From: Rhodomicrobium vannielii ATCC 17100
GTDB lineage: Bacteria; Pseudomonadota; Alphaproteobacteria; Rhizobiales; Rhodomicrobiaceae
Reading direction: 5' to 3'
DNA: 64,000 nt
NCBI RefSeq assembly: GCF_000166055.1
Contig: NC_014664.1
Coordinates: 682,001-746,000, forward strand
A model generated the notes under the pieces. The model searched no databases, had not been told where the DNA came from, and was given only the letters and a program-made list of their open reading frames with translations. Positions 1 to 64,000 of the stretch are shown here, piece after piece; positions within the stretch are counted from its first letter, which is position 1; each line of letters begins with the position of its first letter. The translations under genes and the position numbers were made by a program.

Positions 1-2
1 CG

Positions 3-317
3 CCCTTGGGCAATCCAGCGATGAAAATGCCGATGATGGGCATGCACATGGCGATGCCGAACTGGGTCGCCACGATCCCGGGCGTGGACTCGGGCGCAAC
101 AGGCATGATGAAGGACATGATCAAGAAGAAGGGCGTCGCCTCCATCGACGAACTGCGCGACATGGCCCTCGAAGCCGAGGTCAAGATGATCGCCTGCCAG
201 ATGACGATGGACCTCTTCGAGTACAAGAAAGAGGACATGATCGAAGGAATGACGCTCGGCGGCGCGGCGACATACCTGGAGCAGGCGTTGAAGTCCGACG
301 TGAACCTGTTCGTCTAG
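3..317 (+). CDS. DsrE/DsrF/DsrH-like family protein, 5' end outside window
   Basis: The frame is open from the left edge, so the true start lies upstream. About 104 residues remain. They carry Met-rich stretches, a run ending MIKKKGVAS, the motif ACQMTMD with its cysteine, and a GGAATYLE segment near the C terminus. These are hallmarks of the DsrE/DsrF/DsrH-like peroxiredoxin-fold proteins thought to take part in sulfur relay or thiol handling. Full-length members have about 150-165 residues, so roughly a third is missing. A TusA-like gene follows 46 bases downstream on the same strand, a common pairing that supports a role in sulfur transfer. The exact substrate is not visible from the sequence. 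Confidence 0.85.
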   Translation, partial: PLGNPAMKMPMMGMHMAMPNWVATIPGVDSGATGMMKDMIKKKGVASIDELRDMALEAEVKMIACQMTMDLFEYKKEDMIEGMTLGGAATYLEQALKSDVNLFV

Positions 318-363
318 CACCGAAAAACAAAACCGACCCGCATTGCTTTCCAACGGAGGAATC

Positions 364-591
364 ATGGCCGACAAGACGCTCGACGCGAAAGGTCTCAACT
401 GTCCGCTGCCGATCTTGAGGACGAAAAAAATGCTGAACGAAGTTCCGGCTGGCGGCACGCTGGAGGTGCTCGCCACCGATCCCGGCTCCGTCGCCGATAT
501 GGCTTCCTTCTGCCGGACGACCGGAAACGAGCTTATGGAGTCGACGAAGGATGGCGACGTCTTCCGTTTCCTGATCAAGCACACGGCTTGA
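364..591 (+). CDS. tusA: TusA/SirA-family sulfurtransferase
   Basis: 75 residues from the ATG at 364, which is preceded by a strong Shine-Dalgarno CGGAGGA ending at 360; a TTG further upstream was rejected for that reason. The N-terminal motif LDAKGLNCPLPIL contains the single catalytic cysteine in the CPxP signature of TusA/SirA proteins, which accept persulfide sulfur on that residue and pass it to partner proteins. Length and the conserved LEVLATDPG strand fit the family (75-85 residues). It follows the DsrE-like gene and is probably co-transcribed with it. The physiological acceptor (tRNA thiolation, molybdenum cofactor or sulfur oxidation) cannot be decided here. Confidence 0.9.
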   Translation: MADKTLDAKGLNCPLPILRTKKMLNEVPAGGTLEVLATDPGSVADMASFCRTTGNELMESTKDGDVFRFLIKHTA

Positions 592-602
592 GCTTAAAGA
601 GG

Positions 603-634
603 GCTGGAGCCACTCCGATAAGTTCGGCTCCAGC
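603..634. terminator. Stem-loop after tusA, possible terminator
   Basis: A nine-base perfect inverted repeat, GCTGGAGCC (603-611) and GGCTCCAGC (626-634), with a 14-base loop begins 11 bases after the tusA stop. No T-run follows on the plus strand, so it may be a weak or factor-assisted terminator or an mRNA-stabilising hairpin. Confidence 0.5.
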
Positions 635-812
635 GCCAGCGTCCCGTAAGGGGCGCCACGGACGAACGAGATCTGGCGCCATCCGTTATTCCTTGCATAG
701 CTATGCCGCGCTACTCGCGTAGCATTCAACTGCCTCATTGCGCGCCACATTTTCTAACGCGCCTGCGGTCTCCAAAAAGACCCAATTATAACTACGACGC
801 GCCCATCGAGTT

Positions 813-828
813 TTGACTGATCGGTCAA
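813..828. promoter_or_regulatory. Palindromic operator candidate (TetR type)
   Basis: TTGACTGATCGGTCAA is a 16-base palindrome with one mismatched pair (T/G at positions 6 and 11). Length, symmetry and the TTGAC/GTCAA arms resemble operators bound by TetR-family dimers. It lies about 120 bases upstream of the synthase start codon, within promoter distance. No TetR gene lies in this window, so the regulator would have to be encoded elsewhere. Confidence 0.45.
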
Positions 829-912
829 GCAAATCCTGCGCCAACTGATATGTCTCAGGAGGCTACCGGAATCTCATCCACGGGCCGGATTCCTGCCATC
901 GCCGTTACTATC

Positions 913-947
913 TGTTCCTTGTCTGCAACACAAACAAGGAATACGCT
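913..947 (+). promoter_or_regulatory. Hairpin enclosing the Shine-Dalgarno site of the synthase gene
   Basis: TTCCTTGT at 915-922 is perfectly complementary to ACAAGGAA at 934-941, with an 11-base loop; one G-T and one T-A pair extend it to 913-943. The Shine-Dalgarno AAGGA (936-940) is in the 3' arm, seven bases before the ATG at 948. Folding would mask the ribosome binding site, so the structure could repress translation until melted or bound. The pairing is read directly; the regulatory role is inference. Confidence 0.55.
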
Positions 948-2216
948 ATGAGCGACCAGTTTAATCTTCACCACCAGACGCGGCTTCCGTCCGATCCCAA
1001 ATTCTTGTTCGACCGTGTCGAGTGCTACTATCGTGAGCGGCTCGATGAGACTTGGAAAGGGCGGCATCCGATGAAGGGCAGGAGCCCTGGATTGTCCGCT
1101 ATCAAGTTGCGCAGCAACGACTACTTGTGCGTTGCCGCCGACCGGCGCGTGATCGAAGCTGAGGTTCGCGCCTTGCAAGCCAGCGGTCACGGTGACTCGG
1201 TGTCCCGAACGTTCGTCCATCACGAGGCGGACGGGCTCAATGCCTTCGAACACCGCGTGGCGCGTCTGATGGGTTCGGAAGCCGCTGTGCTGGCCAACTC
1301 AGGCTATTGCGCCAATGTCGGTCTGATCCAGGCGATTTGCCGCCCCGACACGCCTGTGTTCCTCGACATGAAGGCGCATTTGTCGCTGTGGGAAGGCGTG
1401 AAGAGCGCGGGCGCCAAGCCCACACCCTTCCGCCACAACGATGCCGAGCATCTCGATCGCTTGATCGGGAAGGTTGGCCCCGGCGTGATCGTGGTCGATG
1501 CCCTCTACAGCATCGACGGCAACATCGCCGCGCTGGAGGACTTCGTCGAGGTTGCCGAGCGGCGCGGCTGCGCGCTGGTCGTCGACGAGACGCATTCCTT
1601 CGGCACGCACGGCCCCGATGGCGCCGGTCTTGTCGCAGCCCTTGGCCTCAGCCATCGCGTGCACTTCCGCACCGTCGGCCTGTCCAAGGCCGTGGCGAGC
1701 CGCGGCGGCCTGGTCATATGCTCGCAGCGCAACGCCGAGTTCCTGCGCTACGAATCGCTGCCCGTGATCTTCAGCACTCAGGTGCTCGCTCATGAGGTCG
1801 CGGGGTATAACGCTGCTCTCGATATTTTCGCCAACGAACCGTCGCGGCAGCGTCTCTTGCACAGCAATCATCGTTACCTGACCAATGGCCTCGATGAGCT
1901 GGGCTACAATGTCGACTTGTCGAGGTCGCAGATCATCGCCCTTGAGGCGGGCGAGATTCTCGAGACAATCAAGCTGCGCGATGCGCTTGAGAAGCGCGAT
2001 GTCTTCGGCGCGATCTTCCTGCCGCCGGCGACGCCTGCGAAGCGCTGCATCATCCGCTTCACGGTGAATTGCGGGTTGACCAGGGACGAGCTTGATCGCG
2101 TGCTGGCGGTATGCGCGGAGATCAGGGACGAAGTCGGTCTGGCATCGTGGCCGTCGACGCGGCGCCGGGGCCGTCAGGCCCGCGTGGCTAGCCTCCCGAC
2201 CGCGCTTGCGGCATAG
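948..2216 (+). CDS. lqsA: Alpha-hydroxyketone autoinducer synthase (CqsA/LqsA-like)
   Basis: 422 residues, a fold-type I PLP enzyme of the alpha-oxoamine synthase family. Visible landmarks: SRTFVHHEADGLNAFE, the cofactor Asp/His region VVDETHSFGTHGP, and the PLP lysine in GLSKAVASRGG (Lys247). CqsA of Vibrio cholerae and LqsA of Legionella make alpha-hydroxyketone signals from acyl-CoA and an amino acid. The motif LYSIDGNIAALED and the THSFGTHGPDGAG sequence fit CqsA better than 5-aminolevulinate synthase, KBL or BioF, and the neighbours are the matching kinase and regulator. It is about 30 residues longer than V. cholerae CqsA, with an Arg-rich C-terminal tail that overlaps the convergent kinase gene by 29 bases. 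Start: ATG with AAGGA seven bases upstream. The exact product chain length is unknown. Confidence 0.82.
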   Translation: MSDQFNLHHQTRLPSDPKFLFDRVECYYRERLDETWKGRHPMKGRSPGLSAIKLRSNDYLCVAADRRVIEAEVRALQASGHGDSVSRTFVHHEADGLNAFEHRVARLMGSEAAVLANSGYCANVGLIQAICRPDTPVFLDMKAHLSLWEGVKSAGAKPTPFRHNDAEHLDRLIGKVGPGVIVVDALYSIDGNIAALEDFVEVAERRGCALVVDETHSFGTHGPDGAGLVAALGLSHRVHFRTVGLSKAVASRGGLVICSQRNAEFLRYESLPVIFSTQVLAHEVAGYNAALDIFANEPSRQRLLHSNHRYLTNGLDELGYNVDLSRSQIIALEAGEILETIKLRDALEKRDVFGAIFLPPATPAKRCIIRFTVNCGLTRDELDRVLAVCAEIRDEVGLASWPSTRRRGRQARVASLPTALAA

Positions 2217-3582
2217 CGGGGCTTGACAAGGCGGACGCGGCGTCAGCCGCGTCCAACCTTTTTGCCTCGACGATGGGGAGCCTGATTTCGAAGCTCGTGC
2301 CTTTGCCAAGCTCCGATGAGCAGGAGATGCTGCCGTCGAAACCTTCGACGACGCGCCTGCAAAAAGACAGACCGATGCCGGTGCCGCCGGTTGCTGCGTG
2401 GCCTGTCACGAACGGTACGAAGATATAGGGGAGTGTCGCCGCCTCAAGGCCGGGGCCGGTGTCGGTGATCGAGAGTATGTGTCCGGCCGATGTCGTTCTC
2501 GCCTCTATGAGGATCTGCCCGTCTCCTCCAGCGACCGCGCGGAGGGCGTTCTTGACGAGGTTGAAAATGACGTGAACCATCAGGATCTCCACGCCCTGAT
2601 AGATGAAGTTGTCGCAGACGCGAACCTCGATCAACTCGCGTTCGCCGGGGCGGAATTGAAAGCGGCCGACCGCTTCATCGATCGTGCTGGCGATGGCATA
2701 AAACTTCATGCGCTCTTGAGAATAGCTCTCATCCCTGAGGTTGGTGAGGAGCATATCGATGACAAGGTTTGCTGCGACAGCGTGCTTATCGACGCGTTGG
2801 AGAGCGCCACTCAGCGCAACCATATCGCGATCGCTCAGGGTGTGATCGTAGCCGCGCTCCTGCGCCCACTGGTTGACCGCGCTCAACCGTTCGAGGTGGT
2901 CTCTTGTCTTGTTGGCGTCGAGCCGGATACCAAGCAAGGGCGTGCGCATCTCATGCGCGATACTGCTCGCGAGAGCGCGCGCTGCAATGAGCTTGTCACG
3001 CGCGATGACGCGCTCGCTGTGCGAGAGGAAAACCACCGCACTCAGGATGAAGCCGTAAACGGGGAGGAGAAGCAAAAATTCGGTCGGGACATCGATCTGC
3101 CCGGACAGCAGCCAATAGCCGATAAGCGCGATCAGCACCCCCAATATCGAGACCAGGACGCCGTTGGCCAGATCGTAGAGCAGAAACGTGAACAGGATTA
3201 TCGCGGTCTCTGACATCAGCCAGACGCTATTCTCCCCGTTCATGAGTAACATCAGCGTAAAAAACACCGGTCCTACGAACAGGAGGGACCAATAACAATA
3301 GGGCAAGTAATACGTTATCAGGTGTCTTGGCCAATAGCGCCTAAGCGCCACCGGGATGCAGAGCGCGGTTCCCACAACCCTTAACGTCAAGTTCTCGTAA
3401 GGTTGCGGAAAAACGTATGCCCAGATGAAATAATAAAAGGGGAAAGCAATAAGGGCGAGCAGCCCTGTGGCTGGCAGCTTGTATGCTGAGACAGCGTGGT
3501 ACTCAACATACGCACCGCGAAGACGGCGCACAAGATTGCGCAACCGGGAGAGCAAGGCCCGCCCCATCAGACGTTGGGTCAT
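2188..3582 (-). CDS. lqsS: Membrane sensor histidine kinase of the AHK system (CqsS/LqsS-like)
   Basis: 464 residues from the ATG at 3582 (a GTG at 3597 is also possible). The N-terminal 190 residues contain about six hydrophobic helices with almost no periplasmic loop, as in the CqsS/LqsS sensing domain. The HisKA helix has SSIAHEMRTPL with the phospho-acceptor His210. The ATPase domain shows the N box NLVKNALRAV, G1 box DTGPGL and G2 box GGTGIGLSFC. There is no receiver at the C terminus, unlike V. cholerae CqsS but like Legionella LqsS, which signals to a separate LqsR. It lies between the synthase (convergent, 29-base overlap) and the response regulator (divergent). Membrane location and AHK as ligand are inferred from family and context. 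Confidence 0.78.
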   Translation of the reverse strand: MTQRLMGRALLSRLRNLVRRLRGAYVEYHAVSAYKLPATGLLALIAFPFYYFIWAYVFPQPYENLTLRVVGTALCIPVALRRYWPRHLITYYLPYCYWSLLFVGPVFFTLMLLMNGENSVWLMSETAIILFTFLLYDLANGVLVSILGVLIALIGYWLLSGQIDVPTEFLLLLPVYGFILSAVVFLSHSERVIARDKLIAARALASSIAHEMRTPLLGIRLDANKTRDHLERLSAVNQWAQERGYDHTLSDRDMVALSGALQRVDKHAVAANLVIDMLLTNLRDESYSQERMKFYAIASTIDEAVGRFQFRPGERELIEVRVCDNFIYQGVEILMVHVIFNLVKNALRAVAGGDGQILIEARTTSAGHILSITDTGPGLEAATLPYIFVPFVTGHAATGGTGIGLSFCRRVVEGFDGSISCSSELGKGTSFEIRLPIVEAKRLDAADAASALSSPAMPQARSGG

Positions 3583-3710
3583 AATGCCAAGTCGCACGAC
3601 TACGAACTTTCACTTGCACGATATCATGTGCGGAAATTATAAAGTTTTCGCTTAAGCTGCCCGAAGTGCCTTACGATCGCCTTTGGCGTCCGAGGATCAG
3701 GACTGTACTT

Positions 3711-4733
3711 ATGAGCACATTGCTGCCGCTCTACCACCCGACGACATGCCTCGTCATCGACGACGATCGGCTCTATCTCGACAGCTTCGACTACAATTAT
3801 GCCGATGTCACGCTGTGCGCAACCGAGCATCGCCCGGAGCAAGCCATCCAGCGCCTCCTGAAAGATGCGGAGCGGACCGGCTTGCGGATCGAAGAAGCTA
3901 ATCGTGCGCCGGTTGATGAAGGGGAGGCGGCCGATCCCGTCATTCGCCTGCCAGCATCGCGCATCGCCGCAATGGCCCGAGATCCCGCCCGTTTTTCGCG
4001 CGTTTCGGTGGTCGTGGTCGATTTCGCAATGCCGAGCATGACCGGCGTCGAACTCCTCCAGAAGATCAAGCACCTGCCGGTCAAAAAGGTGCTCCTGACC
4101 GGCAAAACGGGGGATTCGACGGCCGTCGCCGCCTTCAACGAGGGCCTGATCAACCTGTTTCTGGTCAAGCAAGACCCAGACCTGCCCGAAAAGCTGAGGC
4201 GGATCATACGAGAGTTGCAGGTCGCTTATTTCAGGGACATCACCGCGCCGTTGGAACCCATCGCAAAGCTTGAGGACACGGCGTTCCTCGACGATCCAGG
4301 GATTGCGAGTTGGTACCATACCCTCGCCGAGCGCATCGGAGCGGTCGAGCACTATCTCCTGCCGTCACCGCCGGGCCTGATGCTGGTCGACGAGGCGGGG
4401 CAGGTCACCATCGCGTGGATCAACAACCCGGATCGGATGCGCGCTCAACTCGAGATTGCGATCGATATCGGCGCTCCCGCGGCGCTTTTGAAAGAGCTAC
4501 GCGCCGGCAACACGATCCTCACCTGCCCGACGCCGACCGGGTTCTACGAAGAGCAGTACGAGCTCGATTGGCGAAAGTACGCTTTGCCGTGCGAGGAAAT
4601 CAGGGGGAACACGCTCTGGAAAGTCGCGATCCAGCGCGACCGGGCACTTTGCTTGTCGCGGGCACTTGGCTTGTCGGCAGTCTCGTTGCGCCAATACCGC
4701 CAGTCGCAGGCCGGGGGCGTCTGCGAAATCTAG
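3711..4733 (+). CDS. lqsR: Response regulator of the AHK system (LqsR-like)
   Basis: 340 residues from the ATG at 3711, with AGGA eight bases upstream (an in-frame GTG lies at 3666). The N terminus has a receiver domain: acidic pair in VIDDDRLYLDSF, phospho-acceptor in VVVDFAMPSMTG (Asp104) and conserved Lys in VLLTGKTG. About 45 extra residues lie between the acidic pair and the acceptor, so the Asp is near 104 instead of about 54. Legionella LqsR has the same elongated layout, with, as I recall, Asp108. The C-terminal 150 residues match no common output domain I recognise and contain no visible helix-turn-helix. Its output may therefore be protein-protein or another non-DNA mechanism. It is divergent from the kinase, sharing a control region of about 130 bases. 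Confidence 0.75.
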   Translation: MSTLLPLYHPTTCLVIDDDRLYLDSFDYNYADVTLCATEHRPEQAIQRLLKDAERTGLRIEEANRAPVDEGEAADPVIRLPASRIAAMARDPARFSRVSVVVVDFAMPSMTGVELLQKIKHLPVKKVLLTGKTGDSTAVAAFNEGLINLFLVKQDPDLPEKLRRIIRELQVAYFRDITAPLEPIAKLEDTAFLDDPGIASWYHTLAERIGAVEHYLLPSPPGLMLVDEAGQVTIAWINNPDRMRAQLEIAIDIGAPAALLKELRAGNTILTCPTPTGFYEEQYELDWRKYALPCEEIRGNTLWKVAIQRDRALCLSRALGLSAVSLRQYRQSQAGGVCEI

Positions 4734-5053
4734 CAATGTCGAGTCGTGGCGCAACGCCATCGTTATCTCGGCGCATCCTCCATCTGGAACGATCACACTG
4801 CCTGCGCGTCCGGCGTCTTCGCTGGTGAACGAGATCGACCCGCGCCGTATCTCGGGCAGCAGGATGCCTGCTTGCTGGGCCGTCTCGCGTCGTCCAGTCC
4901 CTTTTTCAAGCTGCCAGAGCAGGTGGCATCTTGCATGCCTTGTCGAGCGCAGGCGGTCGCCCATCCACAGTCCATGGCGTCGAGCCGATCGAGCCGGGCT
5001 GGATGCGTGGCCGCCCCGACTTCGGACAAACACACTTACGACAGTTCTTGTGA
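4734..5053. other. Gene-free stretch after the response regulator
   Basis: No reading frame here has recognisable motifs. A minus-strand open frame crosses it but lacks any family signature and has no convincing start. It precedes a decayed kinase and may be degraded DNA of the same former gene. Confidence 0.4.
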
Positions 5054-5547
5054 TTTCAAGGGAAACCGCGGTACGCCACCACCCTCGCCGAGTGCGGTGA
5101 CGCTTTTCAGGCCCGCATTCTGGCGCTCTCAAAGACGCACAATCTGCGCACCGAGAGCCATTGGGAGGGCGCTTCCTTGCGGCGCATCCTCGCTGCGGAG
5201 CTTTCGCCCTATGGTCGCGCGGGTAATGAGCCGCGTTTCGCGCTCGACGGGGAGACCGTGAACCTGTCTCCGGGGCAGGTCCTTATGCTCGGGATGGCGG
5301 TTCAAGAACTGACGACGAATGCCGCGAAGTACGGTGCTCTTTCTACCCAGTCCGGCAGGGTCGATGTCACTGGAGCGTCGACAGGAACGGGGCCGAGGAG
5401 GTCGCGCGAATTCGATGGGTTGAGAGTGGTTGACCGACCGTGAGTCTGCTAACGCGGCAGAGTTTCGGGTCTCATCTGATTGAACGCGGGCTCTCGTTCG
5501 AAACGGGGAGCGAAGTTCGCCTGGAGTTCGCGCCCGCGGGTCTTTGA
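5054..5547 (+). pseudogene. Decayed HWE-family histidine kinase, C-terminal part
   Basis: One frame encodes FQARILALSKTHNL, then WEGASL, then LSPGQVLMLGMAVQELTTNAAKYGALS, the typical C-terminal half of HWE/HisKA_2 kinases (N box with AVQELTTNAAKYGAL). At about 5369-5371 one base is missing: the expected Thr-Trp is read as ACTGG, and the frame moves. The new frame continues WSVDRNGAEEVARIRWVESG, meets an in-frame TGA at 5431-5433 where glycine is expected, then resumes as SFGSHLIERGLSFETGSEV and ends at 5547. The dimerisation and sensory part is missing upstream. The gene is therefore inactivated by one frameshift, one nonsense codon and a 5' loss. It may once have belonged to the neighbouring signalling cluster. 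Confidence 0.8.
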
Positions 5548-5795
5548 TGCGCGATCACGATGCCGCTCAAGCGCGCGGATAACTGATGGGGAGCGAACCG
5601 CAAAATGAGCCGGAGCAGGGTTGCGAGCGTGGCTTTTCTCTCCGGCTCCTTCCCTGGGGGATGAGGCGGGATGACGTCGCTGGCGTCACGCCTGCGCGCG
5701 GGCAAAGCTGGTGCGGGTAGCCGCGGGCTTCGGTGTTGAGGCTGTCCAGCGCTCCGGGAGCGATGAGGCGTTTCCGTAATCTTGCGGCGAGAATT

Positions 5796-5885
5796 TGGCG
5801 GAGGGGGTGGGATTCGAACCCACGGTACGGTTGCCCGCACGCCGGTTTTCAAGACCGGTCTATTAAACCACTCTAGCACCCCTCC
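5796..5885 (-). tRNA. tRNA-Ser (UGA anticodon)
   Basis: The minus strand folds as a class II tRNA: acceptor GGAGGGG/CCCCTCC, discriminator G and an encoded CCA at 5798-5796. The anticodon loop CTTGAAA gives anticodon TGA (5851-5849). A long variable arm and a T arm with GGTTCGAATCC are present. The long variable arm and UGA anticodon identify serine. Length is 90 bases with CCA. Confidence 0.97.
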
Positions 5886-6146
5886 ACTGGATGCTGGCCG
5901 CTCGCTTGCCGAGCGCTGGAACGCTTTGCGCCGGGATCGACAGACACACAGCGCCACGCCGCTCGCCGGTTCACACCGAAGCACGCCAGACTTTCCACGG
6001 CGATGGATAACAAATGCGCCCTCGCGGAGCAACTGCGATGGCGATGTGTCGGGAGCTTCTTCGCGTTCTTCGGCGCAAAGAAGCTCCGTCTCCTGTTTCG
6101 CATGCGGAAGCGAGATGCGTCCCGCGTGCGCTCGTTTCCGAAGTGG

Positions 6147-8192
6147 CTACTTCAGCGACGCATAGGTATTGGCGTCGACGTTGAACGTCAGGCCGCCGAA
6201 GACCGAGAGGCCCGGCGTGTTGTAGCGGCGCACCGTCTCATACTTCTCGTCGAGCAGGTTTTCGCCGCGCACATAGGCGGTAAGGCCCGGACGGATGTCG
6301 TAGCTGAGCTTCGCGTTGAGCAGCACGTAATCTTCGAGCTGGTAATTGCTCGAATCCACGGTGTCGAGCGCGAAACGCGTGTTGACGTTCGCCTTGACGG
6401 TGTCGAACAGCACCGCGTCCGCGCCGAGCGTGATGCTGTTGCGCGGGATGCGGACGAGGCGCGAGCCATCCTCCGCCCTTGCATCGACATAGGTGTAGCC
6501 CGCCGACAGCGTGAGCCACGGCGTGACCATCGCCGCGCCGGAAAGCTCCACGCCCTCGCGATGTGTCGTGCCGGGGATCTGCTGGTAGACCCACTTCCAG
6601 TTGGCGTCATAACCACCGCCAATCTCATTCGTAGTGTCGACCTGGAAATACGTACCGCTTAAACGATAGCGCTTGTTGTCGAACCACTGATCGAAACCGA
6701 CGTCCCAGCTTTCACTTTCCTCGGGCTTAAGACCAGTGTTGCCGGAAACCCACTCGTTGTTTGCGTAGAGTTCATAAAGGCTCGGCGCGCGGAAGCCCGT
6801 GCCAGTGCTGGCGCGCAGTTTTGTTTGCGTAGGTTCATAGAAGTACGCGCCGGTGAAGCGGTACGTCTGAAAGTCACCGAAGGTGCTGTGCTCATCGTTG
6901 CGGCCGCCACCGGTGATCGTCAACCCCTTCAGCGGCTCCACCGAAAGTTGAGCGAAGACACCCGTCAGATCGATTCCGTGCTGGGAGTAAGCGCCGGTCT
7001 CAGCGGTTTCTTCCATGTAGTCGGCACCCGCTGTCACGGTCGCCCATTTCGTGATTTTCGCCGTGCCGAGATAGTCCACCTTCCAGCGGTCGCCGGTATA
7101 GGAGTCGTTGACGGCTGAACCACTGGACCATCCCCACTGATCGCGATCAAGTTTCATGCCTTGAATCGAAACCGTGTTGACGAAAGCGCCATCGAAAAGC
7201 TTGACCTCGGTGCCTACACGGCCGGACTGCTGGCTGTTTACACCGCGCGCGCCTGGCCATCCGTCTGGCGCCAGCCCCCAGGAATCGTAGGTGCTGTCGT
7301 AGTTATGCTTTTCCTCCAGAGCGCGCGCAGCAAAGAAGACTTTCACATCGTTGGAAAGCTTGTATTCGCCTGTGCCGCTGAAGGTCAGGTTGCGGTAACC
7401 GTCGTCTTCATTTCCAATCGCCAGAGCGGAATAGCCATCGCTGCGCACACTTTGCACGGTGAAGCGCGCATAACCGCGATCCGTGCCGTAGGCCGCGCTC
7501 GCCGTGCCGCGCTGGGTGTTGTAGGAGCCTGTCTCGCCGGAAGCCGTCATCGAAGCGCCGAGCACGGGGCGCGCCGTGTCGATTGAAATCACACCGCCGA
7601 TCGCCTGACCGCCGTAGAGCAGGCTTTGCGAGCCTTTCAACACCTCGATGCGCTGGACATCGGTGGCGAGGATAGTTTCAAGCGCCGTCGTGACCTGCGT
7701 CCCGGTGGGATCGGATACATCCAGCCCGTCGACCTGCACCTTCACATATTTAGAAGCCGCGCCCCAAATGAAATAAGATGTTGTGCTGGCCGGCCCCGAC
7801 TGCGCCACAGAGACGCCCGGCACCTGCGCGAGATAGTCCTGCACATAGGTGCGCGACTGCGCCTCGATCTGGTCGCGCGTGATGACCGTGACCGCGGAGC
7901 CGACCTTGGTAATGTCGGTGGGCACGCGGTTCGCGGAATAGATCACATCGCGTGACGCCTCGCCCGGCACCGCCTCTGCGGGCTCGGCCTGCCCTTGCGC
8001 AACGGCCGGGGCTTCCTTCTTTTTCTTCGGCGTTGCGGCTTTCTTCTTCTGCTTGTCGGCCTCGTCCTTCTTGACGACGACGGGCGGCAGGGTGTCCGAA
8101 CGAGCGGCGGTTTGGGCCTGTGCATTCGCGGCGAGCGCGACAAGGCTGACGAGCGCGACGCAGGAGCGCGCGCGCGGATAGGAAACGGGCAT
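6147..8192 (-). CDS. TonB-dependent outer membrane receptor, BtuB-like
   Basis: 681 residues from the ATG at 8192. A signal peptide ends at ANAQAQ. It is followed by an unusual Lys-rich linker of about 35 residues, then a plug domain (VTVITRDQIEAQS, LAQVPGVSV, RIEVLKGSQSLLYGGQAIGGVISI) and a 22-strand-type barrel with LRASTGTGFRAPSLYELY and a terminal strand ending in polar residues. The plug resembles the cobalamin receptor BtuB. A cobalamin riboswitch directly upstream makes vitamin B12 or a corrinoid the likely ligand. The protein sits in the outer membrane and uses TonB energy. No btuCDF genes lie nearby. An earlier in-frame start at 8264 is less likely because it would precede the signal peptide. 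Confidence 0.88.
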   Translation of the reverse strand: MPVSYPRARSCVALVSLVALAANAQAQTAARSDTLPPVVVKKDEADKQKKKAATPKKKKEAPAVAQGQAEPAEAVPGEASRDVIYSANRVPTDITKVGSAVTVITRDQIEAQSRTYVQDYLAQVPGVSVAQSGPASTTSYFIWGAASKYVKVQVDGLDVSDPTGTQVTTALETILATDVQRIEVLKGSQSLLYGGQAIGGVISIDTARPVLGASMTASGETGSYNTQRGTASAAYGTDRGYARFTVQSVRSDGYSALAIGNEDDGYRNLTFSGTGEYKLSNDVKVFFAARALEEKHNYDSTYDSWGLAPDGWPGARGVNSQQSGRVGTEVKLFDGAFVNTVSIQGMKLDRDQWGWSSGSAVNDSYTGDRWKVDYLGTAKITKWATVTAGADYMEETAETGAYSQHGIDLTGVFAQLSVEPLKGLTITGGGRNDEHSTFGDFQTYRFTGAYFYEPTQTKLRASTGTGFRAPSLYELYANNEWVSGNTGLKPEESESWDVGFDQWFDNKRYRLSGTYFQVDTTNEIGGGYDANWKWVYQQIPGTTHREGVELSGAAMVTPWLTLSAGYTYVDARAEDGSRLVRIPRNSITLGADAVLFDTVKANVNTRFALDTVDSSNYQLEDYVLLNAKLSYDIRPGLTAYVRGENLLDEKYETVRRYNTPGLSVFGGLTFNVDANTYASLK

Positions 8193-8311
8193 TTTGGCCT
8201 CGCGATAACGTGACACGTCACCACGAACCAAAGTCAGGAACGCCGCGTATTGAGCGGATTCCAAGCCCCATCAGGACACCCCGCCCGACGTGTTCGCGCG
8301 TGACCACGGCT

Positions 8312-8470
8312 GATGGCAGGTCTCCTGGCTCGCGGGTCCAAGCTCCACGCCGCCTTCCCGGTTGCCCAGTGGCCTTTGGCGCTTCGCTCACCGCTTACAG
8401 TTGCGGGGGCAGCCGCGGATTGAGGACACCGTCCCTCACCGCGTTCCCTATTATCCTCACGTGAGGACCA
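8312..8470 (-). promoter_or_regulatory. Cobalamin (B12) riboswitch
   Basis: On the minus strand the order is AATAGGGAACGCGGTG, CCGCGGCTGCCCCCGCAACTG, the B12 box (8373-8352, beginning GCCACTGG and ending GGGAAGGC) and GCGAGCCAGGAGACC. These are the conserved blocks of the adenosylcobalamin riboswitch, in the right order and spacing, about 120 bases ahead of the receptor start. It is expected to turn the receptor off when cobalamin is plentiful. Confidence 0.96.
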
Positions 8471-8675
8471 TCGCCTCATGGCATAGCTTGCGCGAAGCTT
8501 GCGTCGCAACCACGCAAATGCCGCAATGCGGCAAGTCTCGCGCAAGCTGTGGCGCGACGGCAACATCCCGCCATCGCGGGCCCCGACGCCGTTAACCATG
8601 CCCGTGCACGCATGATTAACGCTGCCCTGCTATTTTTAAGAAAATCGTTTGGTTGCGTGGAGGGAGGCGCGGGGC

Positions 8676-8999
8676 ATGACATCGGCCGATATCATGCGTT
8701 TTGTGATCATCATCAGCCTCGGCGTGCTTGCGTTCATTACCTTTCTGGTGGCGGGCACACTGATCGGGCTGATGTGGCTCGAAAGCTGGTCCTGCGGGCA
8801 TTGCAAGCAATATCCCGCCGGGATTTACATCCTTGGCGTGCTGGGCCTGTTGCTGCTCGGCTCGATGGGGCAAGAGGCAGGCGAAGCGCCGGAAACCTGG
8901 CGCAACTGGGTCAAGGCCCATATCCAGACCCTGATTATTCTGGCGCTGATCCTCGTCACATTCATGCTCGTCGTGAACTGGTGGTGGTGGTTCGGATAG
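8676..8999 (+). CDS. Small membrane protein with a CGHC motif
   Basis: 107 residues from the ATG at 8676, preceded by GGGAGG about nine bases upstream. There are three hydrophobic segments (about residues 8-34, 48-63 and 84-105) and a Trp-rich C terminus. The loop after the first helix holds [11 protein letters not shown] (Cys40, Cys43), a CxxC with the same CGHC spacing as protein disulfide isomerases, but without a thioredoxin fold. It could bind metal or be redox active; neither can be shown here. I do not recognise the family. It is followed by rph on the same strand after 278 bases and is probably not in the same operon. Confidence 0.6.
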
Positions 9000-9277
9000 G
9001 CACGGCCACGAGGACACGGATCACGCCCGATCCCGGTGCGGCTCGTTTCCGACGCGCAGTGACGGTGGCGGTCTGCGGCATTTGGCGAAGGATCAAAGCG
9101 ACGCGGGGGCGGCCGAAAGCCGTTGATACCCGAAAACCGCTGGCCTACTGTCCGCTACGGCGTTCACGAGGACGCCCAAAATTCACATCTGCGCTGGATC
9201 GACCGTCCGGCTGCGGCAAGGTGAGCATTATAAAAACGGGCGTGGCTCAGCTTCGCGCCCGAGATGAGAGAAATTTC

Positions 9278-9991
9278 ATGCGCCCCTCGAAACGGCAGGC
9301 CGGCGACCTTCGCCCTGTGAGCTTCCAACGCGCCTTTTCGCATCACGCGGAAGGATCGTGCCTCATCAAGTTCGGCAATACGCATGTGCTATGCACGGCG
9401 AGCCTTGAAGATCGCGTGCCGCCGTGGCTGAAGGGGCAGGGACGCGGCTGGATCACGGCCGAATACGGGATGCTACCGCGCGCCACCTCCGACCGCACGC
9501 GCCGCGAGGCGACGACCGGCCATCAGTCCGGCCGCAGCCAGGAAATTCAGCGGCTGATCGGACGGTCGCTCCGCGCCGTGGTCGATCTTCAGGCGCTCGG
9601 CGAACGCCAGATCATGGTCGACTGCGATGTGTTGCAGGCCGATGGCGGGACGCGCACGGCCTCGATCACCGGGGCATGGGTCGCGCTGCATGATTGCTTC
9701 CAGTGGATGCGCGCGCGCGACATGCTTCGCGGCGAACCCATGAAGGACAACGTCGCCGCCATTTCCTGCGGCATTTACAAGGGCGAAGCGGTTCTCGACC
9801 TCGATTATCCCGAGGATTCGGATGCCGAGGCGGACGCGAATTTCGTGTTCACCGGCAAGGGCCAGATCGTCGAAATTCAGGCTACGGCGGAGAAGGGCGC
9901 GTTCTCCGAGGAACGCATGGCCGAATTGACGGCGCTCGCGAAGAAGGGCATCGCCGAACTCGTGAATTTGCAGAAGCTTACGGTTCTTTGA
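9278..9991 (+). CDS. rph: Ribonuclease PH
   Basis: 237 residues, the normal length for RNase PH, a phosphate-dependent 3'-5' exoribonuclease that trims tRNA 3' ends. Landmarks: N-terminal [36 protein letters not shown], the RNA-binding Arg region [41 protein letters not shown], and the [17 protein letters not shown] acidic motif. The start is the ATG at 9278; the frame remains open upstream, but no family members are that long. It converges with pyk, with a palindromic repeat between them. Confidence 0.96.
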
Positions 9992-10144
9992 CATTGCCAT
10001 GCCCGCTGCCTGACCGGCGGCGGGCATGCAAAGTCTGAGCATGGCGGATCGCTTTGCGCGGACTTCCGCGCAATCAGAAGCCACGATCGCAGGATCGGAA
10101 TAGCTGATCCTGTCTGCTTTCGACGGCGCATAAAGCCCGCAGTT

Positions 10145-10175
10145 CAGAGCGTTTCTGCTTAATTGAAACGCTCTG
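10145..10175. repeat. Palindromic intergenic repeat, likely bidirectional terminator
   Basis: CAGAGCGTTTC (10145-10155) and GAAACGCTCTG (10165-10175) form a perfect 11-base-pair stem with a nine-base loop. It sits between the convergent ends of rph and pyk. Similar AGAGCGTTTC palindromes recur between genes in Rhizobiales genomes. The position suggests termination for both genes, although T-runs are short. Confidence 0.7.
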
Positions 10176-10243
10176 CATGTTCGTTTCGCATTGCCAGACG
10201 GAATACCGGTTTTTGTCGCGCGGCTTCGGTGACCCGCCGCGCC

Positions 10244-11677
10244 TTAGTGTGGCTTGCCGCTGTCCTCGCCGATGGTGAAGATGCGCAGCATGTTCGTGCT
10301 TCCCGGGCGCTTGAACGGCACACCCGCGCAGACGAGGACGCGGTCGCCGTCGTCAGCATAACCGGAAGCGCGCGCGACCTCCTCGGCCCCGCGCACCATC
10401 TCACCCGTATTCGCGGGGTCGGATGTCTGCACGCAATGCAAGCCCCAGACGAGGTTGAGCCGCCGTGCTGTCTCGATCACCGGTGTCAGCACAACGATGG
10501 GCTGGGCGGGCCGCTGTCGCGCAACGCGAAGGCCGGTCTTGCCGGTCGCCGTGTAACAGAAAATCGCCTTCAGCTTCAACGTCTCAGCGATGGATGCGGC
10601 GGCGGCGCTGATCGCGTCGGCGGCGGTCTTGTCCGAAGGCGTCCCGCGAAAATGCAGGATGCTCTCGTAATTGACATCCTTTTCCACTTCGCGCGCGACG
10701 CGGTCCATGGTGGCAACGGCCTCGACCGGATAGGCGCCGGTCGCTGACTCGGCGGACAGCATCACCGCATCCGCGCCCTCGAAAACGGCGGTCGCAACGT
10801 CGGAGACCTCGGCGCGCGTCGGAACTGGGGATGACGTCATGCTTTCTAGCATCTGCGTCGCAACCACCACCGGCTTGCCGAGATCGCGGCCGGCTCGCAG
10901 AAGCTGCTTCTGCAATCCCGGCACCTGCTCAAGCGGCATCTCGACGCCGAGATCGCCGCGCGCGACCATCACGCCGTCGCTTTCGCGCAGGATGTCGTCG
11001 ATTTCGGCGATGGCGGAGCGGCGCTCGATCTTCGCCATGATCGCGGCGCGATCGCCCACGATGGCGCGCACGTCGCGCACATCATGCACGCGCTGCACGA
11101 AGGAAATGGCGATCCAGTCCACGCCCGCTTCAAGGGCAGCTTCGCAGTCCAGGCGGTCTTTCGGCGTCATCGAGGCGAGCGGCAGGATGGCATCGGGTAG
11201 ATTCACGCCCTTGCGGCTCGATAGCACGCCGGCGGTAATGGCTTCCGCGACGATGCGGCCGGGGCGCGCGTCGAGAACGCGCATGTGAAGCTTGCCATCG
11301 TCGATGAGGAGCGTGTGTCCAGGTTCGGCCGCTGCGTAGATTTCCGGGTGAAGAAGCCCGACGCGATCGATAGTGCCCGGCGTGTGGTTCGCATCGAAGA
11401 TGATGGTCTGACCACGTTCGAGCTGGATGCTGCCTTCCGCGATGGAGCTGATGCGAAGCTTCGGCCCCTGAAGGTCGGCGAGGATGGCGATGGGGCCGTA
11501 TTTGCTTTCGAGGTCGCGCAGCGCGGCGATGTAGGTGCGCATGTCGTCGTGGCTCGAATGGCTCATATTGATGCGGAAGACGTCCGCACCAGCCACGACA
11601 AGGCGTTCGAGTTGTTCAGGGGTGCTCGTCGAAGGCCCGAGCGTTGCTATAATCTTGACGCGGCGTTTTCTTTTCAT
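10244..11677 (-). CDS. pyk: Pyruvate kinase
   Basis: 477 residues, full length. It converts phosphoenolpyruvate and ADP to pyruvate and ATP. Visible motifs: KIIATLGPST at the N terminus, FRINMSHSS, LADLQGPKLR, the metal/substrate region MAKIERRSAI (catalytic Lys), VARGDLGVEMP, KPVVVATQMLESM and the DAVMLSAESATGAYP loop. The C-terminal domain carries FCYTATGKTGLRVARQRP. It is the last gene of a three-gene minus-strand operon after glycerate 2-kinase and a DUF1036 protein; its ATG overlaps the preceding stop by four bases (ATGA), which implies translational coupling. Confidence 0.97.
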   Translation of the reverse strand: MKRKRRVKIIATLGPSTSTPEQLERLVVAGADVFRINMSHSSHDDMRTYIAALRDLESKYGPIAILADLQGPKLRISSIAEGSIQLERGQTIIFDANHTPGTIDRVGLLHPEIYAAAEPGHTLLIDDGKLHMRVLDARPGRIVAEAITAGVLSSRKGVNLPDAILPLASMTPKDRLDCEAALEAGVDWIAISFVQRVHDVRDVRAIVGDRAAIMAKIERRSAIAEIDDILRESDGVMVARGDLGVEMPLEQVPGLQKQLLRAGRDLGKPVVVATQMLESMTSSPVPTRAEVSDVATAVFEGADAVMLSAESATGAYPVEAVATMDRVAREVEKDVNYESILHFRGTPSDKTAADAISAAAASIAETLKLKAIFCYTATGKTGLRVARQRPAQPIVVLTPVIETARRLNLVWGLHCVQTSDPANTGEMVRGAEEVARASGYADDGDRVLVCAGVPFKRPGSTNMLRIFTIGEDSGKPH

Positions 11678-12219
11678 CGGCGGCGTTGTCCCGGCGCGGA
11701 GGCTGCTGCGGCTTGCGCGGGAGCATCGGCAGCGGGCGGTGCGCCGCTCGCAGCCGTCGGCGCTGCGGGCGCCGTTTCGGATTGATCGGTGAGTTTCACC
11801 GTCCAGTCCGTCTGCTCCTGCGTATCGACTTCAAAGAACCCGCTTTTCTTGAAGCCGCGCCCGTCGCAATTATCGATGCCCTTGATAGTGAACTCAACGT
11901 CATTGGTGCACATGGCGATCGCGCCGCCCCACTCGCCGCCCTTGTCGTAGTCGAAGGCGTAGACGTAGTAGAAGCGCGCGCGCAGCTTGTCCTGAATGAG
12001 AAGGGCGCAGGACTGACTGTCGACATTCCACCAGCCTTCGCTGACCCAGCCGTCCTTGTCCTTGTAGCCGATGGCGACGCCGATGCGGCTCGCAGTGCTG
12101 TTGCAAAGCTTGAGCTCGGCGTTCGCCGGAGCGGGCAGGGCGAGCCCGAGGCAGAAAACGCCCGCCAAGGCTATCGCACGTGCCAGCCGTGGCGTTATGG
12201 GAAGCTGTTGCAGGATCAT
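11674..12219 (-). CDS. DUF1036 exported protein
   Basis: 181 residues. An N-terminal signal sequence (hydrophobic stretch about 13-28, cleavage after PANA) leads into a DUF1036 domain: LKLCNSTASRIGVAIGYKD, WWNVDSQSC, YYVYAFDYDKGGEWGG and the Cys pair around CTNDVEFTIKGIDNC. The C-terminal 40 residues are Ala/Pro/Gln-rich low complexity and may be a disordered tail. It lies between glycerate kinase and pyk, overlapping the latter by four bases. The function of DUF1036 is unknown; its linkage to pyk is recurrent in alphaproteobacteria. The protein should act in the periplasm, so a metabolic link with the cytoplasmic kinases is not obvious. Confidence 0.88.
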   Translation of the reverse strand: MILQQLPITPRLARAIALAGVFCLGLALPAPANAELKLCNSTASRIGVAIGYKDKDGWVSEGWWNVDSQSCALLIQDKLRARFYYVYAFDYDKGGEWGGAIAMCTNDVEFTIKGIDNCDGRGFKKSGFFEVDTQEQTDWTVKLTDQSETAPAAPTAASGAPPAADAPAQAAAASAPGQRRR

Positions 12220-12257
12220 CCGTGGGTTCCAGGAATCACGTGAGTCGCTGGCTCACA

Positions 12258-13562
12258 CTAATCTCTGATTGAGCTGTCGACAACAATAGCCCTGAAGTCA
12301 TTCACATTTGTTCCCGTGGGGCCGCATACGACGAGATCGTTCGTGAGCCGGAAGAAGCCAGTGGCGTCGTTATTGGCGAGAAATGTGGCTGGAAGGAGAT
12401 TGAGCGCCGCCGCGCGCCGGGCCGTGCCGGGATCGACGATGGCTCCCGCGGGGTCGTTCCCGCAGTCGCCGGTCCCGCCGTCGATGCCGTCCGTGTCGCC
12501 CGCGAACGCGGCGATGCCGGGCTGACCGTTGAGGGCCGCGGCAAGCGCGAGCGCGTATTCCTGATTCGGGCCGCCTCGGCCGTTTCCACGTACAGTCACG
12601 GTGAGTTCGCCACCCGAAAGGATTACGACGCGCCGACCGTCTGCGAGGCAGCGGCGGGCGAGGCGGGCGTGCATCTCGGCCACGTCGCGGGCTTCGCCTT
12701 CGAGCGAATCGCCCAACATGATGACCTCGTAGCCGAGGCCGCGCGCCAGTTCTCCCGCCGCGTGCAGTGAGTCGCGGCCGGTGGCGACGAGTTCGTAACG
12801 CGCGTTGGCGAAAATCGCGTGCCCCGGCTTTGGGGTTTCGTTCACGGGATCGTTCAGCGCCTCGATCACCGAACGCGGCGGTTCAATGCCGTATTTCGCA
12901 AGAATGCGCCGCGCATCGGCGAGCGTCGTGGTGTCGGGGCAGGTGAGGCCCGAAGCGATGGTCTCAGGCTCGTCGCCGGGCACATCCGAAATGGCGAGCG
13001 TGACGAGGATCGCCGAAGGCGAAGCGCAGGCGGCGAGGCGTCCACCCTTGATGCGCGAGATGTGTTTTCTGACGCAGTTGATTTCGCTGATGCGTGCGCC
13101 GCATTTGAGAAGCGTGCGAGTGAGATCCTGCTTCTCGGCGAGCGTAATTTTCCCGGCGGGCGCAACGAGGAGCGCCGACGCGCCGCCCGAGATCAGCGTG
13201 AGGATGAGGTCGCCCGCCTTGGCGGAGTGCGCGGCCTTGATGGCCTCGGCGGCGGCGAGCACGCTGCTCTCGTCAGGGATCGGGTGCGCCGCCTCGATGA
13301 GCTTCAATTTCTTGAGCGGTTCCGAGTTCTCGCCATGCCGCGTGATGGCGACACCTGTCAGTGTGTGAGACGCGCAGGTTCGCGAGAAATGGTCTTCGGC
13401 GATGCGTGCCATTCCAGCCGCCGCCTTGCCGCAGGCGATGATGACGATCTTGCCGTCCGTCGGGCATTCGGGGAAGTGACGCGGCAGACAGCGCCCCGGC
13501 TGCGCGACAGCGACGGCCGTATCGAATAGCGCATAAAGGAAGCGTCTGGCGTTGTGTGACAC
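12258..13562 (-). CDS. Glycerate 2-kinase (MOFRL/TtuD type)
   Basis: 434 residues of the class II glycerate kinase family, once annotated as hydroxypyruvate reductase TtuD. Features: IIACGKAAAGMARIAEDHF near the N terminus, TLISGGASALLVAPAG, RKHISRIKGGRLA, and the C-terminal MOFRL domain with LSGGELTVTVRGNGRGGPNQEYALALA and FAGDTDGIDG. It phosphorylates D-glycerate to 2-phosphoglycerate. Enolase and the pyruvate kinase encoded downstream could then yield pyruvate, so the operon forms a short route from glycerate. The next gene begins 38 bases after its stop. The start at 13562 gives a natural N terminus. Confidence 0.92.
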   Translation of the reverse strand: MSHNARRFLYALFDTAVAVAQPGRCLPRHFPECPTDGKIVIIACGKAAAGMARIAEDHFSRTCASHTLTGVAITRHGENSEPLKKLKLIEAAHPIPDESSVLAAAEAIKAAHSAKAGDLILTLISGGASALLVAPAGKITLAEKQDLTRTLLKCGARISEINCVRKHISRIKGGRLAACASPSAILVTLAISDVPGDEPETIASGLTCPDTTTLADARRILAKYGIEPPRSVIEALNDPVNETPKPGHAIFANARYELVATGRDSLHAAGELARGLGYEVIMLGDSLEGEARDVAEMHARLARRCLADGRRVVILSGGELTVTVRGNGRGGPNQEYALALAAALNGQPGIAAFAGDTDGIDGGTGDCGNDPAGAIVDPGTARRAAALNLLPATFLANNDATGFFRLTNDLVVCGPTGTNVNDFRAIVVDSSIRD

Positions 13563-13735
13563 GTCGCAAACTGGGGGTTAATGGTCGATGGTCGCCCAGC
13601 GCACGTTACTGCTTCGACCGCGATGGTCCAATTGGCTTTAAGTCTGTCGCCCAAAGTAGCGGGGTGCCATGCGATTATTGCATGGCTCGCGTTGCCGGCC
13701 GGATGGGCCTTGCTGCCCCGTTTACGCCCCGCTTT

Positions 13736-14605
13736 TCAGAAGTCGAGGCCGATATCGAGCGCCTTCACCGAATGCGTGAGCGCGCCAACCGATATCATGT
13801 CCACGCCCGTTTCCGCGATGGCGCGCACCGTCACGAGCCGCACCCCGCCCGACGCCTCGCAGAGGATGCCAGGCTTCGCGGTTTTGGCGCGCGCGACGGC
13901 GCTCTTGAGCTCGGGCACGGCCATGTTGTCGAGAAGCACAGCGTCGACATCATGCCGAAGGGCCTCTTCGAGCTGGGTCAGCGTATCCACCTCGACCTCG
14001 ATCTTCACCATGTGGCCGTTGGCGGCCCGCGCGAGATCGATTGCCGCCGAAACGTCGCCCGCCGCCGCGATGTGGTTGTCCTTGATGAGTACCGCATCGA
14101 AGAGGCCAAAACGGTGATTGTATCCGCCGCCCGCGCGCACGGCGTATTTCTCGAACGCGCGAAGGCCGGGCGTCGTCTTCCGCGTGCAGACGATGCGGGC
14201 GTGCGTGCCGTGAACCGCCTCCACGAAATGGCGCGTGGCGGTGGCGACGCCGGAGAGATGCTGCACGAGGTTCAGCGCGACGCGTTCGGCCGAGAGTATG
14301 GCGCGCGTGCTGCCCGATACGCGGGCGATGACGCTTCCGGCATGGGCGGTTTCGCCGTCGCGAAGCTCCGCCGCGAAGGATATGCCGGGATCGAGCGCGC
14401 GAAACGCCGCCTCGGCGAGCGGAAGCCCCGCGATGCAGCCGTCTTCGCGAAGAGCGAGCACGGCCTCGGTGACATCATCCGGCGCGATGATGGCGTTGGT
14501 CGTGATGTCGCCCGCGAGGCCGAGATCCTCCGCCAGCGCATCCCTGATGAGAGCCGCGACGAGATGATGGGGAAATTGAAGGTTCGAGGGGGCGTGTCCC
14601 GTCAT
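13736..14605 (-). CDS. nadC: Nicotinate-nucleotide pyrophosphorylase (quinolinate PRTase)
   Basis: 289 residues from the ATG at 14605; the frame extends 45 codons further upstream, but that part is Arg/Pro-rich and not conserved in the family. It makes nicotinate mononucleotide from quinolinate and PRPP in de novo NAD synthesis. Motifs: AEDLGLAGDITTNAI, ERVALNLVQHLSGVATAT, the PRPP/quinolinate site CTRKTTPGLRAFEKYAVRAGG, LIKDNHI, VEVEVDTLTQLEEAL and LCEASGGVRL. nadA and nadB are not adjacent. A Nudix-type NAD regulator lies about 6 kb away (20758). Confidence 0.95.
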   Translation of the reverse strand: MTGHAPSNLQFPHHLVAALIRDALAEDLGLAGDITTNAIIAPDDVTEAVLALREDGCIAGLPLAEAAFRALDPGISFAAELRDGETAHAGSVIARVSGSTRAILSAERVALNLVQHLSGVATATRHFVEAVHGTHARIVCTRKTTPGLRAFEKYAVRAGGGYNHRFGLFDAVLIKDNHIAAAGDVSAAIDLARAANGHMVKIEVEVDTLTQLEEALRHDVDAVLLDNMAVPELKSAVARAKTAKPGILCEASGGVRLVTVRAIAETGVDMISVGALTHSVKALDIGLDF

Positions 14606-14705
14606 GTCTTTTGCCAAGCTCGCATTCCAGAAATGAACGCGGAGCTTAACAAGGAACGCCCGGGGTGCAAACGTCTTCGCGCGATGAGCGCAGGGTTTAT
14701 GCTGC

Positions 14706-15230
14706 TCAGGCGATCTGCACCACGGGCGCGAGCTTCGCAAGCTTGTCGAGCCAGCGCTGAACCCGCGCCTTGTTCACGCCGAAGTCGCCGCGACCGACGA
14801 GCGAGCGGCTGTAAATCGCGATGGTGGACCGGCCATCCTCGACATCGACGAAGCGCACTTCGATGGTATCGGGGAAACGCCAGAAGGCGGAGCGTTGCAC
14901 ATAGCGCGCGCTGAGTTTGTTTTCGTCGACATCGACGAGTTCGAGGTTCGGCTCGGAAGCGACGGCCGTCCTGAACGCCTTCCTCAGTTCATGCGCGCTC
15001 ACCGCGAAGACTGGCGGCTTGATATCGCTGCGAGCCTTGCATGCGCCAGGCGGGCAGGCGAGCGCGTCGTTCGGCGTCTCGCGGCGGCTCAGCGTTTCGA
15101 AATCGACCGGCCCCTGATCGGCGGGACCGGCGAGCGACCAGAGCCTCTCGGGACCGACGATGAAGAATGCGGCGATGATCGCGATGGGGATCGCAACCAA
15201 AGCAATGGCGACGACGGATCGGGCTCTCAT
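14706..15230 (-). CDS. DUF1499 domain membrane-anchored protein
   Basis: 174 residues from the ATG at 15230. One N-terminal hydrophobic helix (about residues 5-24) acts as an anchor. The rest matches DUF1499: PNDALACPPGACKARSD, then PPVFAVSAHELRKAF, ARYVQRSAFWRFPDTIEVRFVD and SRSLVGRGDFGVNKARVQRWL. DUF1499 proteins are widespread in alphaproteobacteria, with unknown role. The Cys pair in ACPPGAC is conserved. It precedes nadC on the same strand by 100 bases; co-transcription is possible but not shown. Confidence 0.85.
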   Translation of the reverse strand: MRARSVVAIALVAIPIAIIAAFFIVGPERLWSLAGPADQGPVDFETLSRRETPNDALACPPGACKARSDIKPPVFAVSAHELRKAFRTAVASEPNLELVDVDENKLSARYVQRSAFWRFPDTIEVRFVDVEDGRSTIAIYSRSLVGRGDFGVNKARVQRWLDKLAKLAPVVQIA

Positions 15231-15369
15231 TATATCTCCGATGGCAGGGCAGCCTTGGGAAATGGTAGACCACCCGCCCGCGAAGGCAAGCGTCGGCACG
15301 GCGGATGCGGCATGCACAAAGAGAAGGAGCCTCGGAAGGCTCCCGGCGAAAGCCGTTGCGCATCGACCG

Positions 15370-15933
15370 TCAGCGGACGAGGCGCCCGATGCGTGTCACG
15401 CCGAACGCAAGCGCGCCAAGCGCACCGAGAATAAGGAGCACGCCGCCCGGCATCGAAGCTTCGGAAGGCTGGGCCGCTTCGGCCGACGACAGCGGCGTCG
15501 CCTGCCCGGGTGCATCCCGCTCAACTCTCGTGGCATCGAGCGCGGCGGGAGACGAAGGGCGCGCCGACGCGACCACCGGCCCGGAGAGCAGATCCGCGAC
15601 GAGTTCCTGCGTACCGATGAGGGCGATTTCCGCAGCCTCCTTCAGGGCGCTTGCCTCATCGAGCTTTGCCTTGAGTTCGCCGACTTCGCCGCGTGCGTCT
15701 TTCTCGGCGACCTCCGCGATGTCGCGGGCCGCTTCGGCGAATTCGCGGGCGCGAACCTCCACGGCATACTTGTCGCGGAGCGTGTTCACCTTGTCTCTTG
15801 CATCGGTGAGCTGGCTCGACATCGCGAGGTTCGCCTGAAGCAGTTCCTGTTTTTCTGTCGTGCTTGCGACGAAGGCGACGAACAGCCCGAAGCTCAACGC
15901 GCCGAGCATGTAATTGAGGTAATGGCTGGGCAT
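15370..15933 (-). CDS. Hypothetical coiled-coil protein with two membrane segments
   Basis: 187 residues. A hydrophobic segment at about 9-23, then a long charged helix (about 26-110) with heptad-like spacing and many Glu, Lys and Ala, suggests a coiled coil. A Ser/Ala/Pro-rich linker follows, then a second hydrophobic segment (about 162-178, GGVLLILGALGALAFGV) and a short basic tail. The gene is oriented like the DUF1499 gene, which starts 140 bases downstream. No family recognised. The topology would allow bridging within the periplasm or an envelope-spanning helix. Confidence 0.6.
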   Translation of the reverse strand: MPSHYLNYMLGALSFGLFVAFVASTTEKQELLQANLAMSSQLTDARDKVNTLRDKYAVEVRAREFAEAARDIAEVAEKDARGEVGELKAKLDEASALKEAAEIALIGTQELVADLLSGPVVASARPSSPAALDATRVERDAPGQATPLSSAEAAQPSEASMPGGVLLILGALGALAFGVTRIGRLVR

Positions 15934-16283
15934 GACGGTTCCTTAAAGGAAGGTTAACGGGTCAACGCGCACATCTTTTTCTTCCTTTTTCATAGCAGCT
16001 ATTGGTTAACGCCAGCTTTTTCAGATGTTTGACGACGGAAAGTAATTGAAACCTATCAAGTTCGCTCGCTGCAACTTTCGCGCGATGCTTTGCGGTATCT
16101 CGCCCAGCTTGCGGGCTGGTCGAAGGGTTATCGGACGTTTGCTGGGTTTCCGCGCAAGAAAAAATCTTTAACGGAGGGCAAAATCGTTTGCCTCTTGCGT
16201 TCCGTGCCGTTAGCGATCAAGGTTGCGCGCGCGCAACAGATGCAAAAGATTGCGAATCTCGTTTCCAGCGGAAAACACACACA
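15934..16283. other. Gene-free region upstream of gap
   Basis: 350 bases without a supported gene, separating the divergent coiled-coil gene and gap. Short open frames here have no conserved features. It should contain the gap promoter, but I cannot assign -35/-10 boxes with confidence. GTTAAC sequences occur near 15953 and 16003. Confidence 0.4.
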
Positions 16284-17291
16284 ATGACTGTCAGGGTAGC
16301 TATCAACGGCTTCGGCCGCATTGGTCGAAACGTTCTCAGGGCCATCTCCGAATACAAGCGTCATGATATCCAGATCGTTGCGATCAACGATCTGACGGAC
16401 GTGAAGACAAATGCACATCTGCTTAAATACGATTCCGTCCACGGCAAGTTTCCCGGCGAGGTTAACGTAACCGGCGACGGCATCGATGTCGGCTACGGCC
16501 CGATCAAGGTTCTCGCCGAACGCGATCCGTCGAAGCTTGCCTGGGGCGACCTCGGCGTCGATCTGGTGATGGAGTGCACGGGCGTGTTCTCCGATCGCGA
16601 CAAGGCGGCAATCCACCTGCGTTCGGGCGCGAAGAAGGTGCTCGTCTCGGCGCCGTCGAAGGGCGCAGACCTCACCGTTGTCTTCGGCGTCAACCACAAG
16701 CAGCTTGAGCCCTCGCACGAGATCATCTCGAACGCGTCGTGCACCACCAACTGTCTTGCGCCGGTCGCGAAGGTCATCAACGACCTGTGCGGCCTCAACC
16801 AGGGCTACATGACGACGATCCACTCCTACACGAACGACCAGCGCATCCTCGACCTGCCTCACAAGGATCTGCGCCGCGCCCGCGCCGCTGCTCTCTCCAT
16901 GATCCCGACCACGACCGGCGCCGCGAAGGCGATCGGCCTCGTGCTGCCGGAACTTGCGGGCAAGCTCGACGGCACCTCGATGCGCGTACCGACGCCGAAC
17001 GTGTCCTGCGTCGATCTCGTGTTCATCCCCGGCCGCGAAACGAGCGTGGAAGAGATCAACCACGCGATGGAACGCGCCGCGCAGGAAGAGCTGAAGGGCG
17101 TGCTCGGCGTGACGAACGAGGAACTCGTTTCCACCGACTTCAACCACAACCCGAACTCGTCGACCTTCGATCTCACACAGACGCAGGTCGTCAACAACAA
17201 GCTCGTGCGCGTGCTGTCCTGGTACGATAACGAGTGGGGCTTCTCGAACCGCATGGTCGATACGGCTGTCGCCATCGGCAAGCTCATCTAG
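16284..17291 (+). CDS. gap: Glyceraldehyde-3-phosphate dehydrogenase, type I
   Basis: 335 residues from the ATG at 16284. It has the NAD-binding motif [11 protein letters not shown] at the N terminus and the catalytic cysteine in [13 protein letters not shown] (Cys153), followed by [10 protein letters not shown] with the active-site histidine. The C-terminal signature [14 protein letters not shown] is intact. It acts in glycolysis, gluconeogenesis and the Calvin cycle; the cofactor-site residues INDLTD (aspartate after the second strand) point to NAD preference. The gene stands without pgk or tkt neighbours. A ThiE-like gene follows at 17404, and a Rhizobiales-type repeat overlaps the stop codon region. 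Confidence 0.96.
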
Positions 17292-17335
17292 AGTATGATC
17301 CGCAAAAGTGGGCACCTTCGCGAGAAGATCATGCC
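17291..17335. repeat. Rhizobiales-type palindromic repeat, copy 1 (diverged)
   Basis: Begins at the last base of the gap stop codon with AGAGTATGATCCGCAAAAGT, followed by GGGCACC, and ends in AGATCATGCC. It shares its first half nearly exactly with the element at 25769-25817, while its second half is changed, so the stem is weaker. Such elements recur between genes in Rhizobiales. Confidence 0.65.
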
Positions 17336-17403
17336 CACGAAAGAACTTTGAGCGAGATTGCGACCCGTAAAGGCGATCTCGCTCTGGAGAAAGCGATCAC
17401 ATC

Positions 17404-17982
17404 ATGAACGAAAAGCCCTGCGGGCTGATCGTTGCCATTCCGCCCGCTTTGGAAACAGAGTGGGCGGCGCGTCTTTCGGAGCTCGTGGCAAGCTTCCGCC
17501 CCGCCGGGCTGATCGTTCGTCCGTCGCGCGAAAACGCGGCGCTCGTGAAGGCGGCCGCACCGCTCGAACTCGCCGTGCTCGTCGCTGGCGAGATCCGTGA
17601 AGCCGCGCGCGCCGGGGCGACCGGCGTCTGGTTCCCGTCGTCGGAAGATGCGGATTTTGCCGGTGCGCGGAAAGCGCTTGGCGCCGACGCGATCCTTGGC
17701 ACGGCCTGCGGCGTGAGCCGTCATGCGGCCATGGAAGCGGCGGAGGCTGGCGTCGATTTCCTCGCCTTCGACGCCGCCGCCGACCTCGACGCCGCAGTCG
17801 ATGCCTCGGCGTGGTGGGATGAGGTGGCGGAAGTGCCAGTCGCGCTCATCGTCGGAGCGACGAAGCCGGAGCGCGACCGTGTCCTTGATGCACGTCCAGA
17901 CTTTCTTCTTGTCGAAGAATCGGTGACGGCGGGCGAAAGCCTTATTTTCGCAACAGAGTTCGGATTGCAAAGCCAGACCTGA
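17404..17982 (+). CDS. Thiamine-phosphate synthase-like (TMP/TenI fold) protein
   Basis: 192 residues. Alternating strand/helix segments suggest an (alpha/beta)8 barrel. The best landmark is LGADAILGTACGVSRHAAMEAAEAGVDFLAF, matching the region of ThiE/TenI proteins where a G-x-S/T-x-H motif precedes a helix and FLAFG strand. The catalytic lysine and the pyrophosphate-binding GGI motif of true ThiE are not evident, so it may be a non-catalytic paralogue or have another small-molecule role. It follows gap after about 110 bases containing a repeat. A homologous gene near glycolytic genes is common in related bacteria. Call by fold and motif; function uncertain. Confidence 0.6.
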   Translation: MNEKPCGLIVAIPPALETEWAARLSELVASFRPAGLIVRPSRENAALVKAAAPLELAVLVAGEIREAARAGATGVWFPSSEDADFAGARKALGADAILGTACGVSRHAAMEAAEAGVDFLAFDAAADLDAAVDASAWWDEVAEVPVALIVGATKPERDRVLDARPDFLLVEESVTAGESLIFATEFGLQSQT

Positions 17983-18116
17983 AGTGTTTTCGAGCGAGGC
18001 GTCTGCCGGTTGAGAAAACGCGTCAGCACAAGCCTAGCTTTCCGCACGACGCGGAGACCGTCGGATGTTCGGCGGGCAATCCATCGCGTCGGCGATGTCT
18101 TCGAGGTTTTGCTTCC

Positions 18117-19097
18117 GTGAAAAGCCTGCGACTTCTGACCTTCGCCTTGACCGCCGTCTTCATCGGTGCGCTGGCGCCCGCTTGCGATGCCGCATCGAAG
18201 GCGCCGCCCGCGCAGAAGGGCGGTTGGTCCACGAGCGAAGCGCCCTCGGACCCGGGCGATCCAGCCTACGCAGCCTTCGAAGCCGGGAATTACGATGAAG
18301 CCTACCGGCTGGCGAGCGCAGCGGCGCAACGCGGCGAGGCGCAGGCCAATACGCTCCTCGGCGAGCTTTACGAACAGGGCCTCGGCGTCCATCAGGATCT
18401 GAAGAAGGCCGCCGAGTGGTTCACCAAGGGCGCAGTCGCGGGTGATATGCACGGGCAGTTCCGCCTCGGCGTCATGCTCGCCGAAGGCCGCGGGCTCAAG
18501 AAGGATCGCCGCAAGGCCGCCGACTTCTTCGAGGCCGCGGCGCAGCAGGGCCATACGCTCGCGGCCTATAATCTCGCGCAAGTTTATGTCGAAGGCTTCG
18601 CTCGACCGCAGGACATGGGCCGGGCGGCCTACTGGCTCGGCATCGCGGCGGAAAAGGATCACGCGCAGGCGGCCTACGACCTCGCGACGCTGCTTCGCCA
18701 CGGCGATGGCGTCCAGAAGGACGAGGCCAAGGCAGCCCAGTTCATGGCCAAAGCTGCGGATATGGGCAATGTCGAAGCGCAGGTGGAGTACGCGATCATG
18801 CTCGGCAACGGCAAGGGCGTGCCGAAGGACGAGGCGGGCGCGGTTAAGCTGCTGCGGATCGCGGCGGAGCGGGGAAACCCGATCGCGCAGAATCGGCTGG
18901 CGCGCGCCTATTCGGCGGGCTTCGGCGTGGGGAAGGATCGAATCGCGGCGTCGAAGTGGCATCTGCTGGCGCGGGCCGCCGGTCAGAGCGATTTCAGGAT
19001 GGACCTGTTCGTGATGTCGCTGAAGCCGGACGAGCGCAAGAAGGCGGAAGCCGAGGCGCAAGCTTGGCGCGAGGAAGCCGGTGCCGCTGTCCGCTGA
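18117..19097 (+). CDS. Secreted Sel1-repeat (SLR/TPR) protein
   Basis: 326 residues from a GTG start. A signal peptide (about residues 1-25, ending near ACDA) precedes about six or seven Sel1 repeats of 36 residues, readable as A-x-x-G-x-x-x-A-Q-x-x-L-G units: ANTLLGELYEQGLGVHQD, GQFRLGVMLAEGRGLKKD, AAYNLAQVYVEGFARPQD, AAYDLATLLRHGDGVQKD, AQVEYAIMLGNGKGVPKD, AQNRLARAYSAGFGVGKD. Such solenoids bind proteins. The location should be periplasmic or lipoprotein-like (a cysteine is present near the cleavage site). No specific partner is visible. Confidence 0.85.
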   Translation: MKSLRLLTFALTAVFIGALAPACDAASKAPPAQKGGWSTSEAPSDPGDPAYAAFEAGNYDEAYRLASAAAQRGEAQANTLLGELYEQGLGVHQDLKKAAEWFTKGAVAGDMHGQFRLGVMLAEGRGLKKDRRKAADFFEAAAQQGHTLAAYNLAQVYVEGFARPQDMGRAAYWLGIAAEKDHAQAAYDLATLLRHGDGVQKDEAKAAQFMAKAADMGNVEAQVEYAIMLGNGKGVPKDEAGAVKLLRIAAERGNPIAQNRLARAYSAGFGVGKDRIAASKWHLLARAAGQSDFRMDLFVMSLKPDERKKAEAEAQAWREEAGAAVR

Positions 19098-19176
19098 CGC
19101 ATAGGGCATGACCCTCTCATTGATCGCGCCAGGCCGAGCTTTCATGTATCGGGAGCGATGACGCTTAAAAGCCAAA

Positions 19177-19199
19177 AGCGCCGGACATTGTCCGGCGCT
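19177..19199. terminator. Rho-independent-type terminator between convergent genes
   Basis: AGCGCCGGA (19177-19185) pairs perfectly with TCCGGCGCT (19191-19199) across a five-base loop. Reading the minus strand, a TTTTGGCTTTT stretch follows, so it best fits termination of the acetate-transporter-like gene and may also serve the Sel1 gene. Confidence 0.8.
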
Positions 19200-19231
19200 C
19201 TGGAAGGCTGACGACTGAACCACTAAGTTTC

Positions 19232-19858
19232 TCAGGGAACGAGCGGCCCCGGCAGCGGCAAAACCTTCCTGCCGAAAGCCGTATTCACGACCAGCGCGCC
19301 GCTGAGATAAATCCCCACGATGCCAGCGCCAAGCAAGGCCCAAGCGGGGATGAACGCGTTGGACTTTCCGATCAGGCCGAGATCCATCAACGCCACGAAG
19401 GGCAGGGCCACATCGAGCAGCGCCACGATGGCGAAGAGTAGCACCGTGTTCTTGAGGAAGGCGGGGGTCCAGAGCCAGAGAACCATCGTCAGAACGGCCC
19501 ATGCCCAGCCATCGATGCGCGCATCGAAGGGAACCTGCCGCACAATCATGTCGTACTTCAACAGCATCTCGACGCCGCCGACGAACATGAAGAAGGCGGC
19601 GAAGAACAGAAACGTGTTACCTCCGGTCGAATTATTCGACTTGTAGTCCAGGATCGCCACAGTGAACTGGATGACGAAGCCGCCCAACAGCCAGAGGCCC
19701 AGCAACGGCATGGCCTCTTTTGTGACGTTGCCGCTCAACAAGGCGAAAAAACAGAAGCAGGCTACAGCCAGACCAACCAAACCCGCCGGCGTCGGATTCG
19801 CCCAAGGAGATGTTGTGAGCTGAACGTTCTGAAAATTCGAGTCTACTCGCTGGTCCAT
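19232..19858 (-). CDS. GPR1/FUN34/YaaH-family (acetate uptake-like) membrane protein
   Basis: 208 residues, six hydrophobic helices. The N-terminal signature NPTPAGLVGLAVACFCFF corresponds to the NP(A/S)P-G-L motif of the GPR1/FUN34/YaaH (SatP) acetate-succinate transporter family, and the pattern GGNTFLFFAAFFMFVGG matches the second conserved helix pair. Inner-membrane import of acetate or succinate is the likely role. It lies alone, convergent with the Sel1 gene. Confidence 0.8.
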   Translation of the reverse strand: MDQRVDSNFQNVQLTTSPWANPTPAGLVGLAVACFCFFALLSGNVTKEAMPLLGLWLLGGFVIQFTVAILDYKSNNSTGGNTFLFFAAFFMFVGGVEMLLKYDMIVRQVPFDARIDGWAWAVLTMVLWLWTPAFLKNTVLLFAIVALLDVALPFVALMDLGLIGKSNAFIPAWALLGAGIVGIYLSGALVVNTAFGRKVLPLPGPLVP

Positions 19859-20385
19859 TGAATTCCTCTATCGAATGACGTGACGCGTGTTCAGTGATTG
19901 CGGTTTCGCTGCCACTGAGGCATGCCCTCGATACGTACCCATCCCATTCACGATCGAAGGATTGCCGTTCTGTCAGTCGTCATTTCGCGAGGAAGATTTT
20001 CGCTAGATGTCCATTCGTTTCGAGAATCTTTAGCTGCCGGTCCGTAATCCCCGAAACAGGATCGCGCCACTCAACTAAAGTCTTGCATGCCAAGGGTTCG
20101 CACGGCGCGAACGCTGCCCAAACAAGGACATGCATGAGATGGACGGTTCCCGCCCGAACCGGCGTGGCGAAACGCCGCCCGATGCAAAAGCAGGCCACGT
20201 CCGGCCACGGCGGCAAACGATCGGCGCGCCTCATGGCGGAAAACCATCGGGCTTTTTGCCAAGCGGGCTAGCCAAGCGTTAAAAGGGCATGTATATCTAG
20301 CGGCGATTAACTCTCGACAGGCTTCGCACCTTCGGAAAGGGAACCGAAGGACGGGGCTTGTTGCATTTCTATTCGGAGAACGACG
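19859..20385. other. Gene-free region upstream of rpmF
   Basis: 527 bases without a gene I can support. An 84-codon open frame on the minus strand (19980-20234) lacks recognisable motifs and a good ribosome site. The rpmF promoter must lie near the 3' end. Confidence 0.4.
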
Positions 20386-20571
20386 ATGGCAGTCCCCAAG
20401 AGAAAAGTCTCGCCCATGAAGCGCGGTTTCCGCCGCTCGGCCGACGCGCTTGCCGCCCCGACCTATGTCGAGGACAAGGAGTCGGGTGAACTGCGCCGTC
20501 CGCACCACATCGACCTCAAGTCGGGCAAATATCGCGGCCGCCAGATTCTGGAACCGCGCGAAGACATCTAA
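20386..20571 (+). CDS. rpmF: 50S ribosomal protein L32
   Basis: 61 residues with the L32 N terminus [20 protein letters not shown] and the alphaproteobacterial C-terminal form [18 protein letters not shown]. It lacks the zinc-binding cysteines, as usual in this class. It is a component of the large ribosomal subunit. A strong hairpin terminator follows at 20641, separating it from the Nudix-like regulator. Confidence 0.97.
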
Positions 20572-20640
20572 CCGGTCCGGCCTGTAGCCTCGCATAGGCT
20601 CATCGCCTCTCTGGATCGGTGCTTTCAGCCCTTATGCGCC

Positions 20641-20674
20641 GCGCCGCGATCAAACGCGGCGCCTTTGGCGTTTT
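20641..20674 (+). terminator. Terminator after rpmF
   Basis: GCGCCGCG (20641-20648) pairs with CGCGGCGC (20655-20662) across a six-base loop. CTTTGGCGTTTTT follows, giving a T-rich tail in the plus direction. Confidence 0.7.
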
Positions 20675-20757
20675 TGGCGTCCGCGTCGGCATAGCATTTC
20701 CAACGCGTCCGCCTGGCATAGCGTATTCAGGCCCGATCTGGTATTTCATTGGTTGCG

Positions 20758-21825
20758 ATGACACCCGAGGATCTTCTCATACGGGAACACAAAGCGCCGG
20801 ACGGCCACCCTACCGCTGCGCCCGGAGAAGAAACGGCTGCCGTCGAGATCGGACTGAATGCCGCCATCGTGTCGATGATCTGCGGCGAGCCACAGATTCT
20901 CACCGTCTCGACCGGTAGCGGCGCCAATGGCGATTCGCCGCCCGCGCTGCCGTTTGGCCTCTTCACGCCGCGCAAGCATCGCACGCTCGAAATCGGGCTG
21001 CGTGACTGGGTGAAGGACCAGACCGGCGCCGACCTCGGTTATGTGGAGCAGCTCTATACGTTCGGCGATCGGGGCCGCCACGCGCACCCGGGCGACGAGG
21101 GCATGCATGTGGTGTCCATCGGCTATCTCGCGCTGACCCGCAACGAAGAGGCTCGTGCGGGCGGCGGGGCGCACTGGAGCGCATGGTATCGTCATCTGCC
21201 CTGGGAGGACTGGCGCAACGGCAAGCCCCAGATCCTGACGCAGGAGATCGAGCCGAGGCTTGAGGAATGGGCGCATCGGCGCGAGAGCGCGGGCACGCCG
21301 CGACGGCCGCTCGCGCGAGGGGACCGCTTTCGCATGTGTTTCGGCCAGTCGGTGCCCTGGGACGACGAGAAGGTGCTGGATCGCTACGAGCTTCTTTACG
21401 AGGCCGGTCTTATCGCGGAGGCGGCCCGCGACGGTCGCGACGCCGCGCGCGCATGGTCTGACCTGCCGCAACTCGGGCGTCCGATGATGTTCGACCACCG
21501 CCGAATCCTCGCGACCGCGATGAGCAGGCTGCGCGGAAAACTCAAATATCGGCCCGTGATCTTCGAGTTGATGTCCGAGACATTTACCTTGCTTGATCTT
21601 CAGCGGGTTGTCGAAGCCATCCTCGGTAGCTATCTGCACAAGCAGAACTTCCGGCGGCTTGTTGAAAACGCGGGGTTGGTCGAATTGACGGGCCAGCAGG
21701 TATCGAGAACGGGCGGCCGCCCCGCGCGGCTCTACCGCTTCCGAAAAAGCGTCCTTCTCGAGCGGCCTGCACCTGGTTTCAGGGTTCGCGTGCAGAACAT
21801 TACAAGAACAAATTCTGCCACCTGA
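20758..21825 (+). CDS. Nudix-like NAD-metabolism regulator (NrtR-type)
   Basis: 355 residues from the ATG at 20758. The N-terminal half has a Nudix-like fold (VEIGLNAAIVSMICGEPQILTV ... RTLEIGLRDWVKDQTGADLGYVEQLYTFG), but the catalytic Nudix box is degenerate: the REUxEExG core reads RDWVKDQTG. The C-terminal 80 residues form a winged helix typical of NrtR: FELMSETFTLLDLQRVVEAILG, NFRRLVENAGLVE, GRPARLYRF. NrtR proteins use an inactive Nudix domain to sense ADP-ribose-like ligands and repress NAD biosynthesis genes. The nadC gene at 13736 is a candidate target. The long middle segment is specific to the alphaproteobacterial form. Confidence 0.82.
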   Translation: MTPEDLLIREHKAPDGHPTAAPGEETAAVEIGLNAAIVSMICGEPQILTVSTGSGANGDSPPALPFGLFTPRKHRTLEIGLRDWVKDQTGADLGYVEQLYTFGDRGRHAHPGDEGMHVVSIGYLALTRNEEARAGGGAHWSAWYRHLPWEDWRNGKPQILTQEIEPRLEEWAHRRESAGTPRRPLARGDRFRMCFGQSVPWDDEKVLDRYELLYEAGLIAEAARDGRDAARAWSDLPQLGRPMMFDHRRILATAMSRLRGKLKYRPVIFELMSETFTLLDLQRVVEAILGSYLHKQNFRRLVENAGLVELTGQQVSRTGGRPARLYRFRKSVLLERPAPGFRVRVQNITRTNSAT

Positions 21826-22158
21826 CCGTTGCCCCGTTAACACTACTCGTAGGAAAGAGAAGAAATCCCCAGAAAGAGGGTGATTAAGCTCTTTGAATGC
21901 TTCCTAAAAACGGCGCATTTTGATAATATTTCCCTGTCGGTAGGAAGACTCATTGCGGCGATTGAGTCTGATCGGCCTCGGCAAGACCCTCAATCGTAGG
22001 CGCGTACGAGCCGCCTGCAAAGGATCACGATTAAGGCATGGCTTCGAGTCGGCTCTAAAAGGGCGGGGCGGCTTATTTGTTTTCAGTCATGCGAGGCGTA
22101 AGGCTGCGGCATGTTGATGAGAACCCTCTAACCAAGACAAAGCAAAGTGAGAGCGAGT
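21826..22158. other. Gene-free region upstream of carD
   Basis: 333 bases between the regulator gene and carD. No coding or structured RNA feature recognised; it presumably holds the carD promoter. It is AT-richer than its surroundings at 21880-21950. Confidence 0.4.
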
Positions 22159-22722
22159 ATGCCTGATAATAATAAGGATCTATGCTTCGGTTTCAAAGCC
22201 AACGAATACGTGGTTTATCCGACGCACGGCGTAGGGCGTATCGTTGCGATAGAAGAGCAGGAAATCGCCGGCTGCAAGCTCGAACTCTTCGTTATCAACT
22301 TCGAAAAAGACAAGATGACGCTTCGCGTCCCCACGTCGAAGACGCAGAGCGCCGGCATGCGCAAGCTTTCGGACGCAGCCGTGCTCGCTCGCGCCATGGA
22401 GACGCTGCGCGGACGCGCCCGCGTCAAGCGCACGATGTGGAGCCGCCGCGCCCAGGAATACGAGGCGAAGATCAATTCCGGCGATCTGATCACCATCGCC
22501 GAAGTCGTGCGCGACCTTTACCGTTCCGACGCGCAGCCCGAGCAGTCATACTCCGAACGCCAGCTTTACGAGTCGGCTCTCGATCGCATGGCGCGGGAAA
22601 TCGCCGCCGCTCAGGATGTCGATGAATCGATCGCCATCCAGAAGGTCGCCGAAGCGCTGACAAAGGCCGGTCGTCTTCGCAAGCAGGAAGTCGAAGACGA
22701 AGAGAAGAAGGAAGCCGCCTGA
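22159..22722 (+). CDS. carD: CarD-family transcriptional regulator
   Basis: 187 residues from the ATG at 22159 (a GTG four codons earlier is possible). The N-terminal CarD/TRCF RNA-polymerase-interacting domain is clear: FKANEYVVYPTHGVGRIVAIEEQEIAG, LELFVINFEKDKMTLRVPTSK. The helical C-terminal domain (MWSRRAQEYEAKINSGDLITIAEVVRDLY ... SERQLYESALDRMAREIA) binds promoter DNA in studied members. CarD binds the RNA polymerase beta subunit and stabilises open complexes, notably at rRNA promoters. The acidic/Lys-rich C-terminal tail ends EEKKEAA. Confidence 0.95.
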   Translation: MPDNNKDLCFGFKANEYVVYPTHGVGRIVAIEEQEIAGCKLELFVINFEKDKMTLRVPTSKTQSAGMRKLSDAAVLARAMETLRGRARVKRTMWSRRAQEYEAKINSGDLITIAEVVRDLYRSDAQPEQSYSERQLYESALDRMAREIAAAQDVDESIAIQKVAEALTKAGRLRKQEVEDEEKKEAA

Positions 22723-22836
22723 TCGGCTTGCTTTTCCCGCAGCGTCGCGTGCTCTTTCGCTCGGAGCCGCGATGCCGCGACAGCAAGCCGTTCCTCCCAT
22801 CGAGACGATGAACATGCCATTCGGCGCGTGCCGAGG

Positions 22837-23700
22837 TTAGCGCAGTGTTGCGCCTTCCTCGCCGCTGACGACTTCAACCTGCTCAGGTAAAGTGGCCGTG
22901 ATCGATGGCCCAGCCTTGCGCTCCAGCCAGCCCCGGATGCGCACGATCTTTCCGACAATCGCGGTCACGTCGCCGCTTAGGCGCTTCGCCGCCGCTCCTT
23001 CGGCATACGCACGGAAGCCGAACTTCTTGTCATCCCCAAAGGTCAGCGTTATGCGCGAGCCGCTTCTGGCGACGCCTTTCACTACGCCCTCCACGATCTG
23101 ATAGGTCTGAACGAGATTGCCGACGAGGCGCGGCTCGGACGCCGACAAGATCTTGAAGACGGCGCTCCCCCAGTTTCCGCGCCTTTCGGCTCTGGCGGTT
23201 GCCTCGGCGGCTCGAAGCGCGGCGAAGCAGCTCTTGTTGTCCGCTTGCGGCGCGGCAAGCGCCAGCCCGGCTGACACGAGTTGTTGTTGCAGCCAGAGCG
23301 GCGGATCGCCCGCGACGAAGATATGCGCGGTGGTCACGCCGTAGCGATCACGCTCCGCGCCGCCGATTTTTACCTCGACCTTCTTCCCGAGCGCGCCCTT
23401 CAGATAAGAGGTCGCATCGTGCGCGGCGTCGCCGCCTTGTTGCGGCAGGGGAGGGGTCGCGATGATTTCCGCGAGGCGAATCATGCGGCCATCCGCGAGG
23501 CGGAGCGTTTGCGGTCCGGTGACGGCGGCAAGGGCGCTTTCGCCCGCGCTTCGGAGGTCACAGGTCGGCACGGCGGCCCCCTGTTGCCCGCGCGAAGGCG
23601 AGGCCGCCACCAGCACGGCCAGAATGCAAACGGCGGAGGTAGCCTTGCGAAAGCCGCTCGCGGAAATGGTTCGCGGGACTTTCGATCCCGCCCACCACAT
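22837..23700 (-). CDS. Staphylococcal-nuclease-like (SNase/OB-fold) exported protein
   Basis: 287 residues from the ATG at 23700; the open frame reaches further upstream, but without conserved character. A hydrophobic signal segment (about 20-35, ending SRGQ) is followed by a thermonuclease-like core: TLRLADGRMIRLAEIIATPP, AHDATSYLKGALGKKVEVKIGGAERDRYGVTTAHIFVAGDPPLWLQQQLVSAGLA, and AEATARAERRGNWG. The arginine/glutamate triad of active SNase is only partly conserved (the region DRYG is present), so nuclease activity is uncertain. The C-terminal 100 residues form a second, OB-like strand-rich region. It converges with carD. The start choice is moderate because the Shine-Dalgarno GAGG is close to the ATG. 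Confidence 0.75.
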   Translation of the reverse strand: MWWAGSKVPRTISASGFRKATSAVCILAVLVAASPSRGQQGAAVPTCDLRSAGESALAAVTGPQTLRLADGRMIRLAEIIATPPLPQQGGDAAHDATSYLKGALGKKVEVKIGGAERDRYGVTTAHIFVAGDPPLWLQQQLVSAGLALAAPQADNKSCFAALRAAEATARAERRGNWGSAVFKILSASEPRLVGNLVQTYQIVEGVVKGVARSGSRITLTFGDDKKFGFRAYAEGAAAKRLSGDVTAIVGKIVRIRGWLERKAGPSITATLPEQVEVVSGEEGATLR

Positions 23701-24178
23701 GCCTCGCCAGCCAAATACGCTCGACGCATGCCAAAAGTTGCGCGCGCCAAGTAACGGCGGAGCCGACAAGCTCCGTCGACAGCTCCCGCCGCGCGGGCTT
23801 CCGCAGAGTTCGTGCCCGGAGCGGAAAAGCGGCTCGTCGATGCGCGCCTGCGCGTGGCGGAATGAAAAAATCATGGCGCAATTCGTAGTAGCTCGCTGCA
23901 CCGCGCTCAAGCGTTTCCCCGGCACGCATCGCATCGCCGTGGCGCGCGCGGCACGCCAGCGCTTCCGATGTGCGCCACCGCTGCACCTTCGTTCATCGGT
24001 GGTCCGGCCTGAGTGTCGAGCGAGCAATGGCTTGGCGCCACGGAGCTTATTGGCGCGCGATCGGTTGCTCCGCGAAGATGCTTCGTTTGTCATCGTGCAG
24101 CGCAAGCGCAGACGGCGGTCTACGCGCGCTTGGTCCGCGCGGCGGCGTGACGGCGCTCAGTTTGAGTCCGCCCGGCGT
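23701..24178. other. Gene-free region with a duplicated gene end
   Basis: 478 bases between two minus-strand genes. No supported gene. It contains a 28-base near-copy (24113-24140) of the adjoining gene's 3' end (24173-24199). Confidence 0.45.
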
Positions 24179-24199
24179 CTACGCGTGCTTGGTCCGCGC
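24113..24199. repeat. Imperfect direct repeat at the 3' end of the membrane protein gene
   Basis: Bases 24113-24140 and 24173-24199 differ by one substitution and one single-base gap over about 27 bases, 60 bases apart. The second copy covers the last codons and stop of the membrane protein gene at 24179. This looks like a local duplication of the gene's end. Confidence 0.7.
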
Positions 24200-24730
24200 C
24201 TTCATCCTCAGATAAGCGTCGTAAAGCACGAACAGCGCCAATATCTGCACGAGGATCGTTGTAATCACGCCGCGAATGAAGCTCAGCGTGAAGTCCTGCG
24301 TAAAGAGGATGTAGGTTTTCAGGGCGAGCGCGAACGCCTGATAAGCCAGCAGGAACAGGAGCGGCGCACGTCCCGGCCGTTGAAACAGCCAGACGAGGCC
24401 GACCACGAGGGCAATGAGGTCGGCCGCGACCTGTGGGACGGCGTCCGGTCCAAACGCGACGAGCGACATCAGAAGCGAGATCACCTGAGCCGCCGGCACG
24501 CCCGCGGCGAGCGCCAGGAAACGCCGATCCTGCGGCAGCAGATATCGCATCGCGAGGGAACTCGCCGCGAGAAGTGCGATGGCAAGACCGTAGCTTATGA
24601 CGAGCATGCGTGTGAAGTCTTCGGACACGGTCGCGACGGCATAAGCGCCGATAGCGGCAAGCACAGCAACAACGCCGCCACCGATGGCAAGCAGCGGTAT
24701 CTGTTTTACGGGAGCGCTCTTCTGCAGCAT
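24179..24730 (-). CDS. Hypothetical five- or six-helix membrane protein
   Basis: 183 residues from the ATG at 24730, which has a strong upstream GGAGGGAAGGA. Hydrophobic helices at about 12-33, 42-61, 70-92, 98-113, 118-140 and 152-172 and a basic C-terminal tail (RMKARTKHA) indicate an inner-membrane protein with a cytoplasmic tail. No family recognised. Its last codons are duplicated 60 bases downstream. Neighbours on either side are not in the same operon. Confidence 0.7.
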   Translation of the reverse strand: MLQKSAPVKQIPLLAIGGGVVAVLAAIGAYAVATVSEDFTRMLVISYGLAIALLAASSLAMRYLLPQDRRFLALAAGVPAAQVISLLMSLVAFGPDAVPQVAADLIALVVGLVWLFQRPGRAPLLFLLAYQAFALALKTYILFTQDFTLSFIRGVITTILVQILALFVLYDAYLRMKARTKHA

Positions 24731-24863
24731 GGTTCCTTCCCTCCGGCTTATACTTTTACCTTCGACTATACCACGAAGAGAGAAAGAGCCGTGACCACGC
24801 TTTCGCGACCCGTCGTTCATCGGCATCGCGCACAAGGTCCAGCAAGGCGAAAGCCGAGCCGCT

Positions 24864-26544
<1,681 letters not shown>

Positions 26545-26805
26545 GGCATCTCTCCCTTGTTGGTTTCTCGCTGACAACGCTCTAACCCGCGTGGCGCTTC
26601 ATCTGGCGCACCGTCGCGGGTTGTTGCGTACATTATCGCAAATTCAAGCGTCGAAATGCTTCTACGATCTTCTTTTGTTCTTGAAACTAACGCCTTGAAC
26701 GCGAGCTGAAACGGAACTTCTTGAACGCACGCCGCGTTTTCATCCACCGTGAGACGTGCCACCCGGCATCGAATACTCACGCCCCAAGCCTTCGGAGTTC
26801 CGCGT

Positions 26806-27780
26806 ATGGCCCCGCGCCCTTACTGGAAAGGCTATCTCAAGCTTTCGCTCGTCTCTTGTTCGGTCGCGCTCTATCCGGCGACTTCAAGTTCGGAGCGCAT
26901 TTCTTTCAACTGGCTGAACCGCGCGACGGGCAACCGGCTGAAACAGCTCATGGTCGATTCGGACACGAACGAGCCGGTTGAGCGCGACGAGCGCGTGCGC
27001 GGCTATCAGGTGGCGAAGAACGATTACCTGTTTATCGAGGACGACGACCTCGACACGGTGGAGATCGAAAGCTCGCACACCATCGAAATCGAGCGTTTCG
27101 TGCCGAAATCCGAGATCGACCCGGTCTATCTCGACAGCCCCTATTATCTCGCGCCGAACGACAAGGTGGCGGAGGAAGCGTTTGCGGTGATCCGCGACGC
27201 CATGGCGGCGGAGGGCGTTGCGGGGCTGGGGCGAGCGGTCATCAACCGGCGCGAACGGCTTTTCATGCTGGAGCCGCGCGATAAGGGCATCGTCGCAACA
27301 TCGCTGCACTACAATTACGAGGTGCGCGGCGACGAAGCCTATTTCGAGGACATCCCCGAGATCAAGATTCCCGGCGAGATGCTGGATCTGGCGAAGCACA
27401 TCATCGGCACGAAGCGCGGGCATTTCGACATCGCCGCCTTCGACGATCGCTATGAGAGCGCGCTGGCCGAGATGATCAAGGCGAAGCAGGCGGGCCGCCC
27501 GATCGAGGCCACCCGGCCCGCGCAGCCGACAAACGTCATCAACCTTATGGAAGCGCTCAGGAAATCGGTCGCCGCTGAAAAGGGAACGAAGGTTGCGGCC
27601 GCGCCCGCTTCCGGCGAGGAGCCGAAGGCGAAGAAATCCGCCGCTAAGCCCGCGCCGCGCGCCGCCGCCGAAGCCCGCGCCGAGCCGGAGCGTAAGCCGC
27701 GTGCGGCCAAGGCGAAAGCCGCCGCCGTCCCGCCGCCGCCGCGTGCCAAGCCTGAACGAAAGAGGGCGGGCATACACTGA
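26806..27780 (+). CDS. ku: Non-homologous end joining protein Ku
   Basis: 324 residues from the ATG at 26806 with GGAG upstream; the frame is open earlier but without family similarity. The Ku core (residues 1 to about 255) shows PYWKGYLKLSLVSCSVALYPA, RVRGYQVAKNDYLFIEDDDL, ERFVPKSEIDPVYLDSPYYLAP and KRGHFDIAAFDDRYESAL. The C-terminal 70 residues are rich in Ala, Lys and Pro, a basic tail expected to contact DNA or LigD. Ku forms a ring on double-strand break ends and recruits LigD, whose gene starts at the last base of the Ku stop codon (TGATG), so translation is coupled. Confidence 0.97.
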   Translation: MAPRPYWKGYLKLSLVSCSVALYPATSSSERISFNWLNRATGNRLKQLMVDSDTNEPVERDERVRGYQVAKNDYLFIEDDDLDTVEIESSHTIEIERFVPKSEIDPVYLDSPYYLAPNDKVAEEAFAVIRDAMAAEGVAGLGRAVINRRERLFMLEPRDKGIVATSLHYNYEVRGDEAYFEDIPEIKIPGEMLDLAKHIIGTKRGHFDIAAFDDRYESALAEMIKAKQAGRPIEATRPAQPTNVINLMEALRKSVAAEKGTKVAAAPASGEEPKAKKSAAKPAPRAAAEARAEPERKPRAAKAKAAAVPPPPRAKPERKRAGIH

Positions 27781-30692
27781 TGCCGAAGGGCGCCGCCTCA
27801 GCACCGGCAAAATCGAAGCGCGGCGCGCCGGCCGTCTCTGCGAAAGGCGACCTCACGCGCTACCGTCAGAAGCGCGACTTCGCGAAAACGCCTGAGCCAT
27901 CCGGCACGAAGCAACTGGCCAAGGCCCCTGAGCTGCGCTTCGTCATCCAGAAGCACGCGGCGCGGCGGCTGCATTACGACCTGCGCCTTGAACTCGATGG
28001 CGTCTACAAAAGCTGGGCGGTGACGAAAGGGCCGAGCCTCGATCCCGCCGAAAAGCGGCTCGCCGTGCATGTCGAGGACCACCCGCTCGACTATGGCGAT
28101 TTCGAGGGCATCATCCCGCCGGGCGAGTATGGCGGCGGCACGGTCATGGTCTGGGATCGCGGTACGTGGGAGCCGGAAGGCGACCCCGCGAAGGGCTACG
28201 CGAAAGGGCATCTCGCCTTCACGGCGCACGGCGAGAAACTCAAGGGCCGCTGGCACCTCATTCACATCAAGCCGAGGCCGGGCGAGAAGGACCAGCAGTG
28301 GCTTCTGTTCAAGTCAGACGACGAATTTGCGCGCGCGGCGGGCGATGGCGACATCCTCGAAGACGCGCCGGATTCGGTCGCGACAGGACGCAGCATCGAT
28401 GAAATCGCGCGCGACGGCGAAGCGGTGTGGTCAGGCAAGGCGGGGCTTGTGAAGGGCGAGCTTTCGCCTGCGGAGGGCGCGGAGGAGTGGCCAGCGTTGC
28501 CGAAACGCAAGCGGCGTCGCACGCTGGCTGATGCCACGGGCGCGGCGGGGGCCATCCGTGCCGACCGCCGCGCGTCGGATGAGGATGCGGCGAAGACCAC
28601 GTCGCGGCGAATTGCGCGCCGCGTTGCCAAAGCACCCGTAGCGCAGGATGCCGACCCTGTCGCAGCCGCACCGCCACCCGCGAAGTCGCCCGCCCGCGTC
28701 GCGGTGGCAACCACGGCACCCGCCGGCGCCGCGAAAGCCGTCGCGGGCGCGAAGAAAGCGCCCTTCCCCGGCTTTGTCGCGCCATGCCTCGCGCAACTTT
28801 GCGAGCGCGCGCCCGACGGCGACAACTGGCTGCACGAAATCAAGTTCGACGGCTACCGGGTCATGGCGCTGATCGAGAACGGACGCGTGCGCCTCATGAC
28901 GCGCAGTGGCCTCGACTGGACGGAGCGTTTCCCCGCAATCGCCGCCGCGTTCGCCGCCTTTCCCGCCGCGTCTGCCATCGTGGACGGTGAGGCCGTGGTC
29001 GAGGATCACACGGGCGTGTCGAGCTTCTCGGCGCTGCAAGAGGCGTTGTCCACCCGCAAAAGCAAAGCCGATATCGTCTTCTTCGCCTTCGACCTTCTCT
29101 ATTTCGACGGTTACGACCTGAGAGGCGCGAGCCTCGAATCACGCAAGGCCGCGCTCGCGCCGCTGGTTGAAGCCGCCGCAGCGTCGGCACTTCGATATTC
29201 CGACCACGTCATCGGTCACGGCCCGGCCATGGTCGAAAACGCCTGCCGCCTCGGCCTCGAAGGCATCGTGTCCAAGCGCCTCGACGCGCCTTACCGCTCC
29301 GGCCGGCACGGGGCATGGCTCAAGACGAAATGCACGAACCGGCAGGAATTCGTCGTTGGAGGGTACGCACCATCGACCGCGATGCACGGCGCTATCGGTA
29401 GCCTCGCGCTCGGCGCTTATGACAACGGCGCGCTGCTGCATGTGGGCCGCGCCGGGACCGGCTTCACGCAGGCGACCGCGAAGGCGCTGTTCAAGCAGCT
29501 CCAGCCGTTGCGGCGCGCAACCTCGCCCTTCGCCAATGCGTTGTCGTCAGAAGAAAAGCGCGGGCTTGTTCATGTCGAGCCGCAGCTCGTCGCCGAGGTC
29601 GAGTTTCGCGGCTGGACAGGCGACCGGCATCTACGTCACGCCGCATTCAAGGGCTTGCGCGAAGACAAGCCTGCAACGGAGGTTCTGTTCGAAATGCCGC
29701 GTCAACAGACAGCCCCCGACGCCGCCGCCCGCGAACGCACCACGCCCGCGCGCGCTCGTGCTACGCCCGGGAAGGGCGGCACCGTCGATTTCGAAGGCAT
29801 CCGGCTCACTCATCCCGACCGTATTCTCTGGGAGGGGCAGGGGCTGACGAAGCTCGGCCTCGCGGATTATTACGCAGAGGTCGCCGACCACATTCTGCCG
29901 TTCATCACCGGCCGCCCACTTGCGCTCGTCCGCTGCCCGAGCGGCCAAGGCGGCGATTGCTTCTATCAGAAGCGATCCTTCGCGGGCCTCACCGACGCGG
30001 TGGAGGTGGTCCCGATTGCCGACAAGGACGGCGACACGGAGGCGCTCGTCATCCACGATCTGCGCGGCCTTATCAATCTTGTGCAATCGAACGTGCTCGA
30101 AATCCATCCCTGGGGCGCGCGCATCGACGACCTTGAGCGGCCCGACACGCTGATTTTCGATCTCGATCCGGGCGATGGCGTTGGCTTCGAAGCGGTCATG
30201 GATGGCGCGCGCGAGGTTCGGCGGCGGCTCGGCGATCTCGGCATCGAGTCGTGGGTGAAGACGACCGGCGGCAAGGGGCTGCATGTGGTGTCGCCGCTGG
30301 TGCCGGATCTCGGCTGGGAGGAGTTGAAGGCCTTCGCCCAGGGTATCGCGCAGACGATGGAGCGGGATGCGCCGCAGCGCTTCGTTTCGACCATGGCGAA
30401 GAAAGCGCGCGACGGGAAAATCTATGTCGATTACCTGCGCAACGGGCGCGGCTCGACGGCCATCGCACCCTATTCCACGCGAGCGCGCGAGGGCGCGCCG
30501 GTGGCAACGCCGCTTGGTTGGGACGAACTCGGCCCGGCTCTGACGCCGCAAAGGTTCACGGTCGAAACGATGGGTCGGCGGCTCGCAGCGTTGAAGTCCG
30601 ATCCGTGGGCGGGTTATTTCGAGAATCCGCAGCGCATCGAAAGCCTTGGCGGGCGAGCGGCGAGGCAACCGAGACGGCGACCGAAGTCTTAG
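27780..30692 (+). CDS. ligD: ATP-dependent DNA ligase D, three-domain NHEJ enzyme
   Basis: 970 residues with domain order phosphoesterase, ligase, polymerase. Residues about 40-175 form the 3'-phosphoesterase (HDLRLELDGVYKSWAVTKGPS, DHPLDYGDFEGIIPPGEYGGG). An Ala-rich linker follows (about 220-325). The ligase (about 328-620) has the adenylated lysine in EIKFDGYR (Lys355) and downstream DGEAVVED and GIVSKRL. The primase-like polymerase (about 668-950) has THPDRILWEG, catalytic FDLDPGDG (Asp794, Asp796) and VKTTGGKGLHVV. It repairs breaks together with Ku. It overlaps ku by one base. The linker holds many Ala/Pro/Arg repeats typical of low-complexity GC-rich DNA. Confidence 0.97.
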   Translation: MPKGAASAPAKSKRGAPAVSAKGDLTRYRQKRDFAKTPEPSGTKQLAKAPELRFVIQKHAARRLHYDLRLELDGVYKSWAVTKGPSLDPAEKRLAVHVEDHPLDYGDFEGIIPPGEYGGGTVMVWDRGTWEPEGDPAKGYAKGHLAFTAHGEKLKGRWHLIHIKPRPGEKDQQWLLFKSDDEFARAAGDGDILEDAPDSVATGRSIDEIARDGEAVWSGKAGLVKGELSPAEGAEEWPALPKRKRRRTLADATGAAGAIRADRRASDEDAAKTTSRRIARRVAKAPVAQDADPVAAAPPPAKSPARVAVATTAPAGAAKAVAGAKKAPFPGFVAPCLAQLCERAPDGDNWLHEIKFDGYRVMALIENGRVRLMTRSGLDWTERFPAIAAAFAAFPAASAIVDGEAVVEDHTGVSSFSALQEALSTRKSKADIVFFAFDLLYFDGYDLRGASLESRKAALAPLVEAAAASALRYSDHVIGHGPAMVENACRLGLEGIVSKRLDAPYRSGRHGAWLKTKCTNRQEFVVGGYAPSTAMHGAIGSLALGAYDNGALLHVGRAGTGFTQATAKALFKQLQPLRRATSPFANALSSEEKRGLVHVEPQLVAEVEFRGWTGDRHLRHAAFKGLREDKPATEVLFEMPRQQTAPDAAARERTTPARARATPGKGGTVDFEGIRLTHPDRILWEGQGLTKLGLADYYAEVADHILPFITGRPLALVRCPSGQGGDCFYQKRSFAGLTDAVEVVPIADKDGDTEALVIHDLRGLINLVQSNVLEIHPWGARIDDLERPDTLIFDLDPGDGVGFEAVMDGAREVRRRLGDLGIESWVKTTGGKGLHVVSPLVPDLGWEELKAFAQGIAQTMERDAPQRFVSTMAKKARDGKIYVDYLRNGRGSTAIAPYSTRAREGAPVATPLGWDELGPALTPQRFTVETMGRRLAALKSDPWAGYFENPQRIESLGGRAARQPRRRPKS

Positions 30693-30749
30693 ATCGCATG
30701 GCCTGTTCGCCAATCGGAACCCGGCGATGCGCTTTATTCGCGATCTGCT

Positions 30750-31910
30750 CTACTCGTCCACGCCCGCCAATTTGACGCTGGATGGCAAGTCGCTGCGCGC
30801 ATCCGTCGAGCGTGCGCGGTACATCTCGATAATACCGGCAGACCCGCTTTCCTTCTGATCGACGCTGTAATGCGGCGTCCCCTCTTCGGAGACAGACATC
30901 GGCGTGGCGTCAAGCTCGGTCAGCGCTTTCGACGTACCCTTGATCGGCGTGCCGACCAGCGGTGTCGTGAGCGATTGCTGCGTCAGAGGCGTAGCGGCGG
31001 AAGGCGCGACCGGCGCGGTAGCGGCCGACGCCTCATCGCGCGTGCCACCGTTGATCAGGATGTCGCTCGACACCGGGAAACGCGCGGCGCTCGCCTCCTG
31101 CACGATGAAAGCGTTCGCTTCGAGAATTTCGCTCGGCGCAGCTTCGGCGCGCGCGCTTTCAAAGATCCGACCCACCCAAGCCTTGTCTTCGTTCGAGGCG
31201 TTGCGGTGCGCGATCGCCAGCAATCCCAATCCGTCGCCGGGCACCCGCTTCACGCCATCCCGGCCCTTCCAGAGGATCTCGCCAAGCGTCGCCTGAGCGG
31301 GCGCATAGCCCTTGCGGCTCGCAGACAGAAGCCATTGAGCGGCGGCACGCGTGTTCTTGGTGACGCCTTCTCCTTCGGTGAGAAGCCTCGCCAGCTCGAA
31401 CTGGGCAGCGGGATCTGCGAGATAGCTTGCGGCGTGGTGCACGAGGCTGAAGGCGTAGGCCGGATCGGGATCGATATCCGCTTCGGCTATGCCCTGTTCA
31501 TAAAGCCGCGCCATCTGGAGGAAGGCCGAGGCGATGAGCGGAGCACGTGCGTCGCGCGAGCCGGTTTCGCTGAATTCTGCGATGATGCGCTGGAAATATT
31601 CGGCGGCGCGGCTCTCGCTCTTCTTGACGCCATTGCCAGTTGCGAAGCGCCGGCCGAGTTCGACTCGCGCGGCAAGGTCGCCCTTGTCGGCGGCGGCGGC
31701 GAGGTCGCCATATTTGGTCTGCGGAAATGCTGTCGCGGCTTGCGCTCCGGGAAACGGCGCGAGCGAAGCCGATGCCGGCGCGGGTGCCACGGTGGCGCCG
31801 CGTCTGGGCTGCAAGCCGGTCTGCAAGGCGACCATGCCTATGGCGACGCCGCAAAACAGCAGTGGAATGGATAACACCCTGAGAGCGCGCATTACTTTAG
31901 AGATCTTCAT
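30750..31910 (-). CDS. Sel1-repeat protein, ExoR-like
   Basis: 386 residues from the ATG at 31910. One N-terminal hydrophobic segment (about 11-29) is followed by Sel1 repeats: KYGDLAAAADKGDLAARVELGRRFATGNGVKKSES, MARLYEQGIAEADIDPDPAYA, AQFELARLLTEGEGVTKN, AQATLGEILWKGRDGVKR. The C-terminal 110 residues are Ser/Thr/Ala-rich. The layout resembles ExoR, the periplasmic Sel1 protein that restrains ExoS/ChvG-ChvI signalling in rhizobia, and a ChvG-ChvI pair is encoded in this window at 54.7-57.4 kb. A functional tie is an inference. It converges with ligD. Confidence 0.72.
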   Translation of the reverse strand: MKISKVMRALRVLSIPLLFCGVAIGMVALQTGLQPRRGATVAPAPASASLAPFPGAQAATAFPQTKYGDLAAAADKGDLAARVELGRRFATGNGVKKSESRAAEYFQRIIAEFSETGSRDARAPLIASAFLQMARLYEQGIAEADIDPDPAYAFSLVHHAASYLADPAAQFELARLLTEGEGVTKNTRAAAQWLLSASRKGYAPAQATLGEILWKGRDGVKRVPGDGLGLLAIAHRNASNEDKAWVGRIFESARAEAAPSEILEANAFIVQEASAARFPVSSDILINGGTRDEASAATAPVAPSAATPLTQQSLTTPLVGTPIKGTSKALTELDATPMSVSEEGTPHYSVDQKESGSAGIIEMYRARSTDARSDLPSSVKLAGVDE

Positions 31911-32495
31911 GGCAAATATTTTCAACCGAGGCGCCTCGACGCCCGACAAAGTGATCTCGTGCTCGCGTCGCACGCTGCACGTGCATCTTGAGTACCCGGA
32001 AGTTGTAGTCGTTTTTAGGCAAAGTCCCGACATAATGACGGCAGGCCGTTTTTCTCCCCGACATCAAGCATCCCGCAGCAATCGCCGACCACGATTCCCC
32101 GGCTTCGGAAGTCTCGGTTCCAGTCGTCGCGAAAAACGCAACGCCCTCACGAGAGGACGCGAGCGTTGTCGCGGCGAATTGAATGTTTGGGGGTGTCATG
32201 GCGTTGAATGTGCGAGCGGTCACGGCAACCATCCTCTCACCGGCAATAACCGGCGCTTCGGAAAGTCTGTTATTTATCGGGAGGGAAGCACCGCATACGC
32301 ATAACAGACGGCAACTTCGACAAACTCTAAGCCTCTTCTACAAGTACAAGGTCGAATTGCTTTCGGTTTCGACTTAGAACAATGTGGTTCCTGTTTATGG
32401 CCTAAACGGGGCAGGGACGCCCCATCCCGTGCTGTTTGGGCAACAGGAGCGTCTAAAGGGTAACCATCCCGGAACCGTGTCTTAAAAGCTTTAAA
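31911..32495. other. Gene-free region
   Basis: 585 bases between two minus-strand genes. Only short open frames without motifs. The part from 32320 to 32500 is AT-richer and may contain promoter or structured leader DNA; I see no named element. Confidence 0.4.
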
Positions 32496-33884
32496 TCAAA
32501 TCCTGCCAAGCGGGATGAACAGCCGCGACAGCACGTCATGACGCTGAAGCGGTTTCAACTCGTCGCGCGCCTGTGAAAGCCACGGAAGGGTCGAGGGCGC
32601 GAAATGTCTCAGGGCGTCCTCGAAGGCGGCCGTCGTGAGCGCCCCTTCGCCCGAACCCGATAACGCCTTAGTTAACGAGGCGTTACTGACGAGGTCGGCA
32701 AGCGCACGCAGGTCGGCACCCGAAAATCCGTCCGTCTTCCGGGCGATCCGGTCCGCTGAAACCGCCTCTGCCCCGGGTATGCCCGCGATCGCCTTAGTCA
32801 GAATTTTCTTGCGGGCTTCGTAGTCGGGCGGCGGGACGAAAAACAGGCTCTGCATCCGCATCGAGCGGAACAGCGCGCGGTCGAGGTGCCACGGCGCATT
32901 CGATGCGACGATGACCAAAACGCCACTGTTGTTGCGCTGAGTCCCGTCGATTTCCGATGCGAAAGCGGAAACGAGAGCGCTCACGCTTTCGCGGGAAGAC
33001 TTCGCGCGCTGAGAGACGACATCGAATTCGTCGAAGAAGAGGATGGCCGGCGTGTCCGAGCGCGCTTCGTCGAACAGCACGCGCAGCCGCTTCTCCGCCT
33101 CGCCCGGATATTTGTCGATGAGATCTTCCGGGTTCACAGACAGGAAGCGCGCGTCGCTTTCGCCCGCGGTGGCACGGGCGACCAGCGTCTTGCCGCAGCC
33201 GGGAGGGCCGTAAAGCAGGATGTTGCCTCCGGCCTTCTGCTTGTAGCGCTCGAAAATGCTCGGCTTCAGATATGGCAGCACGATGCGGCGGCGGACTTCC
33301 ATCTTGACATCGTCGAGACCGGCCACGTCGCCGAAGGTGAAGGCGACGTCGTCGAAGTCGTCGAGGAAGACATCGGAGAAAACGTCGCGCCGCTCCTGTT
33401 CGGCCTTCGCTTCCCGGCGCAGGGAATAGGTATTCAGCGAGATGACCTTGGCGGGCGTGGCGATGATCGGGCTACCCGGCCGAATGCCGAGCAAGCGCTC
33501 CAGATCGCGGTTGCGGATGGCGGCATCCTGCTGCACGGCCTGCCGATAGAGCGTCTGCGCCTCCTGCTCGCGGTTGAGCGCGAACAGGGCGCGCGCCCTG
33601 AGCGCCTGCTCCTCCGGATGGTCGGAACAGCGGGCGAGCGTTTCCGCCAGGTCGAAATCCTCAGCATTCAGGCTGAAACGGCAGGCTTTGCGTCTGACGG
33701 CGGCGAACGGCTCGCTCGTCAATGTGTCTTGCGGAAGCGCGCGCAGCAGTTCGAGAACCGCCACTTGCCCCTCTTGCCCCTCGGCTTCGTCCATGATGAT
33801 CGAGAGGAGGTCGCCACTCGCGCGAGTCCTGTAGACTTTGATCAGCGCTTGCAGCGTCTCTTGATCCATATGCGGATTGCCCAT
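32496..33884 (-). CDS. AAA+ ATPase with helical N-terminal domain
   Basis: 462 residues from the ATG at 33884 (another ATG at 33869). The N-terminal 150 residues are helical and TPR-like. The AAA+ module contains VAGLDDVKMEVRRRIVLPYLKP, Walker A GPPGCGKT (about residues 226-233), a pore-like DKYPGEAEKRLR segment, Walker B ILFFDEFD, a sensor VIVASNAPWHLD and an arginine finger region RSMRMQSLFF. The sequence type is Cdc48/Vps4/katanin-like, which remodels proteins, not an FtsH or Lon protease, since no protease domain follows. The gene stands alone, so no substrate can be inferred. Confidence 0.82.
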   Translation of the reverse strand: MGNPHMDQETLQALIKVYRTRASGDLLSIIMDEAEGQEGQVAVLELLRALPQDTLTSEPFAAVRRKACRFSLNAEDFDLAETLARCSDHPEEQALRARALFALNREQEAQTLYRQAVQQDAAIRNRDLERLLGIRPGSPIIATPAKVISLNTYSLRREAKAEQERRDVFSDVFLDDFDDVAFTFGDVAGLDDVKMEVRRRIVLPYLKPSIFERYKQKAGGNILLYGPPGCGKTLVARATAGESDARFLSVNPEDLIDKYPGEAEKRLRVLFDEARSDTPAILFFDEFDVVSQRAKSSRESVSALVSAFASEIDGTQRNNSGVLVIVASNAPWHLDRALFRSMRMQSLFFVPPPDYEARKKILTKAIAGIPGAEAVSADRIARKTDGFSGADLRALADLVSNASLTKALSGSGEGALTTAAFEDALRHFAPSTLPWLSQARDELKPLQRHDVLSRLFIPLGRI

Positions 33885-34517
33885 CACCGTTTGGGCACGC
33901 CCGCGCTGCGTTGCAAATTGAGCGCCATTACCACTACCCCGTCTTTAGCCGCCGATAACAAAGGCCAAACGTGCAAAACGCAAGGCAGTGCGGGCCGATA
34001 TAGGGGGGAACTTTCCGTTTTTCCCCGCCTTGTGGCCCGCCCACCACAACCCCTGCTGCACATTGACCTGAAGCGTTCCCGTTCCCGTTCGAAGACGTCA
34101 TTGCCACCGCGATGGTGTCGGTCTCATGGCGCATGGCCGCGAAAAGGAGGGACAACGGGGCGGTGAGACAGCGTGTCTCGGCGCGCGGATTCTGTCGCCG
34201 CAGCGCTCACGGTGATCGCCCGACTGCGCCCGTGCGGTGGAGCCTTGCGATCCAGGCATTCCGCAGAGTGGCTCCACCATCAGCCTGAGGATTGGAAATA
34301 TACATGAAAGCAATAAGTTAGCTGTTCGGGTGTCGGCGCCGGTCAGCTCGCGAGCGCGCCCGCCAGGAAATGCCGCGCGCACATTCGCGTTCTTTTTTTC
34401 GAGCGAAACCAAAAGGCATCTACGGCAAAAGAAGTATGGATCTCGCGTCCCGCGTGCTGGAACGCAACCCAGCCATGCAATATCCTCCGACAGGCTGAAT
34501 TGGGCCTGGTATGGTGT
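33885..34517. other. Gene-free region between divergent genes, with an inverted repeat
   Basis: 633 bases without a supported gene. GGTGGAGCC (34236-34244) and GGCTCCACC (34270-34278) form a perfect nine-base inverted repeat with a 25-base gap. The arms resemble those of the stem at 603-634. Its role is unknown. Confidence 0.45.
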
Positions 34518-36098
34518 ATGGGGGGGTCGGTGCGATCAAGGCTTGTCGCGCTTGGCGTTTTTGGTCTTTCGGGGGCGGCCGCCGCGGCGCCTATCCCGTT
34601 GCCGCTCGCTGCCCCTTCCGACGCCGTCGCCTTCGTCAATGATGTAGAAGACGCCTTCCCAGGTACAGCGACGACGCGTCGTCTTCGCTCCACGCCCGCC
34701 GATTGCCGCGCCCGCGCGCTGCAATATAGCGGGGGTGAATGCGTGGCGACGGTCGAGAAGCCGCCCGTCGCGTCGCCGCAAAAGCCACCTCTGCCGCCAC
34801 AGCCGCCGAAGCCGAAGACTGCGACACCCGCCCCGGCCGCCGCCCCGAAGCCCAACGCTCCGCCCAAGCCGAATGCCCCGGTCGCGAGCGCCACACGCCC
34901 CACGAACGAAAGCGGACGCACGCCGCCTGCGGCGAAGCCCGTGGTGATGCAGACTTCGCGGGTTCTCGGCCCGGCACCGAAAACCGACGTGGCGAAGGTC
35001 AGCGTGGCGAAGGTCAGCGTGACCAAGGTCGGCGCGCCGAAGGGCGATGCGGCGAAAGCCTCGGCGGCGAGTGCGCCTCCCTCGTTGCGCGCCATGACGG
35101 GTCAACTGCTTCTCTCCGGCTTTTCCGGGCGGCGCGCGAGCGATCCAGACGTCGTCCGTGTTCATGCGGCGCTGGCTGCCGGGCGTCTCGCGGGCGTAGT
35201 CGTGGCCACGAGCAACATTTCATCGTCCGCGCAACTCCGCGAGTTGCTTCATTATCTGGGGGATGAAACCGGGGCCGTGCCCGCCCTCGTCGCGGTGGAT
35301 CAGGAAGGCGGCCCCGAATCCGCGCTCGGCGAGGAGAAGGGCTTCGCCTTCTATCCTTCCGCCAAGAATGTCGGGCGGAGCCGCAGCCTCGGCGAAGCAC
35401 GCGCGCTTTACCGCGAAATGGCGGAGGAGATGTCTTCTCTCGGCATCACTCTTAATATCGGACCGGCGCTCGGCGCCTGCGGCGACAAGCGGGCGGATTT
35501 TTCCGCGCCGTGCTTCGCCACGGCTGAGCCGCGTGCCCGGGCGTTCGCGGCCGCATTCACGCGCGGTCACCATGACCGGGCAGTTCTGACGGCACTTCGT
35601 GCGGAGGCGTTCAGCGCGCGCCGTGCGGCATCGCTGCGGCGCGAGCGCGCCAGCACGGCCATGCTGCGGGCTGTCGCCAGAGCCGATGCGGCCGACGCCG
35701 CAATCCTGCGCGTAAAGGCGAGCGAGCAACCGATTTCGTCCGCTGTGACGAGTGTGTCCCAGCCGTCGCGACCCGGCGAGAGCTGGCTCCGACGCGACAT
35801 GGCATTCGGGGGAGCGATCATCGTCGACCTCAACCTCGGTAACAGTGGCGCGCCGTTGCATCAGGGCGAAGCGGTTGTATCCGCGCTGATCGCAGGCGCG
35901 GATCTCGTGCTGGTGCGCGCAACGCCGGACGTGCCGCAAGACCTCGACGAGACCGTTTACGAGGCGGTGGAAGAGGCAGTGGTTGCAGGTCGGTTGCCGC
36001 GCGCGCGGGTGGAGGATGCCTGGCGTCACGTGCTTTCGCTCAAGGCGCGCCTGGCGTCCTTTCGCCAGCGAATGCAGGTTGCGACAGCATCGCGTTAG
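34518..36098 (+). CDS. Exported glycoside hydrolase family 3-like protein, atypical active site
   Basis: 526 residues from the ATG at 34518 (start uncertain, weak ribosome site). A signal peptide ends around GAAAAA. A 110-residue Pro/Ala/Lys-rich region follows, with short repeats VAKVS. The C-terminal 330 residues match the N-terminal barrel of GH3/NagZ: MTGQLLLSGFSG, GVVVATSN, PALVAVDQEGG, FYPSAKNVG, LGITLNIGP. The KHFPGHG...H segment carrying the catalytic histidine in NagZ is replaced by AAFTRGHHDRAVLTA and an Arg/Ala-rich helix. The last barrel strand reads IIVDLNLGNSG before LIAGADLVLV. It may bind muropeptides or sugars without normal hydrolysis. Confidence 0.7.
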   Translation: MGGSVRSRLVALGVFGLSGAAAAAPIPLPLAAPSDAVAFVNDVEDAFPGTATTRRLRSTPADCRARALQYSGGECVATVEKPPVASPQKPPLPPQPPKPKTATPAPAAAPKPNAPPKPNAPVASATRPTNESGRTPPAAKPVVMQTSRVLGPAPKTDVAKVSVAKVSVTKVGAPKGDAAKASAASAPPSLRAMTGQLLLSGFSGRRASDPDVVRVHAALAAGRLAGVVVATSNISSSAQLRELLHYLGDETGAVPALVAVDQEGGPESALGEEKGFAFYPSAKNVGRSRSLGEARALYREMAEEMSSLGITLNIGPALGACGDKRADFSAPCFATAEPRARAFAAAFTRGHHDRAVLTALRAEAFSARRAASLRRERASTAMLRAVARADAADAAILRVKASEQPISSAVTSVSQPSRPGESWLRRDMAFGGAIIVDLNLGNSGAPLHQGEAVVSALIAGADLVLVRATPDVPQDLDETVYEAVEEAVVAGRLPRARVEDAWRHVLSLKARLASFRQRMQVATASR

Positions 36099-36175
36099 TT
36101 TCATCAAAGCCGAAATCCGCTCAGGCTGAGACAACCTGAGCGGCAAATGGACAAGGCATTGACGGGCGCGAAACG

Positions 36176-36757
36176 CTAAGCGTCCGATACATCGGTGCCG
36201 GTTTTCTTGCGACCGGTAATCATGGCGCGGGCGAGGTTTTCGCCGTGCTGGACGCTGGACCAGATCACCCCGACGATATGAAGACCGATCAGCACCAGCA
36301 TGCCGTTGGCGAATGCCTCGTGCACTTCCTCAAGCTGATGCGAGCCCCAGCCCGATTTCGTCGTCATCATATAGCCTGTGGTGCAGGTGCCGATGAGCGC
36401 CGCCAGCAGCATAAGGATCATGATGCCGCCAGCCGGATTATGGCCGAGATAGCGCGGACCGATGAGTGAAGTGGAACCGCGAAGATAGGCGAGCACGGTT
36501 GCAGGCGATTTCACGAAGTCGCTGAAGCGCGCATGCCTCGTGCCGATGAAGCCCCAGACGATGCGCAGGCCCACGAGCACCGCGATGGCATAACCCACCA
36601 TGATGTGCACGCGCTCGACCTCGTCGCCGGTCGCGAAAGCCGCGATGAACAGGCCGACGAGCGACCAGTGGAAGACCCGCACGAACGGATCCCACACCTT
36701 GACCGTTGCCGGCGGCGTCGCGCCGCCGGCTTCGATCGCCTGATGGGCGATGGTCAT
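36176..36757 (-). CDS. Cytochrome b561-family membrane protein
   Basis: 193 residues from the ATG at 36757. It begins after TVKVWDPFVRVFHWSLVG, the classic first helix with its heme histidine, continues with VHIMVGYAIAVLVGLRIVWGFIG (second heme His), a third helix and VHEAFANGMLVLIGLHIVGVIW with two further histidines: four helices and two b-type hemes. It transfers electrons between quinones and a periplasmic partner. It overlaps the PepSY gene by one base (TGATG), so the PepSY protein is the probable partner or regulator. Confidence 0.9.
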   Translation of the reverse strand: MTIAHQAIEAGGATPPATVKVWDPFVRVFHWSLVGLFIAAFATGDEVERVHIMVGYAIAVLVGLRIVWGFIGTRHARFSDFVKSPATVLAYLRGSTSLIGPRYLGHNPAGGIMILMLLAALIGTCTTGYMMTTKSGWGSHQLEEVHEAFANGMLVLIGLHIVGVIWSSVQHGENLARAMITGRKKTGTDVSDA

Positions 36758-37044
36758 CAGTCTTCGTCCTTCTTCGTCTCGACGATCTTCGCATTCGTCG
36801 GATCGACGAACAGCTCGATGCGCTCGCCGGACTTGTCGACGGCGTAAAGTTCGCCGCACGCCTTCTTCAGCTTGGCCTTGCGCACCTTGTAGCCCTGCTC
36901 CTCGACCTTCGCCTGAAGATCGGCGATCTTGAGCCATTGGCTTTCGGGCGCAGTCGTGCAGGCGCGGGACGGGTCGCTCGCATTCGCGGCGGTCGCTGCG
37001 GCGCAGACGGCAAAGGCAGACAGAACAAGGGAAAATTTCCGCAT
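36757..37044 (-). CDS. Exported PepSY-domain protein A
   Basis: 95 residues from the ATG at 37044. A signal peptide ends at ANAS. The mature part reads QWLKIADLQAKVEEQGYKVRKAKLKKACGELYAVDKSGERIELFVDPTNAKIVE, a single PepSY_2 domain with one pair of cysteines. PepSY domains often modulate proteases or sensors in the periplasm. Its stop overlaps the cytochrome b561 ATG. The divergent operon begins with another PepSY protein 150 bases away, suggesting shared control. Confidence 0.88.
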   Translation of the reverse strand: MRKFSLVLSAFAVCAAATAANASDPSRACTTAPESQWLKIADLQAKVEEQGYKVRKAKLKKACGELYAVDKSGERIELFVDPTNAKIVETKKDED

Positions 37045-37193
37045 CTCAAAACTCCGTATTGGATTGCAGCAGGGCACGATAGCCCCGCCGATGGACAATC
37101 AATGGCAGAGTGGCGGTGACGGTAGCCTGTTGGCCGATGTCAGCGTTTTGTCAGCGTGCGGATGCGATAAGTAAGGCCGGAAGGATCATATTG

Positions 37194-37499
37194 ATGTCGC
37201 CGCTTCGATTTCTTTTCGTCGCCATCGTCGCGTTCGCCGCGCCGGTGCTGACGCACGCGCATTCTGATGACGATCACGACGCGGCGCTGGAAGCCGTCGA
37301 AAAGAAGGACATCAGGCAACTCGCCGACATCCTCGGCTCCGTGAGGGACAGGATGCCGGGCGAGGTGGTTGGCATCGAGATCGAGCGCAAGCACGGCGTG
37401 TGGTATTATGAGTTTCGCACCGTGGACAAGGCGGGCCGGATTTTCGAGGTCTATGTCGATGCGAAGACCGCCGAAATCGCGAAGATCAAGGAAAAGTAG
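37194..37499 (+). CDS. Exported PepSY-domain protein B
   Basis: 101 residues from the ATG at 37194, with GGAAGG upstream. Signal peptide with cleavage near THAHS, then a His/Asp-rich start (HSDDDHDAA) that could bind metal, and a PepSY domain DIRQLADILGSVRDRMPGEVVGIEIERKHGVWYYEFRTVDKAGRIFEVYVDAKTAEI. The response-regulator ATG follows its stop directly (TAGATG). This suggests a periplasmic accessory of the two-component system encoded downstream. Confidence 0.9.
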   Translation: MSPLRFLFVAIVAFAAPVLTHAHSDDDHDAALEAVEKKDIRQLADILGSVRDRMPGEVVGIEIERKHGVWYYEFRTVDKAGRIFEVYVDAKTAEIAKIKEK

Positions 37500-38165
37500 A
37501 TGCGCGTGCTTCTTGTCGAGGATGACAGGCGGATCGCCGACGATGTGGAGCGAGCGCTTCAGGCGAGCGGTTATGTCGTGGAAACGGCGGGCGAGGGGGA
37601 AGACGCCTGGTTTCGCGGCGATACCGAAGACTATGCCGCCGTCATTCTCGATCTCGGCCTGCCGCGCATGGACGGGCTGTCCGTGCTGAAACGCTGGCGC
37701 GCCGCCGACCGTCGCATGCCGGTTCTCATCCTCACCGCGCGCGGAAGCTGGGCTGAGCGTGTCGACGGCATCGACGCGGGCGCCGACGACTATCTGCCGA
37801 AGCCCTTCCATATGGAGGAGCTTCTCTCGCGGCTGCGCGCGATAATCCGCCGCTCGGCAGGCGCCGCGTCCTCGCTCGTCAGCATCGGCGATGTGACAGT
37901 CGATGACCGCCAGATGCGCGTCAGCGTGCGCGGCGTACCCGTTGCGTTGTCGGCGCTGGAATATCGCGTCGTCGCCTATCTCGTGCTGCATCGCGGTCGC
38001 GTCGTGCCGCAGCATGAGCTTGAGGAAGCCGTCTATGGCCACGACGAGGATCACGATTCCAACGCGCTTGAGGTGCTGATGGGGCGCGTGCGGCGCAAGC
38101 TCGGCGTGCCCGTGATCGGGACACGGCGCGGCTTCGGCTACATCGTCGAAGAACCGGGGTCATGA
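37500..38165 (+). CDS. OmpR-family response regulator
   Basis: 221 residues. Receiver with acidic VEDD, phospho-acceptor Asp51 in VILDLGLPRMDG, Thr/Lys in LTARGSW and PKPF. Winged-helix DNA-binding domain: LSALEYRVVAYLVLHRGRVVPQHELEEAVYG, then NALEVLMGRVRRKLG, VIGTRRGFGYIVEE. It starts at the base after the PepSY stop and overlaps the sensor kinase by four bases. The layout resembles QseB/PmrA-type regulators. The target genes are probably its own and the divergent cytochrome operon. Confidence 0.95.
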   Translation: MRVLLVEDDRRIADDVERALQASGYVVETAGEGEDAWFRGDTEDYAAVILDLGLPRMDGLSVLKRWRAADRRMPVLILTARGSWAERVDGIDAGADDYLPKPFHMEELLSRLRAIIRRSAGAASSLVSIGDVTVDDRQMRVSVRGVPVALSALEYRVVAYLVLHRGRVVPQHELEEAVYGHDEDHDSNALEVLMGRVRRKLGVPVIGTRRGFGYIVEEPGS

Positions 38166-39538
38166 CGGGGTCGTCGCTTCGGCTGCGGCTGATCGTAGGC
38201 GGAATGGCGGCGATTCTCCTCGCGCTGACCGTCGCGGGTGGCGGGCTCGTGCATCTTTTCGAGCGCCATGTCGCGCGCACCATCGCCGACGATCTCAACC
38301 TGCATCTGAGCCAGATCCTCGCAGCGCTCGACGTGAACGCCGACGGTACGCTCGTGCTGACGAGAAAGCCGGGCGATCCGCGCTTCGAGGTGCCGCTGTC
38401 GGGCCTTTACTGGCAGGTCAGCAACGATCGCGACCAGCTTCTGCGCTCTCGCTCGCTCTGGGACGCGACGCTGCCGATCGCGGCCGATGCCATTTCGCCG
38501 GGCGAGGAACATCGGCATGTCTTGCAGGGGCCGGGGCGCGATGAGGTGCTCGCGGCCGAGCGAAGCGTTGTTCTCACGGTGGGCGACCGCAAGATGCCGG
38601 TGCGGGTCGCGGTTGCGGCGAGCCTTGCCGGAGTTTCGAAAGCTTCTGCGGCCTTCACGCGCGATCTAGCCATCGCGCTTGCGATCCTCGGCGCAGTTCT
38701 GACGGGGGCAACCATTCTTCAGGTGAGCCTCGGCCTTCGCCCTCTCGACAGGCTGCGCCGGGGCGTGGCCGACATCCGCGCGGGCCGCATCGTGAACCTG
38801 CCCACGGCGGTACCTTCGGAAGTGCAGCCGCTTGTCGAGGAAATGAACGCGCTGATCGATAGTCAGGTCTGCGAGATCGAGCGCTCGCGCGGGCGCGCTG
38901 CCGACCTCGCGCATGGCCTCAAGACGCCGCTCGCCGCCCTTTCGGCGGATGCACGCCGCTTGCGAGGGCAGGGCGAAAAGCAGATCGCGGACGATATCGA
39001 AGGCGTGGTGGCGGCGATGGGCCGTCATGTGGATCGCGAATTGGCGCGGGCTCGCGTGCGTGGCGTAGGCGGGCGCAGCGTGGGCCGCCCTACACCGCTG
39101 GCACCGCTGCTTGCATCGCTGATCGCGACGCTCGGCCGAACGTCCGAAGGCGCGCGCGTCGTTTTCGAAACGAGGCAACCGCCCGAGTTCGCGATTCCCA
39201 TGGACCGGACCGACCTCGCCGAAGTGCTCGGCAACTTGCTGGAGAACGCAGCGCGGCACGCTTCGACGCGCGTGCTCGTTTCGGCCGCCGCCGACGATGA
39301 CGGCGCGGGTCTGTGGATTACCGTCGAAGACGATGGCGCAGGGATCGCGCCGGAACTGCGAGATTTGGTGATGGAGCGCGGTATCCGCCTCGATGAACGC
39401 GAGCGTGGCACGGGATTGGGCCTCGCCATCGTGCAGGATGTGCTGGACGCCTATGGCTGGCGGCTCTTGCTCGACGCGTCGTCGGCGCTCGGCGGATTGA
39501 AGGCGACGATCGCGACCGGGCCGAAAGCCGGATCGTGA
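38162..39538 (+). CDS. Two-component sensor histidine kinase
   Basis: 458 residues. One N-terminal membrane helix (about 11-31), a periplasmic domain (about 35-165), a second helix (about 168-190), HAMP-like linker, HisKA with DLAHGLKTPLAAL (His251) and ATPase domain with N box EVLGNLLENAARHAS, G1 EDDGAGIAP and G2 GTGLGLAIV. The DLAHxLKTPL form is characteristic of PhoQ/QseC-like sensors. It is translated from ATGA overlapping the regulator. The upstream PepSY protein and the cytochrome b561 operon suggest periplasmic metal or redox conditions as the signal. Confidence 0.94.
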   Translation: MTGSSLRLRLIVGGMAAILLALTVAGGGLVHLFERHVARTIADDLNLHLSQILAALDVNADGTLVLTRKPGDPRFEVPLSGLYWQVSNDRDQLLRSRSLWDATLPIAADAISPGEEHRHVLQGPGRDEVLAAERSVVLTVGDRKMPVRVAVAASLAGVSKASAAFTRDLAIALAILGAVLTGATILQVSLGLRPLDRLRRGVADIRAGRIVNLPTAVPSEVQPLVEEMNALIDSQVCEIERSRGRAADLAHGLKTPLAALSADARRLRGQGEKQIADDIEGVVAAMGRHVDRELARARVRGVGGRSVGRPTPLAPLLASLIATLGRTSEGARVVFETRQPPEFAIPMDRTDLAEVLGNLLENAARHASTRVLVSAAADDDGAGLWITVEDDGAGIAPELRDLVMERGIRLDERERGTGLGLAIVQDVLDAYGWRLLLDASSALGGLKATIATGPKAGS

Positions 39539-39865
39539 GCGGCGGGGATGCGGCGCGCTGACACGCTGCGGTGTCGCAAATCTGTGACTTAGGCGTGGCA
39601 TGTGTGCCGTGGCAAAACCGCAAAGCGCCAGTCAAACTCTTGCGGCTTGGGGCCTGCTGCGCGGCGTCCGATGGCAAGGTACGGCGGCTCCTCGCCGTGT
39701 GACTACAGGCCCAGGCGTTGAATAACGCGGCAAGCTCAACGGGCGTGGAGTCTGAGGGACGGGCGAGTTCCGGCGCAAGGCTACAGCCGAACCCACGAGG
39801 GGCTTGGCTGAGCGGGCGCCTTATCGCTACAGGCGTCCGCTGTTCGTTGCAGGGTGTTGTCCGCT
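39539..39865. other. Gene-free region between convergent genes
   Basis: 327 bases between the sensor kinase and the Trm112 gene, which converge. No gene or clear terminator is visible. Confidence 0.4.
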
Positions 39866-40057
39866 TCAGGCGTGCAGCTTGCGTGCTTCTTCCGGCAGCA
39901 TGACAGGTATGCCCTTGCGGACGGGATAAGCGAGCCCGGCGGCCTGACTTACGAGTTCACCCGCGGTCCGGTCGTAAACGAGCGGCGTCTTGGTGATCGG
40001 GCACACAAGGATTTCGAGGAGAACGGGATCGAGTTCTTCTTTTGTTGCGACGTCCAT
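39866..40057 (-). CDS. Trm112-family zinc-ribbon-like protein
   Basis: 63 residues from the ATG at 40057. Sequence: [20 protein letters not shown], then [16 protein letters not shown], the Trm112/YcaR pattern in which a short strand-rich fold stabilises methyltransferase partners. Only one of the usual cysteines is present, so zinc binding is doubtful, as in many bacterial members. It lies downstream of the LON-domain gene by 186 bases on the same strand. Confidence 0.92.
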
Positions 40058-40243
40058 CGTTAACCTTTCAGCTCGGTTCAGTCGGGCGGGGCCCGAAGCT
40101 GGCATTAGAATAGCTCTTGGGCACAACTTACGCAATTTTGCGAGTGATTTTCCAGATGTTCGTGCTTAACGCACGCAGAGGTCGCTTAAAAGCGTTGAAA
40201 AGTAGCAGAGCGTTTTTTCTGCGATGGCATGGCATGAGGCATG

Positions 40244-40939
40244 TCAGTGCAGGCTGGTGCCGGTGCCCGATCCGGGTGCGGCGATTTCCATCTCGGCCAG
40301 CGCTATCAGCACCTCGGCGCGCGCCTTGAGATCGGCGGCTTCGAGCAGCGCCTGCTTCTCTTCCGGGCCGTAAGGGCTGATCATCGACAGCGTATTGATG
40401 AGAAGCTCCGTCGGGGACCGCTGAATGCTGTCCCAGTCGGCAGTGAGCTTTCTTGCGTCTAGATAGGCGCGAAGCACCTCGACGAATTTCGGCCAGTCGA
40501 CCGCGTCTTGCCCGTGTCCGCGAATGAGGTCGTTCTCATAGGGCCGATAGCTTGCGTCGCAGATGCGGTAGGGCTTTGCGGTTTGCGTCTCGCCCACGAT
40601 ATCGAACCGGCAGACCCCCGTCAGCGTGATGAGCAGGCGGCCGTCGTCGGTTTCCGAGAAGGCGGACAGGCGTCCGACGCAACCCGTCGCGCGCAGCGGA
40701 AACCCCTTCGCCGCCGGTGATTCTTCCTCCGCCGGGAGCGGCTGGACGATGCCGATGAGGCGGTCGCCGGCAATCGCATCCTCGACCATGGCGAGATAGC
40801 GCGGCTCGAAGACGTTCAGCGGCAGGTTGGAGCGTGGCAGCAGGATGCAGCCCTGCAACGGGAACACGGGAATCTGCGCCGGGAGGTCGGAGAGCGTCCG
40901 GTATCTTTCGGTAATGCCCAAAGCAACGTCCCTCTTCAT
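40244..40939 (-). CDS. LON peptidase substrate-binding domain protein
   Basis: 231 residues consisting of one Lon N-terminal domain: LPAQIPVFPLQGCILLPRSNLPLNVFEPRYLAMVEDAI, GCVGRLSAFSETDDGRLLITLTGVCRF. There is no ATPase or protease part. Its ATG lies one base after the stop of the thioredoxin/TPR gene (TGATATG), a coupled pair conserved in alphaproteobacteria. The job may be as an adaptor for unfolded proteins; this is inferred from the fold. Confidence 0.93.
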   Translation of the reverse strand: MKRDVALGITERYRTLSDLPAQIPVFPLQGCILLPRSNLPLNVFEPRYLAMVEDAIAGDRLIGIVQPLPAEEESPAAKGFPLRATGCVGRLSAFSETDDGRLLITLTGVCRFDIVGETQTAKPYRICDASYRPYENDLIRGHGQDAVDWPKFVEVLRAYLDARKLTADWDSIQRSPTELLINTLSMISPYGPEEKQALLEAADLKARAEVLIALAEMEIAAPGSGTGTSLH

Positions 40940-40940
40940 A

Positions 40941-41855
40941 TCAGGCGAAAAGAATCGACGACAGGCGCTGACGCCCGGCTTGTGTCAACGGATCCTTAGG
41001 CCCCCATGCCTCGAAAAGTTCCACAAGCTGTTGCCTTGCCGCATCGTCGTTCCACGCGCGATCCTTCCGCACGATCTCGAAAAGGTGGTCGAGCGCATCC
41101 TCGCGTTTGCCTTTTGCGACGAGCGCGAGCGCAAGCTTGAAGCGCGCGTCCCAGTCGCGAGGATTGGCTGCGATCGCCTTTTCCAGCGGCGCGGTGTCGG
41201 CGGAAGGCTCGGCCTTTTTCGCGAGTTCCAGCGCCGCCTTCGCCGAGAGGTAGGCTTCGGCCGTCTGCTTCGCGGGCGGCGTCATGGAGAGCACCTGTTC
41301 GGCGCGGGCGAGATCGTCGAGGCGGACATAGCATTTCGACAGGCCGCCGATGGCGTCCGCGTTCTCGCGGTCATTCTTGAGCACGGCGCCGTAAAGCTGT
41401 GCCGCACCCGCGATATCGCCTTCCTCGAACAGACGCTGCGCTTCTTCGACACCCGCCGCGTCATCGGCGTCGGGGCCGATAAGGCGCTGGACGAATGCCT
41501 TCACCTGGCTTTCAGGCAGCGCGCCCATGAACCCGTCCACGGGCTGGCCCTGCGAGAAGGCGAAGACGGCCGGGATGGACTGGATCTGAAGCTGGCCCGC
41601 TACCTCCGGGTGCTCGTCGATGTTCATCTTGACGAGCCGCACCTTGCCCTTGGAGGCGCGGACGACCTTTTCGAGGATGGGTGTAAGCTGCTTGCAGGGG
41701 CCGCACCATTGCGCCCAGAAATCGACGATCACCGGCACCTTGTGCGATGCCTCGATCACGTCCGCCACGAAGGTCGCCGTGGTGGTGTTCTTGATGATGT
41801 CGCTCGTGTTGTCCGCCGGTTGAGCGGCACCGCCGCCGAGAAGCGAAATCGCCAT
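40941..41855 (-). CDS. Thioredoxin-TPR co-chaperone (YbbN/CnoX-like)
   Basis: 304 residues. Thioredoxin domain with the active site DFWAQWCGPCKQLTP (Cys51, Cys54), LVKMNIDEHPEVAGQLQIQSIPAVFAF and the cis-Pro loop. The C-terminal 170 residues carry TPR-like helices (AEEAQRLFEEGDIAGAAQLYGAVLK, ADAIGGLSKCYVRLDDLARAEQVL). E. coli YbbN (CnoX) has the same layout, though with a different CxxC; here CGPC is intact, so redox activity is likely. It protects unfolded proteins and hands them to chaperones. It is the first gene of a pair with the LON-domain protein. Confidence 0.92.
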   Translation of the reverse strand: MAISLLGGGAAQPADNTSDIIKNTTTATFVADVIEASHKVPVIVDFWAQWCGPCKQLTPILEKVVRASKGKVRLVKMNIDEHPEVAGQLQIQSIPAVFAFSQGQPVDGFMGALPESQVKAFVQRLIGPDADDAAGVEEAQRLFEEGDIAGAAQLYGAVLKNDRENADAIGGLSKCYVRLDDLARAEQVLSMTPPAKQTAEAYLSAKAALELAKKAEPSADTAPLEKAIAANPRDWDARFKLALALVAKGKREDALDHLFEIVRKDRAWNDDAARQQLVELFEAWGPKDPLTQAGRQRLSSILFA

Positions 41856-42004
41856 CGCTGGATCACCCGAAAAATTTGCACCTGACGAGCGGCTGTTCGG
41901 CCGCCAAGAATTCCGCGCCTTACATGGGCTTTCCGGGAACCGCCGACAAGCGCGAAATCCGCTGGCGATAGCCTTTTGCGGCGAACCGGAACGCCCTCCT
42001 GTTA

Positions 42005-42631
42005 TCAGACCACGTCCGTTTCCGCTGCCTCCGGTGTCAGGCGAAGTTCAGCGGGCGACGAGGCAAGGATTTCGGCCCGGCGTTCCGCGCTGCGCTCGGC
42101 GGGGTTGCCGCGATAGATGCCCCATGGTGCGAGATCGCGTGTCGCAACGCTGCCAAGCCCGAGCACCGCGCCCTCGCCGATGACGACACCCGGCGCGACG
42201 ACGGCCTTCGCGGCGATCCACGCGCCATCCTCCACTCGGATGCCCTTCGTGATGAGGTCGAAGGTGCGGCTTTTCCAGTCGTGGCTACCGGTGCAGAGAT
42301 ACGCGCCTTGCGACAGGCAGCAATCGCGCCCGATGGCGACTGGCGCGAGGTTGTCGATCCACGCATCCTCGCCGATCCAGCTATGGTCGCCGATTTCGAG
42401 CCGCCACGGAAATTTGACCCGCACGCCGGGCTTGATGACCACGCCCGCGCCGATTGTCGCGCCGAACAGGCGGAGAAGCGCGCGGCGGTGTGCCGATCCC
42501 GGCAGCCACGAGGAGACGAAAGCCCATTGCACGGCGAGCCACAGGGCCTCGACTGCGCGGGACCGACCCCGGACGAAATCGCGGGTGCTGAAGTCGGCGA
42601 GATTCGGAAAGCGCTCTTTGGCTGCCAGCAT
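42005..42631 (-). CDS. WcaF-like left-handed beta-helix acetyltransferase
   Basis: 208 residues from the ATG at 42631, chosen because AGGG then sits nine bases upstream; earlier in-frame ATGs exist. The C-terminal part shows hexapeptide repeats ([LIV]GxxxxI): IGAGVVIKPGVRVKFPWRLEIGDHSWIGEDAWI, VAIGRDCCLSQGAYL, VEDGAWIAAKAVVAPGVVIGEGAVLGLGSV, and the motif CTGSHDW with the catalytic histidine of WcaF/NodL-type acetyltransferases. It likely acetylates a cell-surface polysaccharide or its precursor. No polysaccharide cluster surrounds it. Confidence 0.88.
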   Translation of the reverse strand: MLAAKERFPNLADFSTRDFVRGRSRAVEALWLAVQWAFVSSWLPGSAHRRALLRLFGATIGAGVVIKPGVRVKFPWRLEIGDHSWIGEDAWIDNLAPVAIGRDCCLSQGAYLCTGSHDWKSRTFDLITKGIRVEDGAWIAAKAVVAPGVVIGEGAVLGLGSVATRDLAPWGIYRGNPAERSAERRAEILASSPAELRLTPEAAETDVV

Positions 42632-42794
42632 CGCGTGCATCCCTGATTCCACATCAACGCTAATCGCGCAGGCATTTTCGGCGAAAATCGGGATGAGAAT
42701 AAACACTTTCGCAATTTCGTTACGAAAATCGTTCGTGTTCTTCGCGCGGCGCGGCTTCAATTCGTCCTATCGGGCGCCACTCGCGCAGTGGTAA

Positions 42795-43886
<1,092 letters not shown>

Positions 43887-43893
43887 CCTAGAC

Positions 43894-43922
43894 GAAAGCC
43901 GCCTTGCAGGCGGCTTTCTTTT
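43894..43922 (+). terminator. Rho-independent terminator after mdh
   Basis: GAAAGCCGCC (43894-43903) pairs with GGCGGCTTTC (43909-43918) across the loop TTGCA, followed by TTTT. A canonical hairpin eight bases after the mdh stop. Confidence 0.92.
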
Positions 43923-43993
43923 GCGGCTGTGTAACCCGGACTTTTTGCGGCGCACAATGCCGCCACCCACTCCCACACATTCGAGAGTGCCTC

Positions 43994-45193
43994 ATGAACG
44001 TTCACGAATATCAGGCGAAAGCCATCCTGAAAGAATACGGCGTACCTGTGCCGAAGGGCCATGCCGCCTTCACACCGGAAGAAGCCTTCGCAGTTGCGAA
44101 GGAACTCGGCGGCCCCATCGCCGTCGTTAAGGCGCAGATCCATGCCGGCGGTCGCGGCAAGGGCTCGTTCAAGGAGCCGGAAGCGGGCGAGAAGGGCGGC
44201 GTTCGCATCGCCAAGTCGTTCGACGATGTCCGCACCTTCGCGGACGAAATGCTCGGCCGCACGCTCGTCACCGTGCAGACCGGCCCCGAGGGCCGCGTCG
44301 TGAAGCGCCTCCTCATCGAAGAGGGCGCGGCGATCAAGCGCGAACTCTATCTCTCTTTCCTCGTGGACCGCGCGACGAGCCGCGTGGCCGTGATCGCCTC
44401 GACCGAGGGCGGCATGGACATCGAGGAAGTGGCGCACGACGCCCCCGAGAAGATCCTCACCTTCTCCATCGATCCGGCGTCGGGCTATTCGCAGTTCCAT
44501 GGCCGCAAGGTGGCCTTCGAACTCGGCCTCGAAGGCGATCAGGTCAAGCAGTGCGTGAAGCTGATCGGGAGCCTCTACAAGGCTTTCGTCGAGAAGGACA
44601 TGAGCCAGCTGGAAATCAATCCGCTGATCGTGACCGAGAAGGGCGACCTCGTCTGTCTCGACGCGAAGCTGAACTTCGACTCGAACGCGCTCTACCGTCA
44701 TCCCGAGATCGTGGCGCTGCGCGACCTTGAAGAGGAAGACCCGGCGGAAGTGCTCGCGTCCCGCTATGACCTGTCCTACGTGAAGCTCGACGGCAGCATC
44801 GGCTGCCTCGTGAACGGCGCCGGACTCGCCATGGCGACAATGGACATCATCAAGCTCTACGGTTCGGAGCCCGCCAACTTCCTCGACGTCGGCGGCGGCG
44901 CGACAAAGGAGAAGGTGACGGAAGCCTTCAAGATCATCCTGTCCGACCCGAACGTGAAGGGCATCCTCGTCAACATCTTCGGCGGCATCATGCGCTGCGA
45001 CATCATCGCGGAAGGCATTATCGCCGCCGCCCGCGAGATGAGCCTCAAGGTGCCGCTCGTCGTGCGCCTCGAAGGCACGAACGTCGAACTCGGCAAGGAG
45101 ATCATCCGCAATTCCGGTCTCGCCGTGATCCCGGCGGACAACCTCGCGGACGCAGCCGAGAAGATCGTGGCCGAGGTGAAGAAGGCGGCTTGA
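43994..45193 (+). CDS. sucC: Succinyl-CoA synthetase beta subunit
   Basis: 399 residues from the ATG at 43994. ATP-grasp N-terminal domain ([62 protein letters not shown]) and CoA-binding-like C terminus ([41 protein letters not shown]). Together with SucD it makes succinate and ATP (or GTP) from succinyl-CoA. The normal partner gene sucD is separated from it by 752 bases holding a toxin-antitoxin pair; in relatives the two genes are almost adjacent. Confidence 0.97.
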
Positions 45194-45248
45194 CCGAACA
45201 GGGCCCCTCCACATAAGCTGTGTAACACAGGATATGTGGAGGTGCGCC

Positions 45249-45563
45249 ATGAAAAACATAACGCTGGCCGTTGAGGATGAAGTGCTGGCGGTGGTGCGCA
45301 AATACGCCGCCGCCAACGACACGACCGTGAACGGCCTCGTAAGGGAGTATCTCGGCAAGCTCGCCCGTCATCATGGGCGCGCGGCGGAGGCCAGGAAGCA
45401 ACTGATCGCGCTCGCGGAACAGTCGACTTGCGATCCTGGCGAAAACTGGAAGTGGGACAGGGAGGCGCTGTATGACCGTGGAGTGTTTTCTCGACACGAA
45501 CATTCTGCTGTACGCGGCTTCGAAGAACCCGGCACACCGTTCAAAAAAGACGATAGCGATTAG
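45249..45563 (+). CDS. Antitoxin-like protein (VapB-type), first gene of an inserted pair
   Basis: 104 residues from the ATG at 45249, with GGAGG upstream. The N-terminal MKNITLAVEDEVLAVVRKYAAANDTTVNGLVREYLGKLA is a ribbon-helix-helix pattern (short strand followed by two helices) typical of VapB-like and CopG-like antitoxins. The middle part, ending WKWDREALYDRG, matches the usual C-terminal toxin-neutralising segment. After that the frame runs on for about 25 residues, overlapping the toxin gene by 92 bases, longer than usual; a real product may rely on this extension or it may be spurious. It lies 55 bases after sucC. Confidence 0.8.
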   Translation: MKNITLAVEDEVLAVVRKYAAANDTTVNGLVREYLGKLARHHGRAAEARKQLIALAEQSTCDPGENWKWDREALYDRGVFSRHEHSAVRGFEEPGTPFKKDDSD

Positions 45564-45942
45564 ACTTATCGGAGAGGAGCAGTTCGGTCTTTCGGCGCAG
45601 GTTTTACAGGAATTCTACGTGAACGCTACCCGGAAGACGGATTTCGACATGCAGCCCGCTCTGGCTCTCGAATGGATCGAGAACCTTGAGGAATTTGCAT
45701 GCGTCCCGACCGATGTCGCCCTCGTCAAGGCGGCGGTGGCGCTGTCCGCCCGATACCGCATCTCGTATCGGGACGCGGCGATCATCGCTGCGGCGGAAGC
45801 GCTCGGCGCAACCACAATCTACACGGAAAACCTCAGCCACGGACAGGCTTACGGCTCCGTCACGGTCGAAAACCCATTCCTCCCCGCGCCGTCAGCGGGC
45901 GGCTTCCACGACACCGAACAGTCGCTTCTCTTGAAGGATTAG
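45472..45942 (+). CDS. PIN-domain toxin (VapC-type ribonuclease)
   Basis: 156 residues. PIN domain: LDTNILLYAASKNP (first acidic residue), QVLQEFYVNATRK with Glu, and ISYRDAAIIAAAEALGATTIYTENLSHGQ with the second acidic cluster; the fold binds Mg and cuts RNA. Domain end is near TVENPF. The last 20 residues (LPAPSAGGFHDTEQSLLLKD) do not look like PIN sequence and are probably read from the ancestral sucC-sucD spacer. Its stop is three bases before the sucD ATG, and the sucD Shine-Dalgarno (AAGGA, 45935-45939) lies within its last codons. Confidence 0.88.
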   Translation: MTVECFLDTNILLYAASKNPAHRSKKTIAIRLIGEEQFGLSAQVLQEFYVNATRKTDFDMQPALALEWIENLEEFACVPTDVALVKAAVALSARYRISYRDAAIIAAAEALGATTIYTENLSHGQAYGSVTVENPFLPAPSAGGFHDTEQSLLLKD

Positions 45943-45945
45943 AAC

Positions 45946-46821
45946 ATGGCCATCCTCGTCGACAAGAATACAAAGGTAATCTGCCAGGGCTTTACCGGCG
46001 CGCAGGGCACCTTCCACTCCGAGCAGGCAATCGCATACGGCACGAAGATGGTCGGCGGCGTGACACCGGGCAAAGGCGGGTCCACCCATCTCGGCCTTCC
46101 CGTATTCGACACCGTGCTCGACGCCGTCCAGAAGACGGGCGCGAACGCGACCGCGATCTATGTGCCGCCTCCGTTCGCGGCCGACGCCATCCTCGAAGCC
46201 ATCGACGCGGAAATCCCGCTCATCGTGACCATCACCGAGGGCATCCCGGTCGAGGACATGATCAAGGTGAAGCGCGCGCTCGTCGGCTCGAAGTCGCGGC
46301 TCATCGGCCCAAATTGCCCCGGCGTCATTACGCCCGGCGAGTGCAAGATCGGCATCATGCCCGGCCACATTCACAAGCGTGGCAGCGTCGGTATTGTTTC
46401 GCGCTCCGGCACGCTTACCTATGAGGCGGTTCATCAGACGACGCTTGCAGGGCTCGGTCAGACAACCTGCATCGGCATCGGCGGCGACCCTGTGAAGGGA
46501 ACCGAACATATTGATGTGCTCGAAATGCTGCTCGCCGACGACGAGACACAATCGATCATTATGATCGGTGAAATCGGCGGCTCAGCGGAGGAGGAAGCGG
46601 CGGATTTCTACAGGACATCCTCGCGCAAGAAGCCGATTGTAGGCTTCATCGCGGGCGTTACAGCACCTCCCGGCCGACGCATGGGCCATGCTGGCGCGAT
46701 TATTGCTGGCGGCAAAGGCTCAGCCGGCGACAAGATCGAAGCGATGAAGTCCGCCGGCATCGTCGTGTCCCCCTCGCCGGCCGCACTCGGGAGCACGCTC
46801 GTCGAAGTTCTCAAAGGCTGA
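45946..46821 (+). CDS. sucD: Succinyl-CoA synthetase alpha subunit
   Basis: 291 residues, full length. N-terminal CoA-binding domain ([45 protein letters not shown]), ligase domain with [42 protein letters not shown] and the region [13 protein letters not shown]; the active-site histidine lies in the GHAG segment near [10 protein letters not shown]. It pairs with SucC. Its ribosome binding site sits inside the toxin gene, so its translation may depend on toxin translation. Confidence 0.97.
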
Positions 46822-46911
46822 TCCGCCGAAAGGCGGGGCGGACAGCCATTCGCCGATGGCAGTGCACCCTCTCTTTTTTTGGTGCACCGCCTATTCGGTA
46901 ACCAGAATGTG

Positions 46912-46949
46912 AGAGCAAAATTTGCGCAACTGCGCGCGAAATTTGCTCT
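46912..46949. promoter_or_regulatory. Long inverted repeat upstream of sucA
   Basis: AGAGCAAAATTTGCGC (46912-46927) pairs with GCGCGAAATTTGCTCT (46934-46949), 14 of 16 positions matching, with a six-base centre. It ends 26 bases before the sucA start. It could be an operator, a 5' leader hairpin or a palindromic repeat. A second hairpin (GTGCACC at 46862, GGTGCAC at 46881) precedes it. Confidence 0.5.
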
Positions 46950-46975
46950 ATGTCCGCTCAAAAGCCTTTTAGGTG

Positions 46976-49945
46976 ATGGTGATCGAAGTGAGACGGGAAA
47001 ACCTCAACGAAGCGTTCGCGAGGACATCGTTTCTGCACGGTGCGAATGCGGCCTATATCGAAGACCTCTACGAGCGTTTTCAGGAGAACCCGGGGTCTGT
47101 TACTGCCGACTGGCGCGCCTTTTTCACCGATCTGAAAGAACGCCGCGGGACCGTCGACGCCGAGGCTCTTGGTCCGTCGTGGAAGCCGAAAAACGGACAT
47201 AGCGACGAGGATGGCGACATCCTGAACGCGCTCGCCGCCGACTGGGGGCCGGAAGAGGGCCTTCCGATCAACCGCCGCATTCAGGCGAAGGCCCAGCAGC
47301 ACGGCGTCGAAATCACCCGCGAGGAGGCGTTCCGGGCCACGCGCGAAAGCGTACGCGCGATCATGCTCATCCGCGCCTACCGCGTGAACGGCCATCTCAT
47401 CGGCAATCTCGACCCGCTGCACATCACCCCTCCCGGTTCGCACCCGGAACTTGATCCGAAGACCTACGGCTTCACCGCCGCCGACCTCGATCACCAGATC
47501 TACATCGATAACGTGCTCGGCCTCGAAACCGCGACCCTGCGCCAGATCATCGAGATCCTGAAGCGCACCTATAGCGGCACCATCGGCTTCGAGTTCATGC
47601 ACATCTCCTCGCCGGAGCAGAAGCTCTGGATTCAGGAGCGCATCGAAGGCCCCGACAAGGAAGTCGAGTTCACGGCGCTCGGCAAGAAGGCGATCCTCAC
47701 GAAGCTCGTCCATGCCGAGGGGTTCGAGCGTTTCCTCGACAAGAAATACACAGGCACGAAGCGCTTCGGCCTTGAAGGCGGCGAGGCAGCGATTCCCGCG
47801 CTCGAACAGATCATCAAGCGCGGCGGCCAGCTCGGCGTAAAGGAAATCGTCATCGGCATGCCGCATCGCGGCCGCCTCAACGTGCTCACCAACGTGATGG
47901 GCAAGCCGTTCCGCGCGCTGTTCCACGAGTTCAAGGGCGGCTCCGCCAACCCCGAGGACGTCGAAGGCTCGGGCGACGTGAAGTATCACCTTGGCGTGTC
48001 GAGCGACCGCGAGTTCGACGGCAATTCCGTGCATCTCTCGCTCACCGCGAACCCGTCGCATCTCGAAATCGTTGACCCCGTCGTGCTCGGCAAGGTTCGC
48101 GCGAAGCAGGACCAGCTCGGCGACAAGACGCGCTCGGAGGTTCTCCCGCTTTTGATGCACGGCGATGCCGCCTTCGCGGGGCAGGGCGTCGTCGCGGAGT
48201 GCTTCGGCCTCTCCGGCCTGAAGGGGCACCGCACCGGCGGCTCGATCCACTTCATCGTCAACAACCAGATCGGTTTTACCACCGCGCCGCGCTTCTCTCG
48301 CTCATCGCCATATCCGTCGGACATCGCGCGCATGATCGAGGCACCGATATTCCATGTGAACGGCGACGATCCGGAAGCCGTGGTCTACTGCGCGCGCGTG
48401 GCGACTGAATTCCGCCAGCGCTTCCACAAGCCGGTCGTGATCGACATGATCTGCTACCGGCGGCACGGCCATAATGAGGGCGATGAGCCGTCCTTCACGC
48501 AGCCGCTCATGTACAAGAAGATCCGCCAGCAGCAGAGCGTGGTGTCGATCTACTCAAAGCGGCTCGCGGATGAGAACCTCGTCAAGGAGGAAGAGGCCGA
48601 GAAGCTGAAATCTACCTTCTGGGACAAGCTCGAACAGGAGTTCATCGCGTCCGAAAGCTATCGGCCGAACAAGGCCGACTGGCTCGATGGGCGGTGGTCC
48701 TCGATCACGCTGCCCGAGGAAGGCCCGCGTCGCGGCAACACCGGTGTCGATCTCGACAAGCTGCGCCGCATCGGCGAAAAGCTGACCGAGTTGCCGAAAG
48801 GCTTCACAGCGCACAAGACGATCGAGCGCTTCCTCGCCAACCGCCGCAAGACGATCGAGGAAGGCAAGGGCATCGATTGGTCCATGGCGGAGGCGCTCGC
48901 CCTCGGTACGCTCCTCGATGAAGGCTACCCGGTTCGCCTGTCGGGTCAGGACGTGGAACGCGGCACCTTCTCGCAGCGCCACGCGGTGCTCACCGATCAG
49001 GAAAACGAGGAGCAGTTCACGCCGCTGAATCACCTGTCCGACACGCAGGCGCGCATCGAAATCGTGAATTCGATGCTGTCCGAGGAGGCTGTTCTCGGCT
49101 TCGAATATGGCTACAGCCTCGCGGAGCCGAATGCGCTCGTGCTCTGGGAGGCGCAGTTCGGCGACTTCGCGAACGGCGCGCAGGTCGTCATAGACCAGTT
49201 CCTCGCGAGCGGCGAACGCAAATGGCTGCGCATGTCGGGCCTCGTGCTGATGCTGCCGCACGGCTATGAAGGGCAGGGGCCGGAACATTCCTCCGCGCGC
49301 CTCGAACGCTACCTTCAGCTTTCCGCCGAGGACAATTGGCAGGTCGCGAACTGCACCACGCCCGCGAACTATTTCCACATCCTGCGTCGCCAGCTTCATC
49401 GCAGCTTCAGGAAGCCGCTGATCCTGATGACGCCGAAGTCGCTCCTCAGGCACAAGCGCGTGGTCTCGTCGCTCGACCGGTTCGGCTCGGGAACGACGTT
49501 CCATCGCGTGCTCTGGGACAGCGCGCAGGTCGGCAAGAGCGAGACGGTCAAGCTCGTCCGCGATGAAGCCATCAAGCGCGTCGTGCTCTGCACCGGCAAG
49601 GTCTATTACGACCTGTTCGAGGAGCGCGAGAGCCGCGGCACCAACGATATCTACCTGATGCGCCTTGAGCAGCTTTACCCGTTCCCGGCGCGCGCGCTGA
49701 TTCAGGAGCTGTCGCGCTTCCCGAACGCCGAAATCGTCTGGTGTCAGGAAGAGCCGAAGAATCAGGGTGCCTGGACGTTCGTCGAGAGCAACATCGAGTG
49801 GGTGCTCGATCACATAGGCGCGGAAACGCGGCGCCCCCGTTATGTCGGGCGGCCTGCCTGCGCGTCGACCGCCGCCGGTTTGATGAGCAAGCATACGGCG
49901 GAGTTGCACGCGTTCCTCGACGAAGCTTTGACGGTGCTGGGCTAG
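46976..49945 (+). CDS. sucA: 2-oxoglutarate dehydrogenase E1 component
   Basis: About 989 residues. Thiamine-diphosphate enzyme of the 2-oxoglutarate dehydrogenase complex. Landmarks: N-terminal FLHGANAAYIEDLYERFQENPGSV (E2-binding tail), GMPHRGRLNVLTNV, the ThDP motif HGDAAFAGQGVVAECFGLS through NNQIGFTT, YRRHGHNEGDEPSFTQP, RLSGQDVERGTFSQRHAV, EAQFGDFANGAQVVIDQF and LPHGYEGQGPEHSSARLERYLQL. It decarboxylates 2-oxoglutarate and passes the succinyl group to the SucB lipoyl arm. The start codon is uncertain (GTG 46973, ATG 46976 or GTG 46988) because the only AGG lies at 46971-46973. Confidence 0.97.
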   Translation: MVIEVRRENLNEAFARTSFLHGANAAYIEDLYERFQENPGSVTADWRAFFTDLKERRGTVDAEALGPSWKPKNGHSDEDGDILNALAADWGPEEGLPINRRIQAKAQQHGVEITREEAFRATRESVRAIMLIRAYRVNGHLIGNLDPLHITPPGSHPELDPKTYGFTAADLDHQIYIDNVLGLETATLRQIIEILKRTYSGTIGFEFMHISSPEQKLWIQERIEGPDKEVEFTALGKKAILTKLVHAEGFERFLDKKYTGTKRFGLEGGEAAIPALEQIIKRGGQLGVKEIVIGMPHRGRLNVLTNVMGKPFRALFHEFKGGSANPEDVEGSGDVKYHLGVSSDREFDGNSVHLSLTANPSHLEIVDPVVLGKVRAKQDQLGDKTRSEVLPLLMHGDAAFAGQGVVAECFGLSGLKGHRTGGSIHFIVNNQIGFTTAPRFSRSSPYPSDIARMIEAPIFHVNGDDPEAVVYCARVATEFRQRFHKPVVIDMICYRRHGHNEGDEPSFTQPLMYKKIRQQQSVVSIYSKRLADENLVKEEEAEKLKSTFWDKLEQEFIASESYRPNKADWLDGRWSSITLPEEGPRRGNTGVDLDKLRRIGEKLTELPKGFTAHKTIERFLANRRKTIEEGKGIDWSMAEALALGTLLDEGYPVRLSGQDVERGTFSQRHAVLTDQENEEQFTPLNHLSDTQARIEIVNSMLSEEAVLGFEYGYSLAEPNALVLWEAQFGDFANGAQVVIDQFLASGERKWLRMSGLVLMLPHGYEGQGPEHSSARLERYLQLSAEDNWQVANCTTPANYFHILRRQLHRSFRKPLILMTPKSLLRHKRVVSSLDRFGSGTTFHRVLWDSAQVGKSETVKLVRDEAIKRVVLCTGKVYYDLFEERESRGTNDIYLMRLEQLYPFPARALIQELSRFPNAEIVWCQEEPKNQGAWTFVESNIEWVLDHIGAETRRPRYVGRPACASTAAGLMSKHTAELHAFLDEALTVLG

Positions 49946-50194
49946 GTTCGGCGTAGAGATCGATTTGCGATCGGGCGACCCGTTTGCGGATTCGGTCGGC
50001 GGACAGGATAGGAGCGCCGGGCGCGGTTTTGGGCCGGGCGCGGGTCGCGTGATCGGTCGCGACGGACAGGATGTGAGATCGCGGTCGCCTTCATTTGAGG
50101 GCGGTCACGGTCTGGTTTTCAGGGGGCTACCGGGCGCGAAGCGGCTCGGAGCGGGCAAATGCGCCTCGGGATGAGGCTGTTGAAGGATTTATGC

Positions 50195-51472
50195 ATGACC
50201 ACGGAAATCGTCGTTCCCACGCTTGGCGAATCAGTCACAGAAGCGACCATCGGCCGATGGTTCAAGAAGCCGGGCGACGCCGTGAAGGCAGATGAGGCTG
50301 TTGCCGAGCTTGAGACCGACAAGGTCACGCTCGAAGTGAATGCCCCGGCGGCGGGGGTTATCGCCGAAATCCTCGTCAAGGAAGGCGAAACAGTCGGCGT
50401 CGGCGCGCTGCTCGGCACGATCGCGGAAGGCGCGGGCGCGGCCGCGAACGGTGGCGCACCCAAGTCCGCCGAGAAATCGGCACCTGCGCCGGTCGCCGCT
50501 CAGGCCACAACCCCGAGCCCTGTTCAAGCCGCTTCGCCCCGCTCGCCGAACGTCGATGTGCTCGCCCCGTCCGTGCGCCGCATCGCCGAGGAAACCGGCA
50601 TCAATCCCGCCACCATTTCGGGCACCGGCAAGGATGGCCGTGTGACAAAGGGCGACATGCTTTCAGTGATCGAGGGCGGCGCCGCCTCTGCGTCCGTCGC
50701 GCCGAGTTCCTTCTTCGAAAAGGCGCCGCCGCCCGCTCCCGCCGTCCGTCCCGCCGCGCCGCGCACCATTGAAGCGCGCGAGGAGCGCGTGCGTATGACG
50801 AAGCTTCGTCAGACTATCGCGCGTCGCCTCAAGGAAGCGCAGAACAACGCCGCGATGCTGACCACCTTCAACGAGGTGGACATGTCGACGATCATGGATT
50901 TGCGCAACCGCTACAAGACGATCTTCGAGAAGAAGCACGGCACCAAGCTCGGCTTCATGGGCTTCTTCGTGAAGGCTGTGCTGCATGCCCTGCATGACGT
51001 TCCGAGCGTCAACGCGGAGATCGACGGCGACGACATCATCTACAAGAATTTCTACCATATCGGTATCGCGGTCGGCACGGATCGCGGCCTCGTCGTGCCC
51101 GTCGTGCGCGACGCGGACCACAAGTCCGTCGCCGAGATCGAGAAGGAGATCGCGGGCTTCGGCGTGAAGGCGCGCGACGGCAAGCTCAGCCTTGAAGAGA
51201 TGCAGGGCGGCACGTTCACCATCTCGAACGGCGGCGTTTACGGTTCGCTGATGTCGACGCCGATCCTGAATGCGCCGCAGTCGGGCATCCTCGGTATGCA
51301 CAAGATTCAAGAGCGGCCGGTCGTCGTGAACGGCAAGATCGAGATCCGGCCGATGATGTATCTCGCGCTGTCCTACGATCACCGGCTCGTCGACGGCAAG
51401 GATGCCGTGACGTTCCTCGTGCATGTGAAAGATGCGCTGGAAGATCCGCAGCGCCTCATTCTGGACCTTTAG
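50195..51472 (+). CDS. sucB: Dihydrolipoamide succinyltransferase (E2 of 2-oxoglutarate dehydrogenase)
   Basis: 425 residues from the ATG at 50195, with AAGGA upstream. Lipoyl domain with the lipoylated lysine in [11 protein letters not shown] (Lys43), an Ala/Pro-rich linker (about 78-120), a peripheral subunit-binding domain ([33 protein letters not shown]) and a C-terminal catalytic domain ending in [13 protein letters not shown], with the active-site histidine. The complex core transfers succinyl groups to CoA. The upstream 249-base gap to sucA has no gene. Confidence 0.97.
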
Positions 51473-51601
51473 CGCCCGCAACGCGCGATCGCGCGCTGCG
51501 CGGGCTTTCGGAACTGGCGCTGCAAACGAAGCGACGGCGCGGCAACGGACACACATACGGCCGGCACCTGTCCGGCGACCTGGGATATATTGGAGACACG
51601 C

Positions 51602-53011
51602 ATGGTTGATGCGTACGACCTTATCGTTATCGGAAGTGGCCCCGGCGGCTATGTCTGCGCCATCCGCGCGGCGCAGCTCGGGCTCAAGACCGCAATCGTG
51701 GAAAAGAACCCGACCTTCGGCGGCACCTGCCTCAACGTCGGCTGTATCCCCTCGAAGGCGCTGCTGCACGCGTCCGAGCTTTACGAGGAAGCTGGCCACG
51801 GTTTCGCGGGGATGGGCATCAAGGTGAAGCCCGAACTCGATCTTGCGGCGATGATGAAATACAAGGCCGAGGGCATCGACGGTAACGTCAAGGGCGTCGA
51901 ATATCTCCTGAAGAAGAACAAGATCGATACCCATCGCGGCACGGGCCGCGTTGCGGGCGCGGGCAAGGTGTCGGTCACGGCGGCTGATGGCGCGGTTGAG
52001 ACGCTCGCGACGAAGGCCATCGTCATCGCCACCGGCTCCGACATCGTTCGGCTGCCGGGCATCGAGATCGACGAGAAGCGCGTCGTCTCGTCCACCGGCG
52101 CGCTCGATCTCGACCGGGTTCCCGAGCATCTCGTCGTCATCGGCGGCGGCGTGATCGGTCTCGAACTCGGCTCCGTCTGGCGCAGGCTCGGCGCGAAGGT
52201 GACGGTCGTCGAATTCCTCGACCGCATCCTGCCCGGCATGGACAATGAAGTGGTCAAAAGCTTCCAGCGCATCCTCGAAAAGCAGGGCGTGGCCTTCCGC
52301 GTCAGCCAGAAGGTGACGGGCGTAAAGGCGAACGGCAAAGGCCCGCTCAAGGTTGCGGTTGCGCCGGCTTCGGGCGATGGCGCGACGGAGGAATTCGAGG
52401 CGAGCCATGTGCTCGTCGCTGTCGGCCGCGTGCCCTACACCGAGGGGTTGGGGCTCGAAGAAGCAGGCGTCGCCATCGACAACAAGCGCCGCATCGTCGT
52501 TGACGATCATTTCGAGACGAACGTACCCGGCATCTATGCCATCGGCGACGTGATCCGCGGACCGATGCTTGCACACAAGGCGGAAGACGAGGGCGTGGCC
52601 GTCGCCGAAAACCTCGCGGGCAAGGCCGGTCACGTGAATTACGGCGTCATCCCGGGTGTGATCTACACCTATCCCGAGGTTGCGAGCGTCGGGAAGACGG
52701 AGGAGAGCCTGAAGGCGGCGGGCGTCGAATACACGGTCGGCAAGTTCCCGTTCACCGCGAATGGCCGCGCGAAGGTGAACCGGCAGACCGAAGGTTTCGT
52801 GAAGATCCTCGCGGACGCGAAGACGGACCGCGTGCTCGGCGTGCATATCCTCGGGCCGGACGCGGGCAACATGATCGCGGAAGCGGCGGTGCTGATGGAG
52901 TTCGGCGGCTCGGCGGAAGACCTCGCGCGCACTTGCCATGCGCACCCGACACTGCCCGAAGCGGTGAAGGAAGCAGCGCTCGCGGTCGGTAAGCGCGCGA
53001 TCCACATCTGA
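51602..53011 (+). CDS. lpdA: Dihydrolipoyl dehydrogenase (E3)
   Basis: 469 residues from the ATG at 51602 (GGAG upstream). FAD motif [19 protein letters not shown], redox-active disulfide [15 protein letters not shown] (Cys43, Cys48), NAD motif [19 protein letters not shown], second FAD motif [19 protein letters not shown] and the C-terminal catalytic His-Glu pair in [13 protein letters not shown]. It reoxidises the lipoyl groups of SucB with NAD. It closes the sucAB-lpd segment, 129 bases after sucB. Confidence 0.97.
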
Positions 53012-53399
53012 GGAGCGCCTCCGATGCCCGCGAGGCGCGGTTTCGGAGGCGAAACACAAGGCGGTTTTCAACGGGCTTTCATTGGAAGCAGCCTGTCCGT
53101 TTTGCGCTCGTGGGCGTATCCAAGTGCTGCGTCAGCATGCCCGATCACCCTGCGGCCAGATGCAACGCGCTTCCGGTCGCTCGTGTTTTTCGGTCCTAAG
53201 TGCAGTCGGGCCGTCTGGCGCTCGTATCCGGCGTGCGAAAGCGTCCGCATTATTGGGCCGTGATCGGGCACGAACAGGCGGCGCGCAAATGTTCGGATGA
53301 ATGGCAAGGGGTCCGCGGGACCACCGCAAATGCCACTAACACTCGCTCGCAAGGCGACTGATAGCGCGCACTTCGCGCCGTCACGCTCGCCTCAGGCGA
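53012..53399. other. Gene-free region between lpdA and the PTS genes
   Basis: 388 bases between convergent genes. No supported open frame and no clear hairpin terminator seen. Confidence 0.4.
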
Positions 53400-53732
53400 T
53401 CAGTCCGTCTCGTGGAAGCCAGCCTCGATCAGCGCGGTGAGGGCTTCGAGCGCCTCCTCGGCCTCAGGCCCTTCCGTTTCGATAGAAAGGATCGTGCCCG
53501 GACCGGCGCCCAGCATCATCAGCCCCATGATCGAACTGCCGCACACCTTCTGGTCGTCCTTCAGGACCGTCACCTCGGCGTCGAATTTTTCGGCCGCTTT
53601 CACGAAGGCGGCCGAGGCGCGAGCGTGGAGGCCACGCTTGTTCACGATGGTGACTTCGGCAAGGCACTGATAGATGCCGTCCGCACCGAGAGTTCGCGGT
53701 TTTTGCCGTGCCGAGGTCTTTGGCATTGTCAT
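53400..53732 (-). CDS. ptsH: HPr phosphocarrier protein
   Basis: 110 residues from the ATG at 53732 (another ATG two codons later). It has a 20-residue N-terminal extension relative to the 85-90 residue standard. The phosphorylation histidine is in KRGLHARASAAF (His36) and the regulatory serine, target of HprK, in CGSSIMGLMML (Ser67 by position). It is the carrier in the phosphotransferase system. With an EIIA(Man) and HprK but no sugar permease in this cluster, it belongs to the regulatory PTS of alphaproteobacteria that senses carbon and energy state. Confidence 0.95.
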   Translation of the reverse strand: MTMPKTSARQKPRTLGADGIYQCLAEVTIVNKRGLHARASAAFVKAAEKFDAEVTVLKDDQKVCGSSIMGLMMLGAGPGTILSIETEGPEAEEALEALTALIEAGFHETD

Positions 53733-53754
53733 GCGAGAGGCCGATTCCAGGTGC

Positions 53755-54156
53755 TTACTGCGCGTTGAGCACAAGGCTCGCGACGTGAATATACTTTCGA
53801 CCGGCTTCCTGCGCCTGTTTGAGCGCGTCCGCAAGTGCAACTTCTTCACGAATTCGCGCAAGCTTGACGAGCATCGGAAGGTTCACGCCCGCGATCACCT
53901 CGACAGAACCGGCTTCCATTACCGAAATCGCGAGGTTGGATGGCGTTCCGCCGAACATGTCGGTCAGGATGATGACGCCATCTCCGCTTTCAACCTTTTT
54001 GGCCGCGGCGAGGATCGCATTCCTGCGTTCTTCCATATCGTCGTTGGGCGCGATCGAAATCGTCGCGGTCTGCTGCTGCGGCCCGACCACATGCTCAAGC
54101 GCGGAGACAAATTCCCTTGCCAAATTGCCGTGGGTTACAATGACAAGGCCAATCAT
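53755..54156 (-). CDS. PTS EIIA component, mannose family (regulatory)
   Basis: 133 residues, one EIIA(Man) domain: MIGLVIVTHGNLAREF with the phosphorylated His9, GVIILTDMFGGTPSNLA, and VIAGVNLPMLVKL. It lacks the EIIB, C and D parts, so it transports nothing by itself. It precedes HPr on the same strand by 23 bases and follows HprK. It probably acts as a phosphorylation-dependent regulator. Confidence 0.95.
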   Translation of the reverse strand: MIGLVIVTHGNLAREFVSALEHVVGPQQQTATISIAPNDDMEERRNAILAAAKKVESGDGVIILTDMFGGTPSNLAISVMEAGSVEVIAGVNLPMLVKLARIREEVALADALKQAQEAGRKYIHVASLVLNAQ

Positions 54157-54258
54157 CTATTTTCCGAGGCTCGCGCGGTCTATACCCAGTCGCTTCATTG
54201 TGAAGCGCAACGATTTAACGTTCAAGCTCTATATATATTCCAAAGTGGGACAAAAGCG

Positions 54259-54738
54259 TTATCCACCATCCCCGTCGAAGCGCCCTAGCATTGCAAGCGC
54301 CAGTTTCATCGGCGCGGATGATTCAAACGGGTCGAGCGCAATCCGGCGTATGCGGACGCCCAGCACGTCCTCCCATTCGATCGTATCGGGAAAGCGCGGC
54401 AGTTCTCTTCTGGCGGCGAGGTCGACGAGAAGCCGCAGATGCGCGTCTCCTTCGATCCAGGGCGGCGGGAGATCGGCGATGCCGAGGGTGCGCACTTCGA
54501 TCTTCCCCGTAATGGTGTCGGGGCAGGTCACGCGGATTCCCGCGTCGGTGCGACGAAGACGCGCGCCATCGTCGGCGACGAACCGGGGCTGAGCGCCGAG
54601 CGTGTCCTTCGGCAGAAACAGGAAACGAAGCGCGAGGTCCGATTTGCCCGCGCCTGAGTCGCCGCGAAGGAGCGCCGCGGCTCCGCCGAGCGCAACGCAT
54701 GTCCCGTGAACGACGATCCCATCCATAGCGCGCCTCAT
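54259..54738 (-). CDS. hprK: HPr kinase/phosphorylase, short alphaproteobacterial form
   Basis: 159 residues starting at an ATG that overlaps the chvG stop (ATGA); an internal ATG follows four codons later. Only the C-terminal kinase domain is present, as usual in this class. P-loop GDSGAGKSDLALRFL, the region DDGARLRR, and the signature IEVRTLGIADLP (equivalent of the E/D-x-R-G HprK motif). It phosphorylates and dephosphorylates HPr on its regulatory serine. It is linked to the ChvG-ChvI system by overlap, implying coordinated control of carbon use and envelope response. Confidence 0.95.
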   Translation of the reverse strand: MRRAMDGIVVHGTCVALGGAAALLRGDSGAGKSDLALRFLFLPKDTLGAQPRFVADDGARLRRTDAGIRVTCPDTITGKIEVRTLGIADLPPPWIEGDAHLRLLVDLAARRELPRFPDTIEWEDVLGVRIRRIALDPFESSAPMKLALAMLGRFDGDGG

Positions 54739-56597
54739 CCGAGCGGGCAGGCGGGCAGGCGGATCACCACGCGCGCCCCCCAGCTGTAGCGTTCCTTGAC
54801 TCCGCAGGCGAAAGCCTCCTCCCGCGTCGGGACCGGAGTTCGCGCCGCAGCGCCGCCCCATGCCGGCCTGTTCGGGTTGAGCGGCTTTGGCGATGTCCGG
54901 TTCTCCGCCCAGATATGCCCGCCATGGGCCTTCACGATCTGCTGCGAGATGTTGAGTCCGAGTCCGGAATTTTGCCCGAACGATTCGGGTCGGTCGGTGT
55001 AGAAGCGCTCGAAGATCTTTTCGAGGTTCTCGTCGCGGATGCCGGGGCCTTCATCCTCGACACTGATCTCGATCTCGTCCTTTTTCGGTAGCCGACGCGC
55101 GCTGACATAAATCGAGCCCTTCTTCGGCGAGAAGGAAATTGCGTTGTCGAGAAGGTTCGCGATCACCTGGCTCAAGCGGCTGTCGTTGCCGTTCGCGATG
55201 AAGCGGCGGGTCTCGGCGAAGTCCTCTTCGGTCACGCATCCCTCGACGTTGAGCACGATGCCGATGCCGCTTTCCCGTCGAACCTCCCGCTGAATTTCGC
55301 ACAGCATTTTGAGCAGCTTGGCCAGATCGACGGGCTTCGCCATCTCGCGCGCGAGTTCCGCATCGAGCCGGGAGGCGTCGGAAATGTCGGTGATGAGGCG
55401 GTCGAGACGGCGCACATCGTGCTCGATGATCGCGACGAGCTTGTCGCGATCTTCATTGTTTTTCACCCTCGGCAGAAGGCTTGCTGCGTTTCTGAGCGAG
55501 GTGAGCGGATTTTTAAGCTCGTGCGAGACGTCTGCAGCGAAGCTCTCGATCGCATCGAGCCGGGAGTAAAGCGCGTTCGTCATGTCGCGGAAGGCGCGCG
55601 ACAGATGGCCGATCTCGTCCGGGCGGTCGCTGAAGTCGGGGATCTGCTCGCGGTTCTTGATGTTGCGGCGGACGCGCTCGGCCGCGACGGCGAGGCGGCG
55701 CATCGGCTCGGCGATGGTGCTGGCGAGGAGGAGCGACAGGATCGCCGTCACGAAGGCGACGAGCGCCGCCACCTCGACGATCTGAAGCCGGTCGCGGGCG
55801 ATCATGTCGTCGATGTCGCCGCCCTGCGCCGTCAGCAGGAGCGCGCCGAGCGTGGCGGAATCGCGCTGGATCGGCACGGCGATGGAAATCACGATGTCGC
55901 CGGCCTCGGTCACGCGAATGAGCGGCGCGAGACTGCCCGCGAGCGCAACGCGCACCTCCTCGTAAGACTTTCCGTCCGCTCCGAACTCCTTGTAGATCGG
56001 AAGATCGGATGTCCAGAATTGCCCGCGAAGCCAGGCCCATATCGTGTTGAACAAGCCGGGATCGCCCTGCGTCGCCCCGCCGTCGGCCGCGCGGCTGGTC
56101 GGCGCGCGCGTGTACAGGTTCAAACTGTCGGAAATGAGCGTGCCGTAGGGGTCGAAAACACGCGCCCGCGTCTTCGTCGGCCCCACGAGATCGCGAAGCA
56201 TCGGCGAGACCACCTCCGGATCGACACGGAACGACAGGTCGGGATTGGAAAGCCCCGAGGATGGCACGGCAAGCCTGTCGCCCGCACGCGAGCCATCGGC
56301 GTCGCCCCCGTTCTTGCTCGTCTGCGCGATGGCCGTGGCGATGATCTGCGCCTGCGTCGTGAGGTTTTCGACGCGCGTGCCGATGAACTTCACGCGGTAC
56401 TGGTTCAGATACAGGATGCCGCCCACCAGAACGGCCACGCCGATGATGTTGATGACGATGATGCGGCGGGTGATGCTGTTGAAGCGGTAGCGGCTGAAGA
56501 GATGCCGCCCGGCGCGAAGCAAACGCAGGCGCAGCGCGCGGCCCGGCCGCCTTACGCTCGTCGCTTCCCACCACCGGGACATATCGACCATTTTCAA
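54735..56597 (-). CDS. chvG: Sensor histidine kinase ChvG/ExoS
   Basis: 620 residues. A basic N-terminal cytoplasmic segment, first membrane helix (about 46-65, RRIIVINIIGVAVLVGGILYL), a large periplasmic domain (about 70-270), second helix (about 275-295), HAMP linker, HisKA with FAADVSHELKNPLTSLRNAASLL (His359) and an ATPase domain with LIANLLDNAISFSPKKGS-like N box, EDEGPGIRDENLEKIFERFY and GLGLNISQQIV. It is the sensor of the ChvG-ChvI acid/envelope-stress and symbiosis system of Rhizobiales. It lies between chvI and hprK, the standard order. In rhizobia its activity is restrained by periplasmic ExoR; an ExoR-like protein occurs at 30750. Confidence 0.95.
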   Translation of the reverse strand: MKMVDMSRWWEATSVRRPGRALRLRLLRAGRHLFSRYRFNSITRRIIVINIIGVAVLVGGILYLNQYRVKFIGTRVENLTTQAQIIATAIAQTSKNGGDADGSRAGDRLAVPSSGLSNPDLSFRVDPEVVSPMLRDLVGPTKTRARVFDPYGTLISDSLNLYTRAPTSRAADGGATQGDPGLFNTIWAWLRGQFWTSDLPIYKEFGADGKSYEEVRVALAGSLAPLIRVTEAGDIVISIAVPIQRDSATLGALLLTAQGGDIDDMIARDRLQIVEVAALVAFVTAILSLLLASTIAEPMRRLAVAAERVRRNIKNREQIPDFSDRPDEIGHLSRAFRDMTNALYSRLDAIESFAADVSHELKNPLTSLRNAASLLPRVKNNEDRDKLVAIIEHDVRRLDRLITDISDASRLDAELAREMAKPVDLAKLLKMLCEIQREVRRESGIGIVLNVEGCVTEEDFAETRRFIANGNDSRLSQVIANLLDNAISFSPKKGSIYVSARRLPKKDEIEISVEDEGPGIRDENLEKIFERFYTDRPESFGQNSGLGLNISQQIVKAHGGHIWAENRTSPKPLNPNRPAWGGAAARTPVPTREEAFACGVKERYSWGARVVIRLPACPLG

Positions 56598-56699
56598 CCC
56601 GGGTCCGGATGATTTGACGCGGCGGGAATACGCTTCCTTCGCCGCGTCCTGTTGCCGGAGCAGACTCTCATCTTTTCAGAACGGCTGCAACGCCGCGCG

Positions 56700-57395
56700 C
56701 TATTCCTTGAACCGATAACCCACACCGTACAGCGTTTCGATGACATCGAAATTGTTATCGGCCACCTTGAACTTCTTTCGGAGGCGCTTGATGTGGCTGT
56801 CGATCGTGCGGTCGTCGACATAGACCTGATCGTCGTAGGCGGCATCCATCAGCGCGTCGCGGCTCTTCACCACGCCGGGACGTGTCGCGAGCGCCTGAAG
56901 GATCAGGAATTCCGTCACTGTGAGCGTGACCTGCTTGCCGTCCCAGATGCACGTGTGGCGTTCGGGATCGAGCTTCAGCTTGCCGCGCTCGATGATCTTC
57001 GACGAATCCTCCACCTGCGCCTGAGCCTCGCGGGGCGCACTGCGACGCAGGATCGCGCGTACACGCTCGACGACGAGTCGCTGGGAGAACGGTTTGCGGA
57101 TGAAATCGTCCGCGCCCATCTTGAGGCCGAACAGCTCGTCGATTTCCTCATCCTTCGAGGTGAGGAAGATCACGGGCATTTCGGTTTTCTGACGCAGGCG
57201 GCGCAAAAGCTCCATTCCGTCCATGCGCGGCATCTTGATATCGAGAATCGCGAGATCCGGCGGATCGTTCGTGATTCCGTCGAACGCGGAAACGCCATCC
57301 GTATAGGCAAGGATCTTGTATCCTTCCGCCTCCAGAAGCATCCGCAGCGAGGTCAGGATGTTACGGTCGTCATCGACGAGGGCGATTGTAGGCAT
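56700..57395 (-). CDS. chvI: Response regulator ChvI
   Basis: 231 residues. Receiver with [10 protein letters not shown], phospho-acceptor Asp52 in [19 protein letters not shown] and RKPFSQ. OmpR-type winged helix: [56 protein letters not shown]. The last residues match ChvI closely. It is transcribed ahead of chvG with about 100 bases between them. The divergent pckA gene, 366 bases away, is the neighbour seen in many Rhizobiales. Confidence 0.96.
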
Positions 57396-57761
57396 CAGCG
57401 ATCCAAGGTTGCTTTCTGGTTCCGATTATAGTTTCTGTTGCCGAAATACCTCTATGCAGAAAAAAACATAAAGCGCAACCAACCCACCGGTCCATGATGG
57501 CGGAATTGCGGAGCTTCAGTCAATTTTCCATTTAACGTTTCGTTAACGTCATTAACGGCTCGTCATTGGCAAAAAGTAGCAGTCAAGCTCTTTTGCGCGA
57601 TTCGCCCCGCGTTAGTTTGACCGCTTGCGGAGCGGAGAAATTGAGCGAAGTACAAGCCATATGAGCGGCAGGCTGCTACCGTTCGGGCGTTCAGGTGTTT
57701 ATCCTGACCCACGTTTTTTGCGAGACCGCTCGCTTTGTGATTCAACCTTCATGCCCTGGAG
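57396..57761. promoter_or_regulatory. Divergent control region chvI-pckA
   Basis: 366 bases, AT-richer than the coding DNA around it. Three TTAACG hexamers lie at 57532-57537, 57543-57548 and 57552-57557, with starts 11 and 9 bases apart, roughly one helical turn. The cluster is nearer to pckA and could be a regulator site; no factor can be named from the sequence. Confidence 0.45.
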
Positions 57762-59372
57762 ATGAAAGTGCCTTCCTCAAAGACCTCTACACCTTGCAAT
57801 CAATTGGCGGCGCCAGATCTCCAACGGGCATTGCTTCATAACGGGTCCGTGGCTGCTCTTTACGAACAGGCGATTCGCCGCGGCGAAGGTCAGGTGACGT
57901 CCACGGGCGCATTTGCCACCGTAACGGGGCTGCATACGGGCCGGTCCGCCGCCGACAAATTCGTCGTTCGGAATGCCGAGACGGAAGGCACCGTCTGGTG
58001 GGACAACTCGAAGGCGATCTCTACCGAGCAGTTCGATGTTCTTCACAAGGATTTTCTGGCTCACGCAGCCGAGAAAAATCTGTTCGTGCAGGATCTGTTC
58101 GGCGGCGCCTCCGAGGACCATCGCGTTTCGGTCCGCGTTTTCGCGGAGTATGCCTGGCACGCGTTGTTCATCGATCACCTTCTGATCAACCCGACCGCCG
58201 ATCAGCTTCGCGGCTTCACGCCGAAGCTCACGATCATCGATCTGCCGAGCTTCAAGGCCGATCCGGCGCGTCACGGCGTGCGCAGTGAAACGGTCATCGC
58301 CTGCGACTTTACGCGCGGCCTGATCCTTATCGGCGGCACATCCTATGCGGGCGAGATCAAGAAGTCCGTCTTCTCCTACCTCAACTACGTGCTGCCGCCG
58401 GAAGACGTGCTGCCGATGCACTGCTCCGTGAGCGAAGGCAGCGCGGGCGACGCGGCCGTGTTCTTCGGCCTGTCCGGCACGGGCAAGACGACGCTTTCCA
58501 CCGATCCGCTGCGCACCCTCATCGGCGACGACGAGCATGGCTGGTCGAAGAAGGGCCTCTACAATTTCGAGGGCGGTTGCTACGCGAAGGTCATCAAGCT
58601 TTCGGCCGAGAACGAGCCCGGCATCTACCACGCCGTGTCTCAGTGGGCGGCTGTGCTCGAAAACGTCGTGCTCGACAAGGATACCCGCGAGCCGAACTAC
58701 GCGAGCGAGGCGCTGACCGAGAACACGCGCGGCGCCTATCCCATCTCCTACGTTCCCGGCGCGAGCCTTGAAGGCATCGCTGGCCAGCCGAAGAACATCC
58801 TGATGCTCACGGCGGACGCTTTCGGCGTGCTGCCGCCCATCTCGAAGCTGACGCCCGGCCAGGCCGTCTTTCACTTCCTCTCGGGCTACACCGCGAAAGT
58901 GGCGGGTACCGAGAAGGGCGTGACGGAGCCGACCGCGACGTTCTCCACTTGCTTCGGCGCGCCGTTCATGTCGCGTCATCCCACCGTCTACGGCGACATG
59001 CTGCGCAAGCTCATCGCCGAGCACAAGGTCAATTGCTGGCTCGTGAACACGGGTTGGACGGGCGGCAAGTACGGCGTCGGCAAGCGCATGTCGCTGCCGG
59101 CGACGCGCGCGCTCGTGAACCTCGCGCTTTCGGGCGGCTTCGACGCCATCCAGTTCGAGCAGGATCCGGTGTTCGGCCTTCTCGTCCCGACCGAAGCGCC
59201 GGGTGTCGATACGCGCATTCTCAATCCGCGCGAAACCTGGGCCGACAAGGCCGAGTACGACGCCACCGCCAAAAAGCTCGTCGCGATGTTTGCTGAGAAC
59301 TTCAAGAAGTTCCAGCCGCTCGTCGAGGCCGACGTGTCCATGATCGCGCCCGCGCTCAAGGCCGCCGAGTAA
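57762..59372 (+). CDS. pckA: Phosphoenolpyruvate carboxykinase (ATP)
   Basis: 536 residues. Landmarks: [14 protein letters not shown], the PEPCK-specific MHCSVSEG and P-loop [36 protein letters not shown] and the C-terminal [20 protein letters not shown]. It converts oxaloacetate and ATP to PEP, the committed step of gluconeogenesis from TCA intermediates. Its position beside chvI-chvG is conserved in related bacteria and implies linked regulation. A hairpin pair follows the stop. Confidence 0.97.
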
Positions 59373-59377
59373 CATGT

Positions 59378-59448
59378 GCGAGCGCCGCTCTGGCGCTCGC
59401 CTAAAAGTTCACGCCCCGCGACTGGCCTCGGCCTTTGCGGGGTTTTTT
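59378..59448 (+). terminator. Tandem terminator hairpins after pckA
   Basis: First hairpin: GCGAGCGCC (59378-59386) and GGCGCTCGC (59392-59400), a nine-base perfect stem with a five-base loop. Second: CCCCGC (59414-59419) and GCGGGG (59437-59442), followed by six T. The second has the T-run typical of intrinsic termination. Confidence 0.85.
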
Positions 59449-59753
59449 ATGGGCGCGCGATGCGTCGCGCGGTTTGCCGTACGGGGCTTGCAGCACACCC
59501 GCGCGCCGCTCATCTCGCCAGCTTTCGTTACAATCCACACCGTTGCTTTCGGCCGAGTTCCCGCCTAAGCGTTTTTCGAGCGAAGCGGAATGCCGTCTCG
59601 CGTGGAAAATCGCGCCATATCGATGGGCGGGCGCCTTTCGATGAAACGCGAATGCTCCAAGACGGCTGGAAAGCGGGGCCGTTCCCGCAGGCATGACTTG
59701 ACAAAGGACGAGATCGCCCGCGATCGACTTCGCGCTGTGATCTTCGCAAACGC
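59449..59753. other. Gene-free region before the glycosyltransferase gene
   Basis: 305 bases; short open frames lack motifs. No clear promoter assigned. Confidence 0.4.
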
Positions 59754-61574
59754 ATGGAAGCGATCCCGGTCAGCGTTCCCCGTGCCGAAAACCACGCCTC
59801 GCGGCTAGCCGCCGTCGATGCGGCGGTCGCGCGCGGATTGCGTGCCCTCGCTTTTCGTCCCTATGCGGCCACGCTTGCGCTCGCGCTCCTTTGCGCCGTG
59901 CTCTTCTTGCCTGGCATCGCGTCACTTCCCGTTACCGACCGCGACGAGGCCCGCTTCGCGCAGGCCACGAAGCAGATGCTGGAGACGGGCGACTTCGTCG
60001 ACATCCACTTCCAGCAGGAGACGCGCTACAAGAAGCCCGTTGGCATCTACTGGCTGCAATCGGCGGCGGTGACGGCGGCCGAAAGCGCAGGCGCGACGCT
60101 CACCGATATCTGGGCTTATCGCATCCCGTCGTTTCTCGGCGCGCTCGGCGCGGTGCTCCTGACGTTCTGGGCGGCGCGGGGCATCTTCGGGCGAGAGACG
60201 GCGCTTGTAGCATCGGCGCTGTTCGCAACCTGCCTCACGATGTCGTTTGAAGCGCGCATCGCGAAGTCTGACGCGGCGCTCATCGCGGCCATCATGCTGG
60301 CCCAAGGCGCGCTGTTCCGCCTCTATATGGCGCGCGACCCGGCACGCACAGGCTGGCTCGCGGCGTTGTTCTGGATCGGGCTTGGCGTCGGCATCCTCAT
60401 CAAGGGACCGGTCGCGCCCGCGCTCTCCTTCATCACCGCAGCCGTGGTGCTGATTTTCGACAGCCGCCGCGCGTGGCTTCGGAACCTGCACTGGAAATGG
60501 GGCGTGCCGCTCCTTCTGCTGCTGACGCTACCGTGGTTCATCGCCATCGGCGTCTCCTCTGGCGGCGCGTTTTTCAAGGCATCGCTCGGGCAGGACTTCG
60601 CGGGCAAGCTCGCGAGCGGGCAGGAAAAGCACTGGGGACCGCCCGGCTTCTACTTCATCGCCTTCTGGTGGACGTTTTGGCCCGCCGTTCTGTTCGTGAC
60701 TGGCGGCGCTATTGGGTGGCTGTGGCGAACCAGGCGCGTTTCGCGTCGCGTCCTGTTCCTCTTGGCGTGGATCGTGCCGTGGTGGCTCATCATCGAGGCG
60801 ATTCCGACGAAGCTGCCGCATTACGCCCTGCCGTTGTATCCGGCCATAGCCATGGCCGCCGCGTTTGCCTTCCGCGAGGCGGCGCAGAGGGTGTCACGCG
60901 CGCGACTGAGCGCCGTTTTGTGGTGTTTCCTCGCGACCGCGCAGATCGTGCTGCTTCTCGGGCTTTCATGGATCGCCGAGGCGGAAAACCTTCCGCTGCT
61001 CGTCGCCATTCTTGTCACGCTTGCGGCAGCCTCGGTTTTCACGGCGGCCGCCGCGTGGGGAAGCTATTCCCGCGCGGCGTTGGCGGGTGCGGTGGTCTCG
61101 GCCGCGTTGTTCTACACAGCGGCGTTTCGTGTCGCGCTGCCGGGCCTTGAGCCGATCTGGATCACGAAGAGCGCAGCCGCGGCCGCCGAGCGCCTAGCCG
61201 GATGCGGAGAAGCGCCCGTCGCGTTCGGAGGCATCAGCGAGCCTAGCCTCGTCTTCATGAACGGCACCCGCACGATCCTAGGCGGCGTCCCCGGCTCGGC
61301 CGAAGCGCTTGCGTCGGGCGCCGCGCGACTGGCCTTCATCAACGGCAGCAAGCGCGACGTGTTCTAAAAGGTTTTCGAGGATAAGGCTGGTGCGGCACCG
61401 CGCATCCTCGGCTGCGTGGACGGCGTGAATATCAACGGACGCGGACCGACGCGCCTCTTCGTCTTCGCGCGGCCGGAGACTGCGGCGCTTCCCGCCTGCA
61501 TGCCGGTCCCCGAAACCGAATGCCGCGACAAACAGGCCGTGCGCTGGCGGCGGCTGTTCGATACGAAATTTTGA
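59754..61574 (+). pseudogene. ArnT-like (PMT family) glycosyltransferase with in-frame stop
   Basis: The first part, 59754-61367, encodes 537 residues of an ArnT/PMT-like polytopic enzyme: LPGIASLPVTDRDEARFAQATKQMLETGDFVDIHFQQETRYKKPVGIYWLQSAAV (donor-site Asp and Tyr-Lys-Lys-Pro), about ten to twelve helices, and a periplasmic C-terminal domain. At 61365-61367 a TAA falls in frame. The same frame then continues, without any shift, for 68 more codons, including RILGCVDGVNINGRGPTRLFVFAR, and ends at TGA 61572. Homologues in this family end with such a domain (a strand resembling V-x-G-x-N-Y-N-G). So the stop appears to truncate an otherwise intact gene, or is a read-through site. These enzymes move sugars from polyprenyl phosphate onto lipid A or proteins. 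Confidence 0.78.
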
Positions 61575-61644
61575 TCTTCCGCCCGTTTTTTGTTATCTTC
61601 ATATTTGGTTAAGATTTTAACGAGTTCTTTTCCGGGTAGGTTCC

Positions 61645-61986
61645 ATGAAACCGCTTATTGCCGCCGCATGCCTTTGTCTTTCCGCCGCAGCCTTCAACCC
61701 CGTCCCCGCCGCTTCCATCCCGCTTCAGTCCGCGCCCGCTCCGACAGCCTCGCAACCGCTCCTGAAGGTCGGCTGCAGCTATTATTATTATGTCGAGTGC
61801 GAGCACAGCACATGGCGCAGCCATCATCGCTGGGGCTCGCGCGCTGAATATCCGTCGCGCTGGCGCAGCCACTTCCGCTGGGGTTCCTACGCGGGCGACG
61901 ACCCGTGGCACAGCCGCGCGCGCAGCCACTATCGCCCCGGCTCATACCATCGCTACTGGGCTCCGCGTTACGACGATTGGGAGTGA
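61645..61986 (+). CDS. Small secreted Trp/His/Arg-rich repeat protein
   Basis: 113 residues. A clear signal peptide (about 1-23, ending PAAS) leads into a short cysteine/tyrosine segment (GCSYYYYVEC, two Cys seven residues apart) and then the repeats WRSHHRWGS (57-65) and WRSHFRWGS (73-81), followed by a related SHYRPGSYH unit. The composition (Trp, Arg, His, Tyr, Ser) is extreme and basic. It could be an envelope-associated or polysaccharide-binding protein, but no known family is recognised. It stands 70 bases after the glycosyltransferase frame and may share its transcript. Confidence 0.75.
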   Translation: MKPLIAAACLCLSAAAFNPVPAASIPLQSAPAPTASQPLLKVGCSYYYYVECEHSTWRSHHRWGSRAEYPSRWRSHFRWGSYAGDDPWHSRARSHYRPGSYHRYWAPRYDDWE

Positions 61987-62253
61987 TCGCGGTTCGTCCC
62001 ACATGGCGGCTTTGTCAAACTTCGCTACAATTTTCACGAAACCGCCATTGTTCGAACGCAACCGTGCCCCCCAACGGGGGCACCTTTCCCCTCCAAGCAG
62101 GAGCCGGTGCCGGTTCGCTTTCTCCGACCCCCCCAATGCCCAGAGCCCTCTGGCACCGGTGCCTGCTTGGCCTTTACGCCTTTCCCATAGCGAAAAGCGC
62201 TGCCGATGCTTAGGTTTCAGGCATCGATTCGGCAGGCTCGCACGGGAGACGGC

Positions 62254-63798
62254 ATGAGCGAAGACACCGACACCGGCATATTCGCCGGCAAAAGCGTTAA
62301 GCCGGAATATCTCAATTTCAAATTCGCCAACCGGCACGGCCTCATCACGGGCGCGACCGGCACCGGCAAGACCGTGACGCTGCAGATCCTCGCGGAGGGG
62401 TTTTCGCGCGCGGGCGTCCCGGTTTTCGCCGCCGACATCAAGGGCGACCTCTCCGGCATTGCGGCAGCAGGCGAGCCGAAGCCGTTTCTGGAAAAGCGCG
62501 CGAAGGAAATCGACCTCGACAACTACACTTTCGAGGCGTTCCCGACGATCTTCTGGGACTTGTTCGGCGAGCAGGGCACGCCGATCCGCGCCTCCATCGG
62601 CTCGCTCGGGCCGATGCTGCTGTCGCGGCTCATGGAACTGAACGAGACGCAGGAAGGCGTGCTGACCATCGCGTTCCGGCTCGCCTCCGACGAGGGCCTC
62701 CCGCTCAACGATCTCAGCGATCTGCGCTCCGTTATCGCGCTTGTCTCGGAGCGCGCGCAGGAGCTTTCGCAGCAATACGGCAATGTGTCGAAGACGTCAG
62801 TGGGTGCGATCCAGCGCCGCCTTCTGGTGCTCGACGAACAGAAGGCCGAGCTCTTCTTCGGCAAGCCGCAACTCGACATCGAAGATTTCATGCGGAAGGC
62901 ACCGGACGGCCGCGGCTTCATCAGCGTGCTCGCCGCCGACAAGCTGATGTCAACACCCCGGCTCTACTCGACGTTCCTTCTCTGGCTGATGACGGAGCTT
63001 TTCAACAAGCTCCCCGAAGTTGGCGACATCGCCAAGCCGAAGCTCGTCTTCTTCTTCGACGAGGCACATCTTCTCTTCAACGAAGCGCCCAAGGCGCTGC
63101 TGGAGCGAATCGAGCAGGTCACACGCCTCATTCGCTCGAAGGGCGTCGGCGTCTATTACATCACGCAAAACCCGCTCGACGTGCCGGATCGCGTGTCAAG
63201 CCAGCTCGGCAACCGCGTGCAGCATGGGCTTCGTGCCTTCAGCCCGCGCGAGCAGAAGGCCGTGCGCGCCGCCGCCGAAACCTTCCGCGCGAACCCGGCT
63301 TTCAACGCCGAAAAGGCGATCCTCGAACTCGGCACCGGCGAGGCGCTCGTCTCCTTTCTTGAGGGCAAGGGCGAGCCGTCCATCGTGCAGCGGACGTTGA
63401 TTCGCCCGCCGTCGTCGCGGCTCGGGCCGGTCACGCCGGAAGAGCGCAAGGCCGTGATCGAGGCGAGCCCCATCGCCGGAAAATATGACGAGGAAGAAAC
63501 AAGCGTCGCGCCAGCGAACGGCAGAATGCGCCGTGGCACCGACGCGCGCGCGGGCCAGGCGCGCAAAGACGACGACTACGAATGGGCGGGCGAGTTCCGC
63601 ATCCCGAAGAAGCCCGGGTCACCGGACGAACCGTTGCCGCGCGAGGACGATCCCGAGCCTGAACCGCAGCCGAAGGGGCGCGGGCGCGGCGGCGGCTACA
63701 GTCGCCAGACCTACGGCGAGGCGTTCGGCAAGTCGCTGCTGCGCTCGCTCGGCTCGGCGGCGGGGCGTATCCTTGAGCGCGTGCTGAGGCCGAAATAA
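62254..63798 (+). CDS. HerA-like ATPase (DUF853)
   Basis: 514 residues from the ATG at 62254 (GGAG upstream). Walker A TGATGTGKTVTLQ near residue 35, then VFAADIKGDLSGIA, LMELNETQEGVLTIAFRLA, the DUF853 middle part (AIQRRLLVLDEQKAELFFGKP), Walker B VFFFDEAHLLFNEAP, RSKGVGVYYITQNPLDVPDRVSSQLGNRVQHGLRAF, with an Arg finger. The C-terminal 90 residues are charged, Pro/Gly-rich and disordered-looking. It belongs to the FtsK-HerA superfamily, which translocates DNA; DUF853 proteins usually act without an attached nuclease. Its role here is unknown. Confidence 0.93.
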   Translation: MSEDTDTGIFAGKSVKPEYLNFKFANRHGLITGATGTGKTVTLQILAEGFSRAGVPVFAADIKGDLSGIAAAGEPKPFLEKRAKEIDLDNYTFEAFPTIFWDLFGEQGTPIRASIGSLGPMLLSRLMELNETQEGVLTIAFRLASDEGLPLNDLSDLRSVIALVSERAQELSQQYGNVSKTSVGAIQRRLLVLDEQKAELFFGKPQLDIEDFMRKAPDGRGFISVLAADKLMSTPRLYSTFLLWLMTELFNKLPEVGDIAKPKLVFFFDEAHLLFNEAPKALLERIEQVTRLIRSKGVGVYYITQNPLDVPDRVSSQLGNRVQHGLRAFSPREQKAVRAAAETFRANPAFNAEKAILELGTGEALVSFLEGKGEPSIVQRTLIRPPSSRLGPVTPEERKAVIEASPIAGKYDEEETSVAPANGRMRRGTDARAGQARKDDDYEWAGEFRIPKKPGSPDEPLPREDDPEPEPQPKGRGRGGGYSRQTYGEAFGKSLLRSLGSAAGRILERVLRPK

Positions 63799-63934
63799 CC
63801 CAGCTTACCAATTTCTCATTTGGGATCGTGGCGACAATCACCAGTTTTCTCGGATGCGCGCTTCGGCAGCTTGACTTTGCCGCCGAAGTGGTTACGTTCC
63901 TGCTTCGTTCTGTGATTTTTCGGGTGGCGTGGTG

Positions 63935-64000
63935 ATGGTTACGGGGATCAGAAGTTCCTTGCGATTGGCTTGTATCGCGATGGGCGCGGCTGCGCTGGCG
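63935..64000 (+). CDS. Start of an exported protein, 3' end outside window
   Basis: From the ATG at 63935 the frame is open to the edge, encoding 22 residues that begin MVTGIRSSLRLACIAMG and end AAALA: a basic N-region followed by a hydrophobic stretch, as in a signal peptide. The fragment is too short to name a family. Confidence 0.45.
   Translation, partial: MVTGIRSSLRLACIAMGAAALA

Follow-up and report, generated by a model that had tools for sequence, protein, structure and literature searches.

The genome of Rhodomicrobium vannielii ATCC 17100 very probably encodes a complete alpha-hydroxyketone (AHK) quorum-sensing module of the CqsA/LqsA - CqsS/LqsS - LqsR kind, a reading to which a probability of about 0.86 is assigned on the basis of the sequence. 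The module lies within the window analysed here, a stretch of 64,000 nucleotides that corresponds to positions 682001-746000 of the 4,014,469-base single-contig genome. A complete Cqs/Lqs-type module had been proposed in the initial annotation of this region, and the proposal is borne out by the family scores of the predicted synthase, the homology of the kinase sensor and an LqsR-like regulator. The system is a known one, correctly read, in a host in which it has been little noticed, and the signal-making gene of this organism appears to have been placed in a published tree. A new detail is that the ribosome-binding site of the synthase is predicted to lie within a 10-bp hairpin in four Rhodomicrobium loci.

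Genomic organization of the module

Positions 948-4733 are filled by three open reading frames, which encode a synthase, a kinase on the opposite strand and a divergent regulator (Table 1). An ORF check found these genes adjacent, open and at the positions originally claimed for them. The synthase and kinase genes share 29 bp at their 3' ends (2188-2216). For the regulator, the ATG at 3711 was taken as the start, and the mechanical ORF begins at GTG 3666. A sigma-70 consensus scan of positions 600-4900 found no match, with 1.2 expected by chance.

The initial annotation let the region begin at position 813, which is the first base of the palindrome TTGACTGATCGGTCAA. This sequence was rejected as a conserved operator, as two substitutions break the palindrome in R. 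udaipurense, and a function of the element is doubtful.

Table 1 Features of the AHK module and its upstream region (positions in the window)
Feature	Position	Strand	Evidence
Predicted alpha-hydroxyketone (CqsA/LqsA-type) autoinducer synthase, 422 aa, ATG start, K247	948..2216	+	NF005526, PDB 3hqt, tree
Predicted CqsS/LqsS-type membrane histidine kinase, 469 aa, GTG start, H215, without receiver domain	2188..3597	-	tblastn, 38-kinase alignment, Pfam, hydropathy
Predicted LqsR-family response regulator, 340 aa, D104, elongated receiver and putative C-terminal output domain	3711..4733	+	PDB 6sy9 match, profile
Inverted repeat / predicted RNA hairpin over the synthase Shine-Dalgarno sequence, stem 913-922 with 934-943	913..943	+	fold, conservation
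Divergent intergenic region between kinase and regulator starts, 113 bp, conserved blocks, putative promoters	3598..3710	.	88% mean column identity (3570-3740, 4 loci aligned)
16-bp palindrome upstream of the synthase, not conserved	813..828	.	single exact copy in the genome; broken in R. udaipurense

Synthase, kinase and regulator

With 484.1 bits, the synthase passes the curated cut-off of NCBIfam NF005526 (AHK-type autoinducer synthase, 428 bits), and it stays below the respective cut-off of each of the 20 other families listed, including BioF (246 bits, cut-off 426), KBL (183, cut-off 460), ALAS (155, cut-off 339) and SPT. The best PDB match is the CAI-1 autoinducer synthase 3hqt (E 9.1e-86), and the CAI-1 autoinducer synthase structures matched are presumably those of V. 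cholerae CqsA. K247 is aligned with the PLP lysine of CqsA, K236, a number that we take to be that of the catalytic residue. Among the nine CqsA acyl-pocket residues compared, which come from PMC3285556, six are identical (H30, F79, I263, F264, P348 and A349) and three are changed (V32 to M, F257 to Y and C346 to L). The predicted synthase thus retains the catalytic lysine of CqsA and the larger part of its acyl pocket, in agreement with the CqsA-like PLP enzyme with Lys247 that had been annotated.

A grouping with ALAS or KBL, raised as a check on this assignment, was not found. In a tree of 61 rows, a 100/100 branch parts 50 CqsA-like rows, the synthase included, from 11 other alpha-oxoamine synthases; since the outgroup rows carry no KBL or ALAS labels, the distinction from these two families rests on the comparison of family cut-offs. 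The four Rhodomicrobium synthases form one group (100/100) and are joined by two members of the same order (97/91). The closest named relative is Rhodomicrobium udaipurense JA643, with a synthase that is 98% identical. One synthase above the family cut-off is present in the genome.

The predicted kinase combines a membrane sensor of the CqsS type with a kinase core and lacks a receiver. Its residues 1-200 match three Vibrio loci (tblastn, E 2e-14, 2e-14 and 2e-16), in which the matched kinase adjoins cqsA, and a match to the same residues is found within the synthase locus in 39 of 50 other loci (E <= 1e-3), one of them the repeat locus L101, or in 38 of 48 once repeats are dropped. When the kinase was searched against its own genome, the 23 other matches all started at residue 196 or beyond; the search returned no second copy of the sensor half and no second CqsS-like kinase (an LqsT counterpart). 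Pfam reports the HATPase domain and a sub-threshold HisKA domain, with H215 located in the H-box, and sees no receiver. Before residue 200, a crude hydropathy scan yields ten hydrophobic stretches that overlap; these were grouped by the analyst into about six segments and in this sense agree with the six-helix histidine kinase without receiver described at the outset.

In an alignment of 38 kinases, the PQ.YE motif is conserved, and W104, S107 and F162 of V. cholerae correspond to W126, S129 and F183 of the Rhodomicrobium kinase. In V. cholerae CqsS, W104 and S107 are determinants for the C3 group and F162 for the head group (PMC3376566). The chain-length residue, C170 in V. cholerae and F175 in V. 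harveyi (PMC3285556), is L191 in Rhodomicrobium. The offset of five residues between V. cholerae and V. campbellii numbering was derived from the equivalence of C170 and F175, and the letters W, S and F agree. The homology to three Vibrio kinases and the retained equivalents of W104, S107 and F162 answer the concern that the sensing domain might be unrelated to CqsS/LqsS.

The AHK assignment has one rival at the level of the signal: the synthase could use a different acyl-CoA or amino-acid partner to make another alpha-oxoamine, which the kinase would sense in place of an AHK. This is considered unlikely, since the synthase passes the curated AHK-synthase cut-off with the other families below theirs and since W126 and S129, the equivalents of the residues reading the C3 group, are conserved in the kinase. 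What speaks for it are the three changes in the acyl pocket, the Leu of the kinase at the chain-length position (Cys in V. cholerae, Phe in V. harveyi), and the fact that the synthase fold family serves several reactions, so that models for BioF, KBL, ALAS and SPT all match below their cut-offs.

The predicted regulator is a nearly full-length LqsR homologue. Residues 7-295 of 340 match PDB 6sy9 (E 8.3e-33), which carries the database label 'Response regulator' and is presumably Legionella LqsR. A profile built from 24 regulator sequences extends the match to positions 4-335 of 339 (E 4.5e-99). D104 is present as the phospho-acceptor Asp, and Pfam recognizes the second half of the receiver only (residues 91-154), which fits an elongated layout; together with the near full-length 6sy9 match, this is in line with the elongated receiver with Asp104 that had been claimed. 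A search with the regulator returned no other match in the genome. The output domain of LqsR has been described as diguanylate cyclase-like with a degenerate motif, and no activity was detected in vitro (PMC10653808).

Gene order and distribution

Gene order was compared across 51 scanned loci, the window included, of which 49 were retained after the repeats L101 and L109 had been dropped. With A for synthase, S for kinase, R for regulator and k for a kinase core only, the orders are A> <R <S (18 loci), A> <S (10), A> alone (6), A> <S R> (5), <k A> (3), S> R> A> (2) and <S A> (2), and A> <R <k, <S A> <R and A> S> occur once each; these counts are not independent, as many of the loci belong to closely related Paraburkholderia and some contigs break off close to the gene. 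Of the five A> <S R> loci, four belong to Rhodomicrobium and the fifth (L102) to another genome of the order. Synthase, kinase and regulator occur together in all six loci that group with the window in the tree (its own included), five of them with A> <S R> and one (L103) with <S A> <R. The divergent regulator of A> <S R> is a mark of this clade.

The synthase is rare in Alphaproteobacteria. It was found above the family cut-off in 8 of 385 genomes drawn (the own genome included) and in 4 of 277 genera. Four of five Rhodomicrobium genomes carry it, and the fifth (G002, 88% complete) has a distant match only, as have the three other genomes of the family. Two of 53 other genomes of the order have a synthase (588 and 379 bits). 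These assignments within genus, family and order were judged by bits and identity. On viral contigs, six pattern matches were obtained, none of them a relative.

When positions 1-15000 of the window were compared with three Rhodomicrobium loci (blastn, E <= 1e-5), similarity was confined to 625-4734, 860-4728 and 819-4658, respectively. As the flanks of the window are thus not common to any of the three loci, the module behaves as a block, and the break of synteny at its edges suggests that the three genes may relocate together. From their adjacency, we infer that kinase and regulator form a pair. It is very improbable that they do not and that the divergent regulator answers another kinase, in the way that its orthologue PhcX became tied to the Phc system of Ralstonia. 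The regulator does lie on a strand of its own, and PhcX/LqsR have been reported with changed neighbours (PMC10653808), but the three genes stay together in the 6/6 loci of the tree group even though the flanks are unshared with the three Rhodomicrobium loci compared.

Predicted hairpin upstream of the synthase

The start of the synthase is preceded by TGTTCCTTGTCT-N9-ACAAGGAA (913-941), the 3' arm of which contains the Shine-Dalgarno sequence. Folding of positions 890-975 as RNA gives -19.4 kcal/mol (z -3.16), and none of 200 shuffles was equally stable. The pattern TTCCTTGT-N7..15-ACAAGGAA occurs once in the genome, and the backward control does not occur.

Four Rhodomicrobium loci were aligned; as R. 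udaipurense and R. vannielii are closely related, the four represent about three independent lineages. With the stem taken as folded from the window alone, 18 of its 20 columns are invariant (10/10 in the 5' arm) vs 60 of 236 other upstream columns. Invariant runs of at least five columns are found only at the hairpin, where they are 12 and 8 long, and an invariant run of 10 arose in 2 of 20000 shuffles of the other upstream columns. All 40 pair cells in the four loci are standard; eight of the ten pairs never vary, two vary on one side and none on both, so the alignment does not prove that the arms pair. As a ribosome-binding site, the 3' arm would be conserved in any case.

The conservation of the hairpin suggests translational control of the synthase. 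In a more extended form, AHK synthesis would be under translational control, with the conserved hairpin hiding the ribosome-binding site until a small RNA, a protein, temperature or another condition opens it, and the signal would be tied to the swarmer, array and exospore life cycle; this is a tentative idea, rather doubtful as a whole. Alternatively, the sequence could be an operator for a dimeric regulator, as conservation by itself fits a DNA operator too.

Shine-Dalgarno access was calculated for 48 synthase leaders with mechanical starts. The four Rhodomicrobium leaders rank 1, 2, 5 and 6 for the lowest access, and 41 of the 44 others have a mean access of 0.28 or more; the idea that the hairpin is general to AHK synthases was rejected. 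When 42 mechanical ORF starts of the window are ranked, that of the synthase comes fourth for lowest access and second for longest stem. Start regions of low access are not exceptional in the window, which counts against the translational-control reading. The 3' arm also contains ACAAGGA, which we take to be a CsrA core. Control by CsrA was rejected, as no CsrA match was found in the genome (0/1) with a model that finds CsrA in 3 of 14 control genomes.

Previous reports and proposed function

Most studies of AHK signalling concern Vibrio and Legionella. Its use was described as apparently restricted to aquatic gammaproteobacteria in a 2012 review (PMC3376566), and no alphaproteobacterium is named where a 2017 review deals with distribution (PMC5289986). 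The novelty implied for the module does not hold, as the synthase of R. vannielii ATCC 17100 (YP_004010985) has been in print since 2013 in a CqsA/JqsA/LqsA tree (PMC3566124). This entry is presumably the synthase of the window, the only one of the genome above the family cut-off. In all carriers described there, the synthase is adjacent to a kinase (PMC3566124). In 2023, LqsR orthologues were reported from 310 genomes, of which 16 are alphaproteobacterial, and the lqs clusters described there span Alpha-, Beta- and Gammaproteobacteria (PMC10653808); the main text of that study has no word beginning with 'Rhodo'. A search of the open-licence literature for papers with both 'Rhodomicrobium' and 'alpha-hydroxyketone' returned none, and PMC3566124, which writes 'R. 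vannielii', escapes such a search. Functional work on the R. vannielii AHK module was not found in the open-licence literature.

By analogy with the mechanism of characterised relatives (PMC3376566, PMC3285556, PMC5289986), the synthase would condense an acyl-CoA and SAM to an aminoenone, from which a 3-hydroxyalkan-4-one would be formed. Without signal, the kinase would autophosphorylate on H215 and transfer the phosphate directly to D104, and the regulator would dimerise. Binding of the signal to the membrane domain would inhibit the kinase, so that at high density the regulator would be dephosphorylated. The most speculative steps are that the hairpin over the ribosome-binding site would throttle translation of the synthase, and that the output of the module may bear on the swarmer, multicellular-array and exospore life cycle.

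A gene for a LuxI-type synthase is also present (101.5 bits against a cut-off of 24), and no LuxS was found in the genome. An AHK is therefore not the sole candidate density signal but one of two of acyl origin. In R. vannielii (strain DSM 166), which is genetically tractable and for which methods of markerless deletion have been reported, swarmers alternate with multicellular arrays and exospores (PMC10259793). With a complete module, such a tractable multicellular phototroph, which is not known to be a pathogen, would allow the role of AHKs in bacterial development to be tested.

Comparison with known systems

The families of LqsA, LqsS and LqsR in the Lqs system of Legionella pneumophila are the same as those of the Rhodomicrobium module, and Legionella LqsR has Asp108 where the Rhodomicrobium regulator has Asp104 (PMC3376566). 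The local arrangement had been put forward as novel. It does differ from the Legionella order lqsA-lqsR-hdeD-lqsS, as A> <S R> has no hdeD and nothing between the genes; the convergent orientation of synthase and kinase, in contrast, is also the order in 3/3 Vibrio loci. Unlike in the Legionella Lqs system, neither a second CqsS-like kinase nor CsrA was found in the Rhodomicrobium genome.

Vibrio CqsS kinases are hybrid kinases that feed LuxU/LuxO. They are longer than the Rhodomicrobium kinase (ORFs of 681-691 aa vs 469 aa), and the head-group sensing residues are conserved between the two. The Vibrio loci have no LqsR-like match within their 5-kb flanks, whereas Rhodomicrobium has a separate regulator.

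In the Lqs-type clusters of Paraburkholderia, Alcanivorax, Hydrogenophaga and other genera and in JqsA/JqsS/JqsR of Janthinobacterium (PMC3566124), a genus absent from the loci scanned here, the three genes are adjacent, as in Rhodomicrobium. In the order A> <R <S of the Lqs-type clusters (18/49 loci), regulator and kinase share a strand, whereas the Rhodomicrobium regulator is divergent.

Surroundings of the module

Past the regulator lies what appears to be the remnant of a histidine kinase, with in-frame stop codons; its HATPase_c_2 match reaches 17.6 bits, below the cut-off of 27.4. The genome also encodes a second signal synthase, of the LuxI type, at another location. The loci of Rhodomicrobium sp. 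Az07 and of another genome of the same order (G025) apparently have two genes 3' of the module in common, as compared by eye on N-terminal residues. We take these to be a CitE-like lyase and a pyridoxal kinase. Because the two loci seem to share this pair, it hints at the ancestral location of the module.

Coordinates of features at and around CqsA-like synthase loci
Feature	Location	Strand	Remark
Region past the regulator	window 5100-5550		
LuxI-type acyl-homoserine-lactone synthase	G000:C1:2916636-2917154	-	elsewhere in the window's own genome
Two downstream genes	L015:8943-10804		Rhodomicrobium sp. Az07
Two downstream genes	L102:11174-13046		G025
CqsA-like synthase beside histidine kinase	L104:6598-7980		alphaproteobacterial
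CqsA-like synthase beside histidine kinase	L045:3035-4450		alphaproteobacterial
MMPL-family exporter and AHK synthase in one frame	L106:6939-10514		G340:C86, alphaproteobacterium; 1191 aa

Other arrangements of CqsA-like synthases

At L104 and L045, the N-terminal half of the kinase has no CqsS-like match by tblastn and reads WFIP...GPPFGA in both, possibly representing a second sensor class for the same kind of signal. At L044 and L107, the match beside the synthase is to the kinase core only. Next to the synthases of L096 (Tistrella mobilis plasmid pTM3) and L108, neither a CqsS-like kinase nor a match to LqsR was detected up to a distance of roughly 5 kb. A GntR/aminotransferase fusion of the MocR type is encoded near the L096 synthase.

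At L106, a single open reading frame combines an MMPL-family (RND-type) exporter part, matched in two stretches (the best at residues 59-391), with a C-terminal AHK synthase (residues 823-1157). The latter scores 502 bits with NF005526, the top score among the 385 alphaproteobacterial genomes surveyed. Directly upstream lies a second synthase frame, the N-terminus of which matches a transposase domain, preceded by an AcrB-like pump. A protein in which the synthase is joined to its own putative exporter would be an unusual arrangement.
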